Positions 1-64,000 of a stretch of DNA of 64,000 nucleotides are shown in pieces (the first letter of the stretch is position 1; every line of letters starts with the position of its first letter). The notes beneath the pieces are model-generated. The model was not told where the DNA came from and did not search any database. It saw nothing but the letters and a program-made list of their open reading frames with translations. Source of the DNA: Gammaproteobacteria bacterium (GTDB taxonomy: Bacteria > Pseudomonadota > Gammaproteobacteria > Thiohalomonadales > Thiohalomonadaceae); the NCBI GenBank assembly GCA_026196575.1, contig JAPHSX010000003.1, forward strand, positions 62,001 to 126,000, read 5' to 3'. A program made the position numbers and the translations under genes.

Positions 1-239
1 GCGGCGTGACGGCTGTAGTTGATTCTCTTGTCGTCAATCACGATGGCACTGCCATCGGCATTGCACTCATGATTCCAGGTGCCATGCACCGAATCGAACC
101 TGAGCAGGTGGGCCGAGCAGGCCGCATCGCAGGCGATCTCGTTGATGCGCACGATCTCGTAGTCCGGGATCGCCCACCCGGTGCGCAGAGCGAGCCGCCC
201 CATGCGGCCAAAACCGTTAATGCCCAGCTTGATGGCCAT
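1..239 (-). CDS. Glyceraldehyde-3-phosphate dehydrogenase, arsenic-operon type (5' part only)
   Basis: The first 79 residues are present; the rest lies beyond the left edge. The N-terminus MAIKLGINGFGRMGRLALR is the Rossmann nucleotide-binding start of GAPDH. It is followed by a stretch ending in HLLRFDSVHGTW, typical of the GAPDH encoded in ars operons. In that system GAPDH makes 1-arseno-3-phosphoglycerate from glyceraldehyde-3-phosphate and arsenate, and the permease ArsJ exports it. A clear Shine-Dalgarno (GAGGAG) precedes the ATG. The gene follows arsR by 71 bases on the same strand, so one operon is likely. ArsJ would be expected just past the edge, but this cannot be seen. The alternative is a glycolytic or Calvin-cycle GAPDH that happens to lie next to arsR. 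Confidence 0.87.
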   Translation of the reverse strand, partial: MAIKLGINGFGRMGRLALRTGWAIPDYEIVRINEIACDAACSAHLLRFDSVHGTWNHECNADGSAIVIDDKRINYSRHA

Positions 240-310
240 CGTGTAACTCCTCTGTGTGTGGCGATGTGATTGGGGCGATGCCCTGTGTGGTGGTGTGCCG
301 GGTGAGACCC

Positions 311-658
311 TCAGGTGCTACAGATCCCGCCGGGGCGATTGGGCATCTCGGCCAGGGCGCGGGCATCCTGCACAAAGGGTGTCTGTTGCCGTGTGCCCAG
401 GGTGGTGGCGGTGATCACCTCGCGTGCCCACGCCGGCAGCTCATCGCGCAGGCGGTAGTGGATCCACAGTCCCTCCTTGCGATCGGTCACGACACCCGCC
501 TTGCGCAGCGCGGCCAGGTGGTGCGATACCTTGGGCTGGGGCAGGGCCAGTGCGTGAGTCAGCTCACAGACGCAGAGTTCATTGTAACGGGACAGCAATA
601 CCACACAGCGTAGGCGGGTGGGGTCGCTGAGCGCCTTGAACAAAGCGGGGGCATCCAT
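311..658 (-). CDS. arsR: ArsR-family arsenite-responsive repressor
   Basis: A 115-residue winged-helix repressor of normal length for the ArsR/SmtB family. The sequence NELCVCELTHALALPQPKVS contains the Cys-Val-Cys pair on the DNA-recognition helix region that binds As(III) in classical ArsR proteins. The C-terminal tail carries one more cysteine (GGICST) that might act as a third ligand. The protein is expected to repress its own operon until arsenite binds. The gene lies directly upstream of the GAPDH gene on the same strand. An inverted repeat sits 25 bases before the start codon. The Shine-Dalgarno (GAGAGA) is weak. Confidence 0.9.
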   Translation of the reverse strand: MDAPALFKALSDPTRLRCVVLLSRYNELCVCELTHALALPQPKVSHHLAALRKAGVVTDRKEGLWIHYRLRDELPAWAREVITATTLGTRQQTPFVQDARALAEMPNRPGGICST

Positions 659-682
659 ATTTATCTCTCTCTATATCTAGAC

Positions 683-707
683 AGATAGATGTACTGTATA
701 TCTATCT
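683..707. promoter_or_regulatory. Candidate ArsR operator (inverted repeat)
   Basis: AGATAGAT (683-690) and ATCTATCT (700-707) form a perfect 8-bp inverted repeat with a 9-bp spacer. It lies in an AT-rich patch just before arsR. ArsR dimers bind imperfect inverted repeats of this kind over the promoter. A second short repeat, TATCT-agac-AGATA at 674-687, overlaps it. Assignment rests on position and symmetry only. Confidence 0.5.
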
Positions 708-768
708 TTCTCGATATGACAAGCGCCATGGCACTTCCCTACGGCGCTGACACCCCTCGAGTCAAACC

Positions 769-830
769 GGAGCGGTCTGCGACCGCGAATAAATTTGCCA
801 CCACGGTTCGCGACTGAAGTCGCTCCTACG
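769..830 (+). repeat. REP-like palindromic intergenic repeat, family A copy 1
   Basis: The stretch contains two small palindromes: GCGGTCTGCGACCGC at the left and a GTTCGCGACTGAAGTCGCTCCTAC arm at the right. The reverse complement of the whole element recurs at 38877-38941 with about 90% identity by eye. It lies between arsR and the end of the SLC13 gene. Dispersed intergenic palindromes of this kind are typical REP elements. No transposase for it is visible in the window. Confidence 0.75.
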
Positions 831-884
831 GACCAATACCCGCGGGCACTTACAGTGATTTTGCCCTGTGGTGTGGCTACCGGG

Positions 885-2723
885 TTACAGGTCGTACAGC
901 AGCGGCAGCAACCAGGAGAGTGCCAACCAGACGATGAGCGTCAGCGGGATGCCGACGCGCAGGAAGTCGCTAAACCGGTAGCCCCCCGCATTCATCACCA
1001 GCAGGTTGGTCTTGTAGGCCATGGGGGTGGCGTAGCTCATGTTGGCGCCGAACAACACCGCCAGCACGAAGGGCTCGGCGGGCAGCCCCAGTTGCCGCGC
1101 GATGCCGATGGCGATGGGGGTGCCGATCACCGCGGCGGCGTTGTTGGAGACGATGTTGGTGAGGATGGCCATCAGCAGCATCAGGCCGCTGAGCATCACC
1201 GTGGGTGAGCTACCTGCACTCAGGCTGACAAAGAGCTGCGCCAGATAGTCGGCGCTGCCGGTGTGCAGCAGCGCCGAGCCCAGGGCCAGACTCGCCACCA
1301 CGATCAGGATCACCGGGGTGCTGAGTGCCTGCGCCGCATCGCGCCAGCTCAGGCAGCGGGTGAGAATCATCAGCAGCACGCCGCAAACTGCGCTGATGGC
1401 GATCGGCAGCAGGCCGAAGGCGGCCACCACCACAATGGCCGCCATGATCAGCAGCGCCAGCGGGGCATAGCGGGTGGAGGGGAGGTTACTGGTGGCATCG
1501 AGCACCAGCAGCTCGCCACTGCGCTTGAGCTCGGCGATCTGCTCGCGCTGGCCCTGCACCAGCAACACATCTCCAACCTTAAGGGTGACATCGCCCACCT
1601 CCGCCCGCAGCACTGGCGTTGCCGTGCCGGCGCGGTGCAGCGCCAGCGTCATCAGCTGGTAATAGTCGGCAAAGCGTAGGTGCGACAGGGTTGAACCCTC
1701 CAGGCGCGAGCCCTGGGTGACGACGATCTCCGCCAGTTGTTGGCCCTCGTCGTGCAGCGGGTGCTCCTCGTCTACCGCTGTCCCGCCGGTGTAGAGCCGT
1801 GCCCCCAGCACCGCCTCCATCTCCTTGAGTTTGTCTGGCGTATCTTTCACGCTCAGCCGGTCACCGGGCTTGATCACCACATCGGGCAAGGGGGTCAGGG
1901 CGATATTCTCGCCACGGTAGATCTGTGCCACCCGCAGCGCACCGCCGGCCTTTTCGTTGAGTTCGGCCAGGGTCTTGCCCGCAGCAGGACTCTCCTCGTC
2001 CACCGTCAGGTGCGCGGTGAAGACGCGCGGCGAGGTATCCTCCATCAGCGCCTCGCGCCGGGGCAGCATGCGCGGCGCCAGCAGCCACAAAAAGAGGATC
2101 GCCAGCGCGCCGGCAATGGCCGCCGGGAGAAAGAACTGGAACATGCTCATACGTGGCAGCCCCATATCGGCGGCCACCGAGACCACCAGCAGATTGGTGG
2201 AGGTGCCGATGGTGGTGCTCATCCCTCCCACCAGGGTGGCAAGACCCATCGGCATCAGGATCTCCGAGGCCGGGCGCTTGGTGCGCAGCGAGACGCTGAT
2301 CAGGATCGGTAACAGCAGCACCACGATGGGGACATTGTTCACAAAGGCGCTCAACAGCGCCCCGGCCAGCAGGGTGAGGAGCAGCGAGAGCATCGGACTA
2401 ACCGTCCACAGCCGTGCCAGCTGACGTCCCACCGGCTCCAGTGCGCCGGTGCGCACCAGCCCCTGGCCTGCGATCATCAGGGCGCAGACGGCCACCAGCG
2501 CCTCATGGCCGAAGCCCGAGAAAAAATCGATGGCATGCAGCGACTTGCCATTGGCCGCATAGGGAAAGAGTTCAAAGCCCGCGGTCAGCAGCGCCAGTAC
2601 CACCAGGCTGGAGGTCTCCAGCGGAATCGAGTCGCGGGTAAAGAGAAACAGCGCGACCACCACCAGCAGCAGGACGGCGATGCCGTGGGGATCGGGCAGG
2701 GCGGGGAGGGTGGATAGTTCCAT
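885..2723 (-). CDS. SLC13/DASS-family anion transporter with two RCK_C domains
   Basis: A 612-residue membrane protein. Hydrophobic segments at about 12-205 and 420-610 flank a soluble middle part (about 220-410). The soluble part looks like two RCK_C (TrkA-C) domains, with motifs such as VVIKPGDRLSVKD and VTLKVGDVLLVQG. This layout is typical of bacterial SLC13 (CitT/ArsB superfamily) carriers that move sulfate, dicarboxylates or related anions with Na+. The conserved SNNAAAVIGTPI motif in the second half is seen. The substrate cannot be told from sequence. A paralogue of the same layout lies at 41093-43081. The start codon has no clear Shine-Dalgarno. The gene follows the dehydrogenase-like gene by 87 bases on the same strand. 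Confidence 0.87.
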   Translation of the reverse strand: MELSTLPALPDPHGIAVLLLVVVALFLFTRDSIPLETSSLVVLALLTAGFELFPYAANGKSLHAIDFFSGFGHEALVAVCALMIAGQGLVRTGALEPVGRQLARLWTVSPMLSLLLTLLAGALLSAFVNNVPIVVLLLPILISVSLRTKRPASEILMPMGLATLVGGMSTTIGTSTNLLVVSVAADMGLPRMSMFQFFLPAAIAGALAILFLWLLAPRMLPRREALMEDTSPRVFTAHLTVDEESPAAGKTLAELNEKAGGALRVAQIYRGENIALTPLPDVVIKPGDRLSVKDTPDKLKEMEAVLGARLYTGGTAVDEEHPLHDEGQQLAEIVVTQGSRLEGSTLSHLRFADYYQLMTLALHRAGTATPVLRAEVGDVTLKVGDVLLVQGQREQIAELKRSGELLVLDATSNLPSTRYAPLALLIMAAIVVVAAFGLLPIAISAVCGVLLMILTRCLSWRDAAQALSTPVILIVVASLALGSALLHTGSADYLAQLFVSLSAGSSPTVMLSGLMLLMAILTNIVSNNAAAVIGTPIAIGIARQLGLPAEPFVLAVLFGANMSYATPMAYKTNLLVMNAGGYRFSDFLRVGIPLTLIVWLALSWLLPLLYDL

Positions 2724-2810
2724 AAGTTTTGTCTTCGCTTGCAGTTGATGGAGATCGATTGGTCGCAGTCGGCACTGGATTGACGGTAGCAGGCAGCCCC
2801 TGCCCGCCCC

Positions 2811-3584
2811 CTATTTTTGTCTGGCGGCGATCGCACGCAGCCGCGGTACCGTTAGCCCGAATTTGTCGGCAAGGCCAAGGTTGCGCCGCAGACGGGCTGG
2901 GGCGGAGCGGCCCATGCACTTGTGCTGGAGATCGCCCTGAATCCCCTCGATCATGCCTTCGATTAACTTCTCCCGATCCAGCTCTCTGCCGATGAGTGTG
3001 AACTGGATCGCCATCACTTCATTGGCGATCTCGCGCGCCAGCGGCTGGTGGTTGCACCACATCGCCTCGACATTGGTGCCGGGGGGGAGCTCCAGACCGG
3101 TGATATTGGTGGTGAGGATGTAGAGGTTCTTGCGCACCAGCTCGAACTCCAGCTCCGCGTGGCTGCTGAGTTCCCAGGTGGGGATATCGAGAGAGCCCAG
3201 CGTCGCATCAATGAGGGGGGCACTGCTGCCGTAGACCGGGGAGGGGAGGAGCACCTTGACCTCCTGCCCCTTCTTTTTCTCGAACCAGACGGCGATCACC
3301 GTCGGCGCCTGCAGGCCATGGGCCTCCCAGTTGCGTGGCAGCAGCTCGTTTTGCAGCAGCGCCAGGCAGTCGCGCCACTCTTCGGGGATCCGCGCCAGCA
3401 CCGGGTCTAAATCGTCCTCGCCCACCGCCACCAGCACCAGGGCCGGGGGAGTGAGGGTGTGGGCCAGCTGCGCCATGTCGGTGTGGCGCTGGACCGGAAA
3501 GATCGGGTAGCCCTGTTTGAGAAAGCCGCGGGTGAAGACGCCGGACATCTCGCCGGTGCCGATGACTACGATGGGGGCGTTCAT
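2811..3584 (-). CDS. NAD(P)-binding dehydrogenase-like protein of unknown function
   Basis: 257 residues. The N-terminus NAPIVVIGTGEMSGVFTRGF is a Rossmann-type strand-loop-helix with a glycine-rich turn, as in ketopantoate reductase and related 6-phosphogluconate dehydrogenase-fold enzymes. The later part is mostly helical and has no catalytic motif I can name. The start is well supported by AGGAG nine bases before the ATG. It may be co-transcribed with the downstream transporter gene. I do not assign a substrate. Other options are an NADP-dependent oxidoreductase or a non-catalytic nucleotide-binding protein. Confidence 0.6.
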   Translation of the reverse strand: MNAPIVVIGTGEMSGVFTRGFLKQGYPIFPVQRHTDMAQLAHTLTPPALVLVAVGEDDLDPVLARIPEEWRDCLALLQNELLPRNWEAHGLQAPTVIAVWFEKKKGQEVKVLLPSPVYGSSAPLIDATLGSLDIPTWELSSHAELEFELVRKNLYILTTNITGLELPPGTNVEAMWCNHQPLAREIANEVMAIQFTLIGRELDREKLIEGMIEGIQGDLQHKCMGRSAPARLRRNLGLADKFGLTVPRLRAIAARQK

Positions 3585-3772
3585 CTACTCTGCTCCTGGT
3601 CGATTAGGGGTGGATCAAGCGGGCTATTTTACGGAAAACGTTGGCCGGGCGCTCGTGTCATGAGGTGGTAACAGAAGTGTCAATTGCCGGTCATCTTGCC
3701 GCGCTAGGATGCAGCCTTACACCACACTATTAGCCCTGTTTAGCACACGATTAGCGAGAAGAGGTAAAAAGG

Positions 3773-4345
3773 ATGATTCGTCCGACAATAAGGCACCACA
3801 TCAGACTGCCGGCCCTGGTTACCGGCGCACTGTTCATGGCACTGCAGGGGTGCGGGCAGCAGAACGTCAAGCCCGAGGAGAAGCAGAGCCTGAACAATGA
3901 GGACTATTACGAGGCGGTGCACGATGGCCGCATCTATGTGTTTGATGATGCGGAGACCTTCCGCTCCTTCCTCAGTGTTGGTGAGACCGCCTATCGCAAG
4001 GTGCGTATTGGTAGCGGCCCCAACGGTGAGACCGTGGTCTTTGGCCTGACCGGTGCCGACAAGAAGAAGAGTAGCGGTATCGCCTCCATCGAGATGTTCG
4101 ACGGCCAACTGGCCGGGGCCGCTCCCTTCTATGGCGAGATGCATGTCGAGGGGCGCATCTATGTCTTCGACCGCTGGGAAGATATGACAGCATTCAAACA
4201 GGTGGGCGAGGCGCCGCTGCGCTTTACCCTGATCGGGGCCGGCCCACGGGGTGAGACCGTGGTCTTTGTGCTGAACAGTGGCAACAAGAAGCAGAAGCCC
4301 GAAGCCATGATTGCCGCCTTCAAGACCATGCACGGCATGAACTAG
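3773..4345 (+). CDS. Putative lipoprotein with two internal repeats
   Basis: 190 residues. The N-terminus has a basic start, a hydrophobic stretch and the lipobox LQGC, with Cys27 as the lipidation site. The mature part is a tandem duplication of a module of about 55 residues. GRIYVFD occurs at 52-58 and again at 127-133. IGSGPNGETVVF at 79-90 is mirrored by IGAGPRGETVVF at 154-165. I do not recognise the module; the repeated GP-GETVVF core suggests a small beta-rich fold. A purine-rich ribosome site (GAGGTAAAAAGG) precedes the start. It is transcribed away from the dehydrogenase-like gene and ends at a strong hairpin terminator. Periplasmic or outer-membrane location is inferred from the lipobox. 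Confidence 0.8.
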   Translation: MIRPTIRHHIRLPALVTGALFMALQGCGQQNVKPEEKQSLNNEDYYEAVHDGRIYVFDDAETFRSFLSVGETAYRKVRIGSGPNGETVVFGLTGADKKKSSGIASIEMFDGQLAGAAPFYGEMHVEGRIYVFDRWEDMTAFKQVGEAPLRFTLIGAGPRGETVVFVLNSGNKKQKPEAMIAAFKTMHGMN

Positions 4346-4366
4346 GGTGACGCCTGCCGCAGTAAC

Positions 4367-4396
4367 GACGCCACCCACGGGTGGCGTCTTCGTTTT
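4367..4396. terminator. Rho-independent terminator between convergent genes
   Basis: GACGCCACC (4367-4375) pairs with GGTGGCGTC (4380-4388) and TTCGTTTT follows. It lies between the convergent lipoprotein and DUF2322-like genes and ends right at the stop codon of the latter. The T-run serves the plus-strand gene. Confidence 0.8.
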
Positions 4397-4709
4397 AGCG
4401 AAGCGTTACCCCTATCCGCAACGCCGCCCCCCTGGCAATGATGGCAAAGAGGCGATCGATATTGGGGTGTTTGCCGGGGTGGGCCGCGGCGTCGGCGGTG
4501 TGTTCGGCGTAGAGCGTCAACCCCTTTGCCGCGGCGTCGGGATTGAGGCCGCCAAACTTCTCCAGCAGGGCGTGGTAGACCGCCACCGAGCCGGCCTTGC
4601 CCGGCATGTTTTCAATGGTGTCGATCAGCGTGTCGCCGTCGTAGAGATCGAGCCTTTCGATGTGATCGATGGCGGGGAGGCTTTTGAGGTTCTCGGCAAA
4701 GGGGGGCAT
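4395..4709 (-). CDS. Small conserved protein, DUF2322-like
   Basis: 104 residues, beginning MPPFAENLKSLPAIDHIERL. The core IENMPGKAGSVAVYHALLEKF and the C-terminal AAHPGKHPNIDRLFAII match my memory of the DUF2322 family, whose function is unknown. The start at 4709 is chosen because GGAGTG lies just upstream. A longer frame reaching into cobB is the neighbouring gene's overlap region and is not needed. It follows cobB by 35 bases on the same strand, so it may be the last gene of the B12 operon, but no link to cobalamin is visible. Confidence 0.75.
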   Translation of the reverse strand: MPPFAENLKSLPAIDHIERLDLYDGDTLIDTIENMPGKAGSVAVYHALLEKFGGLNPDAAAKGLTLYAEHTADAAAHPGKHPNIDRLFAIIARGAALRIGVTLR

Positions 4710-4744
4710 GGAGCACTCCGGGTATGTAAATCGGGCAGTATAAA

Positions 4745-6049
4745 TTATGCGGGCCGGAACAGGGCGGCGGTGGCCTGCGGGTTGGAGGCAAAGTAGAGGT
4801 GCAGGTAGCTGGCGGTAAGTCGATGCTGGCGGTAGATCGGCTCTCCGGGTGAGCCGCCACACTGGCGCACACCGTGGGTGATGGGCGTTAGCCCCGTTGC
4901 CATTGCCGAGTGGTGAAAGGTGTGGGCAGTGAGACGCCCCTCGGGCAGCGGGGCGCTCTGCATGCCGAGTCCGGCGAGCTGTGGTTGCATCACCGCATGG
5001 CCCTGCAACAGTCCCACCATCTCTCCCCTGTCGCCCTCCTGGTTCTGCAGTTCATCGAGCAGGTAGAGCATGCCGCCGCACTCGGCGAGGAGCGGCTTGT
5101 GGGCCTGGTGATGGGCGCGAATCGACTGCTTTATCGGCAGATTACTGTCGAGGGTATGCAGGTGCAGTTCGGGGTAGCCACCGGGCAGCCAGAGCGCGTC
5201 GCACGCGGGCAGCTGCGTATCGCGCAGTGGCGAGAAGAAGGTAAGCTCTGCCCCCATGGCACGCAGCAGATCGAGATTGGCCGGATAGATAAAGGCGAAG
5301 GCGGCATCACGGGCGATGGCAATACGCACCCCGGTCAGGAGTGGCGGCGGGGGCTCGCAGTGTGGCGCGCTGAAGGCGACGGCGGCGGGCAGGGGGGTGA
5401 TGCCCGCGTGCTTGATGGCGGCGGCACCGGCTTCGAGTCGTTGCTCCAGATCATCGAGTTCACTCGCCTGCACCAGGCCGAGGTGGCGTTCGGGCAGCAC
5501 CATCGCCTCGTTGCGCAGCAGGGTGCCGTAATAGGGGATATCGTCCGGCAGGCTCTCAGCTAGCATCCCGGCATGGCCCGTTGAGGCGACGCGGTTGGCG
5601 ATGACGCCGGCGAAGGGGAGCTCCTTGTTATTTTGACTGGCGCGGTAATGTTTGAGACCGAAGGCGATGGCGCCGAAGGTTTGTGCCATCGCCGTGGCAT
5701 CGATCACCGCCACCACCGGCACGCCGAAACAGGCGGCGAGATCGGCGCTCGACGGGGTGCCGTCGTAGAGCCCCATCACCCCCTCAATCAGGATCAGATC
5801 GGCCTCTGCCGCCGCTTCGCTGAGCAGGTGGCGGCACGCCGCCTCGCCCACCAGCCAGAGATCGAGCTGGTAGACCGGATGGCCCGAGGCGCGCTCGTGG
5901 ATCATCGGGTCGAGGAAGTCGGGGCCGCTCTTGAACACCCGTACCACGCGCCCCTGGTTGCGATGGTAGCGGGCCAGCGCGGCGGTGACCGTGCTCTTGC
6001 CCTGACCGGAGGCGGGGGCGGCGATGAAGAGGGCAGGGCAGTTTGCCAC
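4745..6049 (-). CDS. cobB: Cobyrinic acid a,c-diamide synthase
   Basis: 434 residues, the usual length for CobB/CbiA. It amidates the a and c side chains of cobyrinate using glutamine and ATP in corrin synthesis. The N-terminal ATPase half starts with the P-loop-like APASGQGKSTVTAALA. The C-terminal half is a type-3 glutamine amidotransferase with the nucleophile in LLAECGGMLYLL. The start is GTG at 6049, overlapping the TAG stop of cobO (TAGTG), so translation is probably coupled. No other ring-synthesis gene is visible here. The enzyme may work on imported or partly made corrinoids, or with genes elsewhere. Confidence 0.92.
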   Translation of the reverse strand: MANCPALFIAAPASGQGKSTVTAALARYHRNQGRVVRVFKSGPDFLDPMIHERASGHPVYQLDLWLVGEAACRHLLSEAAAEADLILIEGVMGLYDGTPSSADLAACFGVPVVAVIDATAMAQTFGAIAFGLKHYRASQNNKELPFAGVIANRVASTGHAGMLAESLPDDIPYYGTLLRNEAMVLPERHLGLVQASELDDLEQRLEAGAAAIKHAGITPLPAAVAFSAPHCEPPPPLLTGVRIAIARDAAFAFIYPANLDLLRAMGAELTFFSPLRDTQLPACDALWLPGGYPELHLHTLDSNLPIKQSIRAHHQAHKPLLAECGGMLYLLDELQNQEGDRGEMVGLLQGHAVMQPQLAGLGMQSAPLPEGRLTAHTFHHSAMATGLTPITHGVRQCGGSPGEPIYRQHRLTASYLHLYFASNPQATAALFRPA

Positions 6050-6651
6050 TAGAACTCCACTCCGGCCTGCGCCTTCACCCCCGCCTTGAAGGCGTGCTTC
6101 ACCTCGCGCATCTCGGTGACAGTGTCGGCGATCGTTATTAATGCCTCGGGTGCGCCGCGACCGGTGATGATCACATGCTGCAGCGGGGGGCGCTGTGCCA
6201 GTGCGCCGAGCACCTCGTCGAGCGGCAGGTAGTGGTATTTGAGGACGATGTTGAGCTCATCCAGCACCACCAGTCCGATCTCGGGGTTGCGAAGCATGTC
6301 GAGGGCGATTGCCCACCCCTTGCGTGCCGTCGCCTCGTCCTGGGGGCGATTCTGTGTATCCCAGGTGAAGCCGTCGCCGGTGACGTGATACGCCACCTCG
6401 GGGAGGCGGGAGAAGAGGGCCTCCTCGCCGGTGGTGCCGCGCCCCTTGATGAACTGCACGATCCCCACCCGCATGCCGTGACCGAGGGCGCGGGCGGCCA
6501 CGCCAAAGGCGGCCGAGCTCTTGCCCTTGCCGTTGCCGGTGTTGACGATAACCACGCCGCGTTCCTCGTCAGCCTGCTGGATCTTCTCTTCCACCACCGC
6601 CTTCTTGCGCGCCATGCGTGCGGCGTGACGCTGTTCTTTTTCCCGATTCAT
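6049..6651 (-). CDS. cobO: Corrinoid (cob(I)alamin) adenosyltransferase, CobO/BtuR type
   Basis: 200 residues. It transfers the adenosyl group of ATP to Co(I) corrinoids. The P-loop IVNTGNGKGKSSAAFG, the following IVQFIKG and the LVVLDELNIVLKYHYL stretch are the family signature. The start at 6651 gives the usual CobO N-terminus, MNREKEQRHAARMARKK. The ATG overlaps the TGA of btuF (TGATG), so coupling is likely. A longer frame continues upstream into btuF but would have no ribosome site. It is the second adenosyltransferase in the same operon; the unrelated PduO type lies at 7527-8078. Confidence 0.95.
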   Translation of the reverse strand: MNREKEQRHAARMARKKAVVEEKIQQADEERGVVIVNTGNGKGKSSAAFGVAARALGHGMRVGIVQFIKGRGTTGEEALFSRLPEVAYHVTGDGFTWDTQNRPQDEATARKGWAIALDMLRNPEIGLVVLDELNIVLKYHYLPLDEVLGALAQRPPLQHVIITGRGAPEALITIADTVTEMREVKHAFKAGVKAQAGVEF

Positions 6652-7469
6652 CAGTGGCTCCATTTTGCGCGGTGGGTGGCCAGCTCCGTCAGTCCGTCGA
6701 GCAGTACCGGGGCGGGGTGGAGGAACTTCTCGCCATCGAGATTGATGAGGGTGAGCGGGGTCTCTGGTTTGATGAAGGCGCACTGGCTGTTTGCCTTGCG
6801 CTCGAAGATGAAGAGCAGTTCGGGCTTGAGCTCGTTAATTAGGGCGTTGAGGGTGGTCACCGCCGCGCCCGCTTTTATGTGACGGATCTTGTCGCTGGTC
6901 TCGACGTTGACGAAGTTCGCTCTGGTGAAGAGGTCGCTCAACCACCGTTTTTTGCCAAAGGAGTAGGGGGAGCCGGAGCAGGCGGAGAGCAGCAGCACCT
7001 TTTTGCCGCGGCCATTGATGCTGGCAGCTACGGTAGTCCACTCCTGGTGAAATGCCGCCACGCGTGCATCGATATCGGCCAGTCCCGCCTCGCTGCCCAT
7101 TAGCTGCAGATTCTCTTCGACCTGCGCCATGCTCTCGAAACCATCGAGGGCGAAGGCGCGGACCCCCTTCGGGGTGATCGCCTTGAGCAGCTCGGGACGG
7201 GTCCAGTTGGAGGTGAAGATAAGCTCGGGTTCCAGCGCCTCAATCGCCTCGCCATCGGGGTCCATCACCCCGCCGGTGTGCGGCCGCTTCAGGGTGTCGT
7301 AGCGGCTGACGCCGACGATGCACGGCTCCAGCCCCAGCCACTGCAGTGACTTGGTGAGATAGGGGGACTGGCTGACGATGCGCGGGCACTCTTTTTCTAT
7401 CGCCTGGCCGGTTGGGCTGACGAGGAGAAACAGCAGTGAAAGCAGTGGCAGATATCGGTTGATGTTCAT
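6651..7469 (-). CDS. btuF: Periplasmic cobalamin/corrinoid-binding protein (BtuF-like)
   Basis: 272 residues with an N-terminal signal sequence (MNINRYLPLLSLLFLLVSPTG). The mature protein is a type-III periplasmic binding protein fold of the BtuF/FhuD class, seen in PRIVSQSPYLTKSLQWLGLE, EPELIFTSNWTRPELL and ELLFIFERKANSQC. Its place between the PduO and CobO genes and behind a cobalamin riboswitch argues for corrinoid rather than heme or siderophore. It would hand B12 from BtuB to the BtuCD pump encoded just upstream at 10274-12048. The stop overlaps the cobO start. Confidence 0.8.
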   Translation of the reverse strand: MNINRYLPLLSLLFLLVSPTGQAIEKECPRIVSQSPYLTKSLQWLGLEPCIVGVSRYDTLKRPHTGGVMDPDGEAIEALEPELIFTSNWTRPELLKAITPKGVRAFALDGFESMAQVEENLQLMGSEAGLADIDARVAAFHQEWTTVAASINGRGKKVLLLSACSGSPYSFGKKRWLSDLFTRANFVNVETSDKIRHIKAGAAVTTLNALINELKPELLFIFERKANSQCAFIKPETPLTLINLDGEKFLHPAPVLLDGLTELATHRAKWSH

Positions 7470-7526
7470 GGAATCTATTGGCCTGAGGGTGATGTGTCGC
7501 GGGTGCCTTCGGGGCTTAAGCTCCTC

Positions 7527-8078
7527 CTACGATTTGGCTTTGGGTTGCCACAATACCTCTTCGCCGTTTTCAAAACGGGCGAGTACGCGGGCAATGACAA
7601 ATAAAAGATCGGAGAGGCGGTTGAGGTAGGCAGTGGTCGCCGGGTTTACTGTCGCGCTCTTTGACAGGGTGTAGAGCCGGCGCTCGGCGCGCCGGCAGAG
7701 GGTGCGCGCCAGGTGACAGTGGGCGGTGGCGCGACCGCCGGCGGGGAGGATGAACTCCTTGAGCCGCGGCAGCGCGTCATTGTAGCCATCGAGGCGCTGC
7801 TCCAGTTCGTCGATGTCACCCTGCTCGATCACGCGGTAGCCGGGAACCGAGAGTTCACCGCCGAGATCAAACAGGCGGTGCTGGATGGTGCTGAACAGGG
7901 CATCCATCCCCTTGGGCAAGGTCTCGGCGCGAATCAGGCCGATGGCGCTGTTGAACTCATCCACCGTACCAAAGGCCTCGACACGGGGGTGATCCTTCTC
8001 CACCCGGCTGCCGTCGCCAAGAGCGGTGGTGCCGTTGTCGCCGGTGCGGGTGTAGATCTTCGAGAGGCGGTGGCCCAT
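7527..8078 (-). CDS. Cob(I)alamin adenosyltransferase, PduO/MMAB type
   Basis: 183 residues. The N-terminal KIYTRTGDNGTTALGDG is the ATP-binding motif of PduO-type enzymes. RTLCRRAERRLYTL and YLNRLSDLLFVIARVLAR are the two other signature helices. This family makes adenosylcobalamin from Co(I) corrinoid and ATP and is unrelated in fold to CobO. It lies between btuB and btuF in the same direction. Having both enzymes in one operon is notable. One may serve de novo corrinoids and the other salvaged cobalamin, but this is inference. Confidence 0.94.
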   Translation of the reverse strand: MGHRLSKIYTRTGDNGTTALGDGSRVEKDHPRVEAFGTVDEFNSAIGLIRAETLPKGMDALFSTIQHRLFDLGGELSVPGYRVIEQGDIDELEQRLDGYNDALPRLKEFILPAGGRATAHCHLARTLCRRAERRLYTLSKSATVNPATTAYLNRLSDLLFVIARVLARFENGEEVLWQPKAKS

Positions 8079-8126
8079 GTCACTTCTCCTGATGAGGGCT
8101 GTGTGGTGTCAACATAGGGTATCGGC

Positions 8127-9872
8127 CTACTGCCGGTAATTGAGGGTGAGGTAGGCGGAGGCACCGGGGGTATTGTAGCCACTGGCCAGTTCATACTCCT
8201 CGTCGAGCAGGTTCTCGATGCGACCACGGAGTGACCACTGGGTGGTAAAACGGTACTCGCCGGTAAGATTGAGCAGGGTGAAGGCGTGCAGTTCGGTATC
8301 ACCGTAATCCATGCGTGGACCGGTATAGCTGGCCTCGATGCCGATGCTGCCATGGGTGCTGACCGGTCCGCTGGCGGTGAAGAAGAGTTTCTTGTCGGCA
8401 CGCCGCAGCAAGGGGTCACCGCTTTGCTCATCTTCCGTTTTTTGCAGGGTGAATCCGCTATTGAGTTGCCAGCTCTCAACCTTGAGGCCGTACTCCAGTT
8501 CGATACCCTGAATGTGGGCGCGGCTGACATTGCTGTAGCCGGAGGGGTAGGTAAAGTTGATGAGGTTTTCGATATGTGTGTCGAACAGGCTGGCCTGCAA
8601 TGCGCCGAAACGGTAACCGAGTTCGCTGGTGACTGACTCCTCGGGCTTAAGTGCCGGGTTGCCGTAGGTCGGATAGTAGCGCTGCAGGAAGGTCGGTGCC
8701 TTGAAGGCGCTGCCGTAGCTGGCGTAGAGACGGCCGCCTCCAAGCCGCCCGCCAAGGGTGATGTTACCGGTCTCCTGATGGCCAAAACCGCTGTGATCGT
8801 CCGTGCGCGCGCCAAGCAGCAGGTCGAGGCGTTTGACGCCCCATTGGTATTGGGCGAACAGGGCGTTGGTGCGGGTTTGTTCATCGTAACTCCCTTCGCT
8901 CTCGCCGCTCTCCGTCACATGGTCGATGCCGGCGCTGAGCAGGCTGTTGTCGCTGGTTTGTATGTCGTGCTGCCAGCTGGCGCTGTGGCGCAGTGAGTGG
9001 ACCCGGTAACCGTCATCGCTCTCGTAGTGATCGGCCGCGTGGCCGAGGATGAGGGTCTGCTGCCAGGGATCGCCCAATCTCCAATTCAGGGCCAGGCTGC
9101 CCGAGTCGTTGCGTTGGGAGGAAGAGCCGTCATCGGTCTCTACATCAGCGTCGCTGTGCAGCAGATTCAGCGAGGCTTGGCCTTTGCTCCCCAGCGGGTA
9201 GTCGATGCCGGCGCCAAGGTTGCTATTGGCGTAACCGTCATCGTCGGGCTCGTAGCCCCAGGTGCCGGGTTTGGCAGCGGAAAATCCGCTGCTCTCCAGA
9301 TAGCCGGCGTTGAGGTGGTAACGGCCGGCGCCAAGCGTACCGCCGCTACCCAGTTCGGTGCGCAGGGTATTATAGCTGCCGCCGCCCAGTGTGGCGTATA
9401 AGCCTGTCTCCTTGCGGGTGAATATTTGCACCACCCCACCGATGGCATCCGCGCCGTAGAGGGTGGAACGTGGCCCACGCACAATTTCTATGCGCTCGAT
9501 CTGCGCCAGCGGCAGATTGTTCCACTTGAAGCCACCATCGATGGCGGAGTTGACGCGTACCCCGTCGATCAGCACCAGCAGATGGTTGCTGTTGGTGCCG
9601 CGCAGCATCAGGCTGGTGTTGCTGCCGGGGCCGCCATTGCGGCTCAGGTCGAGACCCACGGTACGGCTCTGCACAAGTTCCATGAGCGAAGTAGCCTGGC
9701 TGCTTTCTATCTCTGCGCGGGTGATAACGGTGACCGAGGCCAGGGTCTCATCGGCACTCTGTGCCGTTCGCGTGGCCGTTACTACAATCGGGGACAGCGC
9801 TTCATCGGCGGCCTGAATAAGTGTGGAGCCGCCAAGTAGCAGTGCCATGACGGAGAGTTGTTTATTGTTCAT
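8127..9872 (-). CDS. btuB: TonB-dependent outer-membrane cobalamin receptor
   Basis: 581 residues. A signal peptide (about 1-21) is followed by a TonB-box-like SPIVVTATRTAQ, then a plug domain (about 45-150: SLMELVQSRTVGLDLSRNGG, RIEIVRGPRSTLYGADAIGG). The rest is a 22-strand beta-barrel. The size is close to E. coli BtuB and smaller than most siderophore receptors. The cobalamin riboswitch directly upstream supports B12 as substrate. A good Shine-Dalgarno (GAGGAAA) precedes the ATG. The last residues are NYRQ rather than the usual terminal aromatic residue of barrels. The downstream PduO gene follows by 48 bases. Confidence 0.92.
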   Translation of the reverse strand: MNNKQLSVMALLLGGSTLIQAADEALSPIVVTATRTAQSADETLASVTVITRAEIESSQATSLMELVQSRTVGLDLSRNGGPGSNTSLMLRGTNSNHLLVLIDGVRVNSAIDGGFKWNNLPLAQIERIEIVRGPRSTLYGADAIGGVVQIFTRKETGLYATLGGGSYNTLRTELGSGGTLGAGRYHLNAGYLESSGFSAAKPGTWGYEPDDDGYANSNLGAGIDYPLGSKGQASLNLLHSDADVETDDGSSSQRNDSGSLALNWRLGDPWQQTLILGHAADHYESDDGYRVHSLRHSASWQHDIQTSDNSLLSAGIDHVTESGESEGSYDEQTRTNALFAQYQWGVKRLDLLLGARTDDHSGFGHQETGNITLGGRLGGGRLYASYGSAFKAPTFLQRYYPTYGNPALKPEESVTSELGYRFGALQASLFDTHIENLINFTYPSGYSNVSRAHIQGIELEYGLKVESWQLNSGFTLQKTEDEQSGDPLLRRADKKLFFTASGPVSTHGSIGIEASYTGPRMDYGDTELHAFTLLNLTGEYRFTTQWSLRGRIENLLDEEYELASGYNTPGASAYLTLNYRQ

Positions 9873-9994
9873 GTTGTTTCCTCTGCGCTCACCCGCGCGA
9901 AATACATTGGATGAACCAGTGAGGAGGGGCAGGGCTTCGGAGTGAGCAACAGTGGAGACGGTTTTTCACCCGCGCACCGCCCACCGCAGCACTG

Positions 9995-10212
9995 GTATGT
10001 CTGTCGCAGGCCGGTCTCCGGGCTGGCGGTTGGATCTTTCAATCCGGCCCCATCGCCTTCCCGCGTCGTCTGACGCAGTGGCACTGTGATGGTGTTGGTA
10101 ACCGCTTACCGTTGCGGGGGCAGCGTCGGAATTGTGCTGTTCGAATGAAGGGCACGCACCGACTTCCCGTTTCATTCCTCGGGCGAAAGCCGTTGGAACA
10201 CCTGAAACGCCG
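9995..10212 (-). promoter_or_regulatory. Cobalamin riboswitch upstream of btuB
   Basis: Read on the minus strand, the conserved parts appear in order. The 5' part has GGTGTTCCAACGG and then AATGAAACGGGAAGTCGGTG. The core has CCCCCGCAACGG, GCCACTG and GGGAAGGC. The B12 box, AGCCCGGAGACCGGCC, lies at 10009-10024. The spacing of about 120 bases to the btuB start leaves room for an expression platform, but I see no clear U-tract terminator. Control may act on translation of btuB. Binding of adenosylcobalamin would shut off the operon. The exact ends are approximate. Confidence 0.95.
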
Positions 10213-10273
10213 CTGACTCTATCGGTGTGGAGGCGGGGTTGTCAACGTTGAATGTTCAGGCGGCGCGGTTGTT

Positions 10274-11080
10274 TCAGTGGCTTGACGGGGAGTGGGTTTG
10301 GCCCGCCGTCCCCTCGTCCGCCGGGATAAAGAGACGCTCATCTCCCTGCCGCAGCAGTCGCATCGGATGGTGGTAGAGGTGACTTAGTCGCTCCACCGTC
10401 AGCAGCTCCTCACACACGCCGCTCTCCCAGCGGCCATCGCCGTAGAGCAGCAGTGCCCGGTCGCAGTAACGCAGCGCCTGGTTGGGGTCATGGAGCACCA
10501 TTACCACCGTGCGCCCCTCGCGGGCGAGCCGGCGCTGCTGGTGCAGAAGTTGTTGCTGGTGGTGCAGGTCGAGGTGGTTGAGTGGTTCGTCGAGCAGCAG
10601 CAGTTGCGGCGTCTGGGTGAGCAGGGTGGCGATGGCGAGGCGGCGACGCTCGCCACCGGAGAGGGTCTGCACCACGCGCTGTTCCATGCCGCTGAGCGCC
10701 ATCGCCGCCAGGGCCTGATGGACGATGGCGTGATCCTCGTCTCCCTCCTGTTGCCACCGCCCCAGGTGGGGGTGGCGGCCGCTCATCGCCGTCTCCAGCA
10801 CGCTGGTGGGGAAGGGGTCGTGACTCTCCTGCAGCAGCAGCCCCAGCCGTTGGGCGATGTGTCGCCGTGGCAGGGCGGCGAGGGGGTGGTCGTCAAGGCG
10901 GATCGTCCCCGCAGTGGCGGGAAGCAGTCCGGCCAGGGTGTGCAGCAGGATGGTCTTGCCGCTGCCGTTGCCGCCGAGTATCGCCCAGCACTGGCCGGGG
11001 GCGAGGGTCAGCTCCAGTCCCTGACAGAGGGTGCGCCCCCCTGCCTGGATTGCAAGCCCCTCAACCGTCAGCCGCGTCAC
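10274..11080 (-). CDS. btuD: ABC transporter ATPase of the B12/heme/siderophore class (BtuD-like)
   Basis: 268 residues with Walker A GGNGSGKT, signature LSGGERRRL and Walker B LLLLDEPLNHLDL. The FecE/BtuD subfamily matches its partner, the FecCD-type permease directly upstream. The start is GTG at 11080 and overlaps the TGA of btuC (GTGA). Its stop lies about 60 bases before the 5' end of the cobalamin riboswitch, so it is not downstream of that switch. Given BtuB and BtuF nearby, B12 import is the best guess; iron-siderophore or heme import is possible. Confidence 0.85.
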   Translation of the reverse strand: MTRLTVEGLAIQAGGRTLCQGLELTLAPGQCWAILGGNGSGKTILLHTLAGLLPATAGTIRLDDHPLAALPRRHIAQRLGLLLQESHDPFPTSVLETAMSGRHPHLGRWQQEGDEDHAIVHQALAAMALSGMEQRVVQTLSGGERRRLAIATLLTQTPQLLLLDEPLNHLDLHHQQQLLHQQRRLAREGRTVVMVLHDPNQALRYCDRALLLYGDGRWESGVCEELLTVERLSHLYHHPMRLLRQGDERLFIPADEGTAGQTHSPSSH

Positions 11081-12048
11081 GCCCGGTAGCCTCGCTGCAG
11101 CAGGTAGAGAAACAGCGGCACCCCGACCAGTGCCGTAAGCACCCCCACCGGCAGCTGCTGCGGGGCGATCACGGTGCGTGCCAGGGTGTCGGCCAGCAGT
11201 AGCAGGATGGCGCCGCTCAATACCGAGGCGGGGAGCAGCAGGCGGTGGTCGCTGCCCACCAGCAGGCGCAGCATGTGCGGTACCACCAGCCCGACAAAGC
11301 CGATGCTGCCGCCGATGGTGACCGCGGCCGCGGTGAGCAGGGAGGCGAGCAGGTAGAGCTGCAGTCGCAGCGGCACCACGCTCACCCCCAGTGCCCCGGC
11401 CTGCAGCTCACCGCGTGCCAGCAGGTTGAGGTTGCGCGCCTGGGGCAGGCTGAGCAGCAGCCCCAGGGCAAGGATGAGGAGGGCGGGCAGGGGCCGGTCG
11501 GCGTGGCTCAGGTCGCCCATCAGCCAGAAGAGCATCCCCGGTAGGTTCTGCTGCGGGGCGACTGCCAGCAGGAAGCTGATCACTGCCCCCCAGCCGGCGG
11601 CCACCACCACTCCGGTAAGCAGCAGGCGGGTGGGCGACCAGACACCGCGCCCGTGCGCCAGGCCAAACACCAGCACCATCGAACCCAGCGCCCCCGCCAG
11701 CGAGGCGCCGTTGACCGCCAGCGTCGCACCGCCGGCGAGCAGTGCCAGCAGCGCCCCCACCGCCGCGCCGCCGGAGATGCCAAGGATGTAGGGGTCGGCC
11801 AGCGGATTGCCCAGCAGCACCTGCATCTGCACCCCGGCGAGGGCCAGCAGCCCCCCCACGGCGAGGGCGGCAAGGGCGCGCGGCAGGCGCAGTTGCAGCA
11901 CGATGTCGCGATGGATACCGCTGCCCTCGCCAAAGAGGATGGCGGGCAGCTCGCTCGCTGGCACCGTAATGCTCCCCACCATCAGTGCCAGCAGCAGCGC
12001 CAGTACGGTGAGCAGGCCAAGGGCGATGAGGAGTGGCAGGGGGCGCAT
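11077..12048 (-). CDS. btuC: ABC transporter permease, FecCD/BtuC family
   Basis: 323 residues with about ten hydrophobic helices. Family motifs include LRLPRALAALAVGGLLALAG, GNPLADPYILGISGGAAVGA and IGFVGLVVPHMLRLLVG. This is the membrane half of a binding-protein-dependent corrinoid or siderophore importer. It starts eight bases after the stop of the HAD phosphatase gene and has no Shine-Dalgarno of its own, so expression probably depends on that gene. It overlaps btuD by four bases. Confidence 0.85.
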   Translation of the reverse strand: MRPLPLLIALGLLTVLALLLALMVGSITVPASELPAILFGEGSGIHRDIVLQLRLPRALAALAVGGLLALAGVQMQVLLGNPLADPYILGISGGAAVGALLALLAGGATLAVNGASLAGALGSMVLVFGLAHGRGVWSPTRLLLTGVVVAAGWGAVISFLLAVAPQQNLPGMLFWLMGDLSHADRPLPALLILALGLLLSLPQARNLNLLARGELQAGALGVSVVPLRLQLYLLASLLTAAAVTIGGSIGFVGLVVPHMLRLLVGSDHRLLLPASVLSGAILLLLADTLARTVIAPQQLPVGVLTALVGVPLFLYLLQRGYRA

Positions 12049-12055
12049 CGGTTGT

Positions 12056-12709
12056 TTAGCGCAGGCTGATCAGGGGCCAGCCCTTCGCCTCGGCGTGGGC
12101 ACTCAGGGTCTCGTCGGCATCCACCGCTACCGGGTGGGTCACCAGCTCCAGCAGCGGCAGGTCGTTGTGGGAGTCGCTGTAGAACCAGCTCTCGGCCAGG
12201 TTGTGGCCGCTCTGTGCCAGCCACGCGTTGAGGCGTACTACCTTGCCCTGCTGAAAACAGGGGGTGCCCGCCACCTCGCCGCTGTAGCGGCCATTGACCA
12301 GCGCGGCCTCGGTTGCCAGCAGGTGATCCACCCCCAGTGCGGCGGCGATGGGGGCGGTAACAAAGCTGTTGGTGGCGGTGATAATCACCAGGTCATCACC
12401 CGTGGCACGATGGCGTTCCAGCAGCGCCGCGGCCTTGGGCAGCATGATGGGGGCGATCTTCTCGGTCATGAACTGGCGGTGCCACTGCTGCAGGGTGGCC
12501 ATATCGTGCGCGGCCAGCGGCTTGAGACTGAAGCGCAGGAATTCATGGATATCGAGGGTGCCGGCCTGGTACTCCTCGTAGTAGCGCCGGTTTTCACGCT
12601 CGTAATAGGCGCCGTCGACGAGCCCCTGCTCGACCAGAAAGCGCCCCCACAGGTAGTCGCTGTCGCCGCCCAGCAGGGTGTTGTCGAGGTCGAAGAGGGC
12701 CAGACTCAA
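12056..12709 (-). CDS. HAD-superfamily phosphatase (SerB-like, subfamily IB)
   Basis: 217 residues. The first motif is LALFDLDNTLLGGDSDY, with the nucleophilic aspartate followed by a DNT motif. Motif II is IITATNSF and motif III-IV is YSDSHNDLPLLELV. This is the HAD-IB pattern (phosphoserine phosphatase-like proteins). The natural substrate is unknown. I place the start at TTG 12709, preceded by GGGAGA. It gives the usual MSLALFDLDNTLL start; an upstream ATG at about 12745 has no ribosome site. It heads the btuC-btuD genes. A role in B12 salvage, such as alpha-ribazole phosphate handling, is possible but unsupported. Confidence 0.8.
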   Translation of the reverse strand: MSLALFDLDNTLLGGDSDYLWGRFLVEQGLVDGAYYERENRRYYEEYQAGTLDIHEFLRFSLKPLAAHDMATLQQWHRQFMTEKIAPIMLPKAAALLERHRATGDDLVIITATNSFVTAPIAAALGVDHLLATEAALVNGRYSGEVAGTPCFQQGKVVRLNAWLAQSGHNLAESWFYSDSHNDLPLLELVTHPVAVDADETLSAHAEAKGWPLISLR

Positions 12710-12885
12710 GGGTGTTCTCCCGGAAAGGTTGGTGAAAGGTGGCCTCATCATATAGGGCGCGGGGGGGTAACTCCAAGCTTGTGATGGTCCGTGCTGGTGC
12801 TGGTGCCTATTCGTGGCGAGGGGATTTGCCGCCACGCCGCAGTTGTGGAAGAATCATCGGTATCGAGCAACAGGTGTTATTACAA

Positions 12886-13419
12886 GTGATTGATTCACAA
12901 GGCTATCGGGCGAATGTCGGGATCATCCTGAGTAATCGGGAGGGGCGCGTGCTGTGGGCGCGCCGCCTGGGGCAGGAGTCGTGGCAGTTTCCCCAGGGTG
13001 GCATCCAGCAGGACGAGACGGCCGAGCAGGCGCTCTACCGTGAGCTGCGCGAGGAGATCGGGCTGGAGCCGGAACATGTGGAGATCCTTGGCTGCACCGA
13101 GAGCTGGCTGCGTTACAAGTTGCCGCGCCGTTTTATCCGCTTTCACAGTCGCCCCCTCTGTATCGGGCAGAAACAGCGCTGGTTCGTACTGCGGCTGTTG
13201 ACGGAGGACACGGCGGTGCGCCTCGATCTGTGTGAACAGCCGGAGTTTGATGAGTGGCGCTGGGTCGATTACTGGCTGCCGCTCAAGGAGATCGTCTTTT
13301 TCAAGCGGCGTGTCTATGAGCGCGCCCTAAAAGAGCTGGAGCCGCTGCTCTTTCCGCACGCGGCCGACCGGCCGGTACCACGCCGCACACCGCGCCACGC
13401 CCTGCGCCACGGAAAGTAG
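12886..13419 (+). CDS. rppH: RNA pyrophosphohydrolase (Nudix)
   Basis: 177 residues. It removes pyrophosphate from the 5' end of mRNAs and so starts RNase E-dependent decay. The Nudix box runs from [20 protein letters not shown] to IGL, with the catalytic REEIG part. [16 protein letters not shown] is the typical RppH N-terminus. The start is GTG at 12886, since the frame upstream of it does not look like family sequence. The gene lies 62 bases upstream of ptsP, an arrangement common in gammaproteobacteria. Confidence 0.95.
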
Positions 13420-13481
13420 GGCGGTAGGGCGGCGTCGTCGCCACCTCAGTTTGTTATTACAGCAGCGGGAAGGGGATTCGT

Positions 13482-15752
13482 ATGCTCGATATTCTGCGCA
13501 GTATCGTCCAGGCGGTGAATGATGCCCGCAATCTGGAACAGGCGCTCTCCATCATCGTCTCGCGTGTCAAGGGCGAGCTGAAGGTGGATGTCTGCTCGAT
13601 CTATTTGCGTAACCAGGAGACCTCGGATCTGGTGCTGATGGCCAGCGACGGACTTGACCCCGGATCGATTGGCGCGGTGCGCCTGGCGAACAATCAGGGG
13701 CTGGTCGGGCTGGTGGCGCAGCGCGCCGAACACCTTAATCTCGATAACGCCATCGAGCACCCCAGCTTTCGCTACTTTGCCGAAACCGGCGAGGAGCGCT
13801 ACCACGGCTTTCTCGGCGTACCCATTATTCACCACCGCCAGGTGCTGGGGGTGCTGGTGCTGCAGCAGCGCCGCCGCCACCGCTATAACGAGGATATCGT
13901 TACCTTTGTCGTCACCATCGCCGCGCAACTGGCCGGCGCCATCGCCCATGCCGAGCTGAGTGGTGATATTGATGCCCTCGCCTCGCCCGAGACCCTGGAT
14001 GTCCTCGCCCTGAAGGGGGTGCCCGGCGCCCCCGGGGTGGCCATCGGCCAGGCGGTGGTGTTGCAGGGGCAGGCGGATATCGAAAAGGTTCCCGACCGCA
14101 AGGTGGAGGATCCCGCCGCCGAGAAGCGGCGTTTTCTCCAGGCAGTGAAGGCGGTAAAGCTGGAGGTGCGGGCGATGGTGGAGAATATGGGCGATGCCCT
14201 GCCCACCGCCGATAGCGCCCTGTTCGACGCCTACCTGATGATGCTGGAGAGCCAGAGCCTGATCCAGCCGATTCTCGACGGCATCGCCGCCGGCAACTGG
14301 GCCCCCGGCGCGCTGCGTGACACCGCCACCGCGCACATCCGCGTCTTTCGCGAGATGGAGGACCCCTACCTGCGCGAGCGCGCCGAGGATGTGCGCGATT
14401 TAAGCCGCCGCCTGCTACAGCAGCTGGAGCAGAAACCGGAGCAGGGCAAACGCACCCGCTACCCACGCCACACCATCCTTATCGGTGAGGAGATCACCGC
14501 CTCGATGCTGGCCGAGATCCCACCGAAGAGTCTGGCCGGGGTGGTGTCGATGCGCGGCTCCACCACCTCGCACACCGCCATCCTGGCCCGTGCCCTCGGC
14601 ATCCCGGCGGTAATGGGGGTGGCGGATCTGCCGGTGAGTCGCGTGGGCGGGCGCGAGGTGATCGTCGACGGCTATGCCGGGCGGATCTACATCAATGCCC
14701 CCGCCACCATCAAGCGGGAGTACCGTCGCCTGTTAAAGGAGGAGCAGGAGCTGATCGAGGGGTTGCAGGGGCTGCGTGATCTCCCCGCCGAGAGCGAGGA
14801 TGGCTTTCGCATCCCACTCTACGCCAACACCGGGCTGCTCTCCGATATCGCCCCCTCGCTCCATAGCGGGGCCGAGGGTGTGGGGCTCTATCGTACCGAG
14901 TTTCCCTTCATGATCCGCGAGCGCTTTCCCGGCGAGAATTCGCAAAGCGAACTCTATCGGCAGGTGCTGCAGGCCTTTCATCCCCACCCGGTGACGATGC
15001 GTACCCTTGATGTGGGGGGGGACAAGGCGCTGCCCTACTTCCCGATTGTGGAGGACAACCCCTTTCTTGGCTGGCGCGGCATCCGCATCACCCTCGACCA
15101 TCCGGAGATCTTCCTCACCCAGATCCGCGCCATGCTGCGGGCCAACGCCGAGCTGGGCAATCTGCAACTGTTGTTGCCGATGATCGCCACGCTGGATGAA
15201 TTTGCCGATGCCCGCGCGCTGATCCTTCGCGCCCATGCTGAACTGCTGGAGGAGGGGCTGGAGCTGCCGCTGCCACCCATTGGCGCGATGGTGGAGGTTC
15301 CCTCCATCATCTATCAAATCGACCAACTGGCTGCGCGCGCCGATTTTCTCTCCATCGGCAGCAACGACCTCACCCAGTACCTGCTGGCGGTGGATCGCAA
15401 TAATCCCCGCGTGGCCGCGCTTTACGACTCGTTGCACCCCTCGGTACTGCTGGCGGTGAAGGCGGTGATTGACGGGGCGAAGCGGCAGAAGACCCCGGTC
15501 AGCATCTGTGGCGAGATGGCGGGTGACCCGATGGCGGCCCTGTTGCTGCTGGGTATGGGGGTAGACAGCCTGAGCATGGCCTCCTCCAGCATCGCCCGCA
15601 TCAAGTGGGTGATCCGCAGCTTCAGCCGCCGTCGCGCTCGCGCCCTGGTAAAGAAGGTCCTGCAGGCCGACAACCCGCAGCTCATTCGCCATGAACTGGG
15701 GCGCGCCCTGGAGAGGGCAGGGCTGGGTGGACTGGTACGGGCGGGGAAATAG
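13482..15752 (+). CDS. ptsP: PEP-protein phosphotransferase of the nitrogen PTS (EI-Ntr)
   Basis: 756 residues. An N-terminal GAF domain (about 1-160) is followed by the enzyme I domains. The phosphorylated histidine is His364 in GSTTSHTAILARALGIPAV. The PEP-binding barrel follows, with GLYRTEFPFMIRERFP, GGDKALPYFP and the catalytic SICGEMAGDP. The GAF domain distinguishes EI-Ntr from the sugar-PTS EI, which is encoded separately at 61385-63115. EI-Ntr passes phosphate from PEP to NPr/HPr-like carriers and so links carbon and nitrogen status. A strong terminator follows. Confidence 0.96.
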   Translation: MLDILRSIVQAVNDARNLEQALSIIVSRVKGELKVDVCSIYLRNQETSDLVLMASDGLDPGSIGAVRLANNQGLVGLVAQRAEHLNLDNAIEHPSFRYFAETGEERYHGFLGVPIIHHRQVLGVLVLQQRRRHRYNEDIVTFVVTIAAQLAGAIAHAELSGDIDALASPETLDVLALKGVPGAPGVAIGQAVVLQGQADIEKVPDRKVEDPAAEKRRFLQAVKAVKLEVRAMVENMGDALPTADSALFDAYLMMLESQSLIQPILDGIAAGNWAPGALRDTATAHIRVFREMEDPYLRERAEDVRDLSRRLLQQLEQKPEQGKRTRYPRHTILIGEEITASMLAEIPPKSLAGVVSMRGSTTSHTAILARALGIPAVMGVADLPVSRVGGREVIVDGYAGRIYINAPATIKREYRRLLKEEQELIEGLQGLRDLPAESEDGFRIPLYANTGLLSDIAPSLHSGAEGVGLYRTEFPFMIRERFPGENSQSELYRQVLQAFHPHPVTMRTLDVGGDKALPYFPIVEDNPFLGWRGIRITLDHPEIFLTQIRAMLRANAELGNLQLLLPMIATLDEFADARALILRAHAELLEEGLELPLPPIGAMVEVPSIIYQIDQLAARADFLSIGSNDLTQYLLAVDRNNPRVAALYDSLHPSVLLAVKAVIDGAKRQKTPVSICGEMAGDPMAALLLLGMGVDSLSMASSSIARIKWVIRSFSRRRARALVKKVLQADNPQLIRHELGRALERAGLGGLVRAGK

Positions 15753-15774
15753 AGGTATCTGTTCGCAAAACGAA

Positions 15775-15797
15775 AAAGGCCCCTCGAAGGGGCCTTT
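15775..15797. terminator. Bidirectional hairpin terminator after ptsP
   Basis: AAAGGCCCC and GGGGCCTTT pair perfectly around a TCGAA loop, with A-tract and T-tract on the two sides. It sits between convergent ptsP and the PPC-domain gene and can serve both. Confidence 0.88.
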
Positions 15798-15818
15798 GAC
15801 GCTTGTAGAGGGTGAGGA

Positions 15819-16697
15819 CTATTTGCGCCGTGAGGGAAGAACCTTGAGCAGGGCGCGACCCTCAAAGTGGATGCCCTCATCCGTTTCGCCCTTCAGAACC
15901 CCTTCGATGTCTCCGCTCTGGAAGGCGGCGACGCTGTTTTCAAAGTGGCAGAGCAGATCGGTTTGGCCATCACTGTTGAGGTCAAGGCTCTCTGGTTGAC
16001 ACCTGCTCAGACTCTCCTCATTGCCGCTGGCCCCAAAGCGGAGCGTCTCCTGCTTGATGGAGCTGACATCGAAACCGGCGACACCCATGATGGCGACGGG
16101 GATCTTGCCCCGGCTGCGCGGATTGAGGGGCGGCAGGTCATTGCTGCCGGGCTTTACCTCAATGTTGATCTGCTTGACGCTGCTGGGAGTCGTGATGCCT
16201 GAGATAGCCAGGGTATAGATACCCGCGCGGGTCAGTAAGCCATCGTTAAGCACGGTGCCACCATCGAGAAAGTAGCGTGGCACACTGCTTACGCCAACAG
16301 TGTAGAGGCCACTTTTGGGTGCAACGAAGGCGTCAATACGCGCATCCATAATGGAGACGCTACCTTCGTCGATGTCGGTGGAGTAGGCGTTCATGCGCTG
16401 CAGGGTGCCGGTGTCATCGAAGATGGCGAGAATAGAATCGAAGGTGCCATTGTCGATGTCTATCTCCAGCACATCCCCGGCCTGTGCCTGAAAGGTGAAG
16501 TAGTCGACATCCTTTGTTGCGCGATCCCCCGCGTTGCCCATCATCCCCTCTACGCTATGTGTGTTGGCGTCGGTGAGTGGCTGGGCGGTCTGCAGTGAAT
16601 CATTGACCTCTTGCTCAGGAATCGCATACGCATTGGCTGCCATGCCACAGGTTAAGAGGCAGGCGTACAAGATATTGGTGTTGTTAATTTTCATCAT
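15819..16697 (-). CDS. Secreted protein with a pre-peptidase C-terminal (PPC)-like domain
   Basis: 292 residues with a signal peptide cut near NAYA/IPEQE. Residues about 28-170 (EQEVNDSLQTAQPL, VDYFTFQAQAGDVLEIDID, GLYTVGV) have the PPC-domain pattern found next to secreted proteases and in surface proteins. The C-terminal part has KPGSNDLPPLNPRSRGKIPV and DLNSDGQTDLLCHF. The latter resembles an EF-hand-like or dockerin-type calcium loop. No catalytic domain is present, so a binding or structural role is more likely. GGAG precedes two consecutive ATG codons; either could be used. Confidence 0.78.
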   Translation of the reverse strand: MMKINNTNILYACLLTCGMAANAYAIPEQEVNDSLQTAQPLTDANTHSVEGMMGNAGDRATKDVDYFTFQAQAGDVLEIDIDNGTFDSILAIFDDTGTLQRMNAYSTDIDEGSVSIMDARIDAFVAPKSGLYTVGVSSVPRYFLDGGTVLNDGLLTRAGIYTLAISGITTPSSVKQINIEVKPGSNDLPPLNPRSRGKIPVAIMGVAGFDVSSIKQETLRFGASGNEESLSRCQPESLDLNSDGQTDLLCHFENSVAAFQSGDIEGVLKGETDEGIHFEGRALLKVLPSRRK

Positions 16698-16886
16698 CGA
16701 CTCCTTGCTGTGCTTGTTGTTGCGATATCCATCAGAACTTCTTGATGCACAGTGTGGCTGGGGTCGTGAGATATATCTGAGTAGTGGTAGATAAAACGAG
16801 TGCGCGCACGGTCACATATTCTGCATTACCGCTGCGCCCCTCCTCTATTCTCCGGATGCATATGGAAGCCTCTGCTACACCCCCTT

Positions 16887-17981
16887 TTAACGCGGTCTCA
16901 CCTGTTGCAGCAGCTGGCCAAGCGGCCCCTCTTCGAAGAGCAGGGCAAAGGCGATGTCGGTGGTGAGGGCAAGGGTGTCGAGCAGCTCCGCCATCGGTGT
17001 TTCCAGTGCCTCATCCATGTGGGAGAGTAGCCCCGTGAGGAATGCCTGATCGGCACATAGTTTCTCACCCCGTAGTGCCAGGTTGTGGCACTGTTCGGCA
17101 CGCTTCAGGGCGCGGTCATTGATGGCGTTGGTGTGACCCGGATGGGGCTGTGCGGTGAGAAGGAGCGAGGCCCAGTGGCCGAGGGTGGGGGAGCCAATCA
17201 GCGCCAGCGCCTGCCCCAGTGAGTGGATCTCGGTGCGCTCGGCAAAGGAGGCGCAGTTAAGGTAGCGCAGCAGCTGGTAGCAAAGTACGGCATCGTGGCT
17301 GACGATGTGGCTCAGCACGATACTGTCCTGCGGCTGCTGTTGCGCGCTCTCGATGATGGCCTGCAACACATTGTGATCAAGGGTGGCCCCCCGCTCCTTG
17401 ATGGTATTGGCGGGGGCAAGCAGCTCGCCCTGAAAATAGTCAATGCCAAGCTGGCGGCAGAGGAGCTGCTCTGCCTCGCTGCTGATCCCCCTGATCTGTA
17501 GCCGTTTGCCGTGATTGCGGTAGTAGCGGCTCTGCTCCTTCAGTTCACTGTTGCTGTAGCGGGAGATGTCGATCTTGATGATATTGATGCAGTCGAGGCG
17601 TCCAGCGGTCGTCTCGTCGTAATCGTAGTCGTAGAGGGAGAGGGTGTAGCCCTGGCCGGCGAGTTGTTGCAGCTCGCGGTAGACCTTTTCATCCTTGAGG
17701 CAGGCACCGGACACCTCCAGCACCAGCTGATGGCTGGCCATCGGGATGGGATGCTGGTTGGTGAAGAAGTCGTGTGACAGGCTGAGAAAGGCCTTGTTGC
17801 TGCCGACCAGATTCTCCAGACCGATCCCCATGAAGGTGTTGGCGATGAGCTGCGCCGACTGTTCGGCATCGCTACAGGGGGAGGCGTGACAGTGGTGGCT
17901 GTCGTGAAACAGCAGCTCGTAGCCGATGATCTCGTTGTGTGAGTCGTGAATGGCCTGACGGGTGATGAAGATATCTTCCAT
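16887..17981 (-). CDS. EAL-HDOD domain protein with a degenerate EAL motif
   Basis: 364 residues. The N-terminal part (about 1-185) resembles an EAL domain, but the signature is IIGYELLF, where the EAL triplet is replaced by Glu22-Leu-Leu. Other catalytic acids are also hard to find, so c-di-GMP hydrolysis is unlikely. Residues about 195-360 fit an HDOD domain (SIVLSHIVSHDAVLCYQLLRYL). This two-domain layout is the YuxH/CdgJ class, often linked to motility or c-di-GMP control without enzyme activity. The gene precedes no obvious partner; its start lies 11 bases from the end of dam in the same direction, so it may be read with dam and argA. Confidence 0.85.
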   Translation of the reverse strand: MEDIFITRQAIHDSHNEIIGYELLFHDSHHCHASPCSDAEQSAQLIANTFMGIGLENLVGSNKAFLSLSHDFFTNQHPIPMASHQLVLEVSGACLKDEKVYRELQQLAGQGYTLSLYDYDYDETTAGRLDCINIIKIDISRYSNSELKEQSRYYRNHGKRLQIRGISSEAEQLLCRQLGIDYFQGELLAPANTIKERGATLDHNVLQAIIESAQQQPQDSIVLSHIVSHDAVLCYQLLRYLNCASFAERTEIHSLGQALALIGSPTLGHWASLLLTAQPHPGHTNAINDRALKRAEQCHNLALRGEKLCADQAFLTGLLSHMDEALETPMAELLDTLALTTDIAFALLFEEGPLGQLLQQVRPR

Positions 17982-17991
17982 GATCGCTTTT

Positions 17992-18891
17992 TTATGTGTT
18001 GGATTGAGTCATTTCAACTGATGCAAGGGTATCGGACGTCTCAGGGGAGAATAGCGCCAGCAGCTCGCTGGCATCGTCGCGTTGCAGGCCGTTGCAGCTG
18101 ATGTGGCGCTTTACCGCAAAGGTGGCGCCGCACTGGCCGCCGGCCTCGGTGTAGAGGCGGCGCGTCAGTTCGGTGCTGTGGTTGGAGATGAGCACCGGGA
18201 TGCCGCGCCTGGCGTTGTCGCGAGCCAGTTCCGCCAGTTGTTGCTGCTGTGCCATGGAGAAGCCACCGGCGCTGTAGCTGGTAAAGTTGGCGGAGGTGGA
18301 GAGGGGGACGTAGGGCGGGTCACAATAGATGACATCGCCCTCGCGGGCCTCGCTCATGGTCTGCTCGAAACTGGCGCATTTGAATTCGGCCCGCTGCGCC
18401 TTCTGGTGAAAGGTGCGCATCTCCTGTAGTGGAAAGTAGGGGCGCTTATAACGGCCAAAGGGGACATTAAATTTCCCCTTGGCGTTGTAGCGGCATAGTC
18501 CGTTGTAGCCGTGACGGTTGAGGTAGAGGAAGAGAATGGCGCGTCTCTCGCTGTAGCTCGTGGCGTTAAACTCCTCGCGCAGCGCGTAGAAGCTCTCCTC
18601 GTTGTTGTACTCCGCACTGAAGTAGCGGCGCGCCTCCTCGATGAACCCCTTGCCCTCGTCGCGCAGCCGAGTGTAGAGCTCGAACAGATCACGGTTGGCG
18701 TCGCTCAGTAGATAGTCGTCGTAATTGGTGTTGAGGAACAGCGCGCCGGAGCCGGCGAAGGGCTCGATCAGGCGCCGCCCGGCAGGCAGTCTCTGCGCTA
18801 TCCGCTCGACAAGGCGAAACTTGTTGCCTGCCCATTTGAGAAAGGGACGTAGTGGCGGCGCCGCCGCCCTGGTGTGGTTGTGATCGGTCAT
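17992..18891 (-). CDS. dam: DNA adenine methylase
   Basis: 299 residues. The order of motifs is that of alpha-type adenine methyltransferases: FLKWAGNKFRLVERI (motif X), IEPFAGSGALFLNT (AdoMet binding), and VIYCDPPYVPL (catalytic DPPY). The size and the YLNRHGYNGLCRYNAKG stretch match Dam, which methylates GATC. No restriction enzyme gene lies nearby, so this is most likely the housekeeping enzyme. The start overlaps the stop of argA, so the two are probably co-translated. An orphan phage-type methylase is the alternative. Confidence 0.92.
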   Translation of the reverse strand: MTDHNHTRAAAPPLRPFLKWAGNKFRLVERIAQRLPAGRRLIEPFAGSGALFLNTNYDDYLLSDANRDLFELYTRLRDEGKGFIEEARRYFSAEYNNEESFYALREEFNATSYSERRAILFLYLNRHGYNGLCRYNAKGKFNVPFGRYKRPYFPLQEMRTFHQKAQRAEFKCASFEQTMSEAREGDVIYCDPPYVPLSTSANFTSYSAGGFSMAQQQQLAELARDNARRGIPVLISNHSTELTRRLYTEAGGQCGATFAVKRHISCNGLQRDDASELLALFSPETSDTLASVEMTQSNT

Positions 18892-20213
18892 CAGATGGCT
18901 TTAATGAATACCTTGGAACGGCGCTGGAGGTTGTAGAGCTGTTGCCGTGCCACCGGCAACTCGTCGATGGGGGCCGCCTCAAAACCGCGTTCCTGAAACC
19001 AGTGGGCGGTACGGGTGGTGAGGACAAAGAGCCGGTTGATGTGGCGGGCGCGGGCCTGCAGGGTGATGTAGTCGAGCAGGGTGTCGCCACGCCCCTCCTT
19101 GCGGTACTCGTCGCGCACCGCCAGACAGGCCAGCTCGCCAAACCCCTCCTCGGTGAAGGGGTAGAGGGCGGCGCAGCCAATGATGGTGCCGTCGCGTTCC
19201 ACCACGGTGAAGTGGTCGATCTCGGTCTCCAGCCGCTCACGCGAGCGGCGCACCAGCACCCCCTCGTTCTCCAGCGGCGCGAGCAGCTCCAGGATGCCGC
19301 CGACATCGTCGATAGTGGCCTGGCGAATGTCTTCGTAGCCCCGGGCGCTGATCAGGGTGCCGATGCCGTCACGGGTAAAGAGCTCCATCAGCAGCGAGCC
19401 GTCCAGGTGACGGTCGATGAGGTGGGCACGCTTGACCCCCTTGGCGCAGGCGTAGCGGGCGCTGTCGAGCGCCCGGCCCAGCGCCTCGTTCAGGGTATGC
19501 GCCGTGTGTAGGTAGTCAGCGGCCTCCTTGAGGTTCAGCTGGCGGATGAGGGTGCCATCCTCGCGCTGTAGCCCGGGACTGTCGAGCAGATAGATGAGCT
19601 TGTCGGCGTGCAGCGAGACGGCCGCCTCGGTGGCCACATCCTCGGCGCTGAGGTTGAAGACCTCACCGGTCGGCGAGTAGCCGAGCGGCGGCAGCAGCAC
19701 GATCGCCCCCTCGTTGAGCTGGCGCCCGAGCGCCTCGGTGTCGATGCGCCGCACCTCGCCGGTGTGCAGGTAGTCGACGCCGTCGCGTACTCCCAGCGGC
19801 TTGGCGGTGACAAAGTTGCCGGAGGCGACGCGAATCCGTGCCCCGGCCATCGGTGAGTTGGCCAGCCCCATGGAGAGCAGTGCCTCGATCTCCACCCGCA
19901 CCGTGCCGGTCGCCTCCTTGACGCAGGCGAGGGCCGCCGCGTCGGTGACGCGCAGGCCGTTGACGTAGTGCATCTCCACGCCGCGTTCCTCCAGCCGTCT
20001 GGCGATCTGCGGGCGCGCGCCGCTGACCAGCACCAGCCGCACCCCGAGGCTGTTGAGCAGGGCGATGTCATGCACCATGCTGGCGAACTGCGCCTCGGCG
20101 ATCACCTCGCCGCCGAAGGCGATGACAAAGGTGCGACCACGGAACGCGTTGATGTAGGGGGAGAAGTCCCGGAACCAGCGTACAAAGGTCTGTTGTTCGA
20201 GTGGTTGGTTCAT
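18891..20213 (-). CDS. argA: N-acetylglutamate synthase (kinase-like plus GNAT domains)
   Basis: 440 residues, the usual ArgA length. The N-terminal amino-acid-kinase fold (about 20-290) has RTFVIAFGGEVIAE and RLVLVSGARPQIARRL. The C-terminal GNAT domain (about 295-440) has ELACLAVRDEYRKEGRGDTL, the acetyl-CoA loop. It makes N-acetylglutamate from acetyl-CoA and glutamate, the first step of arginine synthesis. With argE at 22360 and argF and argD at 56-58 kb, most of the linear arginine pathway lies in this window. Confidence 0.96.
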   Translation of the reverse strand: MNQPLEQQTFVRWFRDFSPYINAFRGRTFVIAFGGEVIAEAQFASMVHDIALLNSLGVRLVLVSGARPQIARRLEERGVEMHYVNGLRVTDAAALACVKEATGTVRVEIEALLSMGLANSPMAGARIRVASGNFVTAKPLGVRDGVDYLHTGEVRRIDTEALGRQLNEGAIVLLPPLGYSPTGEVFNLSAEDVATEAAVSLHADKLIYLLDSPGLQREDGTLIRQLNLKEAADYLHTAHTLNEALGRALDSARYACAKGVKRAHLIDRHLDGSLLMELFTRDGIGTLISARGYEDIRQATIDDVGGILELLAPLENEGVLVRRSRERLETEIDHFTVVERDGTIIGCAALYPFTEEGFGELACLAVRDEYRKEGRGDTLLDYITLQARARHINRLFVLTTRTAHWFQERGFEAAPIDELPVARQQLYNLQRRSKVFIKAI

Positions 20214-20428
20214 GCGTGCCCGCCTGCTGAGTGATTTCCTATTGTCACGGTCTGCCCGAATCGTGGCAAGTCCGGGATTATACCGGGGTTCGGGTCGTCT
20301 GCCAGATGGTGAACCACGGTGAACAGGGGGGCAGAAGCCTCAAGGCGAGGGCGGGACTCTGGCTGGGCAAGTGGATGAGGCCAGGGAGGGCGGGGGTGTT
20401 CTCCCCTGCACCGACGCTGGCCACAAAC

Positions 20429-22132
20429 CTATCGCTTGCTGGCCGACAGTTCGAGTTTTTCCAGCACGAAGGCGCTCGATTTGAAGATCTTCCCCGCCTG
20501 CTCAATTTCGGCAAAAATCGGCAGCTTGCGCAGCACGTCGCAGACGAAGGGGTTGGAAATGCCGGTGAAATAGATGTCGATATCCTTCTTCTTCAGCGAG
20601 TTGAAGATCTCATCGAAGGCCTCGATGCCGTCGATATCCACCATGTTGACCTGGCCGAAGCTGAAAATGACCGTCTTGGGCCCTTGTAGTTTTTTTACCT
20701 GTTCCAGCTGCGATTCAATATTGATGTAATTGAGGGTCCCGGCAAAACGGTAGATGAGGATGTCCCCCGGCGCCTGATCCTTGATGTATTTGGAGAGGCG
20801 CAACTTGTCGAAAAAGGCCTTCTCCCTGAACACGGTGACATCCACATTGCCCTGGGAGACCTTGCCCAGAAAGACGATCAGCGCGATGGCCGTACCCAGC
20901 ACGATGCCGATGATCGGATCGTCGGCGACGGTGATAAAGGCAACGAACAGGGTGAGGTAAAAGGACACCTTGTCCAGCGAGTGGAGGTTTTTGTAGAGGT
21001 TTACATCGATCATGCCGATAGCGATGCTCATCAGAATGGCCGCGATGATGGGCATCGGCAGCAGCTTGAAGAGATCAAACAGCAGCCAGGTGATCAGCAG
21101 GGTAAACACGGCAACCAGAAAGGCGGACATGCGATGGGTGGCACCGCTCTTGACATTGAAGGCGGTGCGCACCAGCACTGCGGTGGCGGGCATGCCCCCA
21201 ACGAGACCGGATGCGATATTGGCCAGTCCCAGACCGCGTACCTCACGATCCTTGTCAAAGCCATCCTTGGTCATCTTCTCGGCAATCTTTGCCGAGATAA
21301 TGGTCTCCAGCACGGCGATAATTGCCACCACCGCGGCGTAACGAATGATGAGCTTGGTGGTCTCAAGGTGGCTGAAAAGATCCTGCTCAATGGCCAGAAA
21401 GTTCGGTATTTCGATGAGTGAGAAGGCCAGTGATGGAAACTTGTCCGCAATAGTCTGCACCTGGGGCAGGTTGTCCGGCCAAAGCCCCTGGCCTCGCAGA
21501 TAGGTAAAGAGGGCACCAACCGCAATACCGATAAAGGTGAGTGGAATGGCGCCGGGGATCTTGGGTACCCAGCGTTTCATCGCCAGGAGAAAGGAAAACC
21601 CTAGCAGAAAGAGCGTAAACGCCACCCAGTTGGTCTCTCCAATCTGCATGAAGGTCTGCAGCAGGTTCAGATAGATGGCGTCGTGCTGGACAGTGGCGGT
21701 AATGCCCAGTGCACTGTTCAACTGCGATGCGGCAATGGTGATACCCACTCCCATGAGAAAGCCATGCAGCGCCGCCGAGGGGATCAGCGTGATGTATTTG
21801 GTGAGCTTGAGGAACGAAACCGCAAGGATCATCAGACCGGCCACGAGTGCGACCATCGGGATATAGACGACGCCGCCCTCTTTTTGTAGCGCAAAGGCCA
21901 GCAAAATACCCGAGAGTGCACCCGCCGGACCGTAGATGTTGTGTTTGTTGGAGGCAAAGATCGCGGCGGTCAAACCGGCCCAGATGGCGGTAATCAGACC
22001 CAGCAGCGGTGCGTTGGCGCTATCGGCCCCCAGGCTGGCCACCGCGAGTGAGATCGAAAGGGGGATATTGATCAGGGAGACCGCAAGTCCGGACTTCCAG
22101 TTGGCCTTCGCCAACGCAATAAATTGATTCAT
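20429..22132 (-). CDS. SulP-family anion transporter with STAS domain
   Basis: 567 residues. The membrane part (about 1-420) starts with NWKSGLAVSLINIPLSISLAV and holds NIYGPAGALSGILLAF and the IASGLVGGMPATAVLVRTAFN stretch. The C-terminal STAS domain (about 450-560) has VIFSFGQVNMVDIDGIEAFD. SulP proteins carry sulfate, bicarbonate or other anions. In autotrophs some are bicarbonate importers, but there is no carbonic anhydrase gene beside it. The substrate is undecided. It is followed on the same strand by argA after a 215-base gap with no clear signal. Confidence 0.92.
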   Translation of the reverse strand: MNQFIALAKANWKSGLAVSLINIPLSISLAVASLGADSANAPLLGLITAIWAGLTAAIFASNKHNIYGPAGALSGILLAFALQKEGGVVYIPMVALVAGLMILAVSFLKLTKYITLIPSAALHGFLMGVGITIAASQLNSALGITATVQHDAIYLNLLQTFMQIGETNWVAFTLFLLGFSFLLAMKRWVPKIPGAIPLTFIGIAVGALFTYLRGQGLWPDNLPQVQTIADKFPSLAFSLIEIPNFLAIEQDLFSHLETTKLIIRYAAVVAIIAVLETIISAKIAEKMTKDGFDKDREVRGLGLANIASGLVGGMPATAVLVRTAFNVKSGATHRMSAFLVAVFTLLITWLLFDLFKLLPMPIIAAILMSIAIGMIDVNLYKNLHSLDKVSFYLTLFVAFITVADDPIIGIVLGTAIALIVFLGKVSQGNVDVTVFREKAFFDKLRLSKYIKDQAPGDILIYRFAGTLNYINIESQLEQVKKLQGPKTVIFSFGQVNMVDIDGIEAFDEIFNSLKKKDIDIYFTGISNPFVCDVLRKLPIFAEIEQAGKIFKSSAFVLEKLELSASKR

Positions 22133-22359
22133 AGAGGTTACAAAGTAGGGGGCTGGGGTTAAAGAAATTGCGTTTTTGAAGATTGAAAGACCTAAAAACC
22201 TTCCTAAAACGGCTCAGAGAGATCGGTCATTCAGGCCAGATCTGGCTTCTACGGGCCGCGATTTTGAGCCCTTCGACGGGCCCCTGTCAATCACAGCGGG
22301 GTAGTTCAGCGGCGCCATGGGCGAGTTGATCAGGGGTACTTTGGGTTGCTTCAGCCCGG

Positions 22360-23511
22360 TTACAGGCAAAAGCGCCGGATCAGCCCCTGCAGCAGCTCAA
22401 TGGTGGGTTGCAGGCGGTCAAGGGCAAGGTACTCGTCTGGCTGGTGCGCCTGGGCGATATCGCCGGGGCCGAGGATGATGGTCTCCATCCCCAGTGCATT
22501 GAGGTAGGGCCCCTCGGTGCAGAAGGCGACCGCCTCGCTGTCGTGGCCGGTAAGGCGCTCCGCCGCCTCGACGATGGCCGAACTCCTCGGGGTGTGCAGC
22601 GGCGGTGTCCCCTCGAACAGGTGGCGTACCTCCCAGCCCAGGCGGCTGTCGCCCAGCAGGGCGTGCAGGCGCCGGTTGAGGGTCTCGCGCAGCTCCTCCA
22701 GCTCCATCCCCGGTAGCGGGCGCAGGTCGATATGCAGCTCGCAGCTGCCGCAGATGCGGTTGGGGTTGTCGCCGCCGTGGATATGGCCGAGGTTGAGGGT
22801 GGGTACCGGCACGCTGAAACGCTCATCGCGGTGTTGCGCCTGTAGTGTCTCGCGCCAGCTCAGCAGATCGCCAATCACCCGGTACATCCCCTCCAGTGCG
22901 CTGACCCCGAGCGACGGGTCGCTGGAGTGGCCCGCCCGCCCGGTGAGGGTGATCGCCTCCATCAGGATCCCCTTGTGGGCATTGACCGGCCGCAGCCCGG
23001 TCGGCTCACCGATCACCGCGTAGCGTGCCCGTGGCCGCCCCAGCTCCACCAGCGCCTTGGCCCCGTCCATCGAGCTCTCCTCGTCGGCGGTGGCGAGGAG
23101 GATCAGGGGCTGTTGCAGCGGTTGTTGTATAAACTCCTTCGCCGCCTCGATCGCCAGGGCGAAGAAGCCCTTCATGTCGGAGGTGCCAAGGCCGTAGAGG
23201 CGGTTACTCTGTTCGGTGAGGCGGAACGGGTCGTGCTGCCAGCGCCCCGCATCGTAGGGGACGGTGTCGGTGTGACCTGCCAGTACCAGCCCGCCGGGGC
23301 CGCTGCCCAGGGTGGCGATGAGGTTGGCCTTGTGGGGCTGGTCGGGCAGCGGCATTACCTCCACCGCAAAGCCGAGGTCGTGGCACCACTCGGCCAACAG
23401 GTTAATCACCCCCATATTGTCGGTATCGAACTCGGGGGAGACGCTGCTCATCGACGGTGTGCCGATGAGCTCGGTGAGCATCCGCAGCAGGGAGGGGGGC
23501 GTATTCTTCAT
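22360..23511 (-). CDS. argE: Acetylornithine deacetylase
   Basis: 383 residues, standard for ArgE. Metal-site motifs of the M20 family are present: VLAGHTDTVPYD, GLGTSDMKGFFALAIEA and ATADEESSMDGAKAL, with GEPTGLRPVNAHKG and the C-terminal GPGDIAQAHQPDEY. It hydrolyses N2-acetylornithine to ornithine. The start MKNTPPSLLRMLTELIGTPS fits the family, although no Shine-Dalgarno is visible. The frame extends about 30 codons further without support. It is transcribed divergently from the GNAT-C39 gene. Confidence 0.94.
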   Translation of the reverse strand: MKNTPPSLLRMLTELIGTPSMSSVSPEFDTDNMGVINLLAEWCHDLGFAVEVMPLPDQPHKANLIATLGSGPGGLVLAGHTDTVPYDAGRWQHDPFRLTEQSNRLYGLGTSDMKGFFALAIEAAKEFIQQPLQQPLILLATADEESSMDGAKALVELGRPRARYAVIGEPTGLRPVNAHKGILMEAITLTGRAGHSSDPSLGVSALEGMYRVIGDLLSWRETLQAQHRDERFSVPVPTLNLGHIHGGDNPNRICGSCELHIDLRPLPGMELEELRETLNRRLHALLGDSRLGWEVRHLFEGTPPLHTPRSSAIVEAAERLTGHDSEAVAFCTEGPYLNALGMETIILGPGDIAQAHQPDEYLALDRLQPTIELLQGLIRRFCL

Positions 23512-23630
23512 GGGCAGATTGTGGGGCGAAAGAAAGTTTCCCACAAGGGCTGGAATATAGTGCATGGAACCAATCCCGGTGCTACATTGCGCGCGATTCA
23601 ACCTTGGTCTCCCCGCAGGAGCGGCACGCC

Positions 23631-24737
23631 ATGATCCGCAAGGCTACACTTCACGATCTCGAAGCGCTGGTGGCGCTGGAAAACCGCAGCTTTACCACCG
23701 ACCGCCTCTCCCGCCGCAGCTTTCGCCACCTGCTGACCAAGGCCCACGCCGTCACCCTCATCGATGAGCTCGATGGGCAGCTGGCCGGTTACGCCACCGT
23801 GTTGTTCAATATGGGCACCTCGCTGGCGCGCCTCTATTCTATCGCCGTCGATGGCGAGTTTCGTGGCCAGGGGGTCGGCAAGCGGCTGGTGGAGGCGAGC
23901 GAGCAGGCGGCGCGCGATGGCGACTGTGTGGTGTTGCGCCTTGAGGTGCGCAGCGATAACCATGCCTCGCTGGCGCTGTTTCGTCATATGGGCTACCGGG
24001 AGTTTGGTCACTACGACGACTACTACGAGGATCACATGGATGCGCTGCGCTTCGAGAAGGAGCTGGTGCCCCACCTCGACCCGGATCGCGCCCGCGTCCC
24101 CTTCTATCGCCAGACTCTGGAGTTCACCTGCGGCCCCGCCGCACTGATGATGGCGATGCGCGCCCTCGACCCGGCCATTGAGTATGCCCGTGCCCTGGAG
24201 ATCGCGATCTGGCGCGAGTCGACTACCGTCTTCATGACTGCCGGTCACGGCGGTTGCGGCCCCCACGGCCTGGCCCTCGCCGCCCATGAGCGCGGCTTCG
24301 AGGTGGAGCTGTTTCTTTCGGAGGCGGGTGCTCTCTTCATCGACTCGGTGCGCAGCGCTGAGAAGAAGGAGGTGATGACGCTGGTGCAGGAGGGTTTCGA
24401 GCGGCGGGTGCAGGAGGCGGAGATTCCGGTCCACTACCGTCAACTCAGTATGGCCGAGATGCGTAACTACTTCGAACAGGGGGCGATCCCGGTGGTACTG
24501 ATCAGCTCCTACCGCATCTACAAGGAGAAGTTTCCCCACTGGGTGGTGGTTACCGGCTTTGATGAGCGCTACGTTTATGTGCACGATCCCTTCGTGGATG
24601 ACGAGAAGGGCAAGACCGCAACCGACTGCATCAACATGCCGATCCTGCAAAAAGATTTTGATCGTATGGCGCGCTATGGCAAGAGCGGGTTGCGTGCCTC
24701 GCTGGTGCTGTCTATGCCGAAAGGAGATAACAAGTGA
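23631..24737 (+). CDS. GNAT acetyltransferase fused to a C39-like cysteine peptidase domain
   Basis: 368 residues. The N-terminal half (about 1-150) is a GNAT domain; LYSIAVDGEFRGQGVGKRLV is the acetyl-CoA loop. The C-terminal half (about 155-368) is a papain-like fold of the C39 type (DUF3335-like). Cys167 in LEFTCGPAALMMA, His303 in FPHWVVVTGF and Asp319 in YVHDPF form a plausible catalytic triad. GGAG precedes the ATG at 23631. The stop overlaps the GTG start of the ATP-grasp gene. This fixed pair has been discussed among predicted amidoligase systems that modify peptides or proteins. The substrate is unknown. Confidence 0.88.
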   Translation: MIRKATLHDLEALVALENRSFTTDRLSRRSFRHLLTKAHAVTLIDELDGQLAGYATVLFNMGTSLARLYSIAVDGEFRGQGVGKRLVEASEQAARDGDCVVLRLEVRSDNHASLALFRHMGYREFGHYDDYYEDHMDALRFEKELVPHLDPDRARVPFYRQTLEFTCGPAALMMAMRALDPAIEYARALEIAIWRESTTVFMTAGHGGCGPHGLALAAHERGFEVELFLSEAGALFIDSVRSAEKKEVMTLVQEGFERRVQEAEIPVHYRQLSMAEMRNYFEQGAIPVVLISSYRIYKEKFPHWVVVTGFDERYVYVHDPFVDDEKGKTATDCINMPILQKDFDRMARYGKSGLRASLVLSMPKGDNK

Positions 24738-26206
24738 GCCGACAGATCATCGTCGTCGAGAACCTGGCCGACTGGAAGCTGCCGCAGGGGGAGCTGGAGG
24801 TGGTCCATGTGGACGACTATCTCACCGGGCGCGATTACTTCAAGCAGAAGAACATCCAGGTCATCAACCTCTGTCGCAGCTACCGTTACCTGAGCGTCGG
24901 TTACTACTGCTCGCTGCTGGCCGAAGCGCGCGATCACCGCGTGGTGCCGACGGTTAAGACCATGCTCGATCTCAGCCGCAAGTCGATGTACAGCCTCGAC
25001 ACCGAGAATCTCGATGCGAAAGTGCAGAAGGCCTTTGCCAAGCATGCCCAGGATGAGCACACCAACCTCTTTAGCGCCGACTGTTACTTCGGCCAGAGCG
25101 AATACGGCGCCCTCGCCTCGGTGGCGCGCCAGCTGTTTGAGCTCTTCCCCGCCCCCATTCTGCGCCTCACCTTCCAGCGTGGCAGCGTGTGGCGCCTGCA
25201 CAGTATCAAACCGACCTCGCTGCACAAGCTGACGGCAGAGCAGCGCGAACGCTTTGGTGCCGCGCTGGAAAATTACCGTAAGAAGCGCCACCGAAGCATG
25301 AAGGGGCGCCCCTCGCCGCGTTATGACATCGCCATCCTGCACGACCCGAACGACCCGCTGCCCCCCTCGAACAAGCGTGCCTTGACCAATTTCATCAAGG
25401 CGGGGGCGGAGCTGGGGCTGGCGGTGGAGCTCATCGAGCGCGCCGACTACGGTCGCCTGGCCGAGTACGACGCCCTCTTTATTCGTGACACCACTCGTAT
25501 CGATCACTACACCTACCGTTTCGCCAAGAAGGCCGAGAGCGAGGGGATGGTGGTGATCGACGACCCGCGCTCCATCCTGCTCTGTGCCAACAAGGTCTAC
25601 CTGGCCGAACTGCTGCGTGCCAATAAGGTACCGACCCCGAAGACGGTAATCGTCGGCAAGGGCGACCTCGATGCCGCCGAGCAGCAGCTCGGTTACCCGC
25701 TGGTGCTGAAGGTGCCGGACGGCTCCTTCTCGCAGGGGGTGTTCAAGGCGGAGAACCGGGAGAAGATGGTGGAGGTAACCGGCCGCCTGTTCAAGGAGTC
25801 GGAGCTCATCCTCGCGCAGGAGTATCTCTATACCGAGTTTGACTGGCGTGTCGGCATCCTCAACCGTCAGCCGATCTTCGTCAGTCAGTACTTTATGTCG
25901 AAAAAACACTGGCAGATCGTCAAGTACGACGGCAAGGGTGGCTTCGTTGAGGGGGGCTTCAAGACCATGGCGGTAGCGGACGCGCCTCCCGGGGTGGTGG
26001 AGGTGGCGCTCAAGGCGGCCAACCTCATCGGTGACGGTTTTTACGGCGTCGACCTCAAGGAGGGTAGGGAGGGGGTCTTTGTCATCGAGGTGAACGATAA
26101 CCCAAGCCTTGAAAGCGGCGTCGAGGATGTGGTGCTGAAGGAGGGGCTCTACCGCCTGGTGATGGGAGAGTTCCTGCGGCGTCTGGACTTGCAGCGGAGG
26201 CGATAA
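24734..26206 (+). CDS. RimK-like ATP-grasp ligase with a RimK-associated N-terminal domain
   Basis: 490 residues. Residues about 1-270 form the family-specific N-terminal region (LADWKLPQGELEVVHVDDYL, INLCRSYRYLSVGYYCSLLAE). Residues about 285-480 are an ATP-grasp domain with PLVLKVPDGSFSQGV and the Mg-binding signature FVIEVNDNPSLESG. ATP-grasp enzymes of this class join a carboxylate to an amine, as in glutamate tailing of ribosomal protein S6 by RimK. It starts with GTG inside the end of the GNAT-C39 gene, so both are made in a fixed ratio. It is much longer than RimK (about 300 residues), so it is not the S6 enzyme itself. Confidence 0.9.
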   Translation: MSRQIIVVENLADWKLPQGELEVVHVDDYLTGRDYFKQKNIQVINLCRSYRYLSVGYYCSLLAEARDHRVVPTVKTMLDLSRKSMYSLDTENLDAKVQKAFAKHAQDEHTNLFSADCYFGQSEYGALASVARQLFELFPAPILRLTFQRGSVWRLHSIKPTSLHKLTAEQRERFGAALENYRKKRHRSMKGRPSPRYDIAILHDPNDPLPPSNKRALTNFIKAGAELGLAVELIERADYGRLAEYDALFIRDTTRIDHYTYRFAKKAESEGMVVIDDPRSILLCANKVYLAELLRANKVPTPKTVIVGKGDLDAAEQQLGYPLVLKVPDGSFSQGVFKAENREKMVEVTGRLFKESELILAQEYLYTEFDWRVGILNRQPIFVSQYFMSKKHWQIVKYDGKGGFVEGGFKTMAVADAPPGVVEVALKAANLIGDGFYGVDLKEGREGVFVIEVNDNPSLESGVEDVVLKEGLYRLVMGEFLRRLDLQRRR

Positions 26207-26222
26207 TTTTGTGACAAGGGGC

Positions 26223-26236
26223 TTGATGTATGTCAA
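26223..26236. promoter_or_regulatory. FNR/ANR-like binding site
   Basis: TTGATGTATGTCAA matches the consensus TTGAT-N4-ATCAA at nine of ten defined positions. It lies 116 bases before the CZB-protein start and about 30 bases before a TATAGG element. That distance suits activation by an FNR-type oxygen sensor. Confidence 0.55.
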
Positions 26237-26250
26237 GATGATGGCGCGTT

Positions 26251-26268
26251 AGCCTATCTGTATAGGCT
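26251..26268. promoter_or_regulatory. Inverted repeat over the likely -10 region of the CZB gene
   Basis: AGCCTAT (26251-26257) and ATAGGCT (26262-26268) are a perfect 7-bp inverted repeat around CTGT. The TGTATAGG at its centre looks like an extended -10 element. It could be an operator over the promoter or the start of a 5' hairpin. Confidence 0.4.
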
Positions 26269-26351
26269 GATGTGCTTATTTACGGTGCCGCTGGTTTCTG
26301 TGAAAACAGTGCTGGCGCAATCACTGAAGCAAATAGGAGAAGGAGTGCGTC

Positions 26352-26810
26352 ATGAGTATTCTGTCGTGGTTGAAACAGGTTGGCTCCGCTGCCGTGAGCG
26401 CCGACCTGATTAATACTGAAGCAATGACCTTTGCCAAGGGTGAAGAGCAGTTCCACGGACTGGACATGAAGGGGGCGCTGGAGGCCCACACCGCCTGGAC
26501 CAAGCGGTTGGAGGGGAAGCTTAACGGTGAAAACCAGGAGGCGCTCGATATTGCCACCGTGGCCTCGGACTGCCAGTGTCAGCTCGGCAAGTGGATTCAC
26601 GGCACGGCGAAGCAGCAGTTTGGTAATTCCCCCGATTATGAGGAGCTGCGCCGGGTGCATGCCGATTTTCACCTCAAGGCGGGTGAGATTCTCAATAACG
26701 TGCTCAACGGCGATCACACCATGGCGGCGAGCAACCTCAAGGAGATCCGCTACCAGTCGGGCAGCGTACAGCTCTCCCTGGTTCGTCTCTACTCCCACGC
26801 TCAGCACTAA
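26352..26810 (+). CDS. Stand-alone chemoreceptor zinc-binding (CZB) protein
   Basis: 152 residues, all or nearly all one four-helix CZB domain. The zinc ligands are visible as His46 (LEAHTAWTKRL), Cys76 (CQCQLGKWIHG), His103 and His107 (RRVHADFHLKAGEIL). CZB domains sense zinc or oxidants and usually sit on chemoreceptors or on diguanylate cyclases such as DgcZ. Here there is no output domain. The protein may act in trans on a receptor or cyclase; the large GGDEF-EAL protein 1.5 kb away is one candidate. A strong Shine-Dalgarno (GGAGAAGGAG) and an FNR-like box lie upstream. Confidence 0.88.
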   Translation: MSILSWLKQVGSAAVSADLINTEAMTFAKGEEQFHGLDMKGALEAHTAWTKRLEGKLNGENQEALDIATVASDCQCQLGKWIHGTAKQQFGNSPDYEELRRVHADFHLKAGEILNNVLNGDHTMAASNLKEIRYQSGSVQLSLVRLYSHAQH

Positions 26811-26892
26811 TAGCCTGTTAGGCAATGCCGGGGGCGTATAGCCGCCCCCTCTCCTCTGTTAATGGATACCTCGCTCGGTAGCCACGGGCGGC

Positions 26893-26930
26893 GTCACCAT
26901 AACGTCATTAAAGTGCCATCACAGTTTCAT
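26893..26930 (+). promoter_or_regulatory. Pho box array upstream of the PstS-OmpA gene
   Basis: Four half-sites lie exactly 11 bases apart: GTCAC (26893), GTCAT (26904), GCCAT (26915) and TTCAT (26926). The best pair, starting at 26902, matches the 18-base PhoB consensus at 13 positions. PhoB binds direct repeats with this 11-base period. The site ends 48 bases before the start codon. Confidence 0.7.
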
Positions 26931-26978
26931 TCGCCACCATTAGGCTTCTTGCCACAATCGATCAGGTGGAGAGTGAAG

Positions 26979-28289
26979 ATGAGAAGACAGGTGGCCTGTT
27001 TAGTGTTGTTACTACTCTTTGGCGCACATGCGCTGGCGGCGGAAACAGAGCGGCTGCGGTTGCACGGCTCCAACACCATTGGCGCGCAGCTTGGTCCCGA
27101 TCTGGTCAAGGGGTGGCTGCAGGCCAACCACTATCAGAAAATTCGTGTTGTACGGCTGGCGGAGCAGGAGCAGCAGATCACCGCGCTTTCGCCCGCCGGG
27201 ACGGTGCTGGTGGTGGAGATTGCCGCCCACGGCTCGACGACCGGTTTTCGTGCCCTGGCGGAGGGAGAGGCGGAGATTGCCATGTCATCGCGCCCGATTA
27301 AGAGCAAAGAGATTGAGCAGCTCAGGGGGCTGGGGCCGATGAACGGGCCGCGTAGTGAGTTTGTGGTAGGGCTCGACGGGATCGCGGTGGTGGTCCATCC
27401 ACAGAACCGGCTGCAGCGGCTCGACAAGGGTCAGCTGCGGCGGATCTTCAGCGGCGAGTTGAACGACTGGTCGCAGCTGGGGGGTGAGGCGGGGCCGATC
27501 CGGGTCTATGCCCGCGATGACAACTCCGGCACCTTCGATACCTTCAGGTCACTGGTGCTGGGTAAAAAATCACCGCTCATTGCCACCGCCCGGCGCTTCG
27601 AATCCAATGCTGAACTCTCCGATGCGGTGGCGCTGGATAGTGGCGGAATAGGCTTTGTCGGTCTGCCCTATGTGCGCCAGGCGAAGGCACTGGCGGTGGC
27701 GGACGACATTCCGCTGGCTATTGTCCCGGATCGCTTCACCGTGGCCACTGAGGATTATGTCCTGGCACGCCGCCTCTATTTTTATCTGCCGGAGGAGAGC
27801 ACCCCGCAGGCCCGTTCGTTGGCGGAGTATGCGTTGTCGCACGCCGGCCAGTTGGTGGTGGCCGATAGCGGTTTTGTCTCGCAGCAGATCATCGGCGGCA
27901 CCCTCGATGTCGGGGTGGGCCACGCCGAGTATCACCAACTGGTAAAGGGGGCCGAGCGGCTCTCCCTCAACTTCCGTTTTCATCAGGGCTCGGCCCTGCT
28001 CGATAACAAGGCGCGGCGCGATATTGCGCGCCTTGCCGAGTACCTGGGACGGGCGGAAAACCGCCAGCGCGAGCTGATCCTGGTCGGTTTCTCCGACAAT
28101 AACGAGGCGATCCCGATGCACAGCATTGGGTTGTCGATACAGCGCGCCGACGGGGTGGCCGATGTGTTGTTGGGACAGGGGGTGGCTCCGCGCCGGGTGC
28201 GTGGCTATGGCCCGGCGGTTACCGTTGCCTCCAATGCCAATGCTTACGGCCGGGAGAAGAACCGGAGGGTAGAGGTGTGGCTGCGCTGA
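26979..28289 (+). CDS. Phosphate-binding-protein-like domain fused to an OmpA C-terminal domain
   Basis: 436 residues with a signal peptide (MRRQVACLVLLLLFGAHALA). Residues about 22-315 form a PstS-type binding domain (LRLHGSNTIGAQLGPDLVKGW, AAHGSTTGFRALAEGEAEIA, YARDDNSGTFDTF). Residues about 325-436 are an OmpA-like peptidoglycan-binding domain (GSALLDNKARRDIARLAEYL, LILVGFSDNN, NRRVEVWL). So it would be a phosphate-binding protein tethered to the cell wall. ATG 26979 is chosen for the GGAG just upstream; longer frames add no signal sequence. The Pho box upstream supports phosphate control. A separate conventional pstS is at 35906. Confidence 0.9.
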   Translation: MRRQVACLVLLLLFGAHALAAETERLRLHGSNTIGAQLGPDLVKGWLQANHYQKIRVVRLAEQEQQITALSPAGTVLVVEIAAHGSTTGFRALAEGEAEIAMSSRPIKSKEIEQLRGLGPMNGPRSEFVVGLDGIAVVVHPQNRLQRLDKGQLRRIFSGELNDWSQLGGEAGPIRVYARDDNSGTFDTFRSLVLGKKSPLIATARRFESNAELSDAVALDSGGIGFVGLPYVRQAKALAVADDIPLAIVPDRFTVATEDYVLARRLYFYLPEESTPQARSLAEYALSHAGQLVVADSGFVSQQIIGGTLDVGVGHAEYHQLVKGAERLSLNFRFHQGSALLDNKARRDIARLAEYLGRAENRQRELILVGFSDNNEAIPMHSIGLSIQRADGVADVLLGQGVAPRRVRGYGPAVTVASNANAYGREKNRRVEVWLR

Positions 28290-28316
28290 CTCGGTAGCTG
28301 ATTCGGTGACGGTCGC

Positions 28317-31259
28317 TCACTCGCGCTCCTGTTTAGCCAACAGTGCTACCAGCTCATCGGCAGGCAGCGGACGCGAGAAGAGGAAACCCTGCAGATATTC
28401 GCAGCCCAGTGCCTTTAGCTGAGTGTGTTGCGCTGCCGTCTCCACCCCTTCGGCGATCACCCGCATGTTGAAGTTGTGGGCGATGGAGATGATGGTCTCG
28501 ACCATCTTGATGTGTTCGCCGCCGGCATTGAGATTATTGACGAAGGAGCGGTCGATCTTGAGGGCATCGAAGGGGAAACTGTGCAGGTAGCTGAGGGAGG
28601 AGTAACCGGTACCGAAGTCGTCAATATAGAAACGGTAACCGTGGTCGCGGAACTTCTTCAGCAGTTCGGTGTTGGTTGCGTGGTTGTCCATCAGGGTGCT
28701 TTCGGTGATCTCCAGCCGCAGGTTTTTCGGGTTGTACTCAAGCTCGCGCAGGATGCCCTCGATAAAGTTGAACAGATCAGGTTGCAGCAGCTGCTTGCCT
28801 GAGAGGTTGACGCTGACGTAGAGGTCGTGAAACTGCGGCAGTGCCCGCTGCCACTCGCCCACCTGGCGACACGCCTCGTGCAGCACCCACGAACCAATCT
28901 CACCGATCAGCCCGGTCTCTTCAGCCACCGGGATAAACTCGGCCGGGGAGATCATGCCGCCGCCGGCCTGTGGCCAGCGTGCCAGTGCCTCCACCCCTTC
29001 GAGATCCCCGCTCTGTGCCGAGATGATCGGCTGGTAGTAGATGCGCAGTTCGTCGTTTTCGAAGGCGCGCAGCAACTCGGACTCCATGGTGAGGCGGGTC
29101 ATCGCCGAGGTGTGCATTGCCTCATCGAAAAAGACGGTGTGGGTGCCGCTCTCCGACTTGGCGCGATACATCGCGGTGTCGGCGTCGCGCAGCATCTCCT
29201 CGGGCTGGTGGTAGCGGGGGTGGCCAAAGGCCACGCCGATGCTGCAGGGGGCAAAGAGTTCCAGCCCCTGTACCACAAAGGGGGCGCGCAGGGTGGTGTA
29301 GATACGCTCGGTGATGTGCAGCACCTCACGCTCCGAGGTGACCCCCTCCAGTAGCACGGTGAACTCATCGCCGCCGAGGCGGGCCAGGGTGTCTTCCGGA
29401 CGGATGCACTGCCTCAGCCGTTTTGCCACCTCGACCAGCAGCTGATCGCCGACGGTATGCCCAAGACTGTCGTTAATCACCTTGAAGCGATCCAGGTCGA
29501 GAAAGAGGATGGCAAAGGGGAGCTCGGGATTACGCCCGAGGCGTGCCAGCCGCTGCTTGAGGCGATCGAAAAAGAGCATGCGGTTCGGCAGCCCGGTGAG
29601 GTCGTCGTGATAGGCGTTGTGCAGCAGATGCTGTTCGGCCTCATGCCGTTGAAGCATGCTGCCGATGGTGTGGCTGATGGTGGACAAGAGGGCCACCTCA
29701 TCCTCGTCGCGGCGGTGGTTGTGGTCGAGGTAGAGATTAAGTACGCCAAGCAGTTTCTCACCGGATTGGATCGGCAGGCAGTAGTGGCCGTGCTCCGCCA
29801 TCCCCGCGAATGTGTGGTGGTGCGCCTCGTCGAGACACCCCTTGTAGATCATCTCCCGGCTCTGGGCGACCTGGCCGCAGAGGCATGTGCCATAGGCAAC
29901 GGTCGAGCAGGTCATCACCGTCTCCAGCGACATGCCGTGCTGTGCCACCATCCGCAGTACGCCGTCGCGTGCCACGAAGATCGAACCCTTGGCCTGCAGC
30001 TGCAGCCACGGTACCGCGAGGATCTCCTTGAGGATGAGCTCAAGGCGGTTTTCAAAGGTGTTGGGTTGCAGTGAGATCTCCAGTACCGAGGCGATGAGCT
30101 GTTGCGCGATGTAGTCCCGCTCTATCTTTCGTTGCGCCTCCCTATGCACGGTAATATCGCGAATGAAGGCGCTGAATCCAATATTGCCAGCTACCGCGTA
30201 GGAGACGAGGGAGAGCTCGAGCGGGAACTCCTCGCCGTTGCGCCGCATGCCGCTGGTCTCAATACGGCGGTTCACTATCTGTGCGCCCCCTGTCCGTACC
30301 GCGTGGCTAAAGCCGATGTCGTGCGCCTGGCGGTGGCGGGCGGGAATGATTTTGTCGGTGAGCGGCTGGCCCAGAACCTCCTCTTCCCGCCAGCCAAAGA
30401 TGGCGCTGGCCTGTTCATTCCAGCCGGTGATCACCCCCTGCGCATTGGCGGTGATAATGGCGTCCATGGAGCTGTCGATGATGGCGCGGGTGCGCTCCTC
30501 GCCCTCTTTCAGGGAGTGGAAGGCCGCCTCCCGCTGCGCAATCTGTTGGGTGATTTGGCGCCGGCCAGAGAAGATCCCAACCAGCCCGAGTAGCCAGATC
30601 AGCAGATGGCCCCCCTTGAGGGTAAACATGCGCTGTTCACGCAACTGCTCGATGGGCGCCAGGGAAACCGAGACACTGACGCCGCCACTCAAGTCGCCGA
30701 CCGTATATCCCTGTTGGGCGTGGCACTTGAGGCAGGGGGCCTCCATGTGCATGGGACGGATCAGGCGCAGATAGGGGGCCTCACCGATGGTGGTGATGGC
30801 GGTCACCTCCTCCGCACCCTCCCTGAACTGTTCAAAGGCCTGCCACTCCCACTCATCGGCGGCGTTGATCGGATTGAGCGGGCGCAGGCCGCTAATACGC
30901 CCCTCGATGCCGTACTCCTCACGCGCCAGCTCGTTGAACTGGCGCACCATCAGGGCCGGGTTGATGAGGGTGAGGGTCTCACCCGAGGCGGTGACCACGT
31001 CGCGATCCGGCAGGAAGGCGATGTAGGGATCGGGCTGCTGTGACTCGGTGACCGGGACATAGACGCCGCCATGACGTGTCGCCCAGAGGCGAAAGGTTTG
31101 ATCCTTGAAGAAGTTGGCGCGCAGCTCGCTGCGCGCCTGATCCAGCAGCAGGGACTGCACCTGATGGGCATTCCACAGATAGGAGACGAGCAGTACGCCG
31201 CTCCAGATGAGGAGCAGCGCCCAAAACCAGCGGTTAATCTTGAGAAAATGTGGCTTCAT
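28317..31259 (-). CDS. Heme-motif sensor (DUF3365) - PAS - GAF - GGDEF - EAL protein
   Basis: 980 residues. A membrane helix (about 12-32) precedes a periplasmic DUF3365-type sensor domain with CLKCH (Cys176, Cys179, His180), a c-type heme motif. A second membrane helix (about 218-236) follows. Then come PAS (about 255-375), GAF (about 395-545), GGDEF (motif 629-633) and EAL (EAL at 757-759). Both catalytic signatures are intact (LARLGGDEFTVLL; GVEALARW), with LNLSGKQL-type and DDFGTGYSSL motifs in the EAL part. It could make or break c-di-GMP in response to redox or a ligand of the heme. The GAF has a cluster of cysteines (TCSTVAYGTCLCG). Confidence 0.93.
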   Translation of the reverse strand: MKPHFLKINRWFWALLLIWSGVLLVSYLWNAHQVQSLLLDQARSELRANFFKDQTFRLWATRHGGVYVPVTESQQPDPYIAFLPDRDVVTASGETLTLINPALMVRQFNELAREEYGIEGRISGLRPLNPINAADEWEWQAFEQFREGAEEVTAITTIGEAPYLRLIRPMHMEAPCLKCHAQQGYTVGDLSGGVSVSVSLAPIEQLREQRMFTLKGGHLLIWLLGLVGIFSGRRQITQQIAQREAAFHSLKEGEERTRAIIDSSMDAIITANAQGVITGWNEQASAIFGWREEEVLGQPLTDKIIPARHRQAHDIGFSHAVRTGGAQIVNRRIETSGMRRNGEEFPLELSLVSYAVAGNIGFSAFIRDITVHREAQRKIERDYIAQQLIASVLEISLQPNTFENRLELILKEILAVPWLQLQAKGSIFVARDGVLRMVAQHGMSLETVMTCSTVAYGTCLCGQVAQSREMIYKGCLDEAHHHTFAGMAEHGHYCLPIQSGEKLLGVLNLYLDHNHRRDEDEVALLSTISHTIGSMLQRHEAEQHLLHNAYHDDLTGLPNRMLFFDRLKQRLARLGRNPELPFAILFLDLDRFKVINDSLGHTVGDQLLVEVAKRLRQCIRPEDTLARLGGDEFTVLLEGVTSEREVLHITERIYTTLRAPFVVQGLELFAPCSIGVAFGHPRYHQPEEMLRDADTAMYRAKSESGTHTVFFDEAMHTSAMTRLTMESELLRAFENDELRIYYQPIISAQSGDLEGVEALARWPQAGGGMISPAEFIPVAEETGLIGEIGSWVLHEACRQVGEWQRALPQFHDLYVSVNLSGKQLLQPDLFNFIEGILRELEYNPKNLRLEITESTLMDNHATNTELLKKFRDHGYRFYIDDFGTGYSSLSYLHSFPFDALKIDRSFVNNLNAGGEHIKMVETIISIAHNFNMRVIAEGVETAAQHTQLKALGCEYLQGFLFSRPLPADELVALLAKQERE

Positions 31260-31495
31260 CGGCGGTAGATATCGTCCCTGTATGTTGAGGTGCCCCTAAT
31301 GTTGATTGGTTTTGATGGCTATCCTTTTCCAAGGGTAGCGTATTGTGCAAACTTTTTGACCTAATTTTCACGGAGATGGGGTCTCTGAGGCGTGACGGGA
31401 GGGGGCAGTAAGCAGGGAGTCATCGCGAATTTTTCATCATCCGCTCCGGGGGTGTAAACTAGCCGCCTGTTTTCAGACCCTGTGAGAGAGAGATC

Positions 31496-33355
31496 ATGCC
31501 CGAGTACCGTTCCCGCACCTCCACCGCCGGTCGCAACATGGCCGGTGCCCGCTCCCTGTGGCGCGCCACGGGCATGAAAGATGGCGATTTCGAGAAGCCG
31601 ATCATCGCCGTGGTCAACTCCTTCACCCAGTTCGTGCCGGGCCATGTGCATCTCAAGGATATGGGCCAGCTGGTGGCCCGCGAGATCGAGCGGGCGGGCG
31701 GCGTGGCCAAGGAGTTCAATACCATCGCCATCGACGACGGCATCGCCATGGGTCACGGTGGTATGCTCTACTCGCTGCCCTCGCGCGAGATCATTGCCGA
31801 CTCGGTGGAGTACATGGTCAACGCCCACTGTGCCGATGCCCTGGTCTGCATCTCCAACTGCGACAAGATCACCCCCGGCATGCTCAACGCGGCGTTGCGC
31901 CTCAATATCCCTGCGGTCTTCGTCTCCGGCGGGCCGATGGAGGCGGGCAAGGCGGTGGTGCACGAGCAGAGCGTGGCGCTCGACCTGGTCGATGCGATGC
32001 TCATGGCCGCCGACCCGCATGAGTCGGATGCCGATGTAGCCACCGTCGAGCGCTCTGCCTGTCCCACCTGCGGCTCCTGCTCGGGGATGTTCACCGCCAA
32101 CTCGATGAACTGTCTCACCGAGGCGCTGGGCCTCTCGCTGCCGGGTAACGGCTCGCTGGTGGCGACCCACGCCGACCGCGAGCAGCTCTTCCTGGAGGCA
32201 GGCCGCATGGTTGTCGCCCTTGCCAAACGCCACTACGAGCAGGAGGACTATTCGGTGCTGCCGCGTTCCATCGCTAATAAGGCCGCCTTCGAGAACGCCA
32301 TGTGTCTCGACATCGCGATGGGTGGCTCCACCAACACCATCCTGCACCTGCTGGCCGCCGCCGAGGAGGCAGGGGTCGACTTCACCATGGCCGATATCGA
32401 CCGTCTGAGCCGCAAGGTGCCGCACCTCTGTAAGGTCGCCCCCTCCACTCAGCAGTACCACATGGAGGATGTGCATCGTGCCGGTGGTGTTATCGGTATC
32501 CTGGGCGAGCTGGACCGTGCCGGTCTGCTCAACAACCAGTGCCAGACGGTTCACGCCGAGACCTTGGCCGAGGCGCTGGCGCTGTGGGACATTCGCCTCA
32601 CTGCCGACCCCAAGCGTCAGGAGTTCTACCGCGCCGCTCCCGGCGGGGTGCCGACTACCGTCGCCTTCAGCCAGGACAAGCGTTATCCGACCCTGGATGA
32701 CGACCGTGAGAAGGGGTGTATCCGCGACCTCGCCCACGCCTTCTCCACCGAGGGGGGGCTCGCCGTGCTCTTCGGCAACATTGCGCGGGATGGCTGTGTG
32801 GTGAAGACCGCCGGGGTGGATGCCTCCATTCTCAAATTCGCCGGCCCCGCCCGCATCTTTGAGAGCCAGGACTCCGCCGTTGAGGCGATCCTCGGCGGCA
32901 AGATCAACGAGGGCGATGTGGTGATCATTCGCTACGAGGGGCCGCGCGGCGGGCCGGGGATGCAGGAGATGCTCTACCCCACCACCTATCTCAAGTCGAT
33001 GGGCCTCGGCAAGGCGTGCGCCCTGCTCACCGACGGGCGCTTCTCCGGCGGCACCTCCGGCCTCTCCATCGGCCACGTCTCCCCCGAGGCGGCCGAGGGG
33101 GGGGCCATCGGCCTGGTGGAGGAGGGGGACACCATCGCGATCGACATCCCCGCGCGCACCATTAACGTCGCCCTGAGTGATGATGAGCTGGCCGAGCGCC
33201 GCGCCACCATGGAGCTGAAGGGCCCTAGGGCGTGGAAACCGGTCAAGCGTGAGCGGGTGGTCTCCAACGCCCTCAAGGCCTACGCCGCGATGACCACCTC
33301 GGCGGCGCGCGGCGCGGTGCGCGATGTGAGTCAGCTGGAAAATAAGATCAGGTAG
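31496..33355 (+). CDS. ilvD: Dihydroxy-acid dehydratase
   Basis: 619 residues, the usual length of the E. coli-type enzyme. It dehydrates 2,3-dihydroxy acids in isoleucine and valine synthesis using an iron-sulfur cluster. The cysteines of the cluster site lie in [13 protein letters not shown] and [31 protein letters not shown] and the C-terminal [20 protein letters not shown] are family motifs. It is transcribed divergently from the GGDEF-EAL gene; the 236-base gap between them holds the promoters. It is not clustered with other ilv genes. Confidence 0.97.
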
Positions 33356-33380
33356 CAGCTAATAGGTACCAGGTAACCGC

Positions 33381-33411
33381 CGTAGGATGGGCAAAGCGCA
33401 GCGTGCCCATC
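33381..33411 (+). repeat. REP-like palindrome, family B
   Basis: CGTAGGATGGGCA and TGCCCATC enclose AAGCGCAGCG; the paired arms are GATGGGCA (33386-33393) and TGCCCATC (33404-33411). Elements of this form are scattered between genes in many gammaproteobacterial genomes. It lies just after ilvD and is flanked by short GGTAACAGGTAAC-type repeats. Confidence 0.65.
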
Positions 33412-33542
33412 AAGGTCACGACCACACCCGGCCTGCAGAGGCGCGGTTGCAGGTAACAGGTAACAGGGTGTGTTCAGGTTTAGCCCGCAACCCGTCACCT
33501 GCGCCTCACGTTGCTTAATAAAAATGTCATCTCGGTGGTGCA

Positions 33543-33560
33543 TTGTCACACCCCTGTAAT
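33543..33560 (+). promoter_or_regulatory. Weak Pho box upstream of phoB
   Basis: GTCAC (33545) and GTAAT (33556) are half-sites with the correct 11-base period, and 12 of 18 consensus positions match. It ends 45 bases before the phoB start. Autoregulation of phoB is well known in other bacteria. Confidence 0.45.
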
Positions 33561-33605
33561 ATGGCTTCTCTTTAATGGCGTCGATGTGGCTGCAGGATAG
33601 TAGAG

Positions 33606-34298
33606 ATGAGAGGCGAGACGATACTACTGGTTGAAGACGAGGCGGCGATTCGCGAGATGGTCTGCATGGCGCTGGAGCGTGATGGCTTTGTGGTGTGGCA
33701 GGCGGGTGACGGGGGAGAGGCCAACCGCTTGCTGGCCGACGGGCTGCCAGACCTTATTCTGCTCGACTGGATGTTGCCCGGTGCCTCGGGGCTGGAGATC
33801 GCCCGCCAGCTGCGCCGCGACGAGGTGACGCGCAAGGTGCCGATCATCATGCTTACCGCCCGCAGCGAGGAGGAGGATTGTGTTCGCGGCCTCGACAGCG
33901 GTGTCGATGACTATGTGACCAAACCCTTCTCGCCGCGTGAACTCATCGCCCGCATCAGGGCGCTGCTGCGCCGCGCCAGTCCGGTCGAGGCCGATGGCAC
34001 TGTCGATGCCGATGGCCTGGTGCTTGATACCCACAGCCACCGCGTGAGTGCCGGCGGCAGGGCGCTGGAGATGGGGCCGACCGAGTTCCGTCTGTTGCAG
34101 TTCTTCATGACCCACCCGGAGCGGGTCTACAGCCGGACCCAGCTGCTCGACATGGTGTGGAGTCGCGGCAGTTTTGTCGAGGAGCGCACGGTGGATGTGC
34201 ATATCCGCCGCCTGCGCAAGGCGCTGGAAGAGGGAGGCTACGACCGTATGGTGCAGACGGTGCGCGGCGCCGGCTACCGCTTCTCGGCACAGAGTTAG
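33606..34298 (+). CDS. phoB: Phosphate regulon response regulator
   Basis: 230 residues. The receiver domain (about 1-120) has the acidic pocket in [12 protein letters not shown] and the phosphorylated Asp in [10 protein letters not shown]. An OmpR-type winged helix follows (about 130-230: [32 protein letters not shown]). Next to phoR and pstS it is clearly PhoB. It activates phosphate-starvation genes by binding 11-base direct repeats, and candidate sites for it occur at four places in this window. Confidence 0.97.
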
Positions 34299-34318
34299 GG
34301 CGCAGAGGGTCAGCTCAC

Positions 34319-35620
34319 TTGTTCAATCCCTGGTCTGCTGAATTTCGCCGGCTCTTTTTTCTGCTGCTGCTGGCCCTGATCGCCGGGCTTCTGTTTGGTG
34401 AGGTGGCGCTGCTGCTGTTCCTTGTCCTGGCGGGCTATCTGGGGTGGCACCTGCGCAACCTGCACCGCCTCTACACCTGGTTTAACGAGGGGCGCCGCTT
34501 TCACCCCCCCGAGGCCGCCGGGATCTGGGGCGATGTCTTTAATCTTATCGACCGCTACCAGCTGCGTAACCGCAAGCGCAAGAAGCGCCTCACCGCTCTT
34601 ATCAAGCGCTTTCAGGAGGCGACTGCGGCAATGCCCGATGCCACCATGATCCTCGACGCCGATGGGGGGATCGAGTGGTTCAACGGCGCCGCGCAGTCAC
34701 TGCTGGGGCTGCAGGCGGGACGCGACGTGGGGCAGCGCATCGTCAACCTCATTCGCAACCCCGAGTTTCGCGCCTTTCTCGCCCTCGGCTCCCCCGGCGA
34801 GCCACTGCGCATGGCCTCGCCGGTTAATGAGCATATTATCCTCAGCTTTCGTGTGGTGCCCTACGGCAAGGAGCAGCGGCTGCTCATTGCCCGTGATGTG
34901 AGCCAGCAGCAGCGGCTGGAGCAGATGCGCCGCGACTTTGTGGCGAATGTCTCCCACGAGTTGCGCACCCCGCTGACCGTGGTTAACGGCTTTCTGGAGA
35001 CCCTGTCCGATGAGGGTGAGATTACCCCCGAACAGCTGCACCGCTCGCTACAACTGATGTCGCAACAGGCGCGACGGATGAGTCAGATTGTCGAGGACCT
35101 GCTGTTGCTGTCACGGCTGGAGACCGACAGCAACCGCCCGCCGCGCGAACGGGTGGCGGTGGCGGCCATGTTGCAGGTGGCGGCGGCAGGGCTTAACCCG
35201 CTGGCGCAGGAGCGCGGGCTGCAGCTGCAGTTTGAGTGTGACGAAAGGCTCTGGCTCTACGGCGCGGAGAAGGAGCTCTACAGTGCCTTCAGTAACCTCA
35301 TTACCAACGCGTTGCGCTACACCCCGCAGGGGGGGCGAGTCACGGTGCGCTGGCACGGCGACAGTCAGGGTGCTCACTTCGAGGTGGAGGATACCGGTGT
35401 GGGTATTGCGCCACACCATATTCCGCGCCTTACCGAGCGCTTCTACCGGGTCGATGTGGGGCGCTCGCGCGATGTGGGGGGGACTGGCCTGGGGCTCGCC
35501 ATCGTCAAGCATGTGCTGAACCGTCACCACGCTAACCTGCGCATTCGCAGCACCCTCAATCGCGGCAGCACCTTCAGTTGCCACTTTCCGCCCGAACTGA
35601 TTGTGGGGGAAGAGCGGTAA
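34319..35620 (+). CDS. phoR: Phosphate regulon sensor histidine kinase
   Basis: 433 residues. Two N-terminal hydrophobic segments (about 8-42) are followed by a charged linker and a PAS domain (about 95-195). The kinase core holds the H-box VSHELRTPLTVVNGFLETL, the N-box NLITNALRYTPQGG and the G-box EDTGVGI. I place the start at TTG 34319 because it gives the standard PhoR N-terminus (FNPWSAEFRRLFFLLLLALI). GAGG lies nine bases upstream; the frame before it lies inside phoB. The gene is 20 bases downstream of phoB. Confidence 0.95.
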   Translation: MFNPWSAEFRRLFFLLLLALIAGLLFGEVALLLFLVLAGYLGWHLRNLHRLYTWFNEGRRFHPPEAAGIWGDVFNLIDRYQLRNRKRKKRLTALIKRFQEATAAMPDATMILDADGGIEWFNGAAQSLLGLQAGRDVGQRIVNLIRNPEFRAFLALGSPGEPLRMASPVNEHIILSFRVVPYGKEQRLLIARDVSQQQRLEQMRRDFVANVSHELRTPLTVVNGFLETLSDEGEITPEQLHRSLQLMSQQARRMSQIVEDLLLLSRLETDSNRPPRERVAVAAMLQVAAAGLNPLAQERGLQLQFECDERLWLYGAEKELYSAFSNLITNALRYTPQGGRVTVRWHGDSQGAHFEVEDTGVGIAPHHIPRLTERFYRVDVGRSRDVGGTGLGLAIVKHVLNRHHANLRIRSTLNRGSTFSCHFPPELIVGEER

Positions 35621-35648
35621 CGGGTAACAGCTAACCGTTATTCTTCAT

Positions 35649-35717
35649 GTAGGGTGGGCACTGCCCACCAAAACGGATTTGAGGTGGCGGTGTAGAGGTG
35701 GGCAGTGCCCACCCTAC
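35649..35717. repeat. Paired REP palindromes (REPIN-like), family C
   Basis: The 21-base arm GTAGGGTGGGCACTGCCCACC (35649-35669) is repeated as its exact reverse complement at 35697-35717, with a 27-base spacer. Each arm is itself a palindrome. Two REP units in opposite orientation form the typical REPIN. It lies between phoR and pstS. Confidence 0.85.
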
Positions 35718-35809
35718 AGTTCTGCTCCCCCTGAGAGGGATAGAGTATTTCAACCAGCCCCCCTTAACGGCACTTGCCCAGCCCTCTTCTTTCCGCAAAC
35801 TGTCTCCGC

Positions 35810-35860
35810 TTGTCATCAAAGTTTCACCACGCATTCATCATTCTGTCATCTTTGTGTCGC
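35810..35860 (+). promoter_or_regulatory. Extended Pho box array upstream of pstS
   Basis: Five half-sites follow each other at exactly 11 bases: GTCAT (35812), TTCAC (35823), TTCAT (35834), GTCAT (35845), GTCGC (35856). The two outer 18-base boxes (35810-35827 and 35843-35860) each match the PhoB consensus at 14 positions. It ends 45 bases before the pstS start. Such arrays let several PhoB dimers bind side by side. Confidence 0.85.
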
Positions 35861-35905
35861 AGACTGGCGACAGTCAAAATGATGATTAACAGGAGTGAAG
35901 TTCCG

Positions 35906-36877
35906 ATGAAAGCAGTGAAGAAGATCCTCGCCGGCGTGATCGGTGTAACCTTGATGGCTGGCCAGGCAGTGGCAGCCGCCACGGTGGATGCGGGCGTGCC
36001 GGTCTACCAGAAGGCCAGCGGTGTCTCCGGCAACATCTCCAGTGTCGGCTCTGATACCCTGGCCAACCTGATGACCCTGTGGGCCGAGGAGTTCAAGCGC
36101 CTCTACCCCAACGTCAATATCCAGATCCAGGCGGCAGGCTCCTCTACCGCGCCGCCGGCCCTGACTGAGGGGACCTCGAACCTCGGCCCGATGAGCCGCA
36201 AGATGAAGAACAAGGAGATCGAGGCCTTCGAGAAGAAGCACGGTTATCAGCCGCTGGCCATTCCGGTTGCCATCGACGCCCTGGCCGTCTATGTGCACAA
36301 GGACAACCCGGTAAGTGGGCTGACCATTCCGCAGGTGGATGCCATCTTCTCCGCCACCCGCAAGTGCGGCGGTGAGGGCGATATCTCCACCTGGGGTGAG
36401 GCCGGGGTAACCGGTTCCCTGGGCAGCAAGAATATCCAGATCTACGGCCGTAACTCCGTCTCCGGCACCTACGGTTACTTCAAGAAGCATGCACTGTGCA
36501 AGGGTGACTTCAAGAATAGCGTCAACGAGCAGCCCGGTTCGGCCTCGGTGGTGCAGTCGGTCTCCAGCTCCATTAACGGTATCGGCTACTCGGGCGTGGG
36601 TTACAAGACCTCCGGCGTCAAGGCGGTAGCGCTGGCGAAAAAACCGGGGCAGCCCTTCGTGGCGGCCACCACCGAGAATGCGCTGAACAGCACCTATCCG
36701 CTCAGCCGCTTCCTTTACGTCTACGTCAACAAGCACCCCAACAAGCCGCTGGCCCCGCTGGAGCGTGAGTTCATCAAGATGGTGCTCTCCAGGGCTGGAC
36801 AGGAGGTGGTGTTGAAGGATGGGTATATCGCGCTGCCCGCCAGCGTGGTGGAGAAACAGCTGAAGTTGCTGGACTAA
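35906..36877 (+). CDS. pstS: Periplasmic phosphate-binding protein
   Basis: 323 residues with a signal peptide ([19 protein letters not shown], cut near AVAAA). Family motifs are [35 protein letters not shown] and the phosphate-binding [18 protein letters not shown]. The start at 35906 has AGGAGTG upstream, whereas the frame extends back through the Pho boxes. It is the first gene of the pst system here, but pstC lies 12.9 kb downstream. A terminator follows directly. Confidence 0.96.
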
Positions 36878-36907
36878 CCATCGGCCTGCGGGTTGGCAGT
36901 AAAAGAG

Positions 36908-36932
36908 AAAACGCCCCGTCGGGGCGTTTTTT
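36908..36932 (+). terminator. Terminator after pstS
   Basis: AAAACGCCCC and GGGGCGTTTT pair around GTC and a T-run follows. It ends the pstS transcript, so pstC, pstA and pstB need their own promoter. Confidence 0.92.
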
Positions 36933-36940
36933 CGTTGGTG

Positions 36941-37261
36941 CTAATGGAGGTTAAGGTAGGGGAGCAGTGCCTGCATCGTCGCTTCACCGCAGCAATGAAA
37001 GCTGAGGGTGGTATGGCCTCCCTCGCCGCAGTGGCTTACCTGCGCGGCGATGCGATGGTGCTCGCTGTATTGCGCACCGGGGATGCTCAGCACGATCTCG
37101 ACCTCGGCGTGGTGGTTGAGGGTGATGGCGCCGGTGTTCACCCGCATGGTGTGCCGGCCGATGTGCTCGGTGACGGCCCGCACGAAGCCGAGCGGCCTGT
37201 AGTCAAGCACCACACGGATATCGTGTGGCCGGGGTGGGATGTGGCTGATTGACGTCTCCAT
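36941..37261 (-). CDS. Small PilZ-like domain protein
   Basis: 106 residues. The pattern DIRVVLDYRPLGFVRAVTEH, then a beta-rich stretch with VEIVLSIPG and HHRIAAQVSHC, resembles a PilZ domain, the c-di-GMP receptor fold. The usual RxxxR and DxSxxG motifs are not both clear. The binding residues may therefore be lost. AAGG precedes the ATG. It is convergent with pstS and sits under a plus-strand frame that has no family resemblance. The alternative is a non-coding stretch, but its codon use and start favour a gene. Confidence 0.55.
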   Translation of the reverse strand: METSISHIPPRPHDIRVVLDYRPLGFVRAVTEHIGRHTMRVNTGAITLNHHAEVEIVLSIPGAQYSEHHRIAAQVSHCGEGGHTTLSFHCCGEATMQALLPYLNLH

Positions 37262-37498
37262 TTTCGGCCCTTCCTGGTTGTGCCCTGTTCACAGAGGGTT
37301 TTTTCAGGGTAGACAACTCGACCCGTATTTCCATATTTGAAAATCAGCGAATGGTGATCTCCCCGTTTGCGATTTTGCGGCGTGGACAAAATCGGGCGCG
37401 AATCGCGTGGTTTTCGCTAAAGGATTCCCTTTGGTGATGAAGGGGTTGTCGGCTATTGTTACGGTAGTTACTGAGTCGCCGGTTTTCCGTGAGATGTA

Positions 37499-38833
37499 AT
37501 GGATAGTCGTAAAACAATAAATAAATTTGATGATTTTTGCTCGCCGTCAGGCCGCCGGGGTGGGCATTTCTTTTTGTTGCTACTGCTGCTCTTTAGCGCC
37601 CTCCCGAATGTCACGGCGGAGGCGGCGGAGGCGGCGGATGCGGGATGGTATCAGATCGATGCGCAGGGTGAGGTCTCGCTGCGGCTCACCTTTTTCTGGT
37701 CGACGCTCTGCCCCCATTGTGAAACAGCACGCCCGCTGGTGGAGGCCTACGCTGCGGCACACCCCTGGTTGCGGCTGGAGTCGCTGGAGCTCGGTGCCAG
37801 CGCCAGCAACCGTGAGCGTTACCGTAGGATGGCGGCGTCGCTGGGAGTCGAGGCGCGTGCGGTGCCCGCCTTCTTCTATTGCGGGGGGATGCAGGTGGGG
37901 TTCGATGCCGCGCACGGCGGGGCGGAGCTGTTTGACGGTATCGAGGCGTGTCGTGAGCGGTTGCGAGCGGGGGAGGGGATGCAGGGGCCCGTGCCCACGA
38001 CGCGGCTGCCGATGGGCGTTGAACGCGGGGATCTCGGCCTGGTTACGCTGACGGTGATGCTGGCCACCCTCGATGCCTTTAACCCCTGTGCCTTCTTCGT
38101 GTTGCTGTTTCTGCTCGGTATGTTGAGCCACGCCGCCGAGCGACGGCGCATGCTGCTGGTGGGCGGGATCTTTGTCTTTTTCTCCGCGCTGCTCTACTTC
38201 CTCTTTATGAGTGCCTGGCTCAACCTCTTCTTGCTGCTGGGGTGGATGCGTCCGGTCACCATTGTCGCGGCATTGCTGGCGCTGCTGGCGGCGAGCCTCA
38301 ATATCAAGGATGCCCTCTACCCTGGCAGCGGCCCCTCGCTCTCCATCCCCGATGAGCGCAAGCCGGGGCTGTTCCGGCGCATGCGCGGGTTGTTGCAGTT
38401 GCAGGGCACGGCGGGACTGTTGCTGGCCACAGTGGTGCTGGCGCTGCTGGCCAATAGCTACGAGCTGCTCTGCACCTCGGGTCTGCCGATGGTCTACACC
38501 CGCATCCTCACCCTGGAGCTGCTGCCACGGACAGACTATTACCTCTACCTGCTGCTCTACAATCTGGTCTATGTGACGCCACTGGCGCTGCTGGTGCTGC
38601 TCTTCTCGCTGGGGGTGGCGCGGGGTAAGCTGCAGGCGCTTGGCGGACGGTTGCTGAAGCTGCTCTCGGGGCTGATGATGCTGGGGCTGGGTCTGCTACT
38701 GTTGCTGGCGCCACACTGGCTCAACTCGCCCTGGAGCACGGTGCTGGTGATTGCGCTGGCGCTGTTGATCACGCTGCTGTTTCGCCGCCACTGGCGCCAG
38801 AATACGAAAAAAATCGAGAAAAAAAGCCAATAA
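37499..38833 (+). CDS. Thioredoxin-like domain fused to a DsbD/CcdA-type membrane domain
   Basis: 444 residues. A signal anchor (about 22-42) precedes a thioredoxin-fold domain (about 50-165) with the redox motif CPHC (Cys71, Cys74). A membrane part of about eight helices follows (from about 180). It holds NPC in DAFNPCAFFVLLF (Cys197) and a second cysteine in YELLCTSGLP (Cys325). This Cys pair at matching places is the layout of DsbD, which carries electrons from the cytoplasm to periplasmic thiols. The domain order, thioredoxin first, is the reverse of C-terminal DsbD-gamma. It may reduce disulfides in cytochrome c maturation or a stress protein. A 237-base gap upstream has only AT-rich promoter-like sequence. 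Confidence 0.82.
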   Translation: MDSRKTINKFDDFCSPSGRRGGHFFLLLLLLFSALPNVTAEAAEAADAGWYQIDAQGEVSLRLTFFWSTLCPHCETARPLVEAYAAAHPWLRLESLELGASASNRERYRRMAASLGVEARAVPAFFYCGGMQVGFDAAHGGAELFDGIEACRERLRAGEGMQGPVPTTRLPMGVERGDLGLVTLTVMLATLDAFNPCAFFVLLFLLGMLSHAAERRRMLLVGGIFVFFSALLYFLFMSAWLNLFLLLGWMRPVTIVAALLALLAASLNIKDALYPGSGPSLSIPDERKPGLFRRMRGLLQLQGTAGLLLATVVLALLANSYELLCTSGLPMVYTRILTLELLPRTDYYLYLLLYNLVYVTPLALLVLLFSLGVARGKLQALGGRLLKLLSGLMMLGLGLLLLLAPHWLNSPWSTVLVIALALLITLLFRRHWRQNTKKIEKKSQ

Positions 38834-38876
38834 TAAAATCGCGTAACTACCCCCTCTCCACCTTGGGTGTTAGCGC

Positions 38877-38941
38877 CGTAGGAGCGACTTTAGTCGCGAA
38901 CAGAGGTGGCAGATTTCTCGCGGTCACAGACCGCTCCTACG
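38877..38941 (-). repeat. REP-like repeat, family A copy 2
   Basis: This is the reverse complement of the element at 769-830, with arms CGTAGGAGCGACTTTAGTCG and GCGGTCACAGACCGCTCCTAC. It overlaps the last codons and the stop of the spermidine-synthase-like gene on the minus strand. That suggests the repeat has changed the end of the protein. Confidence 0.8.
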
Positions 38942-39758
38942 AAACAGCGCCACCAGGGGGAACAGATAAAAAACCGCTAAAAAACTGCTTGTTGAATTTG
39001 CGCAGGCTGTGCAGCAATGCCGTAAACTCGATAGCGGTGTGCAGCTCCAGGCGCCTGGCCCGGTCGTCGAGCCCGCGCAGTTGCTTCCTGGCCGTTGCCT
39101 GCCGGGTGGCGATGCCGATCACATTGGCCTTGCCCTCAACCGGCAGACGCAGCGCCTGCTTGTCAAAGCTAAGCGACATATCTTCGATGAAGTCATTGGC
39201 ATGGACGCGGTCATCGGACCAGAGATTCATCGACAGCACCCCCTCGGTGGCGAGCAGGTCACGGCAGGCGGCGAAGAAACTACTGCCACAGACCGAGTAG
39301 GCGACCCCCCTGTCGAGAAAGGCGTCGATCAGCATCACATCGTAGCCCGCCTGGTCGATGGGGTGCTGGCGCACGAAGTGGCCAGCGTCATCGTATATGA
39401 CATGCAGTCGCGGCTCTTCGGGCAGCTCAAAGTAGCGGTGAGCGATCTGATGTACCTCGGGACGAAACTCCACCGCATCGATGTGGCACTGTGGATAGTA
39501 GTGCAGCAGGAACTTGGCCAGCGAGCCTCCGCCCAGCCCCAGCAACAGTACCCGTCGTGGCGCCTCGCAAAAGAGCAGGGCGGCACACATGGCGCGGGTG
39601 TAGCTGAGGCTCAGCTGACAGGGGTCGCGCAGTAGCATGCTGCTTTGCCTCGCGTCGGTGCCGAAATGGAGTGAACGGGAGAGGTTGTCCTCCACCACCT
39701 CGATGACCCCCAACTGGTCGTGGCTCTGGTGAATTACCTCGCCCTGGTACTTGCGCAT
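38937..39758 (-). CDS. Spermidine-synthase-like AdoMet-fold protein
   Basis: 273 residues. The Rossmann core has VLLLGLGGGSLAKFLLHYYP, VEFRPEVHQIAHRYF and YDVMLIDAFLDRG, which fits the SpeE (polyamine aminopropyltransferase) superfamily. The shortened, divergent active site makes the true reaction uncertain; many such stand-alone proteins are methyltransferase-like. GGAGA lies seven bases before the ATG at 39758. The stop codon lies within a REP-like repeat. It is divergent from the small gene at 39835. Confidence 0.8.
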   Translation of the reverse strand: MRKYQGEVIHQSHDQLGVIEVVEDNLSRSLHFGTDARQSSMLLRDPCQLSLSYTRAMCAALLFCEAPRRVLLLGLGGGSLAKFLLHYYPQCHIDAVEFRPEVHQIAHRYFELPEEPRLHVIYDDAGHFVRQHPIDQAGYDVMLIDAFLDRGVAYSVCGSSFFAACRDLLATEGVLSMNLWSDDRVHANDFIEDMSLSFDKQALRLPVEGKANVIGIATRQATARKQLRGLDDRARRLELHTAIEFTALLHSLRKFNKQFFSGFLSVPPGGAVS

Positions 39759-39834
39759 GTTTGGTCTCCATTGGTTAGGGGGAATTTGCGGTACTATCCT
39801 TGGAAATACAAGACAAGAAGAGGAGGGGCACGTC

Positions 39835-40200
39835 ATGCGCTATGTGGTGGTTATTAATCTGGACTACCAAAGCCATGAGCACGGCAAGCTCAAGGCGTTG
39901 TTTGGTGCGATCAGCGAGGCGATGCGGGAGCAGGGCTTTGTGACCGATGGGCGACGCTTCACCATCGACACTGACCCGCAGGAGGCACAGCGGCTGGCAC
40001 GTCTCGTGATCGAGCAGGTGGAGCAGCAGTACAACGCCAGGGGGGAGTCGATTTACGTCTATATCAAGGAGTTTTTCGGCTTCGCGATGGATAGCGCGGT
40101 TAATCTGCTGTTGCCCCCCAATGATGATATCGAGGTGAGCGAACTGGAGGAGATGGATGGTATCAATCTTGTGAATTTCATGCATTTCCTTGATAAATAG
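39835..40200 (+). CDS. Conserved hypothetical protein
   Basis: 121 residues, starting MRYVVVINLDYQSHEHGKLK. It is acidic, soluble and has mixed alpha and beta character; I do not recognise a family. AGGAGGGG precedes the ATG, and codon use is like that of its neighbours, so it is most likely expressed. The stop is followed by a hairpin at 40212-40233 (CCACCACG/CGTGGTGG) without a T-run. It is divergent from the spermidine-synthase-like gene. Confidence 0.72.
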   Translation: MRYVVVINLDYQSHEHGKLKALFGAISEAMREQGFVTDGRRFTIDTDPQEAQRLARLVIEQVEQQYNARGESIYVYIKEFFGFAMDSAVNLLLPPNDDIEVSELEEMDGINLVNFMHFLDK

Positions 40201-40302
40201 CCTGCCTTCGGCCACCACGACGTCCCGTGGTGGACCATCCTCCACCCGCTGTTGATGTTATGATCGCGTCACAATTTCTGACGACGTAAGGGGCGACGAC
40301 CT

Positions 40303-41028
40303 ATGGAAGACGGTGCCTGGCGCAGGGAAGTGGTGGTGCGGCGCCATCCGCGTGCCAAGTATGTGCGGCTCAAGATCCACCGGCCCGGGCGTGTGGAGGT
40401 GGTGGTGCCGCCGGGCTTTGATGAACGTGACCTGCCCGCGATTCTCGACCACCACAGCGCCTGGGTAGATGAGCGGCTGGGCCGCTTTGATGCCCCCCAT
40501 GGGCCGCAGGCCGCTTTGTTTTCCCGCCCCACGGAGTTCAACCTGCAGGCCATTGATGAGCAGTGGCGGCTGGAGTATCGGCCGCGTAGCGGGGGGCGTA
40601 ACGGTTGCCGTGAGTTTGCGCCGGGGCAATTGGCGATCACTGCCGAGCATGATACAGAGCGGCGTGAGCTGCTCAGGGGCTGGTTGCAGCGCAGGGCCAA
40701 AGAGCGGTTGCCGGCATGGTTGCGCGAGACCAGCCGCGAGCTGGAGCTGCCTTTCACCGGTGTCACCATACGCGGGCAGCGCAGCCGCTGGGGCAGTTGT
40801 TCGGCTGCCGGGAATATCAATCTTAACTACGGGCTGCTCTTTCTACCCCCCGATCTGGTGCGCTACCTTTTTGTGCATGAGCTCTGCCACACCGTCCATC
40901 TCAACCACTCCCTCCGTTATTGGGCGCTGGTGCAGAGCAAGGAGCCGCACTACAAAATCCTGGAGCGGGCGCTCAAACAGGCGGCCCATGTGGTGCCCGC
41001 CTGGCTGCATCAGCCGTTTGGCGGGTAG
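40303..41028 (+). CDS. YgjP-like (DUF45) metallopeptidase
   Basis: 241 residues. The zinc-binding motif is HELCHTVHLNHS, with His192, Glu193, His196 and a likely third ligand at His202. RGQRSRWGSCSAAGNINLNY just before it is the conserved region of YgjP/DUF45 proteins. A basic N-terminal beta domain is also typical. The physiological substrate of this family is unclear. A plausible Shine-Dalgarno (AAGGGG) lies upstream. It is convergent with the SLC13 gene. Confidence 0.9.
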   Translation: MEDGAWRREVVVRRHPRAKYVRLKIHRPGRVEVVVPPGFDERDLPAILDHHSAWVDERLGRFDAPHGPQAALFSRPTEFNLQAIDEQWRLEYRPRSGGRNGCREFAPGQLAITAEHDTERRELLRGWLQRRAKERLPAWLRETSRELELPFTGVTIRGQRSRWGSCSAAGNINLNYGLLFLPPDLVRYLFVHELCHTVHLNHSLRYWALVQSKEPHYKILERALKQAAHVVPAWLHQPFGG

Positions 41029-41092
41029 CCCCGAGCTGCCTCGTTGCTCTCCTCGAAGCACTCCATCGGTTGCACTAAATTTCAGCAGCACA

Positions 41093-43081
41093 TCAAAATA
41101 TCAGATTCATCATCACCAGCATCACTACCAGAAAGAGCAGCGTCATAATGCTGCCGGCGCGCAGAAAATCTGGCACCCGATAGCCCGCTGGCCCCATGAT
41201 CAGGGCGTTGACCTGATGGGTGGGGATGAGGAAGGAGTTGGAGGTAGCGAGGGCGACGGTGAGGGCGAACACCGCCGGATCGCCTCCGGCGCCGATGGCG
41301 ATATTGACCGCCAGCGGCACCAGCAGCACGGTGGCCCCGACATTGGACATTACCAGGGTGAAGAGGGTGGCGAGCAGCGCCACCGCGCTCTGAATCACCC
41401 AAATGGGCATTCCGCCCACCACGCTCAGGGTCTGCTCGGCGATCCACTTGGCGGTGCCGCTGGTCTCGACCGCCAGCCCCAGCGGGATTAGAGAGGCGAG
41501 CAGAAAGACGGTCTTCCAGGAGACCGCCTGATAGGCCTCCTCGATGGTCAGCACCCGCGACAGGATCATCCCCACCGCCCCGCTCAGCAGCGCCACCGAG
41601 AGGCGCAGCTCGGAGAAGAGCACCAGCGCCAGGGTGATGACAAAGAAGGTGAGGGCGTAAGGCACCTTGTGCGGGCGCAGCTCCTCGTGCGGGTATTCGG
41701 TGGTAATGACGACGAAGTTGCGGTCCTTGGCAATGCGCCCCAGATCGGCCCACAGGGTGTGCACCATCAGCGTGTCGCTGGGCTGGAAGAGGGTGTCGCG
41801 CACCCCACCCTGCCGGTAGTTGATGAGGGTGTCGCCGCGGCGGATGGCGAGCAGCGAGAGGCCATAGCTCTTGCGCAACCACAGATCGCGCGCCGACTTG
41901 CCGATGAGGTTGGAGCTGGGGGGGAGAACGATCTCGGCGATCCCAGACTTGCTGGGCGAAAGGGCGTCGGCAAAGACGTCGAGTACCGGTTTGAGGTAGA
42001 CCCCGGTCTTTTCGGCAAAGTTGCTGATCTCCGCCTCGCTGGAGAGCACCCCGAGGATGGTGCCATCGCTGATGCCAAGGGTGCGGTCGATGGCGTCGGT
42101 GCCGATGCGCACCCCGTCGCCCTTGTTGACGGCGATGACGCGCATCCGGTAGAGGCGCTCCAGCTCATCGATGCTGAGCCCCGCCACCGGGCTCTCCTGC
42201 GTAACCACCAGCTCGTAGGCATCGAAGTCCTTTACCCCGTAGGTCTTGTCGAAATACTCCATCAGCCCCGTCCCCTCGACCCGCTCACTGGTGTAGACGG
42301 GCAGGATGAAGCGCCCGGCCAGCACAAAGTAGAGGATGCCGCTGGCCACCAGCGCCAGACCGATGGGGGTGACCGAGAAGAGTGACCAGCCCACCATCTG
42401 CTGGCCTGCGGGCAGGGCCTGGTTGGAGGTGAGAATAAGGTCGTTAAGCAGAATCAGCGGGCTGGAGCCGACCATGGTGACGGTACCGCCGAGGATGGCG
42501 CAAAACCCCATCGGCATCAGCAGGCGCGACATCGGCAGCCCGGTGCGCGCCGAGATGCGCGCCACCACCGGCAGAAACAGCGCCGCCGCGCCGACGTTCT
42601 GCATGAATGAGGAGATGATGCCCACGGTGCCGGAGATGATGGGGATGATGCGCCGCTCGCTGGTGCCGCCGACTCGCAGGATGAAGTTGGCGACACTGGC
42701 CATCAGCCCGGTCTTGTCCAGGCCGGCGCCGATGATCATCACCGCAATGATCGAGATAACCGCATTGGAGGAGAAACCGTCAAACAGCTGATTGTTGTCG
42801 ACCAGCCCCTGTTGCAGCCCCATCAGCGGGGCCAGCAGCGAGCTTAGCCCCAGCAGCACCATCACCGTGACGGCGGCGACATCGACCCCCACCACCTCAA
42901 AGGCAAAGAGATAGACGGTCAGCAACAGGATGGCGCTGACCCAGGCGACCTCGACCGTTGGTACCACCGTTGTCATGTAGAGCGCCAGCAGTAAAAACAG
43001 TGCGGCGGCAATTTTTTGTCTGCTGTCCAGAATGACGTTGGGCGAACCACTCTGTGCTTCGGGTGCTGATGTAGCCAACAC
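41093..43081 (-). CDS. SLC13/DASS-family transporter with two RCK_C domains, second copy
   Basis: 662 residues with two membrane halves (about 20-235 and 445-660) around a soluble middle (about 250-430). The middle looks like two RCK_C domains. Motifs include QNVGAAALFLPVVARIS and MSNVGATVLLVPLAVNIA, the pseudo-symmetric core of the family. It is a paralogue of the protein at 885-2723 but clearly diverged. The substrate may be sulfate, tellurite or a dicarboxylate. The start is GTG 43081 with GGAGG two bases away, or TTG 43078, which has better spacing. Confidence 0.87.
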   Translation of the reverse strand: MLATSAPEAQSGSPNVILDSRQKIAAALFLLLALYMTTVVPTVEVAWVSAILLLTVYLFAFEVVGVDVAAVTVMVLLGLSSLLAPLMGLQQGLVDNNQLFDGFSSNAVISIIAVMIIGAGLDKTGLMASVANFILRVGGTSERRIIPIISGTVGIISSFMQNVGAAALFLPVVARISARTGLPMSRLLMPMGFCAILGGTVTMVGSSPLILLNDLILTSNQALPAGQQMVGWSLFSVTPIGLALVASGILYFVLAGRFILPVYTSERVEGTGLMEYFDKTYGVKDFDAYELVVTQESPVAGLSIDELERLYRMRVIAVNKGDGVRIGTDAIDRTLGISDGTILGVLSSEAEISNFAEKTGVYLKPVLDVFADALSPSKSGIAEIVLPPSSNLIGKSARDLWLRKSYGLSLLAIRRGDTLINYRQGGVRDTLFQPSDTLMVHTLWADLGRIAKDRNFVVITTEYPHEELRPHKVPYALTFFVITLALVLFSELRLSVALLSGAVGMILSRVLTIEEAYQAVSWKTVFLLASLIPLGLAVETSGTAKWIAEQTLSVVGGMPIWVIQSAVALLATLFTLVMSNVGATVLLVPLAVNIAIGAGGDPAVFALTVALATSNSFLIPTHQVNALIMGPAGYRVPDFLRAGSIMTLLFLVVMLVMMNLIF

Positions 43082-43167
43082 GGCCTCCTTTGTTGCGTTA
43101 CGTTATTGCCTCAATTCTAGCTTCAAGCGCCGGTCTGGGACCACACTCCAAGAATACCCTTTTGTCA

Positions 43168-43597
43168 CAGCGGTTGCAGATCTCCCGGCCGAATTTGCGA
43201 TCGATGACGAGGCGGTGGCGGTGAAAAATCTTGCCTACGCCATGCGCAAGCAGGACTACGAGGTGGTCACCCGTGGCAGCGGCCCCGGTGGCCTGGAGGC
43301 GCTGGAACAGGGACAGTTTGACGTGGTGCTGACCGGCCTGCGCATGGAACGTGTCGATGGCATGGCGATCCTCCGCCATGCGCTGGAGCTGTCTGTGGAG
43401 CTGACACAACGCGCCGTCCATATCATACGGGAGGATGGAAAGACGCTGCCGACACTCGCGCAGCGCGAGGCCGACTATATTTGTTATGTGCTGACCCACT
43501 GCAAAGGAAACCGTACCAAGGCGGCACAGATCCTGGGGATCGACCGCGTCTCCCTGTAGCGCAACTGAAAAACTATCACCTTGCCGATGATGAGTGA
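43168..43597 (+). pseudogene. Decayed NtrC-type response regulator
   Basis: The first part is a receiver-like remnant (AIDDEAVAVKNLAYAMRKQD, QFDVVLTGLRMERVDGMAIL). The residue expected to be the phosphorylated Asp in LTDLRM is Gly (codon 43335-43337). It then jumps to a Fis-type DNA-binding end (NRTKAAQILGIDRVSL), so the central AAA+ sigma-54 domain is missing. The frame stops at TAG 43557-43559, where the family has Trp (LWRKL). One base is also lost just after it. Repairing both gives WRKLKNYHLADDE and a stop at 43597. No start codon with a ribosome site is seen. Confidence 0.85.
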
Positions 43598-43675
43598 TGG
43601 TCTGCCGGGGTGTTAGCCGTTATCGCAGGTTGCGACTATGCTGTTACCAGGTGAATGTATAGGGGAGGATGAGCG

Positions 43676-44020
43676 ATGCACGAGTCAGTGGATGAAATGG
43701 GAGAGAGGCGGGCGACGGTGACCATTTGGAAGCGTGGCCTCTACATGCTGCTGTTCGCACTGCTCTACAGTGTGGCCGAGGTTGTGCTGGCGGTGGTGGT
43801 GGTAGTGCAGTTCGGTTACCGTGTTATAAATGAGGTGAACCATCCGCGGTTACTCACCTTTGGCGCCGCGCTCTCCAGTTATATCTATCAGGTGTTTCGT
43901 TTTCTCAGTTTTAATAGTGAGCGGCTGCCCTACCCCTTTGACGAGTGGCCCGAGGGGGAGGCGCCGGAGCCTGATGCCGTGCAGCGCGAGCGTCTCTCCC
44001 GGGAAGAGCCGCCTGTATAG
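43676..44020 (+). CDS. DUF4389-like small membrane protein
   Basis: 114 residues. One or two hydrophobic helices (about 20-52) are followed by the conserved RLLTFGAALSSYIYQVFRFL and SFNSERLPYPFDEWP, which match DUF4389 from memory. It is predicted to sit in the inner membrane; function is unknown. A strong GGAGG precedes the ATG. It lies just left of the truncated gene copy and the exopolysaccharide island. Confidence 0.82.
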   Translation: MHESVDEMGERRATVTIWKRGLYMLLFALLYSVAEVVLAVVVVVQFGYRVINEVNHPRLLTFGAALSSYIYQVFRFLSFNSERLPYPFDEWPEGEAPEPDAVQRERLSREEPPV

Positions 44021-44045
44021 CAGTCCTAGGCGGGGCACCCGCAAC

Positions 44046-44165
44046 CAGATCACTAAGATCAACACCGCTATTCCCAAGCGCCGTTATCAGTTAGGAGACT
44101 TTGCCCTTACCGTGCTGGGTAAGGTGGAGAGTGGCGATGAGCACGCCTACCGCTATCTACTGGTA
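44046..44165 (+). pseudogene. Truncated copy of the gene at 49367
   Basis: Reading frame 3 gives 40 residues that align without gaps to the start of the 113-residue protein at 49367-49708; 33 of 40 are identical. It has no start codon and loses homology after YRYLL, where island sequence begins. It is a remnant of the 5' part of that gene and marks the left end of the exopolysaccharide island. Confidence 0.9.
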
Positions 44166-44305
44166 TGCTCAGCAGCGCCCTTCTGGATATTCACGCATAG
44201 GCACGTGTAAGCTGGCCGCCTATCCGATGGTGTAATGCTGTTAAGATAGAAACTATTTGCATATAGTTGTGATTGTGACGAATGGTAATATCTCTGAGAG
44301 GTTAG

Positions 44306-45289
44306 ATGCATATCTTGATTACGGGTGGTGCGGGATTTATCGGCTCACACATGGCCGACTATCATATCGCACGTGGTGATACAGTTCATGTCGTAGACAA
44401 TCTCAGCACAGGGTGCAGAAGTAATATCGCCCACCTACTAAATAGTCCGAACTTTCATTTCAGCAAAGCCGACCTCCTGGTGTGGGATAAACTCCAAAGT
44501 GCCATCGAGGCCGCTGACCGCATCTACCACCTTGCTGCCGTGGTGGGGGTTAAGCTGGTACTACAGGACCCGGTCAGAGTGATGAGTACCAATATGGCAG
44601 GCACCGAGCGCCTTATACGGGCAGTCCATAAGGGCGGCGGCAACCCGCAGGTAGTCGTGGCCTCCAGTTCCGAGGTCTACGGCTTCAACGAAGCCGAGGC
44701 CTTTGATGAGAATTGTGATCTGGTGTTGCGTTCAGGCGGTCGTCTGCGCTGGAGTTATGCGGTCACCAAACTGGCCGATGAGTACCTCGCCTTTGCCTAT
44801 GCCCGGAAATACGATCTGAATATCGCCATCGCCCGGCTCTTCAATACCGTTGGGCCGCGTCAGAGCGGGGTCTATGGCATGGTGGTACCCACCTTTGTTC
44901 ATCAGGCCGTCCGTCATCAACCCATCACCGTATACGGTGATGGCCAGCAGACCCGTTCATTTAGCGATGTGCGTGACACCGTGACCGCCCTCGACCTACT
45001 GGCCTCCTGCCCCGCAGCCAGTGGCGAGGTGGTAAATATCGGCAACGAACAGGAGATCACCATTGAGGCACTGGCCAGGCTGATCAAGGAACGTGCGGCA
45101 AGCCGCTCTGAACTACACTTCATTTCGTATCACGAGGCCTACGGTGAGGAGTTTGACGATGTCAGCCACCGTCGCCCTATACTGGACAAACTCCGTGCAC
45201 TGACCGGGTATCGGGCGCAGTGGGTATTACGCGACACCATTGACGAGATGATTGCACTGGAAATACAGATTATAGAGTCCGCCTCATGA
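44306..45289 (+). CDS. NAD-dependent nucleotide-sugar epimerase/dehydratase
   Basis: 327 residues of the extended short-chain dehydrogenase family. The NAD-binding GGAGFIGSH (7-15), the catalytic Tyr151-xxx-Lys155 (WSYAVTKLADEY) and the Ser triplet in VASSSEVYGF are all present. It probably epimerises or dehydrates a UDP- or GDP-sugar for the polysaccharide made by the next genes. The specificity (UDP-glucose 4-epimerase, UDP-glucuronate-type or other) cannot be fixed. The ATG has GAGAGG seven bases upstream. It is the first gene of the island operon; the upstream 95 bases are AT-rich. Confidence 0.9.
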   Translation: MHILITGGAGFIGSHMADYHIARGDTVHVVDNLSTGCRSNIAHLLNSPNFHFSKADLLVWDKLQSAIEAADRIYHLAAVVGVKLVLQDPVRVMSTNMAGTERLIRAVHKGGGNPQVVVASSSEVYGFNEAEAFDENCDLVLRSGGRLRWSYAVTKLADEYLAFAYARKYDLNIAIARLFNTVGPRQSGVYGMVVPTFVHQAVRHQPITVYGDGQQTRSFSDVRDTVTALDLLASCPAASGEVVNIGNEQEITIEALARLIKERAASRSELHFISYHEAYGEEFDDVSHRRPILDKLRALTGYRAQWVLRDTIDEMIALEIQIIESAS

Positions 45290-45341
45290 GAAATACCAAC
45301 CGTTTTTCGTTTTTAGAGCAGAAAAACCCAGGCTTCTAACC

Positions 45342-46739
45342 ATGGCAACCACCCCCTATTTTGTTCTCAGTCCCAATACGGTGCTAAGTATCATTGGCCT
45401 GCTGCACGGGCCGGATAAAACCGAGCCTAATCCGGCTGAAGACTGGCATGAGGCGACGGTGGATGTGGTGATCCCCACATTCAACGAAGAGAACAATATT
45501 GCCCTGTGTCTCGCCTCGCTGGCCCGTCAGACCCGCAAGCCAGAACGCATCATTCTCATTGATGATGGTAGCCGCGACAAAACCATGGAGTACGCAAAGA
45601 GCTTTTGTGAGCTCAATGATATGGAACTTATCGCTATTCGCCGCAAGGAATCCATTGGCAAGACACCCACCCTGAAGCGTCAGTCACGGGAGTTCGACTC
45701 AGACGTAGAATTCATCCTCGACGGTGACACGATTCTGGAGTCAGAAAACTACATCGACCGCATGGTGCAGGAACTATATCAGGGACGGGGAATTGCCAGC
45801 GCCTGTGGAACGATACTGCCACTCCGCGACAGGGATCGTCGCAGCTTACTCACGGAACAGACGATGCAGAAATTTATGGCGGTGAATCCTGCGGCCTCCA
45901 TCTACCCTACCAGAAACTGGTTTCACCACCTGCAGCGGGGGATTACCGATCTCTATCGGGATGTACTCTATTTCTTCTTACAGAAATTTGTCTATCGCGG
46001 GCAGATGACATTCTTCGGCGGCATCCTTAACCCGGTTGGCTGTGCCGTTGCCTACCGTCGCAATGATCTGAAAAGTATTGTATTTGATCACTATGAACCG
46101 ATTTTAGGTGATGACCTGACCAACTCGGAAGATATCTTTATCGGCTTTGCCATGAACAACTCCGGCTTCAGAAACATCCAGCTGACTGACGTCTATGCCC
46201 GCTCTCAGGAGCCTGAGGTGGGGGCCGTTCCGCACCAGCTCTACCTCTGGTCCTCTTCATTTCTGCAAAGCTGCTACTACTTTGATGAGCTGGTGCGCAG
46301 CCCGTTTAAGGCCATGAAACGCTACCGTCATCACAAAGAGGAAAAGAAGAGTATCGACGGCAAACCCTCTATTGAGGAAAAACGCATCTTTAAAGAGCAA
46401 TATCGCCAACCCTTCGGCAAAGACTACACACTGCAATATGGGCGTCCCATCGGCTGGGTGTTATTCATGTCGGCCATTGAAAAGATCGGTTTTCCCACGG
46501 CGATAGTTATTATGGCGCTATTAAAATTGTGGGAGCCGTTGGCACTGACGATTGGCATAGAGGCCGTATTGTCGCTCACCATCCTCACCGTGGTGGCCAA
46601 GGGGCGTCGCTGGGAGTATCTGTTCAAGGGGATAATCGTCACACCACTACGATATGGTGCATTGTTGTTTGACCTGCTAACGATCGGTCGCTTTGCGGCC
46701 GATCTGTGGATCTTCAGAAATAACCGGTGGCGCAAATGA
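45342..46739 (+). CDS. Family 2 (GT2) glycosyltransferase, polysaccharide-synthase-like
   Basis: 465 residues. The GT-A fold has VDVVIPTFNEENNIALCLAS, RIILIDDGSRDKT and the donor-binding Asp127-Gly-Asp129 in ILDGDTIL. EDIFIGFAM provides the acceptor-site acid. The QxxRW motif of processive synthases appears as Gln299-LYL-Trp303, with Arg replaced by Leu. Hydrophobic segments near the C-terminus (about 385-420 and 430-455) would anchor it in the inner membrane. It lies 52 bases after the epimerase gene and overlaps the TPR-porin gene by four bases (ATGA). Confidence 0.88.
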   Translation: MATTPYFVLSPNTVLSIIGLLHGPDKTEPNPAEDWHEATVDVVIPTFNEENNIALCLASLARQTRKPERIILIDDGSRDKTMEYAKSFCELNDMELIAIRRKESIGKTPTLKRQSREFDSDVEFILDGDTILESENYIDRMVQELYQGRGIASACGTILPLRDRDRRSLLTEQTMQKFMAVNPAASIYPTRNWFHHLQRGITDLYRDVLYFFLQKFVYRGQMTFFGGILNPVGCAVAYRRNDLKSIVFDHYEPILGDDLTNSEDIFIGFAMNNSGFRNIQLTDVYARSQEPEVGAVPHQLYLWSSSFLQSCYYFDELVRSPFKAMKRYRHHKEEKKSIDGKPSIEEKRIFKEQYRQPFGKDYTLQYGRPIGWVLFMSAIEKIGFPTAIVIMALLKLWEPLALTIGIEAVLSLTILTVVAKGRRWEYLFKGIIVTPLRYGALLFDLLTIGRFAADLWIFRNNRWRK

Positions 46740-49063
46740 ATATCCTGTGTAAATCCCTGTTAAGTGCCGTGCTGGCATGCCTCCCCCTGCTTGGTTCAGC
46801 CGGCGCACCAGTACCCGATAACGGGCTCAAGGCGGAGATGGAGGGTCGCTGGGTGAACGCCATCACGATCTACCACCAGACACTTAAGAACAGACCCGCG
46901 CAGCCCCATCTATGGATGCGTATCGCAGACATTCAGACTCACCTCAACGACAACGCGGCGGCCATCACCAGCCTGCAAGCAGCGACACAAGCCTCCCCAC
47001 GTAATGCGGAGCTGTTTTTCCGTCTATCGCAGCTGCATGCCAGCAATAACGATAAAGATGCAGCTCTAGTGGCGAGTAACCGTGCCGTCGAACTGGCACC
47101 GGATCACGCCGATTATTTGAAGGCGCGGGCCAGTCATGCCAACTGGAACGGCGACTACCGCCTGGCACAACAGAGTTACCGGCATATCCTGTCACTGAAT
47201 CCCGCGGATGATGAAGCCACCCTGTCGTTAGCGCGCAGTAGTGTGTGGTTGGGCGATAATGACAGCGCCGTCACCGCTTTCCGGAAATACCTTGAACATC
47301 AGCCAGAGAATGGCGAGGCAACACTGGAGTTGATGGAAGTTGAGGCCGAGCGTGGTGACTACCCGGCAGTGGCGAAGCTGGCGGAAGACTATCGTCAACG
47401 CCACGGTGAAAGCCTGGAGTACTGGTTACGGGTCGCCGACCTCTACGCCCTTGCCGGTAATGACCGCGCCTCCGTCGACGCCCTCAACAATGCGGCCAGA
47501 TATTCTCCCGATGACGCGGCACTCTATTTTCGCATCGCGCGCAGCTACACCGACAGGGAGGAGGTGCCGCACGCCATGGCAGCCATTGATCGGGCACTGG
47601 AACTGGAGCCGGAAAATCTGGAGTACCTGCAGGCTCGAGCCAACCTGGGGGCCTGGGGTGGTGATTACGCCGCTGTACTCGACAGCTACCAGCGTATCCT
47701 GGCCATCGCCCCCAATGACTCCGGGGCAATGCTTGGCATCGCCCGTGTGAACAACTGGCAGGGCAATACCGACCGGGCAATCGCGGGCTACAAGGTCTAC
47801 CTGGAGAAACACCCAAAGGTGCAGATGGCCTGGGTTGAATATATTCGTCTGGAAACGGAGGTCGGATACTATGCCTACGCCTTGCAGCTACTGGAACAGT
47901 ACCGCGGCGACTTTGGTGAAACCACAGAATACGTCAAGCTAAAGGCACGCACCTATGCCTGGGCAGCACGACCAGCCAGCGCCACGCCACTCATCACACA
48001 ACGACTGGCAGAGGCCGCTGATGACTACGAAATGCATTACACCCGTACCATCGCCCTCAACAACGACCACCGCCCAGCGGAGGCCGTCGCTAGCCTCGCC
48101 AAGCTGATCGAACTTCGCCCGGATAGCAAGGACACACTCGCTATACAGAAATATGTAAAGACCCCACTGCGTTCTCACATTAATCTCAACGGGGCCTACC
48201 AGAGCGATAGTAATGACATCCGGCAACGTCAGCTGGGACTGGAAGGGGTGTATGTGGTTTCACCCCAAACCCGTCTTTCTCTGGGTGGCGAAAAATTCTG
48301 GATTGAAGCGCCTCTGGCTAGCGGATATGAAAATATCAACGGCGAGGAAGAGGCGCAATATCAGAGCGCCCTGTTAGGTGCTCAGCATCTTATCTCCCCC
48401 ACCCTGTCAGTCGACCTCCACGCGGGTCTGGCCCATGTACAAGACGGTGATAACCATGGCCTCTATGCGGCTGGCGTCGATATCTGGCCGCAGGACGGCT
48501 TGAGTCTGCGCCTCTCCCGCGGCAAAGAACTCTTTGCTGTCTCACCACGCGCACTCTCACTACAGATCTCACAATGGACTAACCGGCTGGACATCTCCTG
48601 GTCACCTAACCTGAACTACACTATCGACGCCCTGATTAGCCGTTCGACACTATCGGATAACAATGAACGCTGGGAGCAACAAATTGCTCCACGCCGAGCC
48701 ATTGTGCGCAACCAGCACTGGAATCTTGATCTCGGTATTAGCGGCCAGTGGCTGGGTTATAAGACCGACCTGGGCCACGGTTACTACGCCCCGGATCGCT
48801 ATGAGCGATATGCCCTGAACGCCTATGCCTACAGAAAATTCAGTGAAGACAACGCGCTCAGTATTACCGCCAGCGCCGGTGGCTACACGGATGACAACGC
48901 AGATGGCTTCGGTTTCAGCGGTTCACTCGCGCTGGAGGCCTATATCGGTCTCTACCGCGACTGGATGCTGGACGTGCGTGCCGGACTGTTTGAGAACAGC
49001 GGGATCGATACCGGTGCCTACCGGATAAACAATATCGGATTCATCCTGACAAGACGTTTTTGA
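46736..49063 (+). CDS. TPR-rich outer-membrane beta-barrel protein (PgaA/BcsC-like exporter)
   Basis: 775 residues. A signal peptide (MNILCKSLLSAVLACLPLLG) precedes about twelve TPR-like repeats (about 30-460; for example NLEYLQARANLGAWGGDYAA). The C-terminal part (about 480-775) has alternating beta strands and ends in TRRF, a terminal aromatic residue typical of outer-membrane barrels. This is the layout of PgaA and BcsC, which carry a polymer from the synthase across the periplasm and outer membrane. The start ATG overlaps the GT2 stop. The middle part has strong sequence repeats but is not a pseudogene. Confidence 0.85.
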   Translation: MNILCKSLLSAVLACLPLLGSAGAPVPDNGLKAEMEGRWVNAITIYHQTLKNRPAQPHLWMRIADIQTHLNDNAAAITSLQAATQASPRNAELFFRLSQLHASNNDKDAALVASNRAVELAPDHADYLKARASHANWNGDYRLAQQSYRHILSLNPADDEATLSLARSSVWLGDNDSAVTAFRKYLEHQPENGEATLELMEVEAERGDYPAVAKLAEDYRQRHGESLEYWLRVADLYALAGNDRASVDALNNAARYSPDDAALYFRIARSYTDREEVPHAMAAIDRALELEPENLEYLQARANLGAWGGDYAAVLDSYQRILAIAPNDSGAMLGIARVNNWQGNTDRAIAGYKVYLEKHPKVQMAWVEYIRLETEVGYYAYALQLLEQYRGDFGETTEYVKLKARTYAWAARPASATPLITQRLAEAADDYEMHYTRTIALNNDHRPAEAVASLAKLIELRPDSKDTLAIQKYVKTPLRSHINLNGAYQSDSNDIRQRQLGLEGVYVVSPQTRLSLGGEKFWIEAPLASGYENINGEEEAQYQSALLGAQHLISPTLSVDLHAGLAHVQDGDNHGLYAAGVDIWPQDGLSLRLSRGKELFAVSPRALSLQISQWTNRLDISWSPNLNYTIDALISRSTLSDNNERWEQQIAPRRAIVRNQHWNLDLGISGQWLGYKTDLGHGYYAPDRYERYALNAYAYRKFSEDNALSITASAGGYTDDNADGFGFSGSLALEAYIGLYRDWMLDVRAGLFENSGIDTGAYRINNIGFILTRRF

Positions 49064-49366
49064 CCGTCATTACCTCAATATGACCAGTCGCGACGGGGGT
49101 CCCATGCTCCGTTATGGCCTCATGCTCATCGTCCTGATGACCATTGGTTTATCTATACCACTAGGAGTCGAAGTAATCGCAAGCAATAGGGCCAGAGTAA
49201 GTTGCTGCGCCGCCGCGGCCGACCGCCCCAGTTCAGCTGGCGGGTCGTGGGGGTGGCTTGAATTCATCGGCAACAGGCGGCATCTTTAGGGGACAGGTCG
49301 AAATAATATTTCGACCTGTCCCCTTAACGTTCGCCGATAATTTTTCACCAGTCCCGAGAGAGTCAC
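49064..49366. other. Gap of 303 bases after the TPR-porin gene
   Basis: It holds a 17-bp-stem hairpin (49288-49324). A short frame from 49104 (MLRYGLMLIVLMTIGLSIPL) has a hydrophobic start but runs into low-complexity sequence. I do not call that frame a gene. Some codon-like bias in 49104-49190 hints at a decayed small membrane protein. Nothing else is recognised. Confidence 0.5.
49288..49324. repeat. Long perfect hairpin at the right end of the island
   Basis: AGGGGACAGGTCGAAAT (49288-49304) and ATTTCGACCTGTCCCCT (49308-49324) pair completely around AAT. Hairpins built on GGGGACAGGT sequences are common as dispersed repeats or ends of REP-associated elements. It may also end the island transcript, but no T-run follows. 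Confidence 0.85.
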
Positions 49367-49708
49367 ATGCAGATACCGAAGATCACCACCGCCATTCCCC
49401 AGCGTCGCTATCAGCTGGGGGACTTTGCCATTACCGTGCTGGGTGAGGTGGAGAGTGGCGATGAGCGCGCCTATCGCTATCTGCTGGCGACGGTGCAGGA
49501 TGGCAAGGGCGAGCCCTGCCTCTATGTGGCGGCGCTGAAGGTGGCGGGCAGCGAGGAGGATACGTTGCGTCTCATCGCCCCCAATATGGAGCGCGACCTC
49601 GATAGCTCGACGGCGTGGCGTGACCTGGACCACTTCTGTGAGCAGGGGATCTCCATTGTCCAGCAGGTCTTGGGGTTAAAGGACGAGCAGGCCCATCGTC
49701 TGATGTAG
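49367..49708 (+). CDS. Small conserved protein, intact copy
   Basis: 113 residues, starting MQIPKITTAIPQRRYQLGDF. It is soluble and mixed alpha/beta; I do not recognise a family. A partial copy lies at 44046-44165. It lies 69 bases before pstC, separated by the Pho box, so it is a neighbour and not part of the pst transcript. A purine-rich GAGAG precedes the ATG. Before the island arrived it probably followed the DUF4389 gene directly. Confidence 0.8.
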   Translation: MQIPKITTAIPQRRYQLGDFAITVLGEVESGDERAYRYLLATVQDGKGEPCLYVAALKVAGSEEDTLRLIAPNMERDLDSSTAWRDLDHFCEQGISIVQQVLGLKDEQAHRLM

Positions 49709-49737
49709 TAACTGTCTGTTTTTCCGTGATAATGCGG

Positions 49738-49755
49738 CTGTAATATTTTTGTCAT
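49738..49755 (+). promoter_or_regulatory. Pho box upstream of pstC
   Basis: CTGTAATATTTTTGTCAT matches the PhoB consensus at 15 of 18 positions. Its half-sites GTAAT (49740) and GTCAT (49751) are 11 bases apart. It covers an in-frame ATG at 49754, which argues that pstC really begins at 49778. Confidence 0.85.
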
Positions 49756-49777
49756 GTTGACGCTCTATGATGCGCCC

Positions 49778-52036
49778 ATGACCGAGCCCACCCTCTCCCC
49801 CGCGCGTCGTCTCGACGCCGTTGACTCCCGCCACAGCTGGCGCATGCTCAAGGATCGCATGGCGCGTTACGGTGTCGCCCTTGGCGGCAGCAGCGTGATC
49901 ATCGCCATTGTGCTGATCTTCTTCTATCTGCTCTATGTGGTGTTCCCGCTGTTTGTTCCCGCCAGCAGTGAGGCGGTGGCCGACTATCCCCTCCCTGGCG
50001 AGGGACGTACCCTCTATCTGGGGATGGAGGAGCATGCCGGGATGGCGGTGCGCTATACCGATGCGGGCAGGGCGATCTATTTCGACACCACCAGTGGCGC
50101 GACGCTGGGCGAGGTGACGCTGGCCGGTCTGGGCGAGAGCCGCATCAGCAGCGTGGCGCGGGGTGCCCAGGGTAGCCAGCAGCTGGTGCTGGGGCTGAGT
50201 GATGGCCGGGCGGTGGTGGTGCGACACCGCTTTGCCATCAGCTATCCCAATGATGTGCGCACCGTTACCCCGACCCTCCTCTACCCCTATGGCGAGACGC
50301 CGCTGGAGGTGGCCGATAGCGGGGTGGCGCTGACCCGGCTGGCGATGAGCGAGGGCGATGATCTGTTGCTGCTCGCCGCCACCGATGCCGCGGGGCGGTT
50401 GCATGTGGTGAAGTTCCACAAGGAGAGTTCACTGCTGGATGACGAGGTGACGCTGCAGCGCGAGGGGCTGGTGCTGGAGGGCGAGGGGGTGGCCGCCGAG
50501 TTTCTGTTGCTGGAGCCCTCGCAACGTCACCTCTATCTGGCTGGGGCCAGCGGTCAGTTGTTGCACTACGACGTCAGTGATGACGAGGCGCACCTGCTGG
50601 AGCGGGTTCGCCTCACCCCCAAGGGGCAGGGGCTGCGCAGTCTGGAGTTGCTGGTGGGGGGCTACTCGCTACTTGCCGGCAGCGATAAGGGTGAGGTCAG
50701 CCAGTGGTTTCCGGTGCGTGATGAACACAACAACTACCAGCTCACCCGCATCCGTGATTTTCACTCGCAGCAGCAGGGGATCGCCAGCATTGCCACCGAG
50801 GAGCGGCGCAAGGGGTTCCTCGCGGCCGATGCCTCGGGGCGCGTCGGCATCTATCACACCACCGCCCACCGCACCATTATGGTGGAGCAGGTGGCCTCAT
50901 CGCCGATTACCCAGCTGAGCAACGCGCCGCGCTCCAACGCCTTCCTCGCCGAGGATGCACAGGGGCGCCTCCACTTCTGGCGGGTGCACAACGAACACCC
51001 GGAGATCTCCTGGTCGTCGCTGTGGGGCAAGGTGCACTACGAGGGGTACGAGAAGCCGAACCACACCTGGCAGTCCTCCTCCGCCAGTAACGACTTCGAG
51101 CCCAAGTTCAGCCTTACCCCGCTCGCCTTTGGCACCCTGAAGGCGGCCTTTTACGCGATGCTGATCGCGGTGCCGCTGGCGATCCTCGGGGCGATCTACA
51201 CCGCCTACTTCATGGCGCCGCGCATGCGCCAGCTGGTCAAGCCGACCATTGAGATCATGGAGGCGCTGCCGACCGTGATCCTCGGTTTCCTTGCCGGGTT
51301 GTGGCTCGCCCCGGTGCTGGAGAATCACCTGCCGGCGATCTTCGTGTTGCTGCTGCTGATGCCACTGGCGGTGCTGCTCACCGGTTTCGCCTTCCACCGG
51401 CTGCCGCGCGAGCTGCGTGCCCGCATCCCCGAGGGGTGGGAGGCGGCGCTACTGGTTCCGGTGGTGATGGGCGTCACCTGGCTCTGTTTTACCCTCAGCC
51501 TGCCGCTGGAGAATCTCCTCTTCGGCGGTGACATGCGCTCCTGGCTGAGTAACGAGATGGGCATTGACTACGATCAGCGCAACTCGCTGGTGGTCGGTAT
51601 CGCCATGGGTTTTGCGGTGATCCCCACCATCTTCTCCATCGCCGAGGATGCGATCTTCAGTGTGCCCAAACACCTCACCTTCGGCTCCCTGGCGCTGGGG
51701 GCCACCCCGTGGCAGACCATGGTGCGGGTGGTCATTCTCACCGCCAGCCCCGGCATTTTCTCGGCGGTGATGATCGGCATGGGGCGCGCGGTGGGCGAGA
51801 CCATGATCGTCCTGATGGCCACCGGCAACACCCCGGTGATGGACTTCAGCATCTTCCAGGGGATGCGCACCCTCTCCGCCAATATCGCGGTGGAGATGCC
51901 CGAGTCGGAGGTGGCCAGCACCCACTACCGCATCCTTTTCCTGGCGGCGCTAGTGCTGTTCCTCTTCACCTTCGTCTTTAACACCCTGGCCGAGATTGTG
52001 CGTCAGCGCTTGCGCCGCAAGTACAGCAGCCTGTAA
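49778..52036 (+). CDS. pstC: Phosphate ABC transporter permease PstC, long form
   Basis: 752 residues. A first membrane helix (about 30-55) is followed by a long periplasmic or WD-like insert (about 65-430). The permease domain is at about 445-745 (GFLAGLWLAPVLENHLPA, GATPWQTMVRVVILTASPGI). The long N-terminal region is typical of the gammaproteobacterial long PstC. ATG 49778 is chosen because the earlier ATG lies inside the Pho box. pstA follows after nine bases. Confidence 0.92.
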   Translation: MTEPTLSPARRLDAVDSRHSWRMLKDRMARYGVALGGSSVIIAIVLIFFYLLYVVFPLFVPASSEAVADYPLPGEGRTLYLGMEEHAGMAVRYTDAGRAIYFDTTSGATLGEVTLAGLGESRISSVARGAQGSQQLVLGLSDGRAVVVRHRFAISYPNDVRTVTPTLLYPYGETPLEVADSGVALTRLAMSEGDDLLLLAATDAAGRLHVVKFHKESSLLDDEVTLQREGLVLEGEGVAAEFLLLEPSQRHLYLAGASGQLLHYDVSDDEAHLLERVRLTPKGQGLRSLELLVGGYSLLAGSDKGEVSQWFPVRDEHNNYQLTRIRDFHSQQQGIASIATEERRKGFLAADASGRVGIYHTTAHRTIMVEQVASSPITQLSNAPRSNAFLAEDAQGRLHFWRVHNEHPEISWSSLWGKVHYEGYEKPNHTWQSSSASNDFEPKFSLTPLAFGTLKAAFYAMLIAVPLAILGAIYTAYFMAPRMRQLVKPTIEIMEALPTVILGFLAGLWLAPVLENHLPAIFVLLLLMPLAVLLTGFAFHRLPRELRARIPEGWEAALLVPVVMGVTWLCFTLSLPLENLLFGGDMRSWLSNEMGIDYDQRNSLVVGIAMGFAVIPTIFSIAEDAIFSVPKHLTFGSLALGATPWQTMVRVVILTASPGIFSAVMIGMGRAVGETMIVLMATGNTPVMDFSIFQGMRTLSANIAVEMPESEVASTHYRILFLAALVLFLFTFVFNTLAEIVRQRLRRKYSSL

Positions 52037-52045
52037 CCGGAGCGG

Positions 52046-53713
52046 ATGATGAAAGAGTTGAGAGCATGGTTCCGCAGCGGCTCGCCCTGGATCTGGATGA
52101 ATGCCGGGGCGGTCACTGCTAGCATCGTGATGGTGGCGGCGCTGATTATCCTCATCGCGGTGCGCGGGCTTGGCCACTTCTGGGCCAAGCCGGTTTTCGA
52201 GGCCGACTATATCGAGGCCGACGGCAGCATCACGCTGCTGATTGGCGAGATCCACGACAGCGAGATGGTTCCCGCCGAGCGCCTGCGTGAGGCGGGTGAG
52301 ACGGTGGCGGCGGGTGTCGACACGCTGCGCCGCTATCTGGTAAAGACCGGCAATCGCGATACCGGTGGTCTCGACTTTCGCTGGGCACTGGAGTCGCGCA
52401 TCAAGGCTAAGCGCTACCCCGAAACCCTGATGGTGCTGGAGCGCTATGAGTGGGGCAATTTCTACGGTTATCTGCGCAGCGTGAGTGAAGATGGCACGCT
52501 GGTGGCCGAGGGGGAGGCGGCATGGGAGACGCTGCAACAGCGTCTGGAGCGTAACCGGGCGCTGCACGCGCAGATCAGACAGATCGAGAAGAACGCCATC
52601 GGCTCGGTGAACTACAGGCTGGAGCGGCTGCGTCTGGCCGAACGGCGTCTGGAGCTGGACAGGGTGACGCCGGGCAGCCGGGCCTATCTCGACCTCGCCG
52701 AGGCGCGCGCGACGCTGCAACGCGAGTACGAAGGGCTGCAGCAGAGCCTCGGCGAACTGCAACAGCAGGTCGCTCGCGACAGCATTGGTGCCGAGGTGAT
52801 GGACGGGCGCGTGGTGGAGATCCCGCTGGCAAAGGTGGTACGTGCCTATCGTCCCAATGCGATGGGGGCCGTGGGCAAGGTCGGCTTCTACATGGGCAAG
52901 CTGTGGGAGTTTGTCAGTGATGACCCACGCGAGGCCAACACCGAGGGGGGGATCTTTCCGGCGATCTTCGGCACCGTGCTGATGGTGATCCTGATGTCGA
53001 TCTTCGTCACCCCCTTTGGCGTGGTCGCCGCGGTCTATTTGCGCGAATATGCCAAACAGGGGCCGCTCACCCGCACCATTCGCATCGCGGTCAACAACCT
53101 TGCCGGGGTGCCGTCGATTGTCTACGGGGTATTTGGTCTGGGTTTCTTTGTCTACTTCCTGGGCGGCAATATCGATCAGCTCTTTTTCCCCGAGTCGCTG
53201 CCCGCCCCCACCTTCGGTACCCCCGGTCTGCTGTGGGCCTCGCTGACCCTGGCGATCCTCACCGTGCCGGTGGTGATCGTCGCCACCGAGGAGGGGCTGT
53301 CACGCATCCCCCGCGCCATCCGTGAGGGCTCGATGGCGCTGGGGGCCACCAAGGCGGAGACGCTGTGGCGCACCGTGCTGCCGATGGCCAGCCCGGCGAT
53401 GATGACCGGCCTTATCCTCGCGGTGGCGCGTGCCGCCGGTGAGGTGGCGCCACTGATGCTGGTCGGGGTGGTGAAGATGGCCCCCTCGCTGGCGCTGGAT
53501 GGCAACTACCCCTTCCTGCACCTGGATCAGAAATTCATGCACCTGGGCTTTCACATCTTCGATGTCGGTTTTCAGAGCCCCAACGTCGAGGCGGCACGCC
53601 CGCTGGTCTACGCCACCGCCCTGCTGCTGGTGCTGGTGATTGTGCTGCTCAATCTGGCGGCGATCGCCATTCGTAACCATCTGCGCGAGAAGTATCGCGC
53701 CCTGGAACATTAG
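52046..53713 (+). CDS. pstA: Phosphate ABC transporter permease PstA, long form
   Basis: 555 residues. One N-terminal membrane helix (about 20-42) precedes a periplasmic insert with a coiled-coil-like stretch (about 150-250; DUF3333-like). The PstA permease domain follows (about 300-550): NNLAGVPSIVYGVFGLGFFV and GATKAETLWRTVLPMASPAM. Two ATG codons lie in a row; GGAG is better spaced for the second (52049). It pairs with PstC in the inner-membrane channel. Confidence 0.93.
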   Translation: MMKELRAWFRSGSPWIWMNAGAVTASIVMVAALIILIAVRGLGHFWAKPVFEADYIEADGSITLLIGEIHDSEMVPAERLREAGETVAAGVDTLRRYLVKTGNRDTGGLDFRWALESRIKAKRYPETLMVLERYEWGNFYGYLRSVSEDGTLVAEGEAAWETLQQRLERNRALHAQIRQIEKNAIGSVNYRLERLRLAERRLELDRVTPGSRAYLDLAEARATLQREYEGLQQSLGELQQQVARDSIGAEVMDGRVVEIPLAKVVRAYRPNAMGAVGKVGFYMGKLWEFVSDDPREANTEGGIFPAIFGTVLMVILMSIFVTPFGVVAAVYLREYAKQGPLTRTIRIAVNNLAGVPSIVYGVFGLGFFVYFLGGNIDQLFFPESLPAPTFGTPGLLWASLTLAILTVPVVIVATEEGLSRIPRAIREGSMALGATKAETLWRTVLPMASPAMMTGLILAVARAAGEVAPLMLVGVVKMAPSLALDGNYPFLHLDQKFMHLGFHIFDVGFQSPNVEAARPLVYATALLLVLVIVLLNLAAIAIRNHLREKYRALEH

Positions 53714-53728
53714 ACGGGATTTGTTGTG

Positions 53729-54565
53729 ATGACAGAAGCTACGGCCATAACTCATGGTATTGATATCGGCGCGCTGGATCGCGAACCGCGTCACCTCAGG
53801 ATGCAGGATGAGACGATCTGTCTTGAGGTGAAGGATCTGAATCTCTACTACGGCGACAAGCAGGCGCTGAGCGGGATCAACATGCAGATCCCCAAGCAGC
53901 GAGTGTCGGCCTTCATCGGCCCCTCCGGCTGCGGCAAGTCGACCCTGTTGCGCTGCTTTAACCGCATGAACGACCTGGTGGACGGGGTGCGTATCGACGG
54001 TCAGATCGCGATCGACGGTGAGGATATGTATGCGCCGCACGTCAATGTCGCCGAGTTGCGTCGTCGCGTCGGCATGGTGTTCCAGAAGCCCAACCCCTTC
54101 CCCAAATCGATCTTCGAGAACGTCGCCTACGGGCTGCGTATTCAGGGGAATCCCGGCAAGCGCGAGCTGGCCGAGGTGGTGGAGAAGGCGCTCAAGGGGG
54201 CTGCGTTGTGGGACGAGGTGAAGGACCGGTTGCATGACTCGGCGCTTGGCCTCTCCGGCGGTCAGCAGCAGCGTCTGGTGATCGCGCGCGCCATCGCTAT
54301 CGAGCCTGAGGTGTTGTTGCTGGATGAACCGGCCTCGGCGCTGGACCCGATCTCCACTCTCAAGATCGAGGAGCTGATCTACGAGCTCAAGGATCGCTAC
54401 ACCATCGTCATCGTCACCCACAACATGCAGCAGGCGGCGCGCGTTTCTGACTATACTGCCTTCATGTATATGGGCGAGCTGGTGGAGTTTGGTGATACCG
54501 ATACCCTGTTCACCAACCCGCGCAAGAAACAGACGGAAGACTACATTACCGGTCGTTACGGTTAA
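53729..54565 (+). CDS. pstB: Phosphate ABC transporter ATPase
   Basis: 278 residues. Walker [12 protein letters not shown], signature [14 protein letters not shown] and Walker [13 protein letters not shown] are intact. [19 protein letters not shown] and the C-terminal [18 protein letters not shown] are the PstB-specific parts. I use ATG 53729; GTG 53726 is directly before it. It powers phosphate uptake by PstCA. Confidence 0.97.
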
Positions 54566-54621
54566 CGGATCATTACTGCGAACTTAATAAAAAGAAAAGT
54601 GAGCGGAGAGAGGAGAGTGAA

Positions 54622-55332
54622 ATGAATATCGGTCAGCATATATCGCAGCAGTTCAATGAGGAGCTGGAGGATATTCGCAACCATGTGATGGCGATGGGTG
54701 GTCTGGTGGAGCAGCAGCTGAGCGATGCCATTATCGCGTTGGTCGAGTGCAACCGCGAATTGGGCGAGCAGGTGATCAGCAACGACCATCGGGTCAACGG
54801 CCTGGAGGTGAATATTGACGAGGAGTGTTCGCGCGTACTGGCGAGGCGCCAGCCCGCCGCCGGGGATCTGCGCCTTATCGTTGCGGTGATCAAGACCATT
54901 ACCGATTTGGAACGGATTGGTGATCAGGCCGAGCGTGTCGGGCGGATGGCAGTGCGCCTGGTCGATGCCGAGATGAAGCAGAGCCACTATGTGGAGTTGC
55001 AACACATCGGTAATCATGTGCGTGAAATGTTGCACAGCGCGCTCGATGCCTTTGCCCGCATGGACCCTGTGGCGGCACTCAATGTGGCGCGCGAGGATAT
55101 CAAGGTCGACAACGAGTATGAGTCGATCATGCGCCAGTTGATGACCTTCATGATGGAGGACCCGCGCACTATCAGCCGCGTACTCGATGTGATGTGGGCT
55201 GCCCGTGCGCTGGAGCGTATCGGTGACCATGCACGCAATATCAGCGAGTATGTGATCTATCTGGTGAAGGGCAAGGATGTGCGTCACGTCTCGCTGGATC
55301 AGATGGAGGAAGAGGTGCGCAGCGAGCGCTAG
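54622..55332 (+). CDS. phoU: Phosphate transport regulator
   Basis: 236 residues with two PhoU repeats (about 18-105 and 120-215). The metal-site helices read IKTITDLERIGDQAERVGRM and WAARALERIGDHARNISEYV. PhoU bridges the PstB pump and PhoR and keeps PhoR silent in high phosphate. The gene follows pstB by 56 bases, and GAGAGAGGAGAG upstream is a strong ribosome site. A terminator follows. Confidence 0.97.
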   Translation: MNIGQHISQQFNEELEDIRNHVMAMGGLVEQQLSDAIIALVECNRELGEQVISNDHRVNGLEVNIDEECSRVLARRQPAAGDLRLIVAVIKTITDLERIGDQAERVGRMAVRLVDAEMKQSHYVELQHIGNHVREMLHSALDAFARMDPVAALNVAREDIKVDNEYESIMRQLMTFMMEDPRTISRVLDVMWAARALERIGDHARNISEYVIYLVKGKDVRHVSLDQMEEEVRSER

Positions 55333-55355
55333 CGAATTCGCATCGTTTGCAACGC

Positions 55356-55379
55356 AAAGGCGGGCAATGCCCGCTTTTT
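55356..55379 (+). terminator. Terminator after phoU
   Basis: GCGGGC (55360-55365) and GCCCGC (55369-55374) pair around AAT, with an A-run before and TTTTT after. It ends the pstC-A-B-phoU transcript. Confidence 0.85.
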
Positions 55380-55419
55380 GCTATTCTGGCTACGGGTAAA
55401 TGAACAAGCGGATGCTGTT

Positions 55420-55773
55420 ATGTCAAAGGTGAAACTCTCCGACCTCTTCTACGTTGCCGCATCGACCACCCATGGCAAGGGGCTGTTCGCCAAGCGGGCG
55501 ATCAAGGAGGGGGAGTATCTGGGCAGTTACCGGGGGCCACTCTGCCACGATCTGGAGGATGGCGGCCCGCATGTGCTGTGGGTGGAGGATGAGGAGGGGG
55601 TCTGGGTGGGGCGCGATGGGCGCAATATTCTGCGTTACCTCAACCACCACCATGAGCCGTGTGCCGAGTTCGACGGCTTTGAGCTCTTTGCCCTGAAGAA
55701 TATCCCCAAGGATAGCGAGATCTTCATTCACTACGGCGAGGAGTTTGTCGCGGCGGTGACGGCGGAGAGTTAG
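55420..55773 (+). CDS. Small SET-domain protein
   Basis: 117 residues. The order STTHGKGLFAKRAIKEGEYL, RYLNHHHEPCAEFDGF and KDSEIFIHYGEEF matches the SET fold of lysine methyltransferases. NHHHEP stands where the AdoMet-binding NHxxxP motif lies. The catalytic tyrosine of the final YGEEF is also present. Bacterial SET proteins without a flanking domain are little studied; targets may be ribosomal or DNA-binding proteins. It lies 40 bases after the phoU terminator. The ATG has only a weak ribosome site. Confidence 0.88.
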   Translation: MSKVKLSDLFYVAASTTHGKGLFAKRAIKEGEYLGSYRGPLCHDLEDGGPHVLWVEDEEGVWVGRDGRNILRYLNHHHEPCAEFDGFELFALKNIPKDSEIFIHYGEEFVAAVTAES

Positions 55774-55780
55774 GAAGCTG

Positions 55781-56371
55781 TTATTCGCCGAGCCGCTGCC
55801 GCCACTCGGCGGCCTTGGACGGATCGGCAGTGACGCCAAATTCACCGTTCTGGTAAACACGGATCATCACCTCTATGGCGTCGCGATAACCCTGCATGGA
55901 CGCCGCGTGCCACAGCTTCAGCGCCTTGTCGTGATCCGTCGCAATGCCGATACCGTAGGCGTGCAGCACCGCCAGGTTGTACTGCGCCCTGGGGTGGTGT
56001 TGCGCGGCGGCCAGGCTCCACCAGTGGTGGGCATCCTTGTTGCTGCGAAAGACCCCCTCGCCCTGATAGTAGATGAAGCCGAGCTGATACTGGGCATCGG
56101 CATCCCCCTGTTTGGCTGCGGCGGCAAAGAGTTGTCGCGCCTGATGTGGATCTTTCGCCACGCCGAGTCCCTGCTGGAACATCAGGCCGAGGTTGTAGCG
56201 GGCCTTGATGTCGCCGGCCTCGGCCAGCGGTTTCCAGATGGCAAAGGCCTGTGCATAGTCACCGGCATTGAAGGCGGCCAGGCCATCGTCGAGGGGACCC
56301 GCGCCAGCCGGGTGCGAAAGGGTGAGGAGGAGGGCGAGGAGGCTGCCCGTTACTTGATGGCGTCGTTGCAT
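55781..56371 (-). CDS. Sel1-repeat (TPR-like) secreted protein
   Basis: 196 residues with a signal peptide (about 1-23, ending AGAG). Four Sel1-like repeats of about 36 residues follow ([59 protein letters not shown], and one more degenerate). Sel1 repeats act as protein-binding scaffolds. The start at 56371 lies 21 bases inside the 3' end of argF, with GGAG upstream, so it is translated from the argF message. No partner is evident. Confidence 0.87.
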
Positions 56372-57270
56372 AGCAGGAACTCCAGCAGCGCCTTTTGCAC
56401 ATGCAGGCGGTTTTCCGCCTGTTCCCACACCACGCTCTGCGGGCCGTCAATCACCGAGGCGCTCACCTCCTCACCGCGATGGGCGGGCAGGCAGTGGAGA
56501 AACAGTGCGTCCGCGTTGGCGCAGGCCATTACCGCATCGTCGACCATAAAGCCCTTAAAGGCGGCCTTGCGGATCTTCTGCTCCTCCTCCTGCCCCATGC
56601 TGGCCCAGACGTCGGTACTGACCAGGCTGGCGCCGCTGGCCGCCTCTCTGGGGTCGTGCATGACGGTGACGCGATCCCCGGCAGTGGCGACGATTGCCGC
56701 GTCGGGTTGGTAACCGGGGGGGCAGGCAACCTGCAGTCTGAAACCAAAGCGCAGGGTGGCATTGATGTAGGAGTGGCACATGTTGTTGCCATCGCCGATC
56801 CACGCTACGGTCTTGCCGGCGATGGAGCCACGCTGCTCACTATAGGTCTGCATGTCGGCCAGCAGCTGGCAGGGGTGATAGGTATCGGTGAGGCCGTTGA
56901 TCACCGGTACCCGGGAGTGGCGGGAAAAGGCCTCGATCTTCTCATGCTCGAAGGTGCGGATCATGATCGCATCGACCATGCGCGAGAGGACGCGCGCGGT
57001 GTCCTCGATCGGCTCGCCGCGTCCCAGTTGGGTATCGTTGGGCGAGAGGAAAAGGGCGTGGCCGCCAAACTGCGCCATCCCGACCTCGAACGAGACACGG
57101 GTGCGGGTGGAGGATTTCTCAAAGATCATCCCCAGCGTCTGATTTTTCAGTGGCTCGTAATGCTCGCCGCGCCTGACCATCGCCTTCAGCTCAATGGCGC
57201 GCTGGATGAGGAGGTTCAGCTCCCCACTGTTGAAGTCGAGGAGGGTAAGAAAGTGTCGTGTTGCCATCAT
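56350..57270 (-). CDS. argF: Ornithine carbamoyltransferase
   Basis: 306 residues. The carbamoyl-phosphate site [18 protein letters not shown] and the ornithine-loop [10 protein letters not shown] are intact. It converts ornithine and carbamoyl phosphate to citrulline. It is downstream of argD by 11 bases, so both are one operon. This fits the anabolic arginine pathway with argA and argE elsewhere in the window. Confidence 0.97.
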
Positions 57271-57281
57271 ACTGTGTTCCG

Positions 57282-58466
57282 TTATTTGCCGCCGTTGGCG
57301 ATAAAGTCGCCGATGAGTGTGGTCAGGGTGGTGACCAGCTGCTCGGCTTCATCATCGCTCATTACCAGTGGCGGCAGCAGGCGAATGGTGTTGCCGGCGG
57401 TGACATTAATCAGCAGGCCACGCGCCAACGCCATGGCTACCAGTTCGGTGCAGGGGCGATCCAGTTCGATACCGAGCATCAGCCCCTTGCCGCGAATGTT
57501 GCGCACAAACGGCTGCTCGCCCAGGGCCAGGGTAAAGTTTTGCCGCAGCTGCTCGCCGAGGGTGGCGGCGCGCTCCACCAGCCCCTCGCCGGTCAGGGTG
57601 TCGATCACCGCCAGAGCGGCGGCGCAGGCGAGCGGATTGCCGCCAAAGGTGGAGCCGTGGTTGCCGGGGTGGAAGGTCTCGGCGGCGACGCCGCGGGCGA
57701 GGCAGGCGCCGATCGGCACGCCGTTGCCCAGCGCCTTGGCCAGGGTCATCACATCGGGGGTGATACCGCCGTGCTGGAAGGCGAACATCTTGCCGGTGCG
57801 CCCCATGCCGGTCTGAATCTCGTCGAGCATCATCAGCCAGCCATGCTGGTCACACAGCCGGCGCACCTCATTGAGATAGTTGGCGGCGGGCACATGTACC
57901 CCACCCTCGCCCTGGATGGGTTCCACCAGTACCGCCACCACATTGGGGCTATGGCGGGCGATGTTCTCCAGTGCCGCGATGTCGTCATAGGGGGCGCGAA
58001 TAAAGCCCTTTACCAGCGGCTCGAAACCGGCCTGTACCTTGCGGTTGCCGGTGGCGCTGAGGGTGGCCAGGGTGCGTCCGTGGAAACTGTGTTCCATGAC
58101 CACGATGGCCGGCTCGTCCACGCCCTTGTTGTGGCCGTACAGGCGGGCCAGTTTGATCGCCGCCTCATTGGCCTCGGCACCGGAGTTGCAGAAGAAGACG
58201 CGGTCCATACCGGCAAGGGCGGTGATCTTCTCTCCCAGTGTCTCCTGCTTGGCAATGCCGTAAATATTGGAGGTGTGCAGCAGTTTTGCCGCCTGGTTGC
58301 AGATCGCCTCGCGCAGCGCCGGATGGGCGTGGCCGAGATTGCATACGGCGATGCCGCTCAGGGCATCCAGATAACGCTTGCCGTCACTGTCCCACAGTTC
58401 ACACCCCTCACCCCTTTCAAAGGTGACGGGCAGGCGGGCGTAAGTGCTCATCAGTGCGTTCGACAT
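57282..58466 (-). CDS. argD: Acetylornithine aminotransferase
   Basis: 394 residues of the class-III PLP aminotransferase family. [20 protein letters not shown] carries the cofactor-binding Asp. The catalytic lysine is in [14 protein letters not shown]. It transfers an amino group to N-acetylglutamate semialdehyde. A bidirectional-looking hairpin upstream belongs to sodB and separates the two units. Confidence 0.95.
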
Positions 58467-58516
58467 GGTGTGGTTCCGTCTCCTCTACGGGCCTCTGCCG
58501 CAGTGCCCTAAAAACA

Positions 58517-58550
58517 AAAATGGCAGTCTCAAGAGAGAGACTGCCATTTT
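58517..58550 (-). terminator. Strong terminator between sodB and argD
   Basis: AAAATGGCAGTCTC and GAGACTGCCATTTT pair perfectly over 14 bp around AAGAGA. On the minus strand it is followed by TTTTTGTTTTT, so it ends the sodB message. Confidence 0.92.
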
Positions 58551-58629
58551 GGCAGAGCGAGGATTTTACCCCCACTCCGTGATGGTGGCAAATCGCCGCT
58601 ATCCCCTGTTACGGGGCTGTTGGCGACGA

Positions 58630-59214
58630 TCAGGCGGCGAAGTTTTGCGCCACAAATTCCCAGTTCACCAAATTCCAGAACGCCTCGACATATTTGGGGC
58701 GGGCGTTGCGGTAGTCGATGTAGTAGGCGTGCTCCCAGACATCGCAGGTCAGCAGCGGAATTTGGCCGCTGGTCAGCGGACAACCAGCGTTGGAGGTGTT
58801 GGCTATCGTCACACTGCCGTCACCGTTTTTCACCAGCCAGGTCCAGCCGGAGCCGAAATTGGTGGCGCAGGCGGTGGCAAATTTCTGCTGGAATTCGGCA
58901 AAGGAGCCGAAGGCGCTGTTGATGGCATCGGCTAGAGCGCCGGTGGGTTCACCACCGCCATTTGCGCTCAGACAGTTCCAGTAGAAGGTGTGGTTCCACA
59001 CCTGGGCGGCGTTGTTAAAGATGCCACCGGCCGGGGCCGAGGTGATGATCTCCTCCAGACTCTTGCCTTCAAACTCAGTGCCGGGGACCAGGTTGTTGAG
59101 GTTGGTCACATAGGTGGCGTGGTGTTTGTCGTGGTGAAACTCCAGCGTCTCGGTCGAGATGTGGGGCTCCAGTGCGTTCTTGGCGTAGGGCAGGGCGGGA
59201 AGTTCATAGGCCAT
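58630..59214 (-). CDS. sodB: Iron superoxide dismutase
   Basis: 194 residues. The metal ligands appear in LEFHHDKHHATYV (His), WNHTFYWNCL (His) and DVWEHAYYIDY (Asp and His). FNNAAQVWNHTFYWN and the FGSGWTWL stretch fit Fe-SOD; the middle Gln of iron enzymes is likely but I cannot separate Fe from Mn use with certainty. It removes superoxide in the cytoplasm. It has its own terminator downstream. Confidence 0.95.
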   Translation of the reverse strand: MAYELPALPYAKNALEPHISTETLEFHHDKHHATYVTNLNNLVPGTEFEGKSLEEIITSAPAGGIFNNAAQVWNHTFYWNCLSANGGGEPTGALADAINSAFGSFAEFQQKFATACATNFGSGWTWLVKNGDGSVTIANTSNAGCPLTSGQIPLLTCDVWEHAYYIDYRNARPKYVEAFWNLVNWEFVAQNFAA

Positions 59215-59340
59215 GGTTGTTTCTCCTGTTTATCTCACTCTATGTGAGGCTTATATCTTGGCTTCAAGAAATGACGGGAGCTCTCTCCCTTGGCCCCTAT
59301 ATTTAGTGGCGGACGGTAAATTTCAAGGGGGGCTGTGCTG

Positions 59341-59389
59341 CCGGCACGGCGGATTGTGCCAGTCCGGCTGATTTCCGCTGCCGTGCCGG
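59341..59389. repeat. Inverted repeat beside the darP stop
   Basis: CCGGCACGGC (59341-59350) and GCCGTGCCGG (59380-59389) enclose 29 bases and end directly at the darP stop codon. No T-run follows, so a dispersed palindrome is as likely as a terminator. Confidence 0.55.
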
Positions 59390-59920
59390 TTATTTTTCTA
59401 TATGGTCGCGCAGGTATTTGAATAGTTCACGCGCCGATTTGGGTGGCTTGTTTTGCTCCTGCTCCTTGTGGGCGTTGCGCAGTAACTGGCGCAGTTGCTG
59501 ACGATCCAGCCCAGGGTTGTTGGCCAGTAGCTCGCCGAGAGCGTTGTCTCCCTCGTGTAACAGGCGCTCGCGCCACTGCTCCAGGCGGTGCAGTCGGGCG
59601 TTCTCCTGGGCGTGCTCGATCTCCAGTTTTTCCAGCGCGGCGATGATCGGCTCGGCATCGGCGTTGCGCAGCAGCTTGCCGACATATTGCAGCTGGCGTT
59701 TGCGCCCGCCGCGCTCCTTGATGCGTTGGGCCAGAGCGATCGCCTCGGCGAGATCTTCTTCCAGCGGGATCTTGCTGAGCTTGCTCCGTGAAAGTTCCAC
59801 CAGTTTCTTGCCCAGGTCGGTCAGGGCGTGACTTTCACGCTTTAGTTGACTCTTGCTGATGAGGATTATCTCCTCGTCATTATCGTCCTCAGTCGGCAGT
59901 TCGGGGTGGTTATTTATCAT
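59390..59920 (-). CDS. darP: Ribosome biogenesis factor DarP (YjgA, DUF615)
   Basis: 176 residues, highly charged and helical. SKSQLKRESHALTDLGKKLV, the RKRQLQYVGKLLRNAD middle and the C-terminal KSARELFKYLRDHIE are the family signature. DarP assists assembly of the 50S subunit. The gene follows mgtE after 20 bases in the same direction. Confidence 0.95.
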   Translation of the reverse strand: MINNHPELPTEDDNDEEIILISKSQLKRESHALTDLGKKLVELSRSKLSKIPLEEDLAEAIALAQRIKERGGRKRQLQYVGKLLRNADAEPIIAALEKLEIEHAQENARLHRLEQWRERLLHEGDNALGELLANNPGLDRQQLRQLLRNAHKEQEQNKPPKSARELFKYLRDHIEK

Positions 59921-59940
59921 TGGATTCTAGACCAGAAAAT

Positions 59941-61299
59941 TTAGACCAGGAAGAGTGCCGCCAGGCCGAGAAAGGCGAAGAAGCCGAAGACGTCGGTGAC
60001 CGTGGTGAGTACCACACTACCGGCGAGTGCCGGGTCGGCACCCATCTTTTTTAGCAGCAGCGGAATGGTGGCGCCGGAGATGGCGGCCACCAGCAGGTTA
60101 CCGAGGATGGCCGCGCCAATCACCAGCCCCAGTGCCTGGCTGTTGAACCAGAAGCTGGCGATGATGGCGAGAACCGCAGCCCAGATGAGACCGTTGACCA
60201 GGCTGACGCCGATCTCCTTGCTGAGCAGGCGCCGCACGTTGCCGCTGCTGATCTGCCCCAGCGCCTGGGCACGGATCACCAGGGTGAGGGTCTGGCTGCC
60301 GGCGATCCCTCCCATGCTGGCGACGATGGGCATCAGCACCGCCAGCGCCACCAGCTGTTCGATGGTAGCGTCAAACAGGCCGATCACCCAGGAGGCGAGC
60401 AGGGCGGTGAGCAGGTTGATCCCCAGCCACACCGCGCGACGGCCGCTGCTGGCGATCACCGGGGCAAAGATGTGCTCCTCCTCGTTCAGACCGGCCATAC
60501 CCATGAAGTCGTGGTCGGCGCGGTCGCGAATGACATCGACCACGTCGTCGATGGTGATACGGCCGAGCAGCTTGCCCTGCTCGTCGACGACCGGGGCGCT
60601 GATGAGGTCACGATGTTCGAACAGGGTGGCTACCTCCTGCGCCGGGGTGGAGGCGAGGATCGCCTCCGAGGCGCTGTTCATCAGCGTTTCGACCCCCTGT
60701 GTCGGGTTTTGCGTCAGCAGGGTGGTGAGTGGCAGCAGCCCCAGGTAGCGACCCTCGCGGTCCACCACCATCAGGTTGTCGGTATTCTCCGGCAGCTTGC
60801 CGAGACGGCGCAGGTAGCGCAGCACCACGTCGAGGTTGATATCGGCACGAAGGGTGATGGTATCGACGTTCATCAGACCACCGGCGCTATCCTCGTCGAA
60901 GTGGCGCACCGCCTCCAGCCGCTGCCGGTGCTGGTCGTCCATGTTCTGCAGCAGTTGTGCCGTGACATCCTCGGGCATCTCCGGCAGCAGATCCGCCAGG
61001 TCATCGAGGTCAAGGTTCTCGGCGGCGGCGACCAGCTCGTGCGACTCCATGTCGCGGATAAGGCTGGCGCGCAGGTTGTCGTTGACGTGCAGCAGGATGT
61101 CGCCATCGAAGCTGGGGTCCACCTGATCCCAGACGATGGTGCGTTGATCTGCGGGCAGGGATTCGAGCAGCAGGGCGATCTCGGCGGGATGCAGGTTGAT
61201 GATGACCTGATGAACGGCCTGCGGATCCTGTTGTGACAGTGCCTCGTGCAGTGCTTGCAGACGCTCTTGCACCGACTCTTTTTCTGTCGCTTCAGCCAT
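59941..61299 (-). CDS. mgtE: Magnesium transporter MgtE
   Basis: 452 residues. A helical N domain (about 20-135: IINLHPAEIALLLESLPADQ) precedes two CBS domains (about 140-265) and five membrane helices (about 285-452). AVLMPIVASMGGIAGSQTLT lies in the pore helix region. The cytosolic domains close the channel when Mg2+ is high. Cobalt can be a second substrate in this family, which may matter in a B12 producer, but nothing here shows it. Confidence 0.95.
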   Translation of the reverse strand: MAEATEKESVQERLQALHEALSQQDPQAVHQVIINLHPAEIALLLESLPADQRTIVWDQVDPSFDGDILLHVNDNLRASLIRDMESHELVAAAENLDLDDLADLLPEMPEDVTAQLLQNMDDQHRQRLEAVRHFDEDSAGGLMNVDTITLRADINLDVVLRYLRRLGKLPENTDNLMVVDREGRYLGLLPLTTLLTQNPTQGVETLMNSASEAILASTPAQEVATLFEHRDLISAPVVDEQGKLLGRITIDDVVDVIRDRADHDFMGMAGLNEEEHIFAPVIASSGRRAVWLGINLLTALLASWVIGLFDATIEQLVALAVLMPIVASMGGIAGSQTLTLVIRAQALGQISSGNVRRLLSKEIGVSLVNGLIWAAVLAIIASFWFNSQALGLVIGAAILGNLLVAAISGATIPLLLKKMGADPALAGSVVLTTVTDVFGFFAFLGLAALFLV

Positions 61300-61384
61300 G
61301 AAATGGTCCCCTGTTGTGTGTGGCGCAGTGTAGCAAGGGGGAAAGGCCTATGGAATGCCGAGCCGGGTGGGGGCAGGCTTTTAT

Positions 61385-63115
61385 TTATCCTGCGCCGATA
61401 AGGCCCAGTTCGATGCCGCATGCGGTCGGATTGGGGCTGGCCATCAGTTTAGCCAGCGGGCGTTGCAGTTTTGTGATATCGCACTGGCGTATCAGCTGTT
61501 TGACCTCCAGCAGACTGGCCGCTGGCATGCTGAACTCGCGCAGCCCCATCGCCAGCAGCAGGCGGGTGTAGCGGGTATCGCCTGCCATCTCGCCACACAT
61601 CGAGACCGGAATGTTGGCCTTTGCCCCAGCCTTGATCACCCCCTGAATCAGCCGCAGTACACCGGGATTGAGCGGGTCGAAGAGGTGATTGACGCTCTCG
61701 TCGATGCGATCGGTGGCAAGGGTGTACTGCATCAGGTCATTGGTGCCGATGGAGAGAAAGTCGAGGCGTTGGGCGAAAAGGTCGGCACAGATGGCGGCAG
61801 CGGGGACCTCGATCATGGCGCCGATGGGCAGCGCCGGGTCAAAGGGTTTCTTCTCCCGGCGCAGCCCGGCCCGTGCCTGCTCCAACAGCGCCATCACCTG
61901 GGCCAGCTCCTGCACGCTGGTGAGCATGGGGATGAGTAGCCGTACCGGTCCCTTGGCCGAGGCACGCAGAATGGCACGCAGCTGTGGCAGGAAGAGCTGT
62001 GGCTCTTTCAGGCAGAGGCGAACGGCACGCAGCCCCAGCGCCGGGTTGGTGCAGGCGGTGGCGCCGGCGACAATCTCCTTGTCGGCCCCCAGGTCGAGGG
62101 TGCGAATGGTCAGGGGCAGGCCGTTGAGGCGGCGCAGGGTGTGGCGGTAGGTCTGGTACTGCTCATTCTCGTCGGGCGGGAATTCGCGGTTCATGAAGAG
62201 AAACTCGGTGCGGTAGAGGCCGACCCCGGCGGCGCCGACCCGCTTCAGCGCGGTGATGTCCTCGGAGAGTTCGATGTTGGCGTGCAGGGTGACGGGGATG
62301 CCGTCCCGACTGAGTGAGGCATCGTCCTTGAGCTTGTAGAGTTCACGACGCGTGCGCTGCGCGGCCCGCTGGCGTGCCCGGTAGTGTTTGAGGGTGGCCG
62401 CATCGGGCTCCAGCAGCAGGCTGCCGTTATTGGCATCGAGGATCACCACCTCGTCGTTGCGCACATACTGGTGCACATGCGGCACCCCCACCAGCGCCGG
62501 GATCCCCAGGCTGCGGGCAAGGATCGCGGTGTGCGATAGCGGGCCGCCGCGCTCGGTGACAATGGCGGCGAGGTGGCGGCTGCTGAGCAGCACCAGGTCG
62601 CTGGGGGCGATGTCCACGGCGAGGATGATGCGTGGCTCGTCCCTGTCGCTCTCCAGGGCGCCGCTCTGCTGCTCCTCGCGCAACAGGATCTGTTGTACCC
62701 GCCGCACCACATGCTCCACGTCGTCACGGCGGGTGCGCAGGTAGGGATCCTCCATCGCATCGAAGGCCTGCACCAGCGCATCCTGTTGCAGCTTCAGCGC
62801 CCATTCGGCGTTGCAGCGATGGTGACGGATCAGCGCGACCGGGGCGCGGCTCAGTGCCTCGTCCTGCAACATCAGCAGGTGGGTGTCGATAAAGGCGGCG
62901 ATCTCCTGCGGGGTCTGTTTGGGGATCTGGTTGCGAATGGTGCGCAGTTGTACGCGCGCCGTCTCCAGCGCCTGGTTGAAGCGGGCGACTTCGCTGTCGA
63001 TATGGTGGGGCGGCAGCACATATTCGGCGATATCAAGCTGTCCGTGCTGCAGCACACGGGCCTTGCCGATGGCGATCCCTTTTGAGACCGCGATGCCAGA
63101 TAGGGCGATGGGCAT
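61385..63115 (-). CDS. ptsI: PEP-protein phosphotransferase, enzyme I
   Basis: 576 residues, standard for EI. The phosphorylated histidine is His195 in ERGGPLSHTAILARSLG. The PEP site has GLYRTEFLFMNREFPPDE, LDLGADKE and SMCGEMAGD. It has no GAF domain, unlike the EI-Ntr at 13482. AGGAG precedes the ATG. It follows ptsH by 33 bases. No sugar-specific EIIC gene is seen, so a regulatory phosphorelay rather than sugar import is likely. Confidence 0.96.
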   Translation of the reverse strand: MPIALSGIAVSKGIAIGKARVLQHGQLDIAEYVLPPHHIDSEVARFNQALETARVQLRTIRNQIPKQTPQEIAAFIDTHLLMLQDEALSRAPVALIRHHRCNAEWALKLQQDALVQAFDAMEDPYLRTRRDDVEHVVRRVQQILLREEQQSGALESDRDEPRIILAVDIAPSDLVLLSSRHLAAIVTERGGPLSHTAILARSLGIPALVGVPHVHQYVRNDEVVILDANNGSLLLEPDAATLKHYRARQRAAQRTRRELYKLKDDASLSRDGIPVTLHANIELSEDITALKRVGAAGVGLYRTEFLFMNREFPPDENEQYQTYRHTLRRLNGLPLTIRTLDLGADKEIVAGATACTNPALGLRAVRLCLKEPQLFLPQLRAILRASAKGPVRLLIPMLTSVQELAQVMALLEQARAGLRREKKPFDPALPIGAMIEVPAAAICADLFAQRLDFLSIGTNDLMQYTLATDRIDESVNHLFDPLNPGVLRLIQGVIKAGAKANIPVSMCGEMAGDTRYTRLLLAMGLREFSMPAASLLEVKQLIRQCDITKLQRPLAKLMASPNPTACGIELGLIGAG

Positions 63116-63148
63116 GCTTGCTCCTGACGGTTGAATAACGGGGTGGGG

Positions 63149-63418
63149 CTACTCCTCTTCGCCGAAGCGCTCTGCTACCAGCGTCTCGAGCCGTTGCAGT
63201 GCCTCGTGCGCATCGCTGCCCTCGGCGCTCAGTCCCAGGGTGGTGCCGCGGGAGGCGGCCAGCATCATCACCCCCATAATGCTCTTGCCATTAACAGTAT
63301 GGCCATTGCGGCTGAGGCTGATCTCGCTGTCGAAGGCCGAGGCGAGGTTGACGAATTTGGCGGCGGCGCGGGCATGCAGCCCCAGCCGGTTGACAATGGT
63401 GATCTCCCTGCTAAGCAT
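63149..63418 (-). CDS. ptsH: HPr-family phosphocarrier
   Basis: 89 residues. The active histidine is His15 in NRLGLHARAAAKFV. Ser46 is present in NGKSIMGVMML. The stretch LAASRGTTLGLSAEGSDAHE fits the NPr/HPr group found in proteobacterial regulatory PTS clusters. It accepts phosphate from EI and passes it to the EIIA-Man protein encoded next to it. Its start overlaps the end of the EIIA gene. Confidence 0.95.
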   Translation of the reverse strand: MLSREITIVNRLGLHARAAAKFVNLASAFDSEISLSRNGHTVNGKSIMGVMMLAASRGTTLGLSAEGSDAHEALQRLETLVAERFGEEE

Positions 63419-63833
63419 GGTTCAGCGGTTCCTCTTGTGCCAGTGGGGGATAGCGGTGGATGCCGCCATGTCCGCCGTTAATTGCCCGTTCGGCAAGGGC
63501 CGGCAGTTTTTCATCGGCGTAGTTCATCACGCGGATCAGCATCGCCAGGTTGAGGCCGGAGACCAGAACCCGCTTCTGTCCCCCCCCCATCAGGCTGCAG
63601 GCGATGTTGCTGGGGGTGGCGCCGTAGAGGTCGGTAAGGAGCAGTACCCCATCGCCCTCGTCCAGCTCATGCAGCAGGGTTTTGGCGTGCTCGCGCTCCT
63701 GCTCCAGATTGCAGCTGGAGTGGATGTCGATAACGCGGGTGGAGAGCGCCAGGCTACCCAGGGTGCCGCAGGCGGCCTCCAGTGCGGCCTTGCCAAAGGG
63801 GGCGTGGGTGATGATTAACAGGCCGACGCTCAT
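63411..63833 (-). CDS. PTS EIIA of the mannose family
   Basis: 140 residues. The phosphorylated histidine is His10 in [36 protein letters not shown] is the other family motif. The start at 63833 gives the standard N-terminus and has GGGAG upstream; the ATG overlaps the rapZ stop. Stand-alone EIIA-Man proteins beside ptsH, ptsI and rapZ serve regulation, not sugar import. Confidence 0.93.
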
Positions 63834-64000
63834 GACAGCTCCCGGTGGCGGGTGAGGATGGCAATCCCCTTCTTGCGGAACAGCTGGCTGAGGCGTTCGA
63901 CCAGAAAGACCGAGCGGTGCTGGCCGCCAGTGCAGCCAATGGCCACCGTCAGATAGCTGCGGTTGTCGGCAGCGAATTGCGGCAACCACTGTTCGAGAAA
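63830..64000 (-). CDS. rapZ: RNase adapter RapZ (C-terminal part only)
   Basis: The last 56 residues are present; the rest lies beyond the right edge. [20 protein letters not shown] is the conserved C-terminal motif of RapZ (YvcJ family), which binds small RNAs and amino-sugar signals in other gammaproteobacteria. The TGA stop overlaps the ATG of the EIIA-Man gene. The order rapZ, EIIA-Man, ptsH, ptsI is the usual one in non-enteric gammaproteobacteria. Confidence 0.95.

What the first reader, a model, noticed from the sequence alone, without database searches (positions are those of the whole stretch)
23631..26206. Coupled GNAT-C39 peptidase fusion and RimK-like ATP-grasp ligase: an uncharacterised modification system
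Three enzyme activities sit in two genes that overlap by four bases: an acetyltransferase, a papain-like peptidase with an intact-looking Cys167-His303-Asp319 set, and an ATP-grasp ligase of unusual length. From the families, the ligase would join an amino acid or peptide through an amide bond. The peptidase may cut or trim it and the acetyltransferase may cap an amine. Such pairs have been predicted as amidoligase systems, but I know of no established substrate. No substrate peptide gene is evident beside it, so the target may be a cellular protein or a small metabolite.
Basis: partly seen in the sequence, partly recalled or inferred. Interest (0 to 1): 0.78.

Follow-up and report, generated by a model that had tools for sequence, protein, structure and literature searches.

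The report
Acetyltransferase-peptidase fusion with RimK-like ligase
Two overlapping bacterial genes encode an acetyltransferase fused to a papain-like peptidase and an ATP-driven amide-bond-forming ligase; the pair is old, conserved and already named but never characterised, and comparison of 161 relatives suggests it builds or edits an acetyl-capped small peptide.

Summary
Window 23631-24737 (+) encodes GNAT + DUF3335 (C39-like peptidase); 24734-26206 (+) encodes RLAN + RimK ATP-grasp. They overlap by four bases (GTGA). Catalytic residues are conserved: Q161, C167, H303 in 60/60 homologues, D319 in 58/60. Of 161 RLAN loci surveyed, 104 have the GNAT-C39 fusion beside the ligase and 36 a GNAT alone. 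One 14-locus clade has instead a C39-like peptidase, RLAN ligase, GCS2-type ligase and N-formylglutamate-amidohydrolase-like enzyme (all four in 12). In 369 Gammaproteobacteria, 55 of 56 genomes with strong DUF3335 also have RLAN. No conserved substrate-peptide gene was found. The genome has its own S6-type RimK, RimI and glutathione synthase, so those jobs are taken. Best reading: an N-terminal-acetyltransferase-type enzyme caps an amine, the RimK/LysX-type ligase adds an amino acid, the optional C39 domain trims. Working analogues: NAGGN osmolyte synthesis and mammalian NAA/NAAG synthesis. A protein target is not excluded. Families and fusion are published; the substrate is unknown. A new member of a known, uncharacterised kind.

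The parts
23631..24737 (+). GNAT (residues ~1-150) fused to DUF3335 C39-like peptidase (residues ~157-361); 368 aa
   Evidence: Pfam PF00583 and PF11814; catalytic residues conserved; AlphaFold pLDDT 90.7, GNAT fold nearest RimI/Ard1
24734..26206 (+). RLAN domain (residues ~27-175) + RimK/LysX-type ATP-grasp ligase (residues ~240-465); 490 aa, GTG start
   Evidence: Pfam PF14401 and PF08443; invariant ATP-grasp residues; AlphaFold pLDDT 83, nearest ArgX, LysX, RimK and D-Ala-D-Ala ligases
24734..24737 (+). four-base stop/start overlap (GTGA) of the two genes
   Evidence: read from the sequence
22360..23565 (-). argE (acetylornithine deacetylase), divergent, 65 bp away; neighbour in 21 of 161 loci, probably inherited gene order
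   Evidence: NCBIfam NF003474 562 bits, cut-off 460; survey
18891..20213 (-). argA (N-acetylglutamate synthase), second conserved divergent neighbour; not thought to be part of the system
   Evidence: NCBIfam NF003641 676 bits, cut-off 344; neighbour in 12 of the first 81 loci

Best explanation
A two-gene operon for making and editing a small N-acetyl-capped peptide or amino-acid amide inside the cell. The GNAT domain, of the N-terminal-acetyltransferase (RimI/Ard1) type, acetylates the alpha-amine of an amino acid or short peptide. The RLAN/RimK-type ATP-grasp enzyme activates a carboxylate as an acyl phosphate and joins it to the amine of a further amino acid. The C39-like domain cleaves or transfers the amide, for turnover or length control, and is optional. 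Shown here: the families, the conserved catalytic residues, the coupling, the absence of a conserved substrate gene, and the presence of separate RimK, RimI and GshB genes. Inferred: that the product is a small acetylated peptide, the order of steps, and the role of the C39 domain.
For: (1) GNAT-ligase coupling: 140 of 161 RLAN loci have the GNAT-C39 fusion (104) or a GNAT alone (36) as neighbour. In 369 genomes 55 of 56 with strong DUF3335 also have RLAN; Fisher p about 1e-44, not corrected for kinship. (2) The GNAT profile hits N-terminal acetyltransferases best among solved structures (SSO0209, Ard1, RimI). It keeps the acetyl-CoA loop in most members, a Glu in the LEVR motif (E105, 60/60) and the YY...DA hairpin. 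(3) The ligase is nearest ArgX, LysX and RimK, which join amino acids through amide bonds. (4) No small ORF is conserved across clades beside the pair, arguing against a dedicated peptide substrate. (5) In the sister clade the partners are a GCS2 carboxylate-amine ligase and an FGase-like enzyme, both from families that act on small glutamate derivatives. (6) DUF2817, or an M14 carboxypeptidase, lies next to the pair in 8 and 6 loci. (7) Known analogues with the same parts: NAGGN synthesis uses a GNAT/ATP-grasp enzyme with a peptidase in one operon (PMC8070244; that the enzyme holds an ATP-grasp domain is from the TIGR03103 model and own knowledge); mammalian NAA is made by Nat8l and joined to glutamate by Rimkla (PMC8836185).
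Against: The GNAT type most like this one (RimI, Ard1, Naa30) acetylates proteins or peptides, which would fit a protein target equally well. No transporter, regulator or downstream metabolic gene is consistently linked. The organisms (soil Pseudomonas, Dyella, Azospirillum, sulphur bacteria) share no obvious osmotic niche that would support an osmolyte. The product was not observed.
Confidence: 0.42

Rival explanations
1. A protein-modification system: the RimK-like ligase adds amino acids to the C-terminus or a side chain of a cellular protein, the GNAT acetylates its N-terminus or the added residue, and the C39 domain removes the tag.
For: RimI-like and RimK-like enzymes together resemble the ribosomal-protein modifiers. 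C39 peptidases act on peptides. An RMND1-family (DUF155) gene, a family tied to mitochondrial translation in eukaryotes (own knowledge), is close by in 11 loci. No conserved transporter or metabolic partner.
Against: Canonical RimK and RimI are present separately in this genome, so S6 and S18 are not obvious targets. No third gene is conserved across clades. The sister clade uses GCS2- and FGase-type enzymes.
Confidence: 0.32
2. A transient amine-protection pathway: acetyl (or gamma-glutamyl in the sister clade) caps an amine, the ligase extends the molecule, and a deacylase (ArgE, DUF2817 or FGase type) uncaps it, as in arginine or LysW-type biosynthesis.
For: Each neighbourhood type includes an acyl-adding enzyme (GNAT or GCS2) and often an amidohydrolase or carboxypeptidase (FGase 12, DUF2817 8, M14 6, ArgE 21 loci). 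ArgJ is also present, so ArgE may not be strictly needed for arginine. The best fold match is ArgX.
Against: ArgE here is above the equivalog cut-off for acetylornithine deacetylase and sits with ArgA, suggesting ordinary arginine genes and inherited order. No LysW-like small gene was found. Most type A loci lack any deacylase neighbour.
Confidence: 0.13
3. A tailoring module for a ribosomally made peptide (RiPP or graspetide-like).
For: ATP-grasp ligase, C39-type peptidase and GNAT are all common RiPP tailoring domains (own knowledge).
Against: No conserved precursor ORF of 18-140 aa across clades on either strand within 3-4 kb. No exporter linked. C39 is not fused to an ABC transporter.
Confidence: 0.05

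Closest known systems
DUF3335 (PF11814) and RLAN-RimK (PF14401/PF08443) protein families
   Same: All domains match above the curated cut-offs; the GNAT fusion is recorded in the literature (PMC10318531).
   Different: Nothing essential; no member with a known substrate was found.
NAGGN osmolyte synthesis (asnO-ngg-peptidase operon, PA3459-PA3461 of Pseudomonas aeruginosa)
   Same: GNAT + ATP-grasp + peptidase coded together; joins two amino acids and N-acetylates one.
   Different: GNAT and ATP-grasp are fused to each other there, with an amidotransferase-type partner and a different peptidase; here GNAT is fused to C39, no such partner is nearby, and the TIGR03103 score is 18.9 bits against a cut-off of 569.
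Mammalian NAA/NAAG synthesis (Nat8l + Rimkla)
   Same: An acetyltransferase followed by a RimK-family ligase makes an N-acetyl dipeptide.
   Different: No RLAN domain and no C39 domain (own knowledge); the parallel is functional only.
RimK (S6 glutamate ligase), LysX/ArgX
   Same: Same ATP-grasp fold, nearest solved structures.
   Different: Extra RLAN domain; far below the equivalog cut-offs; the genome has a separate RimK (477 bits).
Sister four-gene operon C39-RLAN-GCS2-FGase
   Same: Homologous ligase and homologous C39 peptidase (hhalign 95% probability).
   Different: No GNAT; carries a carboxylate-amine ligase and an amidohydrolase-like enzyme instead.

Membership tests
DUF3335 (PF11814) GNAT-peptidase fusion | DUF3335 above curated cut-off with intact Cys-His-Asp and N-terminal GNAT | tested here: met
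   301 bits against 25; C167 and H303 60/60, D319 58/60
RLAN-type ATP-grasp ligase | RLAN (PF14401) plus RimK ATP-grasp with intact nucleotide and metal residues | tested here: met
   172 and 42 bits; K287, K326, D440, E452, N454 invariant
GNAT-C39/RLAN coupled pair | the two genes adjacent and co-occurring across genomes | tested here: met
   104 of 161 loci adjacent; 55 of 56 DUF3335 genomes have RLAN
RimK, ribosomal protein S6 glutamate ligase | NF007764 equivalog score at least 331 bits | tested here: not met
   34.6 bits; another gene of the genome scores 477
RimI, ribosomal protein S18 acetyltransferase | TIGR01575 score at least 86.4 bits | tested here: not met
   80-83 bits, close to the cut-off; a separate RimI scores 130
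LysX/ArgX amino-group carrier system | TIGR02144 at least 275.6 bits, with a LysW-like carrier gene | tested here: not met
   75 bits; no conserved small ORF nearby
NAGGN synthetase system | GNAT/ATP-grasp fusion TIGR03103 (at least 569 bits) with asparagine-synthase-like partner | tested here: not met
   18.9 bits; no such partner beside the pair in the window
Glutathione synthase | NF003573 at least 272 bits | tested here: not met
   18 bits; a separate GshB scores 463
Graspetide or other RiPP cluster | conserved precursor peptide gene | tested here: not met
   no small ORF conserved across clades
N-acetyl-peptide synthesis (functional class) | product is an N-acetylated peptide or amide | not testable with these tools
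   needs metabolite analysis or an enzyme assay

The most novel reading that the evidence does not exclude
RLAN systems are a widespread, unrecognised class of bacterial N-capped peptide synthesis in which the capping enzyme is interchangeable: acetyl by a GNAT in most lineages, gamma-glutamyl by a GCS2-type ligase in one clade. The ligase and, usually, a homologous C39 peptidase stay constant and make a new intracellular metabolite.
Probability: 0.22. Interest if true: 0.7.

Novelty: new member of a known kind. Interest (0 to 1): 0.45.

Why it matters
The ligase is present in roughly a fifth of sampled gammaproteobacterial genomes (RLAN in 80 of 369) and in Pseudomonas, Dyella and Azospirillum, yet has no assigned substrate. 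The survey narrows the question: GNAT + ligase is the common core, C39 is dispensable, and one clade swaps the GNAT for GCS2- and FGase-like enzymes. It points to tractable organisms and a concrete class of product for testing.

Tried and rejected
S6 or S18 as targets: set aside because canonical RimK and RimI are encoded separately; S6 C-terminal tails read from relatives showed no pattern separating genomes with and without RLAN, though many tails were not recovered. Glutathione: a separate GshB exists. Precursor peptide: all six frames, 18-140 aa, within 3-4 kb of 161 loci gave only lineage-restricted or shadow ORFs. Mobile or defence origin: no PADLOC hit; among phages only partial ATP-grasp-region matches, at most 44% of the query. 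ArgE as a dedicated partner: kept only within a weak rival. A first length-based gene caller missed real genes because of shadow ORFs and was replaced by a codon-model caller of my own. Iyer et al. 2009 (PMC3268129), the key prior prediction, is not held, so its exact content could not be checked. The fold of the RLAN domain alone was not searched. Promoter and terminator scans of the region gave nothing above chance.

Full report
Observation. The first gene runs 23631-24737 on the + strand (368 aa, ATG behind AGGAG). The second runs 24734-26206 (490 aa, GTG behind AAAGGAG). The stop of the first and the start of the second overlap by four bases. Pfam finds Acetyltransf_1 and DUF3335 in the first, RLAN and RimK ATP-grasp in the second, all above their curated cut-offs. 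The ligase keeps its nucleotide and metal residues in 25 divergent relatives.

Models. AlphaFold gives pLDDT 90.7 for the fusion and 83.4 for the ligase. The GNAT part is nearest RimI-type and archaeal Ard1 N-terminal acetyltransferases. The ligase is nearest ArgX, RimK, LysX and D-Ala-D-Ala ligases, over about 300 residues that do not cover the whole chain. Profile searches agree. The GNAT has the acetyl-CoA loop (position 78 R or Q in 51/60, G81 in 53/60, G or A at 83 in 58/60), E105 in 60/60 and the YY...DA hairpin that aligns with the N-terminal acetyltransferase SSO0209. The general-acid tyrosine position of RimI (assigned from memory) is Tyr or Phe in the fusions, Phe in the window; in 24 stand-alone GNATs it is always Tyr.

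Survey. I collected 161 RLAN loci: the window, 80 from unnamed gammaproteobacterial genomes and 80 from named records. 104 have DUF3335 next to the ligase (68 upstream on the same strand, 31 upstream divergent, 5 other); 36 have a GNAT but no DUF3335; 14 belong to the sister type; 7 have no partner, at least three of them because the contig ends. In the tree the sister type is one clade (SH-aLRT 100) and GNAT-only loci concentrate in one clade of Xanthomonadales relatives, 27 of 28 rows. None of 14 GNAT-only genomes tested has DUF3335 anywhere, while two control Pseudomonas genomes do. So GNAT + ligase is the common core and the C39 domain is dispensable.

Sister operon. In 12 loci the order is C39-like peptidase, RLAN ligase, GCS2-like ligase, FGase-like enzyme, all co-directional; two more loci of the clade keep part of it. 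Its C39 protein is homologous to the C39 domain of the fusion, with the Cys-Gly-Pro box and the His and Asp motifs aligned (hhalign probability 95%, E 1.6e-8).

Other neighbours. DUF2817 lies between the ligase and the GNAT-C39 gene in 8 loci from several families. A zinc carboxypeptidase (M14) lies divergently in 6. DUF155 lies within 3 kb in 11. ArgE lies divergently in 21. ArgE scores as a true acetylornithine deacetylase and travels with ArgA; I read this as inherited gene order. ArgJ is also present in the genome, so a role for ArgE in this system is not excluded.

Genome context. RLAN occurs in 80 of 369 class-wide genomes and strong DUF3335 (over 250 bits) in 56; 55 have both (Fisher p about 1e-44, uncorrected for kinship). 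The window's genome has its own S6-type RimK (477 bits, cut-off 331), RimI (130 bits, cut-off 86.4) and glutathione synthase (463 bits, cut-off 272).

Substrate. A six-frame search for small ORFs within 3-4 kb of all 161 loci found nothing conserved across clades. A dedicated peptide substrate encoded beside the pair is not supported.

Mechanism. The parts match two known ways of making N-acetyl dipeptides. In Pseudomonas aeruginosa the PA3459-PA3461 operon makes NAGGN with a GNAT-family enzyme (Ngg, which N-acetylates one glutamine and forms the peptide bond), an asparagine-synthase-like enzyme and a peptidase (PMC8070244). In mammals Nat8l makes N-acetylaspartate and Rimkla joins it to glutamate (PMC8836185). 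I therefore favour an acetyl-capped small peptide or amide (0.42), with protein modification as the main rival (0.32). The acetylation and ligation chemistry follow from the families; the product, the order and the C39 role are inferred.

Novelty. DUF3335-GNAT fusions are in the literature (PMC10318531, citing Iyer et al. 2009, which I could not read), and both families are in Pfam. The window's pair is an ordinary member.

Noticed in passing
window 4745-12048: Looks like a corrinoid/cobalamin uptake and processing cluster (TonB receptor, ABC parts, PduO-like adenosyltransferase, CobO/CobB-like genes), judged from the sequences only.
   Followed up: no
window 17992-18891: Dam-like DNA methyltransferase gene beside argA, kept next to argA in several close relatives (cluster 9).
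   Followed up: no
L209 1399-2208 (own genome): Another ATP-grasp protein (269 aa) of unclear assignment, hit by the RimK model (54.6 bits).
   Followed up: no
L277 (Pseudomonas aeruginosa plasmid record NZ_CP133752.1): An RLAN ligase beside glutamate/aspartate ABC transporter genes with no GNAT-C39 annotated within 5 kb.
   Followed up: partly
L128: A contig binned as Sulfuricurvum carries an RLAN ligase 68% identical to the window's and nested in its gammaproteobacterial clade; binning error or transfer.
   Followed up: no
L050, L054, L066, L095, L100, L103 and others: DUF155 (RMND1-family) gene directly downstream of the ligase in several families; meaning unknown.
   Followed up: partly
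window 26352-26810: Chemoreceptor zinc-binding (CZB) domain protein downstream of the pair; not seen as a conserved neighbour in the survey.
   Followed up: no
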